A stretch of 30,357 bases of DNA from a virus: positions 1 to 30,357 of IMG/VR virus record IMGVR_UViG_3300022150_000083, one strand, 5' to 3'. Shown one piece after another: positions 1 to 30,357 of this stretch (position 1 is the first letter of the stretch; every line of letters starts with the position of its first letter). Below the pieces are notes generated by a model, which saw only the letters and a list, made by a program, of their open reading frames with translations, did no database searches and was not told where the DNA came from. The position numbers were made by a program, and so were the translations under genes.

Positions 1-969
1 TTAGTTTGGTTTTTCGGTATCGATTTCCGTTGAAAAGCCGCCGCCGTCGATCATGTGCCGCGCGCTCTTGATCGACCATATGCCAGCCACTCCAATTCGG
101 AAACCCAACGCGACGATCTGACCTCCAGAGATGACGAGCGGATCACCTTGCATAGTGATGCTGAGGGTGTGATCGCCGCGCTTCAATTCGGTGAGTTTGG
201 CCTTGGCCGCGCCCTCTGCCTCTACTTGAGTGCTGTGGGCGTGGCGCAGCTTCTTGACCGGCGATCCCTCGCCCGCCGTCACTGTCTCTTTCTCGCCTGT
301 CGCCTCATTGTGCCAGTTGGCCTCTACTGAATTGAAATTGCCGCGCGTTGCAAAATTCATCGACCAGGACAGCTTGCCGGATTTGGTGATCGTGTGCGGG
401 ATCATCGGACGGCCGCTGGCCGTAGTGCTTTCGCCCTTGGCGATGAACAGTAGGGCCTCGCCTTTGACCGTGGCGATGGCATCATGATCTCGACCTATAC
501 GGGTCAGAAAATTGATATCGCTCTCGTCAGTCTGATCGAGGTGCTCATAGACGAATGGCTTGAGCGCCTCGGCAACTTTTGGCTCTAGGCTGTGCTCACC
601 GGCAATCTTAACGATAATCTCCTCAATGGTCTTTTCATCCCAGCTACGAGTTTTCTGCTCCTTGATCGGCCCACCAAGGTTCACGGCTTTGCCTCGGATA
701 ATTACCCGATCCGGTGGCCCCTTCGCTCCGACCTCATCAGCGGTGAATATGCCCATAGGGGCTAGGAAGGTCTCCTTATAGCCCATAAAGACGATCAACG
801 GGGCACCGGGCGAAGGCAGCTCGATTGCATTATCGCGGTCATCAAGCGTGATCTCCACCGTGTCGGACTTGTAACCGGCTTCATCCGTGACCGTGAGGTT
901 CAAGAGGCGATCCTTGATCTGGCTGGTGATGTTCACACCATCTGCGATAACTTTGAAATCTGGGGTCAT
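1..969 (-). CDS. D: Baseplate hub protein gpD (late control D family)
   Basis: 322-residue homologue of P2 gpD, which forms the central hub of the baseplate on which the spike and tail tube sit. The start is ATG at 969 (MTPDFKVIADGVN), because upstream codons in this frame lie over gpX; the preceding gene stops 4 bases before. The family pattern is visible: an N-terminal 'ITSQIKDRLLNLTVTDE' segment, then 'DTVEITLDDRDN', a middle 'ESDINFLTRIGRDHDAIA' stretch, and a C-terminal beta-rich part. It is last in the visible tail operon, as in P2 (T-U-D). Its TAA stop is the first three bases of the window, so nothing can be said about what follows. Identification is from family resemblance and position. 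Confidence 0.93.
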   Translation of the reverse strand: MTPDFKVIADGVNITSQIKDRLLNLTVTDEAGYKSDTVEITLDDRDNAIELPSPGAPLIVFMGYKETFLAPMGIFTADEVGAKGPPDRVIIRGKAVNLGGPIKEQKTRSWDEKTIEEIIVKIAGEHSLEPKVAEALKPFVYEHLDQTDESDINFLTRIGRDHDAIATVKGEALLFIAKGESTTASGRPMIPHTITKSGKLSWSMNFATRGNFNSVEANWHNEATGEKETVTAGEGSPVKKLRHAHSTQVEAEGAAKAKLTELKRGDHTLSITMQGDPLVISGGQIVALGFRIGVAGIWSIKSARHMIDGGGFSTEIDTEKPN

Positions 970-973
970 GCGA

Positions 974-1180
974 TCAATCCCAAAGCCGAATTGTGGGGCG
1001 TTCCTGAGCACCTTTGGCGGCGACAGGTAGTGTGATGAGCAGCCCAGACGGCATGACCGGCCCATGGGTAGCAAGGCCGGGATTGGCGTCGAGGACGTCC
1101 TCGACGCGGTATGGTGCATCGCCGTAATGCTTGGCGCACACATGGTCGAGCACGTCGCCGTCTTTGGTGCGATAGATCAT
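974..1180 (-). CDS. X: Tail protein X (LysM-like)
   Basis: 68-residue protein of the P2 gpX family, a small LysM-like baseplate/tail component. The N-terminal 'DGDVLDHVCAKHYG' and central 'VEDVLDANPGLA' are the usual LysM-type landmarks, and the length is typical. Its ATG overlaps the TGA of gpU (ATGA), and gpD starts 4 bases after its stop, so the three genes are probably translationally coupled. In P2 itself X lies in the head-completion region; here it sits between U and D, an arrangement seen in many P2-type tails. Confidence 0.9.
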   Translation of the reverse strand: MIYRTKDGDVLDHVCAKHYGDAPYRVEDVLDANPGLATHGPVMPSGLLITLPVAAKGAQERPTIRLWD

Positions 1181-1635
1181 ACCAGCCTCGCCAAGGTGGA
1201 AAGCGCCGCGACAGCGAGACCAAACCCACCGAAACCGCCTTGGTCTCCACCATACTCCTTTAATGTGATGGAAAACGAGATCACGTGCGCCGCGCCGTTG
1301 GCCTCAAGCTCGGTGCCGGTTTCCTCGATCTTAAGGATCACCCAATCTCCCAGGACATAACCACCGTGCCCCTCCAGTAGCATCATCGGCCTACCCCGTC
1401 CGGCTTGCGCGCGCATAAGGTCAAGTTGGTGATTACCGCCTCTCCAATTGGGCAGAATTTCACCTTGGAGGGTAATCTGATCGGCCCCTGGGCCGACATA
1501 CTGCTGACCGGGCTTGCGGCCAATGCGGTCCTGTTCGGCCCAGCGATAGGTCGAGACCCGCTTGATCTGTTGATAGGCTGCGGTGTCCAGCATGAATGGG
1601 TAAGGCCCCATCATCATCATCACTTTAACTGTCAT
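1177..1635 (-). CDS. U: Tail protein U
   Basis: 152-residue homologue of P2 gpU, a small essential tail protein. The start ATG at 1635 (MTVKVMMMMGPYPF) is chosen over an in-frame GTG at 1644 because GAGGAG lies 8 bases before the ATG. The start overlaps the end of the tape-measure gene by 11 bases. Family hallmarks are 'GPYPFMLDTAAYQQ' near the N terminus, 'YRWAEQDRIGRKPGQQYVGPG' in the middle, and a glycine-rich C-terminal part around 'KEYGGDQGG'. Position between T and X/D agrees with a P2-type tail operon. Confidence 0.92.
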   Translation of the reverse strand: MTVKVMMMMGPYPFMLDTAAYQQIKRVSTYRWAEQDRIGRKPGQQYVGPGADQITLQGEILPNWRGGNHQLDLMRAQAGRGRPMMLLEGHGGYVLGDWVILKIEETGTELEANGAAHVISFSITLKEYGGDQGGFGGFGLAVAALSTLARLV

Positions 1636-4600
1636 GCAAAACACTCCTCATTGCGACCTGCGAACGCTCCTCGGCATCCATCATCTCGGCCCGCACGGTC
1701 GCGCGCACCTCGGCCATATCAACACCAGGCGCAAAGCTGAGCGGCATGTTGAACTGAGGCGCAAAGCTGATCGCCTGACCGCGCGACCCTGCGCCACCTG
1801 CGGATGCGACGTTTGCCATGACGGGCACAGGTGCGGCGTCATAGCCGCCGCCGAAGCCGATATCTTGCGCCAGCTCACGCGCACGGCTCGCCAGCGCAAC
1901 CATGCCCTTAAGCGCACGATTGTGTGCGATAAAGCCGCCCTCGTTTCGATACTCAAGCTCAGGGCCTTCCTCGCCGGTCAACAGCCAACCACGGCCAAAA
2001 GCGCCGCCTGCGGCGCGCGCTTGGACTGGCGCGTTTGGCACTGCGGCCAGCGCGACATTGACGCTGGCGTTGCCGGGCAGTGCGTTGCGGATGGTCGCGG
2101 CGATCTGGTTGGCAGCGGCGCGCACACTCGCGACCTGTGACAGCATCCCGTTCGCAATTGACTGTGTGATGCGCGCGCCTTCGGACGTCATATCGACCGA
2201 ACGGATCGCGTCCATCATACCCGCGAGAACACTGCGGACAGCTGCTAGGGCCTCGGCGGCGGCTGCACTAATTGCAGGCAGCTGCGTTTCCAGCTGGTTT
2301 GCGGCCTGAGCCGCTTCAAGTAGGCTTTCCGGGTTCTCGATACGAGGCGATGATGCCGTGCTTGCAGCATTGATCTGCTCCAGCAACGAGAGCATCTCAG
2401 CTGCGCGCTCGACGTCGTTAGACCAATTCCATTGCCCCTCCTCAGTGGCAACTTTGGCTGCCAGCTCGGCTTGAACGTCGCCAAGATCGACGAGGCCCTG
2501 GCGGTATTCATCGACAAGCGCGAGGCCGCGATCCCACTCACCAATGCCAGCCGTTGCCCGGCTTTCGAGGCGCACATCGATGGTCTCACCAGCATCGGAA
2601 AAGAGTGATTTTAGGTCTGGCAGGTCCGGGATAACGCTCGACCAATCCCAAGCGGGCAGCACATCAGCCCATGAGAATTGCAACCAATTTGCGATGGGCA
2701 GGGTGCCAATCACGTCAGACCACGAGAAATCCTCAATCCATGCGGCTAGATCAAGACGATCTGACACCCACGCACCCCAAGCGAATGGCGCGATGAACGC
2801 GGCCCATGCAAATCCTTCTACCCACGATGCCAGATCAAGGCGATCCGAAACCCATGCGCCCCAAGCGAACGGTGCGATGAACGCGGACCAAGCAAATCCC
2901 TCGACCCATGATGCCAGATCAATGCGATCCGACACCCACGCACCCCAAGCGAAAGGCGCGATGAACGCAGACCAGGCAAATCCTTCCACCCACGATGCCA
3001 GATCAATGCGATCCGACACCCACGCACCCCAAGCGAATGGCGCGATGAACGCAGACCAGGCAAATCCTTCCACCCATGACGCCAGATCAAGCCGATCCGA
3101 GACCCATGCACCCCAACCGAACGGATCGATGAGGTCCGTCCAAGCAAATCCATCCACCCAAGCCTTTAGATCAAGCTTTTCGCTCACCCAGCTTGCCCAC
3201 GACAATGGATTGATAAATGCGGCCCATGAGAACCCCGCGAGCAAGCCAGTTACAGTGGCCCAAGCACCGGCCAAGTCATCAGATTTGATGATGCCTAACC
3301 AAGACAACGGGCTGAGCGCATTCCAGATGCTACCCAAAACTCTGCCGAGAAATCCGGTGACGGCAGCCCAAGCCGAAGCCAGCGCATCCAACGGCAGGTA
3401 TTTCGACCACTCGACGCCAATGATCGCATCCCAGATGCGCGCGCCCGCATCGGCTACGAACCTGACGATGCCCGCCCATGCGGCGCGCAGTCCGTCTAAT
3501 GTCAGCAAGCTCGACCAGTCGAATGAAGTGATCGCGCGAAAAATATCATCGATCTTGGCAACCATATCGCCCACGACGCGGCCAGCGTTCTCGCCCCATG
3601 CCTGCCACTGCGCAGCACTGGCATCGAGTGGGCCGAACAGGTTACCGATCCAGCTGATCAGATCCCCGATTGCACCCGCGATGTTGGATATGACCGGACC
3701 GACTGGCCCAAGTGCTGCCATGAATGCCTTACCAAACCCTTGGAAAAAAGCCTTGAGGCCAGACCAATTCTTATAAATCCATGCACCAGCCATTGCGATG
3801 CCCACGACGATTGCACCAATCCCCGTAGAGATTAACGCGAACCGCAATGCAAAAAGCGCGCCCCTGATCAGCTTCATCGGGTTCAGGAGGGCCAGCAGAC
3901 CACGCGGAAGGCTGAGCAATGTGATACCAAGCCGGGTCGCGGCGTAGCTAATCGTCGCCCAACCGGCCACCATCGAAGATGTCGCCAGCAGGATCGGTGC
4001 GGCGACCGCTAAAAAAGCGCCCAAACCAACGACAACCATGCCGATCCCGGTGATCAGCTCGGGGTTGGCGTCGATCCAATCGAATGCCTTGGTAATGAAT
4101 GCATCTATATAGGGTATGAGACGCTGAACCACGGGCAACAGTCGTTCACCAATCATCTGCTGTAGCACGTTCATCCGCTGGGCCATGAGAACCATGGTGG
4201 CGTCCCAGTTGTTATCAGCGGCGCGTGCCATCTGCTCAGTGAAATCAGCACCCTGCGCAGCGGCATCCTCAAGTGCCTGAGCGTTGGCGCGCACCGCCGC
4301 CTCTTGGCCGTATAGGGCATTTATCATCTTCATAGCCTCGTCGGTGCCGAACGCCTCTTTGATCTCAGCAGCCTCGAACGCATCCAAAGTCTCGCCATAG
4401 CGCGTCTTCAGGTCCGACAGGATGTCAGGCATGGCCCGCAATCGGCCACCCTCATCCAAGATGCGCACAACGATGGGATTGGCGCTGTCCGTGGCCAGCT
4501 CGGCGAAACCCGCGTGGGCTTTGGCCGCGTTGGTCGCGAACGCCCGCAACGCCGTGCCAGCCTCGCCCGCCTGCATGGTCTGTTGCATCATGCCCAGCAG

Positions 4601-5254
4601 GGCTAGCTGCTCGGTCATCTCCATCCCAAGGTTGACAGCACCGGCACCGGCGCTTTCGATAGCTTGTTGCATCGCCGCGCCATCGGTTTTGAATTGCTGG
4701 ACAGATGCCGATAAGGCAGCGCCGAACATGTTCCCGAAATCGGCATCGCTCATAATCGCGTATTGGTCTTTGAAGATGCCGTATGACGTGGCGAACAGGC
4801 TGGTCATTTGCTCGGGAATGCCGCGCGTGGCCTTGGCTGTCCACATTGCGGCGGCGGTCATATCTGCCACGCCCTCGTCTGTGAGCGAGCTGATACCCGA
4901 TTTGATGTCATACGATGCTCGCACGAACGCATCCGCCGTGACCCCTGCCAGCTGCATCTGCATTTCACGGGCGCGGCGCGTCACCACCTCAAGGTCGCGC
5001 ACGCCCAACGTTGCCAGCTCACCCTTGGCGCGCTCGACTTCGCGGATGCTGTCTGTGAAGCCGGTCACCATTCTGCGGGCACCAGCTGCAACAACGCCAG
5101 CGACCGCGCCCGCGCCAGCCAGCTTCATCGATAGCTTCAAGCGGTCATTCATCCGGTCGCTGGCCTTAGAGATGGTGCTCTCTACATCCCGCAACGGTGC
5201 GGTGATCTGGTCAGCCAAGCTGACGAGGACATCAACACCGATGGACGGGATCAT
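1625..5254 (-). CDS. T: Tail tape measure protein gpT
   Basis: 1209-residue tape measure, which sets tail length and is wound inside the tail tube before DNA ejection. Residues about 60-340 resemble the phage-minor-tail/TP901 core region (for example 'FATSYGIFKDQ', 'KEAFGTDEAMKMI'). Hydrophobic segments follow at about 395-500, as usual for tape measures. Residues 691-858 are six 28-residue tandem repeats rich in tryptophan (listed separately), preceded by more diverged W-rich units. The ATG overlaps the TGA of the E-E' fusion as ATGA, the coupling expected of a P2-type E/E'/T module. P2 gpT is about 815 residues, so this one is clearly longer. Large open frames on the opposite strand here are shadows. 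Confidence 0.95.
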   Translation of the reverse strand: MIPSIGVDVLVSLADQITAPLRDVESTISKASDRMNDRLKLSMKLAGAGAVAGVVAAGARRMVTGFTDSIREVERAKGELATLGVRDLEVVTRRAREMQMQLAGVTADAFVRASYDIKSGISSLTDEGVADMTAAAMWTAKATRGIPEQMTSLFATSYGIFKDQYAIMSDADFGNMFGAALSASVQQFKTDGAAMQQAIESAGAGAVNLGMEMTEQLALLGMMQQTMQAGEAGTALRAFATNAAKAHAGFAELATDSANPIVVRILDEGGRLRAMPDILSDLKTRYGETLDAFEAAEIKEAFGTDEAMKMINALYGQEAAVRANAQALEDAAAQGADFTEQMARAADNNWDATMVLMAQRMNVLQQMIGERLLPVVQRLIPYIDAFITKAFDWIDANPELITGIGMVVVGLGAFLAVAAPILLATSSMVAGWATISYAATRLGITLLSLPRGLLALLNPMKLIRGALFALRFALISTGIGAIVVGIAMAGAWIYKNWSGLKAFFQGFGKAFMAALGPVGPVISNIAGAIGDLISWIGNLFGPLDASAAQWQAWGENAGRVVGDMVAKIDDIFRAITSFDWSSLLTLDGLRAAWAGIVRFVADAGARIWDAIIGVEWSKYLPLDALASAWAAVTGFLGRVLGSIWNALSPLSWLGIIKSDDLAGAWATVTGLLAGFSWAAFINPLSWASWVSEKLDLKAWVDGFAWTDLIDPFGWGAWVSDRLDLASWVEGFAWSAFIAPFAWGAWVSDRIDLASWVEGFAWSAFIAPFAWGAWVSDRIDLASWVEGFAWSAFIAPFAWGAWVSDRLDLASWVEGFAWAAFIAPFAWGAWVSDRLDLAAWIEDFSWSDVIGTLPIANWLQFSWADVLPAWDWSSVIPDLPDLKSLFSDAGETIDVRLESRATAGIGEWDRGLALVDEYRQGLVDLGDVQAELAAKVATEEGQWNWSNDVERAAEMLSLLEQINAASTASSPRIENPESLLEAAQAANQLETQLPAISAAAAEALAAVRSVLAGMMDAIRSVDMTSEGARITQSIANGMLSQVASVRAAANQIAATIRNALPGNASVNVALAAVPNAPVQARAAGGAFGRGWLLTGEEGPELEYRNEGGFIAHNRALKGMVALASRARELAQDIGFGGGYDAAPVPVMANVASAGGAGSRGQAISFAPQFNMPLSFAPGVDMAEVRATVRAEMMDAEERSQVAMRSVLHDS
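2681..3184 (-). repeat. Six tandem 84-bp repeats inside the tape-measure gene
   Basis: Six head-to-tail 84-bp units encode 28 residues each, with the core 'SDRLDLASWVEGFAWS' followed by 'AFIAPFAWGAWV'. Units 2 to 5 (about 2765-3100) differ by only a few residues, such as RLD/RID and FAWS/FAWA. The outer units are diverged: one begins SEKLDLKAW, the last ends IGTLPIANWL. The reading frame is kept throughout, so copy number can change without breaking the protein. Similarity at the nucleotide level suggests recent unequal recombination or slippage. Confidence 0.93.
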
Positions 5255-5663
5255 TTGGCTTCACCTTCAATTTTGAGGAATTTCTTGGCGTCCTCGAAAT
5301 ATGCCGCCAGCTCATCAATCGGCATATCGTCGCAATCGCTGGGTCGCCAATGGAAGTGACGACCCAGAAACAGGGTTACAGCGCGGTAGCTTCGGGCGTC
5401 CCATCGCTTTGCTTGCCCATAAAGTTTCCCACGATCACGGACAGCGCCATGAAGTCCTCGCCATCCAGCTCATCGACGACCTGTGGCGAAACTTCGGCAA
5501 GGTTCACGATCATACTGGTGGTGATCTCGCCAGCGCCTTTCATGTTCAGCGCCTTGCGCATATCGGCACCGCGCGGGCGGCGCATCTCGACCTCTTTCAT
5601 CTCGACGCCACCGTAGGTGCCGGGGTAAATCAATGTGTGCACGATTGTGTTTTTCTGAGCCAT
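5251..5663 (-). CDS. E': Tail assembly chaperone E-E' made by -1 frameshift
   Basis: Predicted 137-residue fusion: the first 80 residues of E, then 57 residues in the -1 frame (LYGQAKRWDARSYRAVTLFL and on). The -1 frame is open from the slippery site to a TGA at 5251-5253 and encodes a GpE-like stretch, 'FHWRPSDCDDMPIDELAAYF', the usual hallmark of P2-type E' domains. The switch would occur at GGGAAAC (5424-5430), read in the zero frame as GGA AAC. The fusion's TGA overlaps the tape-measure ATG. In P2, lambda and many tailed phages the short and long forms chaperone the tape measure in a fixed ratio. The frameshift is inferred from sequence, not measured. Confidence 0.85.
5376..5663 (-). CDS. 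E: Tail assembly chaperone, short form (gpE)
   Basis: 95-residue zero-frame product, MAQKNTIVHTLIYPGTYGG, with the family's 'EVEMRRPRGADMRKALNM' segment and the acidic 'VVDELDGEDFMALSVIVGNF' stretch that ends on the slippery site. This is the P2 gpE / tail-assembly-chaperone family: a cytoplasmic assembly factor, normally not in the finished virion. It lies between the tube gene FII and the tape measure, as in P2. Ribosomes that do not slip end at TAA 5376-5378; those that slip make the E-E' form. An E-coupled hairpin region lies upstream (5710-5740). Confidence 0.92.
   Translation of the reverse strand: MAQKNTIVHTLIYPGTYGGVEMKEVEMRRPRGADMRKALNMKGAGEITTSMIVNLAEVSPQVVDELDGEDFMALSVIVGNFMGKQSDGTPEATAL
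5424..5430 (-). promoter_or_regulatory. Programmed -1 ribosomal frameshift site GGGAAAC
   Basis: On the minus strand the heptamer G GGA AAC fits X XXY YYZ exactly in the E frame (codons 79-80, Gly-Asn). GGGAAAC is close to the GGGAAAG used by the lambda G/GT chaperone. Slippage joins E to an open -1 frame encoding a recognisable E' domain. Possible downstream pairing (a GGGC run just after the site with GCCC about 20 bases on) is weak, so no stimulator is claimed. Confidence 0.82.
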
Positions 5664-5709
5664 GGTGATGGTCCTTTCAGATTGGAAGGTTATGGAAGTC
5701 TATGGACGT

Positions 5710-5740
5710 CCGATCCGCGCGCTTAGGTGCGGCGGATCGG
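5710..5740 (-). other. Stem-loop between FII and E
   Basis: A perfect 9-bp inverted repeat (5710-5718 with 5732-5740, CCGATCCGC / GCGGATCGG) sits in the 93-base gap between the tube gene and E. There is no U-run after it, so it is not a textbook terminator. It could trim or attenuate the transcript, lowering chaperone and tape-measure levels relative to the abundant sheath and tube. This role is inference only. Confidence 0.5.
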
Positions 5741-5756
5741 GTCCGTGTCGGTCGCG

Positions 5757-6263
5757 TTACCGGCCAATATTAGCCCGGTGGGGGGCCAGCAGGTCGATGC
5801 CGTTACGACGGATGATCATGCCCTCGGGATTGACGACCCACTTTTCGACACCATCGATATGGCGCTCATAGTGGCGCAGACTGACGGTCTGCATAAGCGG
5901 TGCCTCGGCACCATCCTCCCATGACCCTTCATCGAACTCCTCAATGAAACCACGCGCGATGATCTCGTGCGCGACAGTGACGCCATCTGCTCCCTGCATT
6001 GATCCTTTGATGCGGAACGGAAACTCCTCGCCCTCGGACACCGAGAACAGGTCGAACAGGTCTTTCGGCACGGCATCGAACGTCAGCTTCATCTCAAGCG
6101 CATTTGCCAAGCGGCTCAGGCGCACCTTGATCGGCCCAGACATACCCGATGCCTGAAATTCGCGGGTGGCCATCGTCAGCTTGGGCAGCTCGACCTTCTT
6201 GGCCTCGCCGAAATAGCCCCGCCCATCGACGAACAGGCCCATATATTGGAGAATATCTCTCAT
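5757..6263 (-). CDS. FII: Major tail tube protein FII
   Basis: 168-residue homologue of P2 gpFII, the subunit of the inner tail tube. Signs are the N-terminal 'LQYMGLFVDGRGYFGEAKKV', the 'LPKLTMATREFQASGMSGPI' segment and the C-terminal 'ERHIDGVEKWVVNPEGMIIR', all typical of the family, and a normal length (P2 gpFII is 172). It follows the sheath gene by 13 bases. It is a structural protein expected in roughly the same copy number as the sheath. Confidence 0.95.
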   Translation of the reverse strand: MRDILQYMGLFVDGRGYFGEAKKVELPKLTMATREFQASGMSGPIKVRLSRLANALEMKLTFDAVPKDLFDLFSVSEGEEFPFRIKGSMQGADGVTVAHEIIARGFIEEFDEGSWEDGAEAPLMQTVSLRHYERHIDGVEKWVVNPEGMIIRRNGIDLLAPHRANIGR

Positions 6264-6276
6264 TTGGTCGCCCTCC

Positions 6277-7446
6277 TTAGGCGTTTGGCAGAACCTCGGT
6301 CAGGTAGCCATTGTTGATCATGGAGCGGAAAGTGATGTGCTCGGCGGTGGGCGTCTCGACCCAATCGTAGTTGAAATAGACCTTGCCATCTTCCAGCGCC
6401 TCGGGCGTGTTCAACTCGTCGTCGGCCCAGCACTTGAAGCCGACCAATGCGCCGACATTCACCATGCGCTGGCCATAGGCGTTCACACTGTCGACGACGT
6501 TCTCGAAATATGAACGGTCGGCGTTGCGGTCCACAGCGTAGAAGTGGCCTTGCAGGATGCTTTCGCCGATCATATCGGCAACACGACGGCGCTTGATCAT
6601 GGCCCATTTCGGATCGGCAGACAGACTGCGGTTGCCCCAAAGGCGATAGCCATCACGCTGGATGATTGTGGTGACCTCGTTTTCGTTGAGGATATTGGCG
6701 CGCGATGTCGCATCGCCCAAGGTGAAATCGACCGGGCGCGCCGTGCCTGTGATGCCGTCGATCAGACGGTTCGATGGGGAATGCCAGAACCCGCGCTCGG
6801 CATCTGATTTGGCAATTACACCAGCCACACGGGCCGATGCAGGGCGCACAATTTCTGTGCTCGTCAGGGTGTCGAACACCTTCACCCATGGATCGACCAG
6901 ATAGATACGATCCGACCCGAAACTCTCGCGGTAGGTAATCGCGTCCACGTCGGTTGAATTTGGACCATCGGCGATGATGATAGCGCGCAGTTTAGTCGCA
7001 ATTGCGACCAGCTCGGACACGACCGCCTGCTCTTGAGTGAACTCGGGCACGACTATCAGGCGCGGTGCAACCTTGACGACGCTTTCGGCGGACAGCAGGG
7101 CTTGCAAGCCCAATGGTTGTCCGGTGTCGTTGTCCGTGCCGCCGATGATGTTGCTCAATGTGGCAGCTCCATCGACACCTTCCTCGACGCGGATCACGAC
7201 AACCACAGCCCCGATCTGGTCAAAGATGTCGTCGATGGCCGGTGCCAAGGTGCCACTCACGCCAAGGCCAGCCGCATCCGAACGCTTGCCCGCGACCAGG
7301 ACGGGCGTATTCAGCGGGAATTTGGCGGCATCGGCATCAGGTGCGGTGCCGACAAGGCCAATGACCGAGGAGCGGACGGTGCGGATTGGGCGTGTGCCGG
7401 TGTCAATCTCGACAACCTCGACGCCATGTAGGAATTTCTCGGGCAT
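6277..7446 (-). CDS. FI: Tail sheath protein FI
   Basis: 389-residue contractile sheath subunit, close to P2 gpFI (396). It opens 'PEKFLHGVEVVEIDTGTRPI' then 'VRSSVIGLVGTAPDA', and has a typical C-terminal region around 'VVDSVNAYGQRMVNVGALVG' and 'ELNTPEALEDGKVYFNYDW'. The presence of sheath and tube together shows the tail is a contractile myovirus type, not a siphovirus tail. Its ATG lies 3 bases before the end of the preceding gene's spacing, within the same tightly packed operon. Confidence 0.96.
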   Translation of the reverse strand: MPEKFLHGVEVVEIDTGTRPIRTVRSSVIGLVGTAPDADAAKFPLNTPVLVAGKRSDAAGLGVSGTLAPAIDDIFDQIGAVVVVIRVEEGVDGAATLSNIIGGTDNDTGQPLGLQALLSAESVVKVAPRLIVVPEFTQEQAVVSELVAIATKLRAIIIADGPNSTDVDAITYRESFGSDRIYLVDPWVKVFDTLTSTEIVRPASARVAGVIAKSDAERGFWHSPSNRLIDGITGTARPVDFTLGDATSRANILNENEVTTIIQRDGYRLWGNRSLSADPKWAMIKRRRVADMIGESILQGHFYAVDRNADRSYFENVVDSVNAYGQRMVNVGALVGFKCWADDELNTPEALEDGKVYFNYDWVETPTAEHITFRSMINNGYLTEVLPNA

Positions 7447-7448
7447 GA

Positions 7449-7955
7449 TCAGGAACCTCCGTTGATCAGGGCAAGGGCCTCGGAAAAGGCCGTTTCGGCT
7501 TGGGCCTTCGCGGCACCAAGCGTTGTGATGATTTGGGTCTCGATATCGTCCGCGTCGTCCGCCACTGCCGCGATGGCAGCGCCGGTCTCGGCCTCGATCA
7601 CGCCGATCAGCAGGGCGATCTGGCGGTAGGCGGCGGCGCGTGCGCTGATCATGCCGATCAACCCTGTGCGGTTGGTGCCGCGCGCCTTTGCCTCGCGTGA
7701 CAATAGCGCCAGCTCCGCCTCGGACGCGCTGGCCGGATCACGGGCGATCTCTTCCTTGAAGCGGTATTCGGCCAGCTTGCCTGCCGACTGGCTGGCGATG
7801 CGCGCCCGGTAGGTTTCGGCGAACTGCGTGACCTGATGCAACGCGGCGGCCTTGAGCGCCGTTGCGATGACGTCGCCGGGATAGCCCAGCTCGACCGCCT
7901 CGGCGCGACTGACACGGCTGGTCGCGCGGCCCTCGTGTGTGATGTCGAAAAGCAT
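7449..7955 (-). CDS. Unknown fiber-associated protein (gpG position)
   Basis: 168-residue protein with no family I can name with confidence. It is largely helical and alanine/glutamate-rich. An N-terminal segment (MLFDITHEGRATSRVSRAEA) is followed by long predicted helices and a C-terminal 'DDADDIETQIITTLGAAKAQ' stretch. It lies directly after the fiber gene and before the sheath, the place of the P2 tail-fiber assembly protein G, so a chaperone or fiber-attachment role is the best guess. A small structural protein is the alternative. No membrane segment or cysteine motif is visible. Confidence 0.75.
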   Translation of the reverse strand: MLFDITHEGRATSRVSRAEAVELGYPGDVIATALKAAALHQVTQFAETYRARIASQSAGKLAEYRFKEEIARDPASASEAELALLSREAKARGTNRTGLIGMISARAAAYRQIALLIGVIEAETGAAIAAVADDADDIETQIITTLGAAKAQAETAFSEALALINGGS

Positions 7956-7963
7956 GATCTACC

Positions 7964-8752
7964 TCAATTCAAAAAAAGGTTGGTGCCGAGGGTGCCGCCA
8001 TCAGCCAGCTGCGCACCGTTCAAAAGTGTTGGGGCGCTTTGTGAGATGAAGGTGAGGCCGCCACTGCATGAGCCTACCGCGTAAATTGGCCCGTCGAAGG
8101 TCGTGCTGCGTAGAGCGAGACGAACCTGCCCGCCCGTAAGTACCGCTGTAAAACGCTGCCCTGTGTGGCCGGTGACGGTGCAACCAGACAATTCAGCAGT
8201 GATGTTACCGCCAGTCGCGTATTCCATCACGCAAGACGTGTTCGACCATGGCGCGCCTGCATTGACTTTATCTTCCATGAAGAAGGCGATGCCCTCTGCC
8301 CGCAACGATCCGCCGTTGAGTGATTGGAAGCCGTAGATGGCATTATGCACGCCGGTAAAACCGCACGTGTGATACACGACCGGAGCATCACCCGCGCCGT
8401 GCTTAACCAGCTTCACCCGCCGGTTTCTCAGGTCGATGCTATCGGGTACGAAATGGGTGCCGCCAGCGGCAAGATGCGCGGTGACGGATGCCCCGAACGG
8501 GGCCGCGTTTACTGCAGCAGCGATGGTGGTAAAGGTGCCGCCGTTGACGTTGGTGGGGTTGGCCTGTCCCGGGTTGACGTAAGCTACGAAGTTCATCGAA
8601 GTGGCCACGACGCCTTTGAGGTTTCCCGCGAGCGCCGCGTAGGCCGCTTGCTTGGTCGCAATGTCCGCGTCGATGTTGTCCAGAAAGGCGTTCATGCGGG
8701 CCGTCACGCCGTTCTGCGCGGCGGCTGCGTTGTTGATGTCTGTGATGCTCAT
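7964..8752 (-). CDS. Tail fiber/tailspike with beta-helix region
   Basis: 262-residue candidate receptor-binding protein. Residues 1-60 are helical (MSITDINNAAAAQNGVTARM). The rest is Gly/Thr/Asn-rich with short alternating strands ('GGTFTTIAAAVNAAPFGASV', 'ELSGCTVTGHTGQRF', 'LALRSTTFDGPIYAVGSCSG'), the look of a right-handed parallel beta-helix as in pectate-lyase-like tailspikes. No catalytic motif is obvious, so it may bind rather than cut surface sugars. It overlaps the tail-collar gene by 4 bases. It is short for a full fiber, so it probably attaches through the collar protein. Confidence 0.8.
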   Translation of the reverse strand: MSITDINNAAAAQNGVTARMNAFLDNIDADIATKQAAYAALAGNLKGVVATSMNFVAYVNPGQANPTNVNGGTFTTIAAAVNAAPFGASVTAHLAAGGTHFVPDSIDLRNRRVKLVKHGAGDAPVVYHTCGFTGVHNAIYGFQSLNGGSLRAEGIAFFMEDKVNAGAPWSNTSCVMEYATGGNITAELSGCTVTGHTGQRFTAVLTGGQVRLALRSTTFDGPIYAVGSCSGGLTFISQSAPTLLNGAQLADGGTLGTNLFLN

Positions 8753-9288
8753 GTCGGGTCTCCTGAGTTGGTGGCGGCTTGCAGATCGCGGATCAGCAAT
8801 CGCTGATCGAACTGCTCGGCGGCAATGATCGCGTGGGTTTCAAGGTCGATGACGGCATGATCGAACAGCTCCCAATCGGGGGCGGTGACGATGATCACGC
8901 CCTCTGCCGCACGGTCGAAATTAAGTGGCTGTTCGAGGATGTAGTCAAACCCACCCAGTGCGCGCGGCTGGAACGTCGCGCCTGCCACGACCACGATCAG
9001 ACTGCCGGAGACGTCAAAAAACCCGATCTCGCGCACCTGCATCGTGGGCACGATATCGGCGGCGAAACTCGCGCGGATCAGCCAGGTCTTCGGATTGATC
9101 TGAACGCGTTGATCAATAGCGCGTCGGATGACCTCGCCTTTCAATGCGGTCTGGGAAAAGGTCGGCTGATAGGCCGCACCATTGCCGTTACCCAATGCGA
9201 CGTGGGTGATGGCGACAGCGGACGCACCGCCAGCGGCAGTGGCGATCTTGTTAAGACCGATATCGGTGATCAGGGCGGTGTCAGCCAT
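8749..9288 (-). CDS. H: Tail-collar fiber protein (gpH N-terminal type, DUF3751)
   Basis: 179-residue protein with the start of P2 gpH-type fibers: 'LITDIGLNKIATAAGGASAV', then 'ITHVALGNGNGAAYQPT', and later 'TMQVREIGFFDVSGSLIVVV'. This DUF3751-type domain anchors fibers to the baseplate through gpI/gpJ. P2 gpH is about 669 residues, whereas here the anchor stands alone and the distal receptor-binding part is a separate gene next door. It overlaps gpI by one base (TGATG) and the fiber gene by 4 bases. Confidence 0.9.
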   Translation of the reverse strand: MADTALITDIGLNKIATAAGGASAVAITHVALGNGNGAAYQPTFSQTALKGEVIRRAIDQRVQINPKTWLIRASFAADIVPTMQVREIGFFDVSGSLIVVVAGATFQPRALGGFDYILEQPLNFDRAAEGVIIVTAPDWELFDHAVIDLETHAIIAAEQFDQRLLIRDLQAATNSGDPT

Positions 9289-9944
9289 CAGGCGGCACTC
9301 CTTTCGATGGGGGTGAAGGCGGCGCGATCAACCGACCGCTCGCGCAGACCTGTTGCTGCGCGGGCGGTCGCGATGATCTGAAACGTCGGGGACGTCGGGG
9401 TGATCGACGCGGTGCCCTTGGCGCTCTGGCGAACGCCGGAGCGGACAAAACAGGTGGATCGCACACGCTCACCGAGGCGCAGATCGTAATGCGCGCGCAC
9501 GGGCTTGACGTGACCAATCACGCGCTCAACCTCAGCCACCAGCCGGGGGCTGACCGTGAAACCGGCGGCAAACACTTCGTCTATCAGCGCATCGACCCGG
9601 AACGTATGCGGCGCGCCGTCATGCTCGAACCATTCGGAAACGCTACCCTCGATACCAACCACCGCGAGCGCCTTGATCACGGACGCCTTGGTCCCTTTAG
9701 AACGATGCACCTTGACCGCGCCTCGGATCAAATTGCGTTTGACCGCTTCGGGCCATCTGTGATCCCAGACCTCGACCGAAAAGGCCCATGCCATCCAAGG
9801 CAGCAAATTGACGGGGCATGTGTCCACATTCCAAAGCCGGGCGATAGGCGCATCGATCCCCGCGATGCGTTCAACCATGACAGTCTCGATGGTACGTTCG
9901 CTGGGTGACGCACTCGACGGCAAGAGGTGCTTGATATCAAACAT
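9288..9944 (-). CDS. I: Baseplate/tail protein gpI
   Basis: 218-residue homologue of P2 gpI, a baseplate wedge protein that links J to the fibers. The core 'NVDTCPVNLLPWMAWAFSVE' then 'VWDHRWPEAVKRNLI' is the family signature (CPxxLLPWLAWAxSVDxWD). The ATG at 9944 is preferred to an in-frame GTG at 9947; a run of seven Gs lies just before it. It overlaps the end of J by 8 bases. The extreme C-terminal 60 residues are Ser/Thr/Ala-rich and extend past the usual P2 length (176), an expansion of unknown role. Confidence 0.93.
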   Translation of the reverse strand: MFDIKHLLPSSASPSERTIETVMVERIAGIDAPIARLWNVDTCPVNLLPWMAWAFSVEVWDHRWPEAVKRNLIRGAVKVHRSKGTKASVIKALAVVGIEGSVSEWFEHDGAPHTFRVDALIDEVFAAGFTVSPRLVAEVERVIGHVKPVRAHYDLRLGERVRSTCFVRSGVRQSAKGTASITPTSPTFQIIATARAATGLRERSVDRAAFTPIERSAA

Positions 9945-10833
9945 CACGCCCCCCCACGCTCACGTTGATCTGGGCGCACTGGGCGGCTGTATCCTCAGCG
10001 ATCACCAAGGTGGCGACGGGTGACGCGATGTGGACGTTCTGAACGCCCTCGCGGTAAAGTGCTGCATGCAGTCCCGCGATAGTGATATCGCGCCCGAGGC
10101 GGTGATGTTCATCGACGAACGCTTGGACTGCCGCGACCGACGCGGCACGCACAAGCTCCGCATCCGGGCCGTCGTAAAGGGTCAAGGTCGCGGTGACGTT
10201 GTAGCTCTCAACGCCAGCCGCCTCGATCAGCACGTGATCTGTCAGCGGGCGGCGCGACTCGGTATTTGCATTGACCTGCGACAGCAACGCAGCATCTGGC
10301 ACACCATCACCTTGCGTTGACAAAACGACGATGCGCACCTCGCCCGGCGTAGCCGTCTCAAGGATCGCGACATCCTTCACGAAAGGCGACGAACTCAATG
10401 CCCAATAGGTATAGGAGCCGAGTGAGCCAGCCGTGGTGAACCCCTCAGGCGCAAGCTGGACCCGCGAGCGCAGCCGGTCATTACTCTCGATAATCTCTTC
10501 GATGGGCGGGCTCACCGAGGCATCGGCCTCTTGGATCACTTGGCGCGCAACGCCATAGAAAGCGGCAAGGTGATCGAGGACCGCGCCCTCAGCGAAAGCC
10601 AAAAGATTACCTTTCCCGGCGTCCTGAACGGCAGCGCGCACGATCAGCTCACGGTAGCTCTCCGCTTGCAGGAATTGCACCAGCGGCTCGCTCTCCAGCT
10701 CCAGCGCCGGGGCAAGATGCGGCGCAAGCTCGATTAGTCGCGCCTTGCGGGCGGAAAAGATGGCCTCGAAATCAGGTTGCTCGATGATCTGCGGCGGTGG
10801 CAGGCGGTCAAGGTTGATTGCCGTGAAGCTCAT
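9937..10833 (-). CDS. J: Baseplate wedge protein gpJ
   Basis: 298-residue member of the baseplate J family (P2 gpJ is 302). Hallmarks are the N-terminal 'LDRLPPPQIIEQPDFEAIFS', the 'AESYRELIVRAAVQDAGKGN' segment, and 'HLAAFYGVARQVI'. It forms the baseplate wedge together with W and I. The ATG overlaps the TGA of W (ATGA), and the stop overlaps gpI, giving the coupled V-W-J-I order of P2. Confidence 0.95.
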   Translation of the reverse strand: MSFTAINLDRLPPPQIIEQPDFEAIFSARKARLIELAPHLAPALELESEPLVQFLQAESYRELIVRAAVQDAGKGNLLAFAEGAVLDHLAAFYGVARQVIQEADASVSPPIEEIIESNDRLRSRVQLAPEGFTTAGSLGSYTYWALSSSPFVKDVAILETATPGEVRIVVLSTQGDGVPDAALLSQVNANTESRRPLTDHVLIEAAGVESYNVTATLTLYDGPDAELVRAASVAAVQAFVDEHHRLGRDITIAGLHAALYREGVQNVHIASPVATLVIAEDTAAQCAQINVSVGGRDV

Positions 10834-11183
10834 AGCACCACCCCATCAAGGCGGATTTCTTGACCATCAGGCAAATACTGGCCGTCCAGGATGATCTCGA
10901 TGCGACCGGCTTCCAACTCCTCGGGGATTGGCTCAGCCTGAACGCGAGTGACGCGCAGGCGCGGCTCCCATTTGCGCAAGGCATCGACAGTGGCGGCATA
11001 GATCAGCGCCAAGGTCAGCGGTGTCAGGTTCTGATCGATCAGCTCGAACAGACCCGATCCGTAATCACGACGCATGACACGCGATCCCAAGGGCGTGATC
11101 AGTATATCGCGCACGGATTGGCGCAGGTGATCCATGCCATCAATGGCGCGTCCTGTGTTCGAGTGGAGGCCCACGACGGTCAT
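10830..11183 (-). CDS. W: Baseplate protein gpW (gp25-like)
   Basis: 117-residue GPW/gp25 family protein, a baseplate wedge component that starts sheath assembly. It has the typical 'MDHLRQSVRDILITPLGSRV' then 'MRRDYGSGLFELID' segments, with the RRDYGS motif of the family. The length fits P2 gpW (115). It overlaps V and J by 4 bases each. Confidence 0.95.
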   Translation of the reverse strand: MTVVGLHSNTGRAIDGMDHLRQSVRDILITPLGSRVMRRDYGSGLFELIDQNLTPLTLALIYAATVDALRKWEPRLRVTRVQAEPIPEELEAGRIEIILDGQYLPDGQEIRLDGVVL

Positions 11184-11650
11184 TTCGGCTTACCCGTGTC
11201 GGCCGGGCCAGTAGCGATGCCCCCATGCACGTGCTTGATCAGGCTCACACCGTTGGCGATCACGTCGCCTGACACGTTCACGTTGCCGGGTGCGGTGATG
11301 TTCAACGCGCCGCCAGCAACTTCGATCACGACGCCGCTTGGATATGTGGTTTTGAACGTCGCATCCGCCGCCTGTGCCGCATTGGTGCCATTGGCCAGCG
11401 CGCACACGATGACGCCACGCGCCATGTTGCCGGATGTCGAGATCACCAAGACCTCCTCACCGACGCTATACGCCCAGCTCTCGTGCGCATCGCCCGCGCG
11501 GCGCGTGCCCATGCGCAACCAGCCAGAAACGTGGGTGCCAAAGCGCACTTTCGCCTTCGGCGGGTTGGTATATTGCACCTCTTGCACGATCCCAATCTGG
11601 GCAAGGCTTGCGATGCGGCGGTCATTCTCTTGGGTTTCAAAATTGCTCAT
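11180..11650 (-). CDS. V: Baseplate spike protein gpV
   Basis: 156-residue homologue of the P2 gpV membrane-piercing spike. The N-terminal OB-fold region reads 'IGIVQEVQYTNPPKAKVRFG'. A beta-helical C-terminal part ends in an HxH motif (His140-Val-His142 in 'LIKHVHGG'). In P2 gpV and phi92 gp138 such HxH residues from three chains bind an iron ion at the spike tip, so the same is expected here by homology. It is shorter than P2 gpV (211). It overlaps the genes on both sides by 4 bases. Confidence 0.93.
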   Translation of the reverse strand: MSNFETQENDRRIASLAQIGIVQEVQYTNPPKAKVRFGTHVSGWLRMGTRRAGDAHESWAYSVGEEVLVISTSGNMARGVIVCALANGTNAAQAADATFKTTYPSGVVIEVAGGALNITAPGNVNVSGDVIANGVSLIKHVHGGIATGPADTGKPK

Positions 11651-12153
11651 GCGTCACCGCCGATGACAGGCGCATAGGAACTCTCGTGGTTGGCGCCGAT
11701 CTCAGGGGCCGCGCTGGCCAGTAACTGAGGGCGGTTGAACGGGCCAGCATAAGCGGCCAACGTCCCTGACACCGTAAACCGCAATGCGCTGGCGACGTGT
11801 TGATCGCGAACGGTATCCCGCCAATCGACCAGCACGGCGCGGGCACGCTCACTCAGCTGATCGACTTGGACGGTGGGGTCAAAGTCCAGAAACACCGGAT
11901 CGGCCACAAGGTTCGCGATCAGCGGCTCAACGACAAAGCTATCGAGCCCGTCGGCGCGCAATTCGGCACGCACGATACCCTCGAACTGTGTCAGCAATGC
12001 CCAATCGTTCATCACCCCGCCAGCAGGCGTGAACTTGAGCTGTTCGATCACCACCAAAACGGCGGCATGATCCCACACCGTCGCGATTGCCTCGGGCAAC
12101 GAGACCATAAGGCGGGCTTTCAGCTCAGTCGAAAGGCGGGTGCGCAGGCGCAT
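11647..12153 (-). CDS. Putative tail completion protein
   Basis: 168-residue protein lying between the connector gene and the spike gene V, where P2 has tail completion genes R and S. Visible parts are an N-terminal helical region (MRLRTRLSTELKARLMVSLP), a 'EGIVRAELRADGLDSFVVEP' stretch and a low-complexity C terminus. The start ATG has GAGG 7 bases upstream. I cannot assign a family from sequence alone. A role in capping the tail or forming the neck is inferred from position only. Confidence 0.75.
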   Translation of the reverse strand: MRLRTRLSTELKARLMVSLPEAIATVWDHAAVLVVIEQLKFTPAGGVMNDWALLTQFEGIVRAELRADGLDSFVVEPLIANLVADPVFLDFDPTVQVDQLSERARAVLVDWRDTVRDQHVASALRFTVSGTLAAYAGPFNRPQLLASAAPEIGANHESSYAPVIGGDA

Positions 12154-12162
12154 TGGACATCC

Positions 12163-12585
12163 TCAGACTGCCATGAGCGAGGTGATGCCGAGGCCCACCT
12201 GATCTGGCGTTTCATCATCCGCATCGGCACGTGCCATCTTGGCCACCAGCTCGTCGAAACGGTTGTTCAGCATTTCGCATTTCTTCTCGACTTCCTCGGC
12301 GTCGAGGAACCGATATTCGACCGATCCTTCCAGCCGACCGACCTTGGCCGCGCCGTCCAGCGCAAAGGTGTTCAGCCAGGGGAAGGCACTGGCCAAGGCG
12401 CGCACGGTGAGCGCCTCGGTCCATTCCTGTGCATGACCATCAGGGGCCACCATCACACCGCTGGCCTTTTCAAGGTCGCGCTTGGCGATCTCGATATGCC
12501 TGCCAAGCAAAGCCTCGGGCACCTCCGTTGGAAGGTTTGCGTAGGCTCTGACCTCAGCCGGTGTGATGACGGCCCCCTCGGTCAT
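12163..12585 (-). CDS. Head completion / head-tail connector protein
   Basis: 140-residue mainly helical protein directly after the capsid gene, in the place of P2 head completion protein L. The N terminus 'ITPAEVRAYANLPTEVPEAL' and the following 'IEIAKRDLEKASG' and 'WTEALTVRALASAFPWLN' resemble small gp6/DUF1320-like head-tail adaptors, which start with helices and carry 'A...LA...P' patterns. The role proposed is joining the filled head to the tail. Family assignment is moderate; coding status is secure from tight packing (3 bases after the capsid stop). Confidence 0.75.
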   Translation of the reverse strand: MTEGAVITPAEVRAYANLPTEVPEALLGRHIEIAKRDLEKASGVMVAPDGHAQEWTEALTVRALASAFPWLNTFALDGAAKVGRLEGSVEYRFLDAEEVEKKCEMLNNRFDELVAKMARADADDETPDQVGLGITSLMAV

Positions 12586-12588
12586 GTG

Positions 12589-13533
12589 TTAGACGCCGGG
12601 ATGCCCGAGAACGCAGGCTTGCTTGACCGCGATCTCAAAATCGGTGGCCATGTCGAACGTGTATTCAAGAACACGACGACGCTTGTGGTACTCTTTGTCC
12701 TGCTGCACGTCGGTGTGGATGCCCTGGGCAAGGTTCATCAACGGCGTGAACATGACTTTTCCGCGCGGCATCCGTGGGTTGGCCTCGATGGGCAGGCCAT
12801 TGTAGCGGCGCAATGGGCTTTCGGCGGTCAGCGCCGTGCCGGTCACGTGCGCACCCAACTCGGCCGCATATTCGTCTGCGTCCGCGAGGTTCATGACGAA
12901 AGTTGATTGCGCACGCCACCGCTCGTCGCCAGCGTTCATGATTTGTGCAAGGGACGCCTTCCAGGTGTCTGTTGCCGGATCAATCACGACCTTAGGCGCA
13001 TCGGCGTGGTCCATGGCGATCTTGAGCCAGCCCTTGTTCAGGCGCAGGAACTTCTCGGCTTGCGTGGCACCACCGCCATCATCGTTGATCCCGTTGAAGG
13101 CAAGATCGACCAGATCGTTCTGCAACCGTGTGACAAACGCTTTCTCGACCATTTGCAGAAGCTGTGGATTGTCCTTGTTCTCGCGCAGGAAATCCAAAGT
13201 CAGCGTCGGGAACAGCTGCACGGTCAAGGCGCGCAGGACCGCACCATATTCACCAGCGTTGGCCGTCTGACCATCGCTTGGCTCTTCACCTTGCGGCACA
13301 CGGACCAGCTGGCGCGCCGCCACATCGATCGCATCGATGTTTCGCTCAAGGCGCGTCATCTTCACCGTGTTGACCTTGGCCAAGAATGGATCGGCATAGA
13401 TCATCGAAATCAGCTTGTCGGCGCGCTGCGGTGTCAAGGTGCCGCCGTTTGCCAGATCGTTGGGGCCGATCAGCGATTTGGCCAGTGCGACCACGTCGTC
13501 GATCTTTTGGCCCTTCAAGACGATAAAGGTCAT
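12589..13533 (-). CDS. N: Major capsid protein (P2 gpN / HK97-fold type)
   Basis: 314-residue major capsid candidate. It follows the protease/scaffold gene with an ATGA overlap and has GAGGAG before its start. The segments 'FLRENKDNPQLLQMVEKAFV', 'TRLQNDLVDLAFNGINDD' and 'AEKFLRLNKGWLKIA' match the pattern of P2-type capsids, in which a 'GWL' follows a helix near the middle. The C terminus ('KRRRVLEYTFDMATDFEIAV') is typical of HK97-fold capsids. P2 gpN is 357 residues and is cut by gpO; the mature form here probably also loses its N-terminal part. Confidence 0.88.
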   Translation of the reverse strand: MTFIVLKGQKIDDVVALAKSLIGPNDLANGGTLTPQRADKLISMIYADPFLAKVNTVKMTRLERNIDAIDVAARQLVRVPQGEEPSDGQTANAGEYGAVLRALTVQLFPTLTLDFLRENKDNPQLLQMVEKAFVTRLQNDLVDLAFNGINDDGGGATQAEKFLRLNKGWLKIAMDHADAPKVVIDPATDTWKASLAQIMNAGDERWRAQSTFVMNLADADEYAAELGAHVTGTALTAESPLRRYNGLPIEANPRMPRGKVMFTPLMNLAQGIHTDVQQDKEYHKRRRVLEYTFDMATDFEIAVKQACVLGHPGV

Positions 13534-14456
13534 ACGAAGCTCTCCTCGGTGTCACCCAATGCGGGATCGGTTTCAGTGGCACCCTTTGCCAGCGCCTTGG
13601 TGACGGCATCCTCGACCTTGGTGCCGATTGCCTTCTGGACAGCGGCCTCGACAGCCTTGGCGATTTCGGTCTGAGCATCCTTGTCCAGATCGGCGACAGG
13701 TGCTTTCGGCTCAAAGCCAGCCGCCTTGAGTGCGGCGGCTACGGCCTTTTCCACCTCGGTTGGCTGGCCCTTGGCGGGCGGATCGACGGCGGCTTTCATC
13801 GCGTCTTTCAAGGCATCGGGCAGCACGGACTTGAGCGTCTCGCCGACCAGTGCCTGGACTTCATCCTTGTTCATTTCAGTCTCCTCGACAGGTTCTTGGG
13901 GTGTCGCGCCGGTCAGCGCCTTGATGAGACGGGCAGCCCAGCCGGGTGCTGCGTCTTTTTCGGTGTAATATTGCTGGCCGGGATCGTCCGGCTCGGGCTC
14001 ATGGCGCGCAATCCCGGCGAGTGAAATCCCGGTCAGCTCACCCGATTTCAGTTGCGCCCACAGATCGGGATCGTTGATCTGGATGCCTACGGCCCACGAC
14101 CCCTCAGGCTCATCGGGGAATAGCTGATCGTTCTTTTTGACGAGCCAAGTTTCGGCAACAAACGCCATCTGGTTCGTAAATGAATGTTCGGTGTCGATGT
14201 TCTTGAGACGACCCTCACGCATGAACTCGGCGGCGGCGCGGCGGATCGTCAGGGCGTCGGCGGTATCGCCGTGCGCATCCTCTTGATCAGGCGCATAGAC
14301 GATGCCGAACGCGCGCTGCATATCGTCGTTTTTCACGACCAGATCGAATGCAGCTGGCCGCTTGCCATCAGCAGCCTTGAGGGTGAGACCCTTGCCGGTC
14401 GCGGGCTTTGACACCAGCGACAGAAAGCTCACCGAAAGGTCTTTTAGCTTAGCCAA
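13530..14456 (-). CDS. XkdF-type prohead protease with C-terminal scaffold
   Basis: 308-residue capsid assembly protein. Residues about 1-170 match the XkdF putative serine protease family: 'LKDLSVSFLSLVSKPATGKG', 'DDMQRAFGIVYAPDQEDAHG', 'NIDTEHSFTNQMAFVAETWL', 'GSWAVGIQINDPDLWAQLKS', then 'GELTGISLAGIA'. The conserved His in DTEHSF and Ser in GISLAG are likely catalytic. The rest is Glu/Lys/Ala-rich and coiled, as in scaffolds, so it does the work of P2 gpO. A TTG start at 14456 is chosen because GAGGAG lies 9 bases upstream; an ATG at 14477 without a ribosome site is the alternative (7 residues longer). Confidence 0.88.
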   Translation of the reverse strand: MAKLKDLSVSFLSLVSKPATGKGLTLKAADGKRPAAFDLVVKNDDMQRAFGIVYAPDQEDAHGDTADALTIRRAAAEFMREGRLKNIDTEHSFTNQMAFVAETWLVKKNDQLFPDEPEGSWAVGIQINDPDLWAQLKSGELTGISLAGIARHEPEPDDPGQQYYTEKDAAPGWAARLIKALTGATPQEPVEETEMNKDEVQALVGETLKSVLPDALKDAMKAAVDPPAKGQPTEVEKAVAAALKAAGFEPKAPVADLDKDAQTEIAKAVEAAVQKAIGTKVEDAVTKALAKGATETDPALGDTEESFV

Positions 14457-14480
14457 TGCAAGGGCCTCCTCAGGCATCAA

Positions 14481-14680
14481 AGTTTCGGGATTTGGCCCGA
14501 CCTAAGCCATGGCACCCCCCATTTTTGTCTCGCTGCCAGTTTGGCGACGTTTTCGATAAACTACTCTTGCCTGATCGTTTCGGACCGTGCCAGATGGGGG
14601 GCGTCCGGTTGTGCCAGTGCTGGCATTTCAATGGCTTAGAGGGATATTGCCGCCCCGTTTTGCGATGTATCTCTTTGCTT
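14481..14680. promoter_or_regulatory. Divergent control region between protease and portal operons
   Basis: About 200 bases without a gene lie between the divergent minus-strand capsid/tail operon and the plus-strand portal operon, so promoters for both late operons are expected here. I see no convincing sigma-70 pair in either direction. The stretch has TGCCA-centred repeats: TGCCAGTTTGGCG at 14534-14546, TGCCAG at 14588-14593 and a perfect palindrome at 14612-14625. These could bind a late activator. Only location and repeats support this. Confidence 0.6.
14612..14625. promoter_or_regulatory. Palindrome TGCCAGTGCTGGCA, candidate operator
   Basis: A perfect 6-bp inverted repeat with a 2-base spacer sits 56 bases before the portal start. 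Related imperfect sites occur at 14534-14546 and 14588-14593. Dyad symmetry suits a dimeric regulator, but none is identified. Confidence 0.45.
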
Positions 14681-14691
14681 ATGAGCAAAGA
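14672..14691 (+). promoter_or_regulatory. Hairpin with the portal start codon in its loop
   Basis: TCTTTGCT (14672-14679) and AGCAAAGA (14684-14691) pair perfectly around the loop TATG, which contains the ATG of the portal gene at 14681-14683. There is no Shine-Dalgarno-like sequence upstream. The structure could gate translation, or the dyad could be a DNA operator. Confidence 0.55.
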
Positions 14692-15964
14692 TGAACCCCC
14701 GAGCGATCACCGCGATAAGGCCTCCGACGTCAGCCCGAGCAAGGCCGGTGACGGGATGTCCGTCTCTGTTCACAAATCCGACATCGACGGCTTGCTGACA
14801 TCCCGCGCCGACGTTGGCCTGGACGGCGAATTTCTTTGGCCGATTGAACCACGCAATCTTGCGATGTTGTACCGGGCCAGTGCCGAGCACAGCCGTGCGG
14901 TTCATGTAAAAGCCGAAAGTGCATTTGGTGGGGGATTGTTGGGCGAGGCCGCCAAGATCGAGGCGCTGTGCGACACGGGTGCCACTGAACTGTTCGTTCA
15001 GCTGGGCCTCGATCTCGAAACCTACGGCAACGCGTTCCTTCAATTAATCCGGTCTGATGACGGCACGCGCATTATCGGATTGCGTCGGTTGCCAGCGATC
15101 ACGATGAGCTGTTTTCGTGAAGGTTATCTCCAGCGGATCGGCAGGCCCAACGGCGACACACGCAAGGTGACGTTTACCGCTCGTGAAATCGTTCATCTGA
15201 AAGAGCCTTGCCCGCTGGGGCGTCGATACGCGCTGCCCACTTGGATCGGGTGCGAGGGGATGCTTGAGCTGGCTTACGCCGCTACGCGCTACAACGCCTC
15301 GTTTTTCAAGAACAATGCGATCCCCGAGTATGCGATCACGTTCAAGGGCGTGACCCCATCCGCTGACCAGAAGCGATCGATCCAATCCTTCTTTCGCAAT
15401 GAGCACCAGGGGATGGATAACGCGCACCGGACGCTGATCATGACATCGGGCGAGGACGGATCAGTCGATATCAAGCGCCTGACCGCCGACGTGAAGGATG
15501 GCGATTTCCTCAAACTGATCGACGCTGCGCGTGATCGCATACCCGTGGCACACGGTGCACCACCGCGCATCCTCGGCATCGTGACCGCCGGTCAACTGGG
15601 CGGTGGCGGCGAGGTCGCGGGACAGCTGTTCATTTTCGAGAACCTGACCCTCAAGCCGAAACGACGCAGAATGCTGGATCAGCTCCGGCCAATCCTGCGC
15701 GAACTAGACCTGACACCCGGCAACCCCGAAGCCGCGCTGGAGAAGGGCGAAGTTGCGTTCCGACCGCTTGATCTGACACCGCCAAAGGACGACGCGGAAG
15801 ATATGCCAGCGTTGGTCAACGCCGGGATCATCACCCCCGCAGAGGCCCGCGCGCTGATGCCGATGTTGGCGCACCTCGCGGCGGATGGTGGCGGCACGGC
15901 CATCGCGCGCTCTGCACCGACCTCATCCATGGATGAGCTGGTCACTCTCTTGGCGCGGTCCTGA
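14681..15964 (+). CDS. Q: Portal protein (P2 gpQ / PBSX type)
   Basis: 427-residue portal, the dodecameric ring through which DNA enters and leaves the head. P2/PBSX portal features are 'LFVQLGLDLETYGNAFLQLI', 'FTAREIVHLKEPCPLGRRYA' then 'LPTWIGCEGMLELAYAATRY', 'FKNNAIPEYAITFKG', and 'IPVAHGAPPRILGI' with a Gly-rich follow-up. The ATG at 14681 (MSKDEPPSDH) lacks a clear ribosome site and lies in a hairpin loop. A P2 portal is 344 residues; the extra length is in the tail end, including a 'MPALVNAGIITPAEARALMP' segment. The gene is divergent from protease/capsid, as Q is in P2, and terminase follows 4 bases later. Confidence 0.93.
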   Translation: MSKDEPPSDHRDKASDVSPSKAGDGMSVSVHKSDIDGLLTSRADVGLDGEFLWPIEPRNLAMLYRASAEHSRAVHVKAESAFGGGLLGEAAKIEALCDTGATELFVQLGLDLETYGNAFLQLIRSDDGTRIIGLRRLPAITMSCFREGYLQRIGRPNGDTRKVTFTAREIVHLKEPCPLGRRYALPTWIGCEGMLELAYAATRYNASFFKNNAIPEYAITFKGVTPSADQKRSIQSFFRNEHQGMDNAHRTLIMTSGEDGSVDIKRLTADVKDGDFLKLIDAARDRIPVAHGAPPRILGIVTAGQLGGGGEVAGQLFIFENLTLKPKRRRMLDQLRPILRELDLTPGNPEAALEKGEVAFRPLDLTPPKDDAEDMPALVNAGIITPAEARALMPMLAHLAADGGGTAIARSAPTSSMDELVTLLARS

Positions 15965-15968
15965 TCAC

Positions 15969-17705
15969 ATGAAAAAACCGCCGTCTGCCAATCGCTCCAC
16001 AATAAGCCTCTCTGGTGATGATTGTTCACCACTTGGCGACACTGGCCTAGAAAATACATCCTTGACGGGTTCTGCGCCCTCTCAGGACTCGCCAGACACT
16101 ATTCGGCGGGTTGGACGCCCTGCAACTTTCACGCCAGCGCAAAAAGAGGATGCTCTTGCCCGATATATGGCGGGTGACAGCACATCAGAAATCGCGGCCC
16201 AGATCGGCTGCTCCGACCGAACAGTGCGCATCTGGGCATCGAAAGGCGATTGGTCCAGCGATCTGCGCAAGCGGCGCGAGACGTGGGACGGCATCGAGGC
16301 GCAAATCCACCGGCTCAGCCGCGTCAAAAATCCAACCAATGCACAGGCACAGCGCCTCGCAATGCTCACCAAATCACTGGATCGGGTGAAGAAATCAGCG
16401 CCCAAGCCTAAGCCCCGCCCAATCGTTGCCAACGCGATGTCGTCAGAGGCGCTCGCCCGCGTCCTTGATCCAGAATATGGCCTCTATGGATATCAGACCG
16501 AGTTTTTGAACGATGACGGGCGGTTTCGCATCATCCTCAAGGCGCGTCAGATTGGTTTCTCCTACGTGGTGGGCCTTGCCGTGCTCCTTGGTGCGATGGC
16601 TGGGCGTCCGCAGATCGTGGTTTCGGCATCTGAGCGTCAAGCACAAATCATCCTGGCCTACGTGCGCCATCATGCGGGGCGGCTCGGTGTCCTGATCGAC
16701 GAGGATAAGGCCAACAAGCTCGTCATCATGGGCACCGATATCGTGGCAATGTCCACCAACTTTCGCACAGCTCAGGGCTGGCCGGGTGATGTCTGGCTCG
16801 ACGAGTTTGCATGGGTGCGCAATCAGCGGATGCTATGGGCAGCGGTGATCCCGTCCATCACGGCAATGGGCGGACGCGTGACGGTATTCTCGACACCGTT
16901 CCTGCCCGGATCGTTGTTTTGGGAAATCGCGACAAACCACAAGAACAAGCACGACCACTGGTCGCGCAGGACCATCACCATCGAGGACGCGATCAGTCAG
17001 GGCATGCCGTTGCCTGGTGGCCTCGACGAGTTGCGCATGCTGTTCGACAGCGAAAGCTGGGCGATGTTTTATGAGTGCCAATGGGCAGAGAATGGCTCGG
17101 CGCTGTTGTCCTGGGAATTGCTGCACTCGCTCACCGAAGAACGCATCTTGCCGCACAAGTTTGGACGTCTGCGCGGCGGTGTCGATGTCGGGCGCATCAA
17201 TGACCGCACTGCAATCGCTATCGTTGGCCAGGAGGTTGATGGCAAAAAGTGGAAAGACCGTTTCGCACTTATGCACCACGAGCTGCACAAGGGTATGAAA
17301 TTCGATGCCCAGAAAATGACGATCCAGCAGATCGACGAACGCCTCGATATCGAAAGCTGGAAAGTGGACAAGACCGGCCTCGGAATGCAACTGGCCGAGG
17401 AACTGCATACCGCCAGCCCCGAGCGTTTCGAGGGCGTCTGGTTCTCGGCCCAACGCAAGTCCAAGCTGGCGCTGAACGTGCTCAAGCTGGCCGAGGAGCG
17501 CCGCCTGCTGTTGCCCAATGATCCCGATGTGCTGGCGCAAATGCACTCGATCCAAAAGATCACCAGCGGCACGTCGATCAAGTATGACGCCGAGCGCAAT
17601 GACGAGGGGCACGGTGACTTGTTCTGGGCCGTGGCACTCGCAGCTGATGGCCGTGCAAAGCCCGGCGGTGGTGGCGGTGGGTTGGCGGTCGAAGTGCTGT
17701 CATGA
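15969..17705 (+). CDS. P: Terminase ATPase/nuclease subunit (gpP-like)
   Basis: 578-residue packaging motor. Residues about 47-94 form a helix-turn-helix ('FTPAQKEDALARYMAGDSTS', 'EIAAQIGCSDRTVRIWASKG'), as in P2 gpP-type terminases. Then come a Walker-A-like 'KARQIGFS' at about 191-198, Walker B 'DVWLDE' at about 274-279, and an RNase-H-type nuclease with 'GGVDVGRINDRTAIAIVG' (Asp about 406). The start ATG at 15969 is 4 bases after the portal stop. It cuts and pumps DNA into the P2-type head. If the genome replicates by Mu-type transposition, it should package from integrated copies by headful, but the gpP resemblance leaves a cos mechanism open. Confidence 0.93.
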   Translation: MKKPPSANRSTISLSGDDCSPLGDTGLENTSLTGSAPSQDSPDTIRRVGRPATFTPAQKEDALARYMAGDSTSEIAAQIGCSDRTVRIWASKGDWSSDLRKRRETWDGIEAQIHRLSRVKNPTNAQAQRLAMLTKSLDRVKKSAPKPKPRPIVANAMSSEALARVLDPEYGLYGYQTEFLNDDGRFRIILKARQIGFSYVVGLAVLLGAMAGRPQIVVSASERQAQIILAYVRHHAGRLGVLIDEDKANKLVIMGTDIVAMSTNFRTAQGWPGDVWLDEFAWVRNQRMLWAAVIPSITAMGGRVTVFSTPFLPGSLFWEIATNHKNKHDHWSRRTITIEDAISQGMPLPGGLDELRMLFDSESWAMFYECQWAENGSALLSWELLHSLTEERILPHKFGRLRGGVDVGRINDRTAIAIVGQEVDGKKWKDRFALMHHELHKGMKFDAQKMTIQQIDERLDIESWKVDKTGLGMQLAEELHTASPERFEGVWFSAQRKSKLALNVLKLAEERRLLLPNDPDVLAQMHSIQKITSGTSIKYDAERNDEGHGDLFWAVALAADGRAKPGGGGGGLAVEVLS

Positions 17706-18118
17706 AGCTGCAAACCCTTGCACTCAAGGTTGCTGAAAAGTTGCGCGAAATCGCGACGCGGCAAGGCAATGTGCCGTTCAAAAAGGGCGATTTGCGCAAG
17801 TCGCACGTGGTCGAACCGTCAGGCACGGACGATGCAATCTTGTCGGCGAACACCCCATATGCGCGCCCCGTGCATGACGGCAGACCAGCCATGACAATCA
17901 AGCCCAAGCGCAAGAAGGCGCTGTCATGGTCGGGCGGCAGGCATCCCGCAAAATCAGTCAAACAACCTGCACGCACCGGCGACCCATGGCTTGCGCGCGC
18001 CGTCGAAGATTTGGAGCTGGAGGGCCTTGGCTTTCTCGCCCCGGACGTAGGCCAAGAGGTGGCCGACGATCTCACGGACGCACTTCGCGCCCGTGGGATG
18101 GCAGTGCGCCGAGGATAG
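17702..18118 (+). CDS. HK97 gp10-like neck/tail component
   Basis: 138-residue protein resembling the gp10-type 'putative tail-component' family: 'DLRKSHVVEPSGTDDAILSA', then 'NTPYARPVHDGRPAMTIKPK', and 'GRHPAKSVKQPARTGDPWLA'. The Tyr-Ala-Arg-x-Val-His-Asp-Gly stretch is the usual core. Such proteins sit at the head-tail joint. The ATG overlaps the terminase TGA (ATGA). It is unusual that this neck gene travels with terminase and lysis genes on the plus strand rather than with the other connectors on the minus strand. Confidence 0.85.
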   Translation: MKLQTLALKVAEKLREIATRQGNVPFKKGDLRKSHVVEPSGTDDAILSANTPYARPVHDGRPAMTIKPKRKKALSWSGGRHPAKSVKQPARTGDPWLARAVEDLELEGLGFLAPDVGQEVADDLTDALRARGMAVRRG

Positions 18119-18160
18119 GCACACACGCCGAATATCAACCAGCAACAAAGGAACGATACC

Positions 18161-18697
18161 ATGACCAAGCAAAACGCCAACAAAGACAAGGCCTCCCCGG
18201 CGCAGTCTGCGCCTGATGATGCTGCAACAAATCAGGTCAAACCAACCGACACCACGACCCAGCAAGAAAAGGCGGCACCGTCCGCCGTGGGGGCTTCCAC
18301 GCCGTCACTGGTCGCGCTGGCCATGGCGATTTCAATGGGTGAAATCACCAACGAGGCGCAAGAGCAGGCAGGCCTCGATCTTTGGGATCGCATCGGTTGC
18401 GAGGCTATGCCGCCGAAACTCGCCGTCGCCGCCTTCGACTGCGCATACGACCAGGGCGCACAGGTATGCGAGCGCCTGTTAGCCAAGATCGGCGTCGGCG
18501 ATGGCAAATCTGGCGTCGATGCAATCTCTGAGCTTGATGGCCGAACAGACGATGAGCTGGTGACCACGTTCCTCGCGTGGCGTCTGCGCAGGTATGCCTT
18601 CACCGGCAACGCCGCGACCAAGATGCTGGAATGGTCCATCCGTGTTCTCGAAATTCAAGCACTCAAGATCAGCTCGCCCGACGCGATTAGCGCCTAA
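18161..18697 (+). CDS. GH108-like protein lacking the catalytic N terminus
   Basis: 178 residues. Residues 1-45 are low-complexity (Gln/Thr/Pro/Ala/Lys). Residues about 48-165 resemble the second half of GH108 phage lysozymes plus their peptidoglycan-binding tail: 'EAQEQAGLDLWDRIGCEAMP', 'PKLAVAAFDCAYDQGAQVCE', and 'DELVTTFLAWRLRRYAFTGN'. The N-terminal catalytic 'EGG' segment expected of GH108 is missing, so it is probably not a lytic enzyme. It may bind peptidoglycan or help the lysozyme gene that follows. AAGGA stands 8 bases before the start. Family assignment is moderate. Confidence 0.75.
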   Translation: MTKQNANKDKASPAQSAPDDAATNQVKPTDTTTQQEKAAPSAVGASTPSLVALAMAISMGEITNEAQEQAGLDLWDRIGCEAMPPKLAVAAFDCAYDQGAQVCERLLAKIGVGDGKSGVDAISELDGRTDDELVTTFLAWRLRRYAFTGNAATKMLEWSIRVLEIQALKISSPDAISA

Positions 18698-18733
18698 AAC
18701 CTCATCCCCAATTACGAAAACTAGGAGAGAACC

Positions 18734-19552
18734 ATGAAACTTATTCCGAATTGGCAAACCATTGCGATCAGCGCGCACAGTATGTGGGCATTCTATGCAA
18801 GCCTGCTGTGTCTGTTGATGCCCGAAATCATCTTCGGGCTGTTCGATGTCGATACGAACCCCCGCATCTGGTGGGTCATCGGCATTCTGTTGCTGATCTA
18901 CGGTATCATCGGGCGCATCTGGGATCAGGGGATTGATCGCGACAAGACACAATTTCCTTGGCTCATCGGTGTCATGGTGATCGCCGTACTTGCTATACTG
19001 GCACTGAGCAATCTCGCGGCGTCGGCTATGGCAAAAATGCAGCCCGCCGAGACTATCGCACCGCACGTGGCAGTCGCGCCAAGCGGCAGCAACGCCCGTG
19101 ATACGGCATTCTTGCAGGTGGCAGTCCCTTTTATCGGCGGATGGGAGGGGCTGCGTCTTGATGCCTATCTCGACATCGTGGGGGTGCCCACGGTCTGCTA
19201 TGGCGAAACCAAGGGCGTAGCGCTGGGGGATAACTACACCAAACGGGAATGCGATGCGATGTTCTCGCGCGAGGTGTTGGATTATCGTGACCGGCTACGT
19301 CCTGCGTTCACTGACGATACTGTCTCTCACCGGCTCCCGTTGGCGCGCGACGTCGCCTATACCAGTCTGGCCTACAACGTCGGTGTGGCAGGTACGGCCA
19401 AAAGCACCGCAGTGCGGCGGCTTAACCAGTCCGATATCGCGGGCGGCTGCACGGCTCTCGGTTGGTGGAACAAAGCGGGCGGGCGCGTCGTGCGCGGCCT
19501 TGTCAATCGGCGCACCAAGGAAACTGAACTCTGTATGCGTGGGCTGGCCTGA
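18734..19552 (+). CDS. Holin-lysozyme fusion (membrane domain + GH24)
   Basis: 272 residues in two parts. Residues 1-100 carry three hydrophobic segments (about 15-37, 44-61, 75-98) like small phage holins. Residues about 120-272 are a GH24 (T4/P21-type) lysozyme with Glu138, Asp147 and Thr153 spaced 9 and 6 apart, exactly the E-D-T triad spacing of T4 (11-20-26), in 'GGWEGLRLDAYLDIVG' and 'VPTVCYGET'. It probably cleaves peptidoglycan while tethered to the inner membrane. AGGAGA precedes the start, and the stop overlaps the next ATG (TGATG). No separate holin gene is visible in the window. Confidence 0.9.
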   Translation: MKLIPNWQTIAISAHSMWAFYASLLCLLMPEIIFGLFDVDTNPRIWWVIGILLLIYGIIGRIWDQGIDRDKTQFPWLIGVMVIAVLAILALSNLAASAMAKMQPAETIAPHVAVAPSGSNARDTAFLQVAVPFIGGWEGLRLDAYLDIVGVPTVCYGETKGVALGDNYTKRECDAMFSREVLDYRDRLRPAFTDDTVSHRLPLARDVAYTSLAYNVGVAGTAKSTAVRRLNQSDIAGGCTALGWWNKAGGRVVRGLVNRRTKETELCMRGLA

Positions 19553-19779
19553 TGCGTGGCGGCATCGCGCTCCTGCTGGCCTCACTGTTGCTAAGCAGCA
19601 TCATCGCCGCTGGCGCGCTCGGCATGTTCCAGCTCGGCAAGGCCAGCAGCCGGGCTGAGGTCAATGAAACCAATCAGGAGGCACAAGATGAAGCTGATCA
19701 GGCAAGTAGCATTTTTGATCGCTGCATCGTTGATGGCGGCGTGTTCGACTTCGCAACCGGCAAGTGTCGGCGGCGTTGA
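19552..19779 (+). CDS. Rz-like inner-membrane spanin
   Basis: 75-residue protein with one N-terminal membrane segment (about residues 4-24, 'ALLLASLLLSSIIAAGALG') and a short acidic, helical periplasmic part ending in 'DRCIVDGGVFDFATGKCRRR' with two cysteines. The start overlaps the lysozyme stop (TGATG), and a lipoprotein gene begins inside it in another frame. This nested pair after a lysozyme is the classic i-spanin/o-spanin arrangement, which fuses inner and outer membranes at the end of lysis. It is short for an Rz; assignment rests on architecture rather than sequence similarity. Confidence 0.7.
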   Translation: MRGGIALLLASLLLSSIIAAGALGMFQLGKASSRAEVNETNQEAQDEADQASSIFDRCIVDGGVFDFATGKCRRR

Positions 19780-19966
19780 TCGTGTCATCGGCGATGAACT
19801 CCCCGGCGCACAGGGTGTGACCATCGCCGATCAGAACCGGATCGACGACACTGTGGCGCGCGCCTGTGCCGCTGGTCTCTACACGTCTGCGCTGTGCGAC
19901 ATTCACACCGTCGCAAGCGCTGAACGGCGTAGGGACTTGGCGGGACGCATGGGTGCTGGCGTCTGA
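19688..19966 (+). CDS. Rz1-like outer-membrane spanin lipoprotein
   Basis: 92-residue lipoprotein with signal sequence 'MKLIRQVAFLIAASLMAAC', in which LMAAC is a lipobox and Cys19 the lipidated residue. The ATG at 19688 is chosen because AGGAGG lies 7 bases before it; an ATG at 19664 has none. It overlaps the preceding Rz-like gene by 92 bases in a different frame. The mature part has three further cysteines and is not proline-rich as in lambda Rz1. Its stop overlaps the next start by one base (TGATG). Confidence 0.75.
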   Translation: MKLIRQVAFLIAASLMAACSTSQPASVGGVDRVIGDELPGAQGVTIADQNRIDDTVARACAAGLYTSALCDIHTVASAERRRDLAGRMGAGV

Positions 19967-20403
19967 TGTCCAGCTTTACCGAACCGTTAATCGTAATGGC
20001 CGTTCCCGGCACCGCAATGGGTCTTGCGCGGCTGTTACCGCCGGGCTTCCAGCGTCCTCGCTGGCAGGTTCGGGACGGGTTTCGATACGCGGTCGGGGAT
20101 CTCCAACAACCTGCCCAGATCGTGGTAGTGCCGGATGGCTTCGTGTTCGACGGTGCGTCTGTCCCATTGCTGTTTCGCGCCTTGGTGCCGATGGCGCACC
20201 CTGATTACATCCAGGCGGCGGCGCTTCACGATTGGATGCTGGAAAGCGGCGACCACACGCGCCGCCATTGCGATCATGTGTTCCACGAGGCTCTGGGAGT
20301 GTTGGGCATGCCAGCTATTTGGCGCGCCGCGATGTTTGCCGGGGTCCGTATCGGCGCGATCCGCTGGCATTTTCGACAGCACATGAAAGGAAGTGCATCA
20401 TGA
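19966..20403 (+). CDS. DUF1353 family protein
   Basis: 145-residue phage protein of unknown function. DUF1353 features are 'VVPDGFVFDGASVPLLFRAL' (usually VPxGFxTDGAS(I/V)P) and 'HPDYIQAAALHDWMLESG' with the LHD pair. Genes of this family are common near phage lysis and tail genes, but no activity is established that I can cite. It overlaps neighbours at both ends (TGATG before, ATGA after), so it belongs to the same late operon. Confidence 0.85.
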   Translation: MSSFTEPLIVMAVPGTAMGLARLLPPGFQRPRWQVRDGFRYAVGDLQQPAQIVVVPDGFVFDGASVPLLFRALVPMAHPDYIQAAALHDWMLESGDHTRRHCDHVFHEALGVLGMPAIWRAAMFAGVRIGAIRWHFRQHMKGSAS

Positions 20404-20993
20404 CAAACGAAATCACTACGATAGAGCCAACGCGGACCCAACGCACGGCTTCATGGCTCAAGGATGCGCTGATTATTTGGGGCGTTGGTGCCGCTTCGTT
20501 CTCGACGCTCTTCTCAATCGTCGTCTATTTTGCGGCAAACGAGATCACAGAATTCGTGTCGAACCAGTTTGGCATAGACCAGCTGGCGACATCTGCTGAG
20601 GTCAAAGCACTTGCCGACAAGATCGACGACATCACAGGCGAGAACCGCTTTTTGATCGTGCGCTTAGAGCAAAGCTATGTGCTGGAGCCCGTCAGCCAAG
20701 GCGAAGATGTGACAGCGCGCTATATGATGCGTCGAACCGTCCTGGGGTCTGAATGCACGTTCATCGCGTCGACCCCAATTTTTCGCGATGTGCGCGATAT
20801 TGGTATTCCCGGCGTCACCCTCACACCGCCGCAACAGGTTGGGCTAACCTTTCAGCGGGTGCAATCCACGTTCCGCCCACCCGATAATCTGATACCAGGC
20901 AGGATCGAGCTGAGCCTTTCGTTGGAATATCGGTGTGACGGCAAAACTCGGTTTGATGAGGTCATGCCGCTGGCATACATCATGCTAAGCTGA
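20400..20993 (+). CDS. Single-pass membrane protein of unknown function
   Basis: 197-residue protein with one membrane segment at about residues 22-46 ('DALIIWGVGAASFSTLFSIV'), a short coiled segment ('SAEVKALADKIDDITGENRF'), and a C-terminal, beta-rich domain with two cysteines. The ATG overlaps the DUF1353 stop (ATGA) and GGAAG lies just before it; an upstream in-frame start is unnecessary. It is the last gene of the lysis operon before a strong hairpin. It could be a lysis regulator or a superinfection-exclusion protein, but neither is shown. Confidence 0.8.
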   Translation: MTNEITTIEPTRTQRTASWLKDALIIWGVGAASFSTLFSIVVYFAANEITEFVSNQFGIDQLATSAEVKALADKIDDITGENRFLIVRLEQSYVLEPVSQGEDVTARYMMRRTVLGSECTFIASTPIFRDVRDIGIPGVTLTPPQQVGLTFQRVQSTFRPPDNLIPGRIELSLSLEYRCDGKTRFDEVMPLAYIMLS

Positions 20994-21019
20994 GGAAACT
21001 CACGTGAAACGGTATGCAC

Positions 21020-21059
21020 GACAAAGGGACGACCTCCAAATTGAGGCCGTCCCTTTGTC
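21020..21059. terminator. Two-way hairpin between converging operons
   Basis: A 17-bp stem (21020-21036 with 21043-21059) and a 6-base loop. There is one A/C mismatch in plus-strand RNA, which becomes a G-U pair in minus-strand RNA. It lies 26 bases after the last plus-strand gene and 36 bases after the last minus-strand gene, exactly where two converging operons need stopping. There is no long U-run on either side. Confidence 0.8.
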
Positions 21060-21094
21060 TTATGTTCCGGTGATATTCAAGGCTGCCAAAGGCC

Positions 21095-22039
21095 CTAATC
21101 GAAATAGGCTACTGTGATCGTGCGGCACCGAAAGTGATAGGGCGGGCTTGCGATATTCGCATCAAGGTCTTCATCGTTGATGTCGCTTAGGTCAACTTCA
21201 CCATCATTGTTCATCGCCCACGCGGCTTTGGCACGCGGCTCGTCGCGCTTGCCAACGGCGTCCAGATACTCGATCACCTGCGCGCGCATTTTGGTGACCT
21301 CGATGATCCGGCCATTCATCTGGCGGCATATCTCGGTTGTGCCCTCATCGATCTGGGCGCGCACCTGGACGCGGGCGATCTCGGCGCGCTCGTAGCCGGT
21401 AACTCGGCCGATTTCGCGCGTCTTGGTGGCGGTATGATCGGCCAGCATCTCCCAATACACGATACTGCGGTCCGACATTCCGGCGAAATCTTCGGCGAAC
21501 CGTTGGGTCAAACCCTCGCGCGTCATGCCTTCGGTAAAGTAATCGTTCAGTATTCTGGCAATGTTGTCTTGGGTCTTGATGTTCCAACTGTTGCCAATCC
21601 AGTAAAGATTTCCTTGCTTGAGAACGTCGAGGGCATCCAGATCGGGGCGGGCAAAGGCTATCGACACGCCGACCGATTTACCCACTTCCTCGGCACCTGT
21701 GCGGAATACGACGTCGGTAAGGTTGACCACAGGCTCGCGCATCGCGGCGCGGATCGCCTCGGTGCCCACTGACGCCTCCAGAACCCGCATGATAGTCGCA
21801 CCGTCCTCTTTTGTGAACTTGCCCGGTCCAAGGTCTCTCAGACGGTCCAAGGCGGCGGCTATGCCATCCCGCATGGCCACACTCCACGCGTTGGTCATGC
21901 TGACCCTCAGCTCGCCATATAGCCGCTCGTAGGCGTCGGCATCCTTGATCACCACCGCTCGCGCCAGACGGCGCTCCAGGGCGCTCTTGATCGCATTTTC
22001 TGCTAAAGTCACTTTCTGATCCTTTTCAATTTTGTCCAT
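21095..22039 (-). CDS. F: Minor head protein, Mu gpF / SPP1 gp7 type
   Basis: 314-residue head morphogenesis protein. The C-terminal region carries the SPP1-gp7 hallmarks: 'TREIGRVTGYERAEIARVQV', 'IDEGTTEICRQMNGRIIEVT' and the ending 'PPYHFRCRTITVAYFD' (PPxHxxCRC/T). In Mu and SPP1, such proteins bind the portal inside the head. The ATG at 22039 overlaps the upstream gene by 14 bases; no strong ribosome site is visible, which suggests coupling. It lies at the end of the early operon rather than beside the portal, and P2 has no counterpart, so it looks like part of the Mu-derived block. Confidence 0.88.
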   Translation of the reverse strand: MDKIEKDQKVTLAENAIKSALERRLARAVVIKDADAYERLYGELRVSMTNAWSVAMRDGIAAALDRLRDLGPGKFTKEDGATIMRVLEASVGTEAIRAAMREPVVNLTDVVFRTGAEEVGKSVGVSIAFARPDLDALDVLKQGNLYWIGNSWNIKTQDNIARILNDYFTEGMTREGLTQRFAEDFAGMSDRSIVYWEMLADHTATKTREIGRVTGYERAEIARVQVRAQIDEGTTEICRQMNGRIIEVTKMRAQVIEYLDAVGKRDEPRAKAAWAMNNDGEVDLSDINDEDLDANIASPPYHFRCRTITVAYFD

Positions 22040-22364
22040 TTGCACGGCGCATGCGCTTGATGTTCTTTTCCATGATCCGCTTTCGCTCGGCACGCAGCTC
22101 TTTCAACGCGCGCTCGCGGCGGATGATGCGGGCTTGCAGTTTGCCAAGGCGCTTGAGGTCGGCATCGGTGGCGTAACCAGTCCAAGGTGCGCCACACTCA
22201 AAAGGCGGGATTGCCGTATCGCACCTCGGGCCAATTGCCTCGAACAGGTGCTTGGCCAGATCATTGACGGACAGCGCGCTTACGACCGGCGCACCGTTGT
22301 GGCCAATGCCAGCGATGGTTTGTCCAGCGGTCGCTGCTATACAAGGATCAGACTTTCGGGCCAC
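22026..22364 (-). CDS. Unknown basic protein before the minor head gene
   Basis: 112-residue protein started by GTG with AAGGA 7 bases upstream. The N-terminal half contains 'AGIGHNGAPVVSALSVNDLA' and 'CGAPWTGYATDADLKRLGKL'. The C-terminal third is a very basic helix (Arg/Lys-rich, 'RERALKELRAERKRIMEKNI'), which suggests nucleic acid or acidic-protein binding. I do not recognise the family. It overlaps the minor head gene by 14 bases and may be expressed with it. Confidence 0.78.
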   Translation of the reverse strand: MARKSDPCIAATAGQTIAGIGHNGAPVVSALSVNDLAKHLFEAIGPRCDTAIPPFECGAPWTGYATDADLKRLGKLQARIIRRERALKELRAERKRIMEKNIKRMRRANGQN

Positions 22365-22376
22365 CGGATTTCCTTT

Positions 22377-22574
22377 TTATTCAGCTTTTTCAAATAGATC
22401 ATTGCCTTTTGTTCCAGCGCCGCTTTTCTTGGCCCGCACTTTTGCAGGGTCTATTTCCTCCCACGCCTTCCAGCGATGGTTGCAAATCGGGCAGCGCCGA
22501 TACCGCTGAACAGTGGTTCCGAAATTGAAAGTCGAAGTCACGAGACCACGGCCTCCGCACTTAGGGCATTGCAT
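22377..22574 (-). CDS. Small zinc-ribbon protein
   Basis: 65-residue protein with two CxxC pairs, 'CPKCGGRGLVTSTF' and 'YRRCPICNHRWKAWEE', the pattern of an NrdR/TFIIS-like zinc ribbon, followed by a lysine-rich tail. The ATG at 22574 has GAGAGG about 8 bases upstream; starts further up overlap the previous gene without a site. A DNA- or RNA-binding accessory role is likely but unproven. Confidence 0.82.
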   Translation of the reverse strand: MQCPKCGGRGLVTSTFNFGTTVQRYRRCPICNHRWKAWEEIDPAKVRAKKSGAGTKGNDLFEKAE

Positions 22575-22752
22575 CGACACACCCCTCTCGTAATGCCAAC
22601 GCGAGCAGATATTCATTGCGACGATCCAACGCGGCCATAATGCCCAGAACGGCATCGGTCGCCGCGAAGGTTTGGTCCTCGGTCCAATTCGGGTTGCTCA
22701 GGATCAGATCATGCTCGGCGATCCCGGCGCGAACTATTCTAAACAGGTGCAT
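22561..22752 (-). CDS. Small unknown early protein
   Basis: 63-residue acidic, helical protein (MHLFRIVRAGIAEHDLILSN). It overlaps gemA by 14 bases and the zinc-ribbon gene by 14 bases, which supports it as a member of the operon. I recognise no family and see no cysteine motif or membrane segment. Confidence 0.65.
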   Translation of the reverse strand: MHLFRIVRAGIAEHDLILSNPNWTEDQTFAATDAVLGIMAALDRRNEYLLALALREGCVDAMP

Positions 22753-23248
22753 CGGACCGGCCCTGCTGGTTATCGTGCATTTGCGCAGCCCAATTCTCTA
22801 AACCCATGATCACCTTGCTGGCCTGTGTGCGGCTCAGAAACTTGGTCGAGCTGACCTTTGCCGTGCGCTTTACAAACGACCGCAGGCGCTCATCCTCAAG
22901 GCCATCCTGCCACCCAATCGCGCGGCCCACAGCGGCGATCTTGGCCCACTGCGCCGATGTCGGGCGCTCCTCGCCATTGGCGGTCGGGCCTTTGCCACCG
23001 GGTGTGCGGTCAGGCAACAAGCCCTCCTTGCGCATCATCTTGATCAGATCGATGCGCTCAGCTGTCGTCAGCTTGCCCGCTGATCGCTTGCCGGTGTGAC
23101 GCTCCAACCACGCCTCGTAAGCGTCACGACCATCTGCACCTTTCGACACATCGCCGAACAAGGCCTTCGCACCGATGTGGATAGTCGCAAGGTCGGCATT
23201 CCGACGCGCGGGGGATGTCTTGGGGGTGCTCATGGTCCGGTCTTTCAT
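22739..23248 (-). CDS. gemA: GemA (Mu gp16) family regulatory protein
   Basis: 169-residue GemA/DUF1018 protein. In Mu, GemA is reported to affect host gene expression and DNA topology. Hallmarks are 'RRNADLATIHIGAKALFGD', 'RDAYEAWLERHTGKRSAGKL', 'PTSAQWAKIAAVGRAIGWQD', and 'FVKRTAKVSSTKFLSRTQAS'. The start is uncertain: ATG 23248 or ATG 23233 (MSTPKTSP); neither has a ribosome site. The former would be met by a TAATG stop/start if the preceding gene were read in the -1 frame past its C tract. It is a marker of Mu-type early regions. Confidence 0.92.
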   Translation of the reverse strand: MKDRTMSTPKTSPARRNADLATIHIGAKALFGDVSKGADGRDAYEAWLERHTGKRSAGKLTTAERIDLIKMMRKEGLLPDRTPGGKGPTANGEERPTSAQWAKIAAVGRAIGWQDGLEDERLRSFVKRTAKVSSTKFLSRTQASKVIMGLENWAAQMHDNQQGRSDAPV

Positions 23249-23275
23249 TAGTGGATTGTTAGGGGGCTTGGATCG

Positions 23276-23533
23276 TTAAAATTTACTTTGATCCAAGGGG
23301 GGGGGGGGTAGCGGCAGATCGGCTTGATCCAGCATCACGAACGCCTCACGGATATGATCAGGCAGCGTCGGCATCTCGACCAGAACCTCACCACCCTTTA
23401 CAAAGATCAGGCGCATATCCGCGCCACACCACGACCGGCCCAGCGTGGCGCGGTAGGCCATGCGCCGCACATGCTTTCGGGTCAGTCCAGCGACCGCCGC
23501 GACCTCAGCAATGGTCACCTGACGGACGGTCAT
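23276..23533 (-). CDS. Stand-alone Mu-type DNA-binding domain protein
   Basis: 85 residues. 'VTIAEVAAVAGLTRKHVRRM' is a helix-turn-helix, followed by a beta-wing region 'RLIFVKGGEVLVEMPTLPDH' and 'IREAFVMLD'. The order (helix-turn-helix, Gly-Gly wing, 'LP...R.A') is like the N-terminal DNA-binding domain of MuA and the Mu repressor, here as a whole protein. It could bind operator or end sites as a regulator. The gene ends in a proline run encoded by 12 consecutive Cs. The ATG overlaps the preceding stop (ATGA). Confidence 0.78.
   Translation of the reverse strand: MTVRQVTIAEVAAVAGLTRKHVRRMAYRATLGRSWCGADMRLIFVKGGEVLVEMPTLPDHIREAFVMLDQADLPLPPPPLDQSKF
23297..23308 (-). repeat. 12-base C tract (G tract on plus strand)
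   Basis: Twelve consecutive Cs on the coding strand encode four prolines near the end of the DNA-binding gene. Tracts this long are prone to replication, transcription and sequencing slippage. Losing one C replaces the last 6 residues by about 16, ending in a TAA that overlaps the ATG at 23248 as TAATG. Confidence 0.9.
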
Positions 23534-23859
23534 AGCTCAAAATCCATTTTACAAATGACGGCTCCCAGCGCATCAATACTGGACATCAGCACGCCCTCTT
23601 TGGTCAGCGCCTCCTTGCGCATCTTTGCGATAAGCGGGACCACTTGCCCGTTGGCGGGGCTCTCCAGATCGCCCAACTTGTCTTGGAGCTCCTCGCAATT
23701 TGCGCAATCGATCCGATTGCCCCATTCATCGACCATTTCGTCGAAATCGTATGTGCCCGCGACTGATCCCTCGACGTATGGCCGCAGCCATTCGATCCGG
23801 CCCACGATGTCGCCATCAAGGTGCAGCTCGCCCGAGGTTGTTATCTTGACTTCCGACAT
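23530..23859 (-). CDS. Unknown acidic early protein
   Basis: 109 residues; ATG at 23859 has AGGAG 6 bases upstream. The N-terminal half is beta-like ('EVKITTSGELHLDGDIVGRI'). A CxxC pair occurs in 'RIDCANCEELQDKLGDLESP', and the C-terminal half is helical. I do not recognise it. The overlap with the DNA-binding gene suggests co-regulation. Confidence 0.78.
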   Translation of the reverse strand: MSEVKITTSGELHLDGDIVGRIEWLRPYVEGSVAGTYDFDEMVDEWGNRIDCANCEELQDKLGDLESPANGQVVPLIAKMRKEALTKEGVLMSSIDALGAVICKMDFEL

Positions 23860-23878
23860 CTCTAACTCCTTGTTCAAT

Positions 23879-23910
23879 ACCACCGCGCCGAGGGAGGGCG
23901 GCGCGGTGGT
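23879..23910 (-). other. GC-rich 12-bp hairpin after the HU gene
   Basis: A perfect inverted repeat (23879-23890 with 23899-23910, ACCACCGCGCCG / CGGCGCGGTGGT) with an 8-base loop lies 7 bases downstream of the HU stop and just before the next gene's ribosome site. No U-run follows. It may stabilise the upstream message or reduce read-through. A TTGTTCAAT motif abuts it at 23870-23878. Confidence 0.65.
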
Positions 23911-23917
23911 GGGGTGC

Positions 23918-24190
23918 TTAGATTACGTGGTCAGCGAGACCCTTAAGCACCTTGGTGGTCACGACGGTCTTGGCCGCGATCTGGATTGCCTCGCCGGTTT
24001 TGGGATTGCGGCCCATCCGTGCGGCGCGTGCCTTTGTGCCCAGCTTCACGACGCCGGGGATGATCACCTCGCCACCCTCGCCAAGGGCCTTGGATGTGGC
24101 CTTTGCTTGCGCATCCAGCACGGCCTCGACGGTCGCGTGTGTCTCGCCCGCATCGGCGGCGATTGCTTTGATCAGGTCAGCTTTGTTCAT
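23918..24190 (-). CDS. hup: HU-family DNA-binding protein
   Basis: 90-residue HU/IHF-type protein, full family length. It begins 'MNKADLIKAIAADAGETHAT' and has the conserved DNA-arm stretch 'ARAARMGRNPKTGEAIQI' (R-x-G-R-N-P-x-T-G). The usual GFG before the arm is replaced by 'GVVKLGTK'. HU bends DNA and is required for Mu transpososome assembly, so a phage copy in the transposition operon may replace or outcompete host HU there. GAGAGAG lies before the start. Confidence 0.95.
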   Translation of the reverse strand: MNKADLIKAIAADAGETHATVEAVLDAQAKATSKALGEGGEVIIPGVVKLGTKARAARMGRNPKTGEAIQIAAKTVVTTKVLKGLADHVI

Positions 24191-24250
24191 GGTTTTCTCT
24201 CTCTTTGGGATGTGGCCGGATTGGCCGGTGGGATGGTTAGATGTGCGAGG

Positions 24251-24865
24251 TCAGACCGACGCCAGATCAAGGGGGATCGCGTGACTTTCCCCGTCCTGGC
24301 CGGTCTCGTAAAAGCGGATATAGGTGCGCGATCCAGTGACGCGCACGGCATCGGAAATCGCGTTCATCGCGCTCTCCCATTTGGCGTCAGTGATATCCAA
24401 GCGGCGCAACCCCAGCACACGACCCGTGTCGATGTTGCCTTCTTTGCCAACCTGAAAGGCGTTGTTGATCAGCACCTTCATGTTGTCGTTCGATCCCGCG
24501 CTCCAGTCCTCGACGCAATCATCGATCAGCTCTTTGGCAGCTTGCAGCTCGGCACCGAAATCGATGGTTTCGGACACCTGAACCTTTATGGACAGCGCCC
24601 CGTCATAGGACCGCAGTGTCATATTGCCTTTGGCCCCGCCTTTATTGGCACCGTATTGCTCTGCCACCATCGCGCGGAACGTCTGCGCATCGCCCATCGC
24701 GATATCCTTGAACTTGGCCAGCGCGGCGCTCACCACTTTGGCCTCGGCGATCAGGCGGCGCACCGTCTCATCCTCCAGCTTGTGGGCTGGCTTCACCTTG
24801 TCGATGGGCATCAGTGCACCATCCGGGTTCATCATGTAGCCATCTGGTATTTTATCTAGCGGCAT
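24251..24865 (-). CDS. DUF3164 family early protein
   Basis: 204-residue protein of the DUF3164 family, typical of Mu-like early regions. Signs are the N-terminal 'IPDGYMMNPDGALMPIDKVK', the central 'ITDAKWESAMNAISDAVRVT' then 'GSRTYIRFYE', and a 'GNMTLRSYDGALSIKV' stretch. Function is unknown. AAGGA lies before the ATG. It supports the view that this block comes from a Mu-like phage. Confidence 0.88.
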   Translation of the reverse strand: MPLDKIPDGYMMNPDGALMPIDKVKPAHKLEDETVRRLIAEAKVVSAALAKFKDIAMGDAQTFRAMVAEQYGANKGGAKGNMTLRSYDGALSIKVQVSETIDFGAELQAAKELIDDCVEDWSAGSNDNMKVLINNAFQVGKEGNIDTGRVLGLRRLDITDAKWESAMNAISDAVRVTGSRTYIRFYETGQDGESHAIPLDLASV

Positions 24866-24879
24866 GTCTTTTCCTTTTG

Positions 24880-25077
24880 TCAGACGTTTGAAATCACGGC
24901 GGGTGCCGGTTTTGCGGGTGCGGGATTGGGCAAAATGCCATCCTCCAAAAACACATCCGCGATGAAAGCGAGGGCGATGATCTCGTCCTTGCTCAACATG
25001 CTCCAGCCACGTGCAGTGGCTTTGACTTTGGCCTTGGCAGTTGCGGCGCGGCGCACATGAAGCTCGATGTCGCTCAT
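24880..25077 (-). CDS. Small unknown basic early protein
   Basis: 65 residues; ATG at 25077 overlaps the TGA of the mini zinc-ribbon gene (ATGA). The N-terminal half is basic and alanine-rich ('AATAKAKVKATARGWSMLSK'), and the C-terminal part is hydrophobic then proline-rich. No family recognised. Confidence 0.65.
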   Translation of the reverse strand: MSDIELHVRRAATAKAKVKATARGWSMLSKDEIIALAFIADVFLEDGILPNPAPAKPAPAVISNV

Positions 25078-25184
25078 GCGCGCACCCACTCGCCGCATTT
25101 AAGGCACTTGTGCAGGCCGCTCGCGGTGCGATGGGTGATCAGACCGCAGGGCTTGCAGATCGGCTCTGGCGTGAATTTAGGCAC
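25074..25184 (-). CDS. Mini zinc-ribbon protein, GTG start
   Basis: 36-residue protein (MPKFTPEPICKPCGLITHRT, then 'HKCLKCGEWVRA') with two CxxC pairs 21 residues apart, a minimal zinc ribbon. It starts with GTG, overlaps the upstream gene by 8 bases and has GAAGG about 10 bases before. Its TGA overlaps the next ATG (ATGA). Overlaps at both ends and the cysteine pattern support it as real despite its length. Confidence 0.75.
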   Translation of the reverse strand: MPKFTPEPICKPCGLITHRTASGLHKCLKCGEWVRA

Positions 25185-25377
25185 GACAATCACCCTTCGC
25201 TGAAATTGCAAGGGACGCCTCGGCGATGCCCATGTCGCGATTGCGTTTTACAACAAGAAGCGTGTGCTCGACGGCCTGAATTACATCTTCATGGGATGCG
25301 CCATCGCTCATGGCATGACAGCAGGCGTAGCCAAGCCGAACACTCGCTCCGTATGCTTTTTCTGCAAGATGGGTCAT
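25177..25377 (-). CDS. Small unknown early protein
   Basis: 66-residue protein, MTHLAEKAYGASVRLGYACC, with ATG at 25377 and GAGGA 7 bases upstream; a longer in-frame reading up to 25500 overlaps another small gene and lacks a site. Mostly helical, with no recognised family. It overlaps the mini zinc-ribbon gene by 8 bases. Confidence 0.68.
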   Translation of the reverse strand: MTHLAEKAYGASVRLGYACCHAMSDGASHEDVIQAVEHTLLVVKRNRDMGIAEASLAISAKGDCRA

Positions 25378-25406
25378 TTCAATTTCCTCAATTATTTGGG
25401 CAGGTT

Positions 25407-25511
25407 TCAATCCGGGTGGCGGCGCAACCGACAGCGGCAGCACACGTCCTCGCTTGGCATGCGTGTACTTTCTCGCCAGCGGTGCAGCCCGAGTAGGCAA
25501 AACAGGATCAT
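25407..25511 (-). CDS. Mini cysteine/histidine protein
   Basis: 34 residues: MILFCLLGLHRWRESTRMPS, then a cluster 'DVCCRCRLRRHPD'. A C-x4-H pair near the start and C-x2-C near the end could hold one zinc ion. The ATG overlaps the TGA of the preceding gene (ATGA). Short proteins with a 'CLLGxHxW...CxxC' look are common in phages. Function unknown. Confidence 0.65.
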   Translation of the reverse strand: MILFCLLGLHRWRESTRMPSEDVCCRCRLRRHPD

Positions 25512-25960
25512 TTCATCTCCCCTTTCACAGTTTCCGGCAGGTCATATCCTGCCTCGCGCACCAGACGGCGGGCGGTAGTTTCTAGGCGGCGGGCATCAAG
25601 GGTCATCTCACCATCCGCACCCTCAAACTCAGCGTTTATATCGGCATCAAGGTTCAGGTTTTCGAGCAAGTGCGCGATGTCGGCATCTGCCTCTTTCAAG
25701 CCTTTGCGATCCTCTGCAAACGCTGCAAATAGATACGTGCGCCCCTTTGCTGTTATGGCGGCTTTGCGGGTTGTCCGGCCCAGCTTTGCAAGGCCATGCT
25801 CGATGATGATTTCCTGGGCGGTGTGGCCGTTGGCATAGCCACTTGCACATTGCAAAATCGCCTGATCGACAACGCTACGCTTGGACGCATCGCCAAAGTT
25901 TGCGAAGGCATGAACCCGCTCGATCTCGGCATCGCTTATGATTTCTCTAGGGTCCATCAT
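25508..25960 (-). CDS. Unknown early protein after the MuB-like gene
   Basis: 150 residues; ATG at 25960 overlaps the MuB-like TGA (ATGA). It has helical stretches ('ISDAEIERVHAFANFGDASK', 'QEIIIEHGLAKLGRTTRKAA') and an acidic middle. I recognise no family. Its place directly after A and B, as for the small semi-essential early genes of Mu, suggests an accessory role in replication or host takeover. Confidence 0.75.
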   Translation of the reverse strand: MMDPREIISDAEIERVHAFANFGDASKRSVVDQAILQCASGYANGHTAQEIIIEHGLAKLGRTTRKAAITAKGRTYLFAAFAEDRKGLKEADADIAHLLENLNLDADINAEFEGADGEMTLDARRLETTARRLVREAGYDLPETVKGEMK

Positions 25961-26682
25961 GACCGGCCCGCCATCCATGCGGCGGCGGTTTCGACCACGC
26001 GTTCGTCGATCTTATCGATGTCCTCGTTTCTCATCAGACGGGCACAGGCATCAGCCAGCTCAAGCGCCGACCGCCACTCGCCACGGCTCAGGATGCGGAA
26101 CCGCTTTGCCGTGGCCTTGGTGACCTGACCGAACCGTGGTGCGATCACATAAGCGGACAGCTCAGCGTCATCAGTGATCGCCCGCATTAACACCTTCTTG
26201 GCACCGATGCGCTGGCGCAGCTGGGTCAGATAAACCCGCACACGCGCCTCGACCAACCGCTTGGCCAGAATGTCTGTGCCCGCCAGAACGATACCCGCTC
26301 CGCCGATGTCCGACAGGCCGCGCAGCTTCTCCAGCGTTCCCCATTTCAGTTGGTTTGCCTCATCGATCAGGATCAGCTTGCCAGCGCACTCAGCCTTGAT
26401 CTTGCGAAACAGCGTGGGTGCGGTGCCGGTCACGTCCAGGCTGGCACCTTGGGCGTTCAGCCCCAGCGCGATCTCCTCCAGCAGGGCCTTGTCACCCATA
26501 TCCATCCAGCACTCGACGCGCACACCGGCCAGCTCTTCGGCCAACCAGGTAGTCAGTGTCGATTTGCCGGTGCCGGGGTCGCCGGTGATCTGGCCGATCC
26601 GGCTGTATTTGCGCGCGCCTAGGACGGTCTTGCACATTGCAAACGCCTCGTCGGCCTGCGCCGTTTTAATAAAGCCTTCCAT
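25957..26682 (-). CDS. B: MuB-like transposition ATPase
   Basis: 241-residue AAA+ ATPase with Walker A 'GDPGTGKST' at residues 34-42, Walker B 'LILIDEA' at 103-109, and a sensor-like 'IVLAGTDIL' strand. In Mu, MuB coats target DNA in an ATP-dependent way and delivers it to the MuA transpososome. Mu's own MuB (312 residues) has an N-terminal helix-turn-helix domain of about 60 residues that is absent here. The ATG overlaps the transposase stop by one base (TGATG), so the two are coupled. Confidence 0.93.
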   Translation of the reverse strand: MEGFIKTAQADEAFAMCKTVLGARKYSRIGQITGDPGTGKSTLTTWLAEELAGVRVECWMDMGDKALLEEIALGLNAQGASLDVTGTAPTLFRKIKAECAGKLILIDEANQLKWGTLEKLRGLSDIGGAGIVLAGTDILAKRLVEARVRVYLTQLRQRIGAKKVLMRAITDDAELSAYVIAPRFGQVTKATAKRFRILSRGEWRSALELADACARLMRNEDIDKIDERVVETAAAWMAGRS

Positions 26683-28964
26683 CAGGCATCCTCCTCATCA
26701 TCATCTGCGAACTTGAACGCGGCCACGACGGCGTTCGGGCCGGTTTTCCACTGGTTTGGCGGGGCTTTGGGTTTGTTTTCCTCTGCCTCGCGCAAAAGCG
26801 CCTTGCGCGCCTCGCCTTGCATGCGGGCCATGCGGTCAATGATCCCGGCATCGATGACCGCCGCGACGGGCACGTCTGGCGCATCGGGCATGTGGGCGAT
26901 GTGGCGTTCGGTCTCATCGGTCAGGCTCAGCAACGCGACGTGGCGGCGCTTCTCGGCGATTGATCGACGGAACGCTTTGCCACGGCGATTGACCTCATGC
27001 GCACCCGCACTGTCGAGGACACCGTAGGTCTGCTCGGGGAAGGCTTGGCAGATCAGCTCACCATCGGCGAAACAGAACACGAACTCGGGGTTGAACGCGG
27101 GCACCCGCAAGGTGATCTTGCTGTCGTATCCCAACAGCTCGTCGGCGTAATAATAGATCTTCTCGCCACGGCGCGGGGTAAAGCTGACACGCCCGCGATC
27201 CGGCACCCGATCGATCTCCTCGGCAAAGGCCAGCGCCAGCACCTCGGGGCGCGACAGCGTAGTTTTGCCCCATCCCTGATCAATAAAACCGCTCATTGCC
27301 TCGTTCGGGCTTTTGCCCTTCAACCGGCCATGCTGGGGGCGCTTGTGATACCACTCCAGCGCCTTGCCAGCGGTCTCAAGAAACGCCTGCGCATCACCCT
27401 TGAACGCAATCGGGTCTTTACCCTTGGCGTGGGTTTTCTTGTTCATGCGCTCGCCAGCGGTCCAGCCGCGGATCGTCGCGAAGAACACTTGCTCGATGTT
27501 ACCGAACGCGCCCTCGATACCGGGCTTGCCCTTGGCGTTGTAGGGCATTGACCGCACGATGGCCTCGCGACCGTGCATCACGCGCTTGTTCACCTCTGGA
27601 TCGCCTTCCAGATCGAATACCTTGAGGCCACCCTTGGAAATCTTCGACAGCTCGGTATAGCCGCTGATCATCTCATCCCATGAATACTCGGCACCATTAT
27701 CCAGATACAGCAGCTCAGGAAGGCCCCATTCATCGACCATCGCCTCAAAACTCTGGGCGACGTGCTCGCGGCGGATGCCCTCACCGGGCTCGCACAGAAC
27801 AAACGTCATATGGATTTCATTGGTGGCCACGTCATACCAGGCGATGGCCTTGGGATAGACGGTGGTGCCGTCCTCGCGCTTCATCATGACATCGACGGGG
27901 TGCACGTCACCCACGACAACCTGGCGCGGCAGCAGGGTGGAATAATCGCGGCGGATCGACGGCATGTAATAGTCGGAAAATACCGCGTTGTCCTTGTCCT
28001 TGATCGCCAAAAGCTTGTAGGCGCGCTCGCGCTCGACAAGGCGTCGACTGACGCAACAGACGCCAAATTGGGTGTGGTCCTTGGTGGTGTCGCCGGATCG
28101 GCCCAGCTCCAGCGCATCAAACGCGACCACGTTCAAATCGCGGCTCATCTCGATCAGCTTGGTGGTGGACTTCTCGGTAATGGCGCGCCAGCCACGCTCG
28201 CCCGCGCCCCAAAGCGACCGTATATATTTGGTCAGATCATGGTTCACGCGGGTATGGGTGTCCGCGTCGATATGCGCTTGGAAAAACGCATCCCATGCGC
28301 GGCTGACTTTCTTGCGCTTGGCCCCGACATCAGTGCGCGTTTTGCGCACCACGCCACTCAGGCCCTCATTCTCGATGGCCCTGACCCAATTATACAGGGT
28401 CTGGACGGTGACTGCCTTGCGCTTGCCATTGGGGAAACGCCGCACGGTATTCGCAATGTCCATCAGTGCGGCGCCGCGCTCAGCCGATCCCTTGGGATAC
28501 GCCAACGCAGGCCGGATCACGTCCATGCGCCATTGCCCGATTGAAAGGGATCGCTGGTGTTTTACGTCAGGCTGAAACCGTTGCTCGGGCACCAGCACTG
28601 TCTTGTCAGTAACCGGGTCACGCTTCTCGTGCAGCACAATGCCGCGCGCCAGATACCACGCCTCGCGTAGATCGGCCGGCAGGCTATCTACATGAACCTG
28701 AGGTGCCTTGCCGCCAGCGCCACCGCGACCGATATCCACCAACTTTACCAACAGGTCACAACCGCGCCATTTTCGCGATTTGAGGTTCTTGCTTACCGCC
28801 TGTTGACTGACGCCAGCAAGAGCCGAAAGAACGTCCGAACCGAGCCACTTTTCACGGTTGTTCAATGGTTGTGCAATTGGTTGTTCAATAGCCATCCTCG
28901 CGCCGATTGAACAACTGCCGCTCCTAGTCGGGCTATCTACAAAGCCCTCCCCCAACTTACCCAT
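26682..28964 (-). CDS. A: MuA-like DDE transposase
   Basis: 760-residue transposase (Mu A is 663). Residues about 37-100 are a Mu-type winged-helix DNA-binding domain ('WLGSDVLSALAGVSQQAVSK'). A second helix-turn-helix region reads 'AVTVQTLYNWVRAIENEGLS'. The RNase-H-fold core has Asp353 ('VVVGDVHPVDV'), Asp422 ('LLYLDNGAEYS') and Glu484 ('KPGIEGAFGNIEQVF'), the DDE triad. The ATG at 28964 (MGKLGEGF) is chosen because GGGAG lies upstream and it overlaps the previous gene by 8 bases; an ATG at 28895 (MAIEQPIAQP) is the alternative. It integrates and replicates the phage by transposition. Confidence 0.95.
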   Translation of the reverse strand: MGKLGEGFVDSPTRSGSCSIGARMAIEQPIAQPLNNREKWLGSDVLSALAGVSQQAVSKNLKSRKWRGCDLLVKLVDIGRGGAGGKAPQVHVDSLPADLREAWYLARGIVLHEKRDPVTDKTVLVPEQRFQPDVKHQRSLSIGQWRMDVIRPALAYPKGSAERGAALMDIANTVRRFPNGKRKAVTVQTLYNWVRAIENEGLSGVVRKTRTDVGAKRKKVSRAWDAFFQAHIDADTHTRVNHDLTKYIRSLWGAGERGWRAITEKSTTKLIEMSRDLNVVAFDALELGRSGDTTKDHTQFGVCCVSRRLVERERAYKLLAIKDKDNAVFSDYYMPSIRRDYSTLLPRQVVVGDVHPVDVMMKREDGTTVYPKAIAWYDVATNEIHMTFVLCEPGEGIRREHVAQSFEAMVDEWGLPELLYLDNGAEYSWDEMISGYTELSKISKGGLKVFDLEGDPEVNKRVMHGREAIVRSMPYNAKGKPGIEGAFGNIEQVFFATIRGWTAGERMNKKTHAKGKDPIAFKGDAQAFLETAGKALEWYHKRPQHGRLKGKSPNEAMSGFIDQGWGKTTLSRPEVLALAFAEEIDRVPDRGRVSFTPRRGEKIYYYADELLGYDSKITLRVPAFNPEFVFCFADGELICQAFPEQTYGVLDSAGAHEVNRRGKAFRRSIAEKRRHVALLSLTDETERHIAHMPDAPDVPVAAVIDAGIIDRMARMQGEARKALLREAEENKPKAPPNQWKTGPNAVVAAFKFADDDEEDA
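28858..28914. repeat. Array of TTGTTCAAT motifs in the transposase gene start
   Basis: TTGTTCAAT occurs at 28858-28866 and 28881-28889, a one-base variant TTGTGCAAT at 28869-28877, and the inverted form ATTGAACAA at 28906-28914. The direct copies start 11 and 12 bases apart, near one helical turn. In the coding frame the copies fall in different phases (IEQP, IAQP, then LNN), so they are repeats of DNA, not of peptide. Confidence 0.8.
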
Positions 28965-29268
28965 CACGACGCTCTCCCAGCATAAAGCCTTTGACCGCCG
29001 CCGCGACGACCTCATCAACCAGCGCCACCATTTCGTCGCGCACGGCCTTGATGTTGCCATCCTCTGCCAAATCCTCGATGGCCTCACCCAGCGCACAGGC
29101 CAGCGCCTTGGCGGCTTGGTCACTACTGGGCATGAACCCCATCTCGGATTTGAAATGGCTATCCAGCTTGACGCGGTAGGCCGCACCGACCAGGCGCAGC
29201 ACCTCGGGGTGCAGATCGGCCACCTGCGGATGGACGGTCTTGGGGATCAGGCGCAATTCAAACGTCAT
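28957..29268 (-). CDS. Unknown early protein before the transposase
   Basis: 103 residues, MTFELRLIPKTVHPQVADLH, mainly helical and acidic ('DLAEDGNIKAVRDEMVALVD'). The ATG at 29268 has GGAG 9 bases upstream; an ATG at 29286 lies right after the previous stop without a site. It overlaps the transposase by 8 bases. Family not recognised; possibly a regulator or modulator of transposase because of the coupling. Confidence 0.75.
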   Translation of the reverse strand: MTFELRLIPKTVHPQVADLHPEVLRLVGAAYRVKLDSHFKSEMGFMPSSDQAAKALACALGEAIEDLAEDGNIKAVRDEMVALVDEVVAAAVKGFMLGERRDG

Positions 29269-29286
29269 GGGGCTATGCTCCAGCAT

Positions 29287-29571
29287 TTAATTGGTGATTG
29301 ACCGGCGCGAGGCGCGCGGCGCGCAGGTGTAATCGCCCGCATCGCTCGATGTGGTGGACCGGCACACACCGCACATGCGGTGGTGCGCACCCTCACTCAT
29401 GAATACGGTGCGGCACCGGATGCAGGGGCGCTCCTTCACCCGCTTGGCGCGCTCCAGCGCGTCCAGCTTGGTCTGCGCCGACACCAGCGATGAACACGGG
29501 CCAGCAACGGCAACCGCACCATCCATCACCCAATAGGTGAACCCGCTGCCCTTGATGGCCAGCGCACTCAT
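29287..29571 (-). CDS. Zinc-ribbon protein
   Basis: 94 residues. The C-terminal half has two CxxC pairs, 'ERPCIRCRTVFMSEGAHHRM' and 'CGVCRS', the layout of a treble-clef or zinc-ribbon finger. The N-terminal part has 'FTYWVMDGAVAVAG' and a helix. The ATG overlaps the previous TGA (ATGA). Small zinc proteins of this look are frequent in early regions of alphaproteobacterial Mu-like phages; role unknown. Confidence 0.8.
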   Translation of the reverse strand: MSALAIKGSGFTYWVMDGAVAVAGPCSSLVSAQTKLDALERAKRVKERPCIRCRTVFMSEGAHHRMCGVCRSTTSSDAGDYTCAPRASRRSITN

Positions 29572-29795
29572 GGCCGGACCTCACCCTCAAACGCTTCACG
29601 CGTCAGGATGTTGGCCAATTCGGCCAGCTGACTGCCCGCAAACCGGATCGTCGCCACCGCATCCGCATCTGTGGTTTTCATCATCAGGGCCAAGGCAAAG
29701 TTGACCTTTTCCCGATCCGACAGGCCCGCCAAGGCCTCCTCGGCCAGAGTGCGCTGTGCGCATTGGGCGCGCTTGATATCGCTGATGTGGCTCAT
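29568..29795 (-). CDS. Small unknown helical early protein
   Basis: 75 residues; ATG at 29795 (MSHISDIKRAQCAQRTLAEE) overlaps the TGA of the previous gene (ATGA). Entirely helical by appearance, with no recognised family. A longer in-frame start at 30023 is unlikely because it would cover the previous gene. Confidence 0.72.
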   Translation of the reverse strand: MSHISDIKRAQCAQRTLAEEALAGLSDREKVNFALALMMKTTDADAVATIRFAGSQLAELANILTREAFEGEVRP

Positions 29796-30082
29796 CCGAC
29801 CACCGCCACGAACTTCGGAAGGATGCCGAAATTGCCGTCCGCAAATTTGTCCTTGGCGACCCTGCGCAGGTAGTTTCCTTTGCCATTCAACACGTTGGAC
29901 GCATATAGCGCGCCCTCTGAAACGGCTGGATCGTCCAGCGTTTTCGCAATCGCGATGATGGCATGAACCTTCTGGACGTCCGTAAAGCTCGACGTGGGCG
30001 AAACTAACGCATCCAGCCAGCATTGCTGATCAGTTATCTTCTTACGCGCCTTCAAAAGGTCTGCTCGTGTGACGTCCTTCAT
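29792..30082 (-). CDS. Small unknown early protein
   Basis: 96 residues, MKDVTRADLLKARKKITDQQ, with helical stretches and a basic C-terminal part ('KGNYLRRVAKDKFADGNFGI'). The ATG overlaps the TGA of the gene before it (ATGA). Family unknown; no cysteine motif or membrane segment. Confidence 0.72.
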   Translation of the reverse strand: MKDVTRADLLKARKKITDQQCWLDALVSPTSSFTDVQKVHAIIAIAKTLDDPAVSEGALYASNVLNGKGNYLRRVAKDKFADGNFGILPKFVAVVG

Positions 30083-30357
30083 GCCGCCACCTCATCTAGG
30101 CGGGCAACCTCGTGAAGCATCCTCTTGCGATACGCCACTTCAACCACGTCGCGGCCAGCCGCCTCAATCAGCCTCGTGCGCAAGGCAACTCCCTTGTCGC
30201 CACCTGATTGGCCGAAAGTCGCGTTCTTTGCCGTGCTAGGATTGATCCTGTTTTCACGGCACCATGCCTCGAAGCTGGTTCCGCTAGAACGAAACGTTCC
30301 AGCAATTACTTCATGCAGGATCGCTCCCGGCTGGAACATTCTGTTTTTTACTGCCAT
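30079..30357 (-). CDS. Putative small DNA-binding protein at the window edge
   Basis: 92 residues from an ATG that is exactly the last three bases of the window, so a start further upstream cannot be excluded. 'TSFEAWCRENRINPSTAKNA' looks like a helix-turn-helix, followed by 'RTRLIEAAGRDVVEVAYRKR'. As the first visible gene of the operon that leads to A and B, it holds roughly the place of Ner, the early-promoter regulator of Mu. The assignment is by position and a weak motif only. Confidence 0.68.
   Translation of the reverse strand: MAVKNRMFQPGAILHEVIAGTFRSSGTSFEAWCRENRINPSTAKNATFGQSGGDKGVALRTRLIEAAGRDVVEVAYRKRMLHEVARLDEVAA

Follow-up and report, generated by a model that had tools for sequence, protein, structure and literature searches.

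A variable C-tract as a candidate phase-variable site for the C-terminus of a predicted DNA-binding regulator in Mu-like phages of Rhodobacteraceae

Phase variation driven by repeats has been described chiefly for the surface structures and DNA methylases of bacteria adapted to a host. In Neisseria meningitidis, repeats at the 3' ends of genes such as NMB1998 and NMB0039 can switch the C-termini of the encoded proteins (PMC5084427). For the Mu repressor, control is considered to act via a C-terminal ClpX-recognition motif (PMC10584840), and the Listeria phages PSA, A118, and A500 use +1 ribosomal frameshifting at CCC (PMC5009743). The locus described here, a C-tract within a small gene upstream of gemA, is similar to the Neisseria class in that a repeat near the gene end would move a C-terminal peptide in or out of frame, with a functional protein still possible. 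What sets it apart is its setting: the carrier is a transposable phage of Rhodobacteraceae, the gene belongs to the early operon and encodes a small DNA-binding protein, and its stop codon lies beside the next gene; the switching, moreover, is proposed from sequence comparison. As with the Mu repressor, C-terminal residues may set the fate of a DNA-binding regulator of similar fold, but the ClpX control works by exposure of a motif, not by a repeat. The likeness to the Listeria phages is that proline CCC codons near the end of a phage gene would give an alternative C-terminus; those sites are fixed, short, and found in structural genes, whereas the C-tract is long, variable, and allows three possible frames. 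No description of a tract of this kind in Mu-like phages of Rhodobacteraceae was found in the open-access literature.

The window, i.e., the whole stretch of DNA analyzed, spans an entire virus record of 30,357 bases, and its minus strand carries an early operon of the Mu-like type, whose genes are ordered as follows: MuA-type transposase, MuB-type ATPase, small genes, DUF3164, HU-like protein, one small gene, the winged-HTH gene under study, and gemA. The hallmarks of Mu-like transposable phages were all found, namely the MuA-type transposase (phrog_310, E 9.6e-48), the MuB-type ATPase (phrog_296, E 2.6e-31), and a Pfam GemA match. The transposase (26682-29186, minus strand) matches the PHROG transposase family and gave no tblastn match at 1e-10 among 50,697 phage records; going by such searches, this transposable phage group is hardly represented among sequenced phages. 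The family consists of Mu-like viruses of marine bacteria, and the phage is a transposable phage of Rhodobacteraceae. Searches of phage and plasmid records with the winged-HTH protein returned no relatives, about 390 genomes of the host family and order gave one new relative only, and the 62 genomes of the genus of G003 gave none. A search for the DNA pattern of domain end plus C run recovered only the same family and one chance match (L037), and when GemA served as the query, the other phages recovered had different genes upstream of gemA and lacked a tract at that place. In one distant gemA-bearing phage, the protein encoded two genes upstream ends in ...DWFQMELPLVPLEEQFREGRP, which resembles the domain end ELPLP, without a tract (L063:1200-1295). 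The sample analyzed comprised 17 distinct sequences including the window, with relatives taken from IMG/VR and from bacterial genomes, some of which represent the same phage; L004/L012 and L005/L014 are identical in the region, and each pair was counted once.

In its current reading, the winged-HTH gene (23276..23533, minus strand), recognized from its relatives and its predicted fold, encodes 85 residues with the short ending LDQSKF. Residues 1-74 (23312..23533, minus strand) form the conserved domain, which ends in ...IREAFVMLDQADLP and appears related to the DNA-binding domain of MuA and the Mu repressor. The predicted model, built for the L026 form, had a mean pLDDT of 82, with about 90 for the domain and 54-64 for the tail. 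When compared with the PDB by Foldseek, the first-ranked match was 1tns, the MuA DNA-binding domain (prob 0.96, E 0.09), and 1qpm, the Mu repressor DNA-binding domain, stood further down the match list; the VIA Z values were 6.2 and 5.1, respectively, although a Z of that size alone can reflect a common arrangement. By fold, the predicted winged helix stands closest to the corresponding domains of MuA and the Mu repressor. Moreover, hhalign aligned the protein with the N-terminus of the phage's own MuA (Prob 52.7, E 1.4e-4), a weak match that is in register and shares the motif LP...REA, and a 763-aa ORF in G003, which lies 4.7 kb upstream and is probably MuA, contained another weak match (E 8.5e-4). 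Pfam gave only weak HTH matches, none above the family cut-off, and a sequence search of the PDB returned nothing useful. Unlike MuA, with which it shares the predicted fold and this weak profile similarity, the phage protein stands alone, has 85-98 residues, is encoded a little upstream of gemA, and lacks the transposase catalytic part.

The original prediction was that this gene runs through 12 Cs whose number sets its ending, and the arithmetic held. The tract is a G12 on the plus strand at 23297-23308 (C12 on the minus strand), it provides codons 76-79 of the 85-residue protein, directly past the conserved domain, and it encodes proline in every frame. With 12 Cs, the ORF 23533..23276 (minus strand) gives 85 aa ending in LPLPPPPLDQSKF, with the stop 27 nt ahead of the ATG at 23248. 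With 11 Cs, the protein has 94 aa and ends in WIKVNFNDPSPLTIH, and the stop forms TAATG with that ATG; 8 or 14 Cs give the same ending and the same TAATG with 93 or 95 aa, and 13 Cs lead to LGSK. As read from these frames, the number of Cs selects one of three protein endings and sets the position of the stop before gemA, and the window carries the conserved tail WIKVNFNDPSPLTIH and its stop in latent form (23248..23295, minus strand). The C12 is the sole homopolymer of at least 8 in the window. By chance, 30 kb should hold about 0.02 G or C runs of this length with independent bases and 0.003 under a first-order Markov model, so the repeat is longer than chance predicts for the window, as in phase-variable genes. 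Directly after the tract, two 8-bp arms, CTTGGATC ... GATCCAAG, make up a perfect inverted repeat around an A/T-rich loop of 15 nt (23267-23297, minus strand). This hairpin is not conserved in the relatives, where no conserved hairpin follows the tract, and it was thus dropped as a frameshift stimulator.

Among the 17 family members, 12 carry a C run at exactly the same place, directly 3' of the codons encoding ...DQxELPL (or LT, LF). Its length is 12 in the window and L002, 11 in L003 and L011, 10 in L009 and L026, 9 in L008 and L033, 8 in L004 and L015, and 7 in L010 and L016. A constant length of 12 was, therefore, not observed, as far as assemblies tell, each of which contributes one value. 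Close relatives differ as well: L002 and L003 have C12 and C11 at 99.1% identity over 2.1 kb, L003 and L004 are 3 Cs apart, and L010 and L011, with C7 and C11, have 108 substitutions over 3.5 kb but no indel other than that of the tract (94-98% identity, both from metagenome assemblies). Repeat number thus differs between close relatives, as it does in phase-variable genes, and the tract is a real hypervariable site whose length changes faster than the surrounding sequence. In addition, the seven genomes carrying relatives (26.7 Mb) contain no C run of 12 or more and only 12 runs of at least 10, whereas half of the tracts in the family (6 of 12) reach at least 10 Cs.

The tract is absent from five members, L005, L006, L013, L007, and L017, the first three of which are nested among tract carriers. 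To the question, raised with the original prediction, of whether relatives without the tract have the longer C-terminus, the answer was that all five encode only a short ending of at most 5 residues past the domain (LPGIA, I, LPGLQ), and the short form is thus presumably viable. In L005, L006, and L013, CCCAGGGATCGC replaces the tract, the protein ends in LPGIA, and the tail frame, in +1, runs on without a stop as far as the start of gemA.

We then turn to the codons downstream of the tract. One frame, which is the -1 frame in the window, encodes a 15-residue tail of the approximate form xNKLNLNDPSPxILH followed by a stop. In five lineages the tail has exactly 15 residues before the stop, i.e., WIKVNFNDPSPLTIH, WNELNWNAAPPPAIH, MSILILNDPSPPILH, VNTLFLNDPTALILH, and RNKLNLNESSPTQLH, and the carriers L008, L010, L015, and L033 have shorter or different tails. 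These five lineages, picked for equal tail length, were analyzed with a test in which shuffled alignment columns keep base changes and relatedness and destroy codons. Over the 15 codons, the observed protein similarity was reached by 1 of 4,000 shuffles (28 of 20,000 in a first run), and for codons 9-15 by none of 10,000. The end of the conserved domain, included as positive control, gave a similar result, and the two other frames showed no coding signal. When only the out-of-frame lineages (window, L002, and L016) were compared, they still showed a coding signal among themselves (59 of 10,000). The A/T-rich first half of the tail had no significant coding signal, leaving room for a nucleic-acid role there. 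Differences by codon position were 59, 56, and 68, a weak third-position excess, and every lineage except L017 retains the A/T-rich motif behind the tract, even where in-frame reading is impossible.

As for gemA, the original prediction placed its start at the ATG at 23248 and saw no ribosome site before it, and neither part agreed with the comparison. The relatives share a gemA start at the residue equivalent to 23233 (MSTPKTSP...), which is the probable start in the window as well (gemA 22739..23233, minus strand; Pfam GemA, E 1.1e-20), and the TAATG stop/start overlap was set aside for this reason. A weak Shine-Dalgarno-like purine stretch, GAAAG (23242..23246, minus strand), precedes this start, and purine stretches occur at about the same place in the relatives with an adjacent gemA. 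The gene does not lack a start signal of its own, and, since it has this ribosome-site-like sequence, translational coupling is possible and its strength a guess. In the window, the distance from stop to probable gemA start is 42 nt for the present stop and 14 nt for the alternative one. The conserved-tail stop lies 14-17 nt upstream of gemA in the window, L002-L004, L009-L011, L016, and L026, and the other frames stop mostly 34-60 nt upstream; a second long frame in L002-L004 ends 9 nt before gemA. Tract-less relatives have their stop 48-51 nt upstream, and L015 and L033 differ in this spacing. The L015 interval contains a hairpin-forming insert of about 50 bases (GGGAAGGCTTTTCCCTTCC...GGAAGCGAAAAGCCTTCCCC), and in L008 about 650 bases with another small gene separate the winged-HTH gene from gemA (L008:3265-3911).

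Collectively, a hypervariable homopolymer found across the family and a conserved alternative C-terminus give the locus, at the level of sequence, the build of a phase-variable gene with its repeat at the 3' end, as in Neisseria, though in an unusual place. The proposed switch stood in its shared tract position, in the length differences among near-identical phages, and in the conserved -1 tail, and it lost the TAATG overlap. The explanation that we favor, with moderate confidence, is that the C-tract is a contingency site of the transposable phage, at which replication slippage switches the C-terminus of the regulator, perhaps with coupling to gemA. DNA-replication slippage would add or remove Cs, and we infer that this takes place within one population. 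The tail is in frame in 3 of the 12 carriers, near the third that random phase would give, which fits this explanation. The conserved DNA-binding domain would be made at every tract length, since CCC is read as proline whatever the frame, and only the last residues would switch between the conserved 15-residue tail and two other, mostly short endings. In most relatives, the stop, 14-17 nt before gemA with the tail in frame, would otherwise lie about 34-60 nt before it, so that gemA translation may change by coupling and gemA output could be altered. The tail itself might affect the activity or stability of the regulator, the C-terminus being a plausible lever by analogy with the Mu repressor of the same fold. 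Against this explanation stand the five tract-less relatives with their short endings, three of them nested among carriers; the shortness of the tail, tested in lineages picked for equal tail length; the shorter or different tails of other carriers; the weak third-position excess; and the metagenomic origin of the L010/L011 pair. Were a phage to phase-vary an early-operon regulator, prophage behaviour would vary among the lysogens of a single clone. A wider reading, which we put forward only tentatively and hold to be doubtful, is that a temperate phage family diversifies the C-terminus of an early regulator at random through a slippable C-tract, giving mixed lysogens or particles and life-cycle bet-hedging, e.g., in induction or GemA levels. 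For annotation, the C-terminus recorded in this phage family follows from the tract length as assembled and should be read with caution.

An appreciably less likely explanation is that the run is neutral: function would end at LPLP, a proline-coding C run would drift freely, and the downstream codons would be remnants of an older, longer ending or be kept for a DNA or RNA reason, such as an A/T-rich stretch before gemA. The five tract-less relatives, presumably viable with at most 5 residues past the domain, fit this explanation, as do the A/T-rich motif that is kept out of frame and lacks a significant coding signal in its half of the tail, and the low confidence (54-64) with which the tail is modelled. 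It does not account for the clear coding signal of the second tail half in one frame only, nor for the whole-tail signal among lineages now out of frame; moreover, runs of 10-12 Cs are rare in the carrier genomes, and that diverse phages keep one at the same codon would have to be explained.

Recoding, in which a +1 shift of ribosomes at the CCC run, or slippage of RNA polymerase, would yield both forms at a set ratio from one DNA length, appears improbable. The Listeria phages PSA, A118, and A500 provide a precedent for +1 shifts at CCC (PMC5009743), one C fewer restores the tail frame in 6 of the 9 out-of-frame carriers, and the tail lies in the +1 frame in tract-less L005, L006, and L013 too. 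Yet L002, L008, and L033 need one C more, i.e., the opposite shift, and L009, L026, and L010 are in frame now and need none, so that no fixed shift serves all and neither a conserved direction nor a conserved site of a programmed +1 frameshift was found. The share in frame, 3 of 12, is close to the one third expected of random phase and, therefore, a poor fit to one fixed programmed shift. No conserved hairpin lies 3' of the tract, and the DNA length itself changes between relatives. The published cases of slippage by RNA polymerase involve runs of A or T (PMC6260861, PMC3711429), and RNA slippage is thus less likely than DNA slippage at C runs.

Finally, an assembly or sequencing error over a constant true length is very improbable and, as far as assemblies tell, largely refuted for the family, since, even if homopolymers are error-prone and L002 is also one G off its kin in a gemA G run, lengths of 7 to 12 were found in isolates and metagenomes and lie 3-4 apart between close relatives; the exact value of 12 in the window could be off by one. 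The G run of L002, near the gemA end (L002:3769), is one base different from that of L003 and L004 and alters the last GemA residues, and it represents either a sequencing error or a second slippery place.
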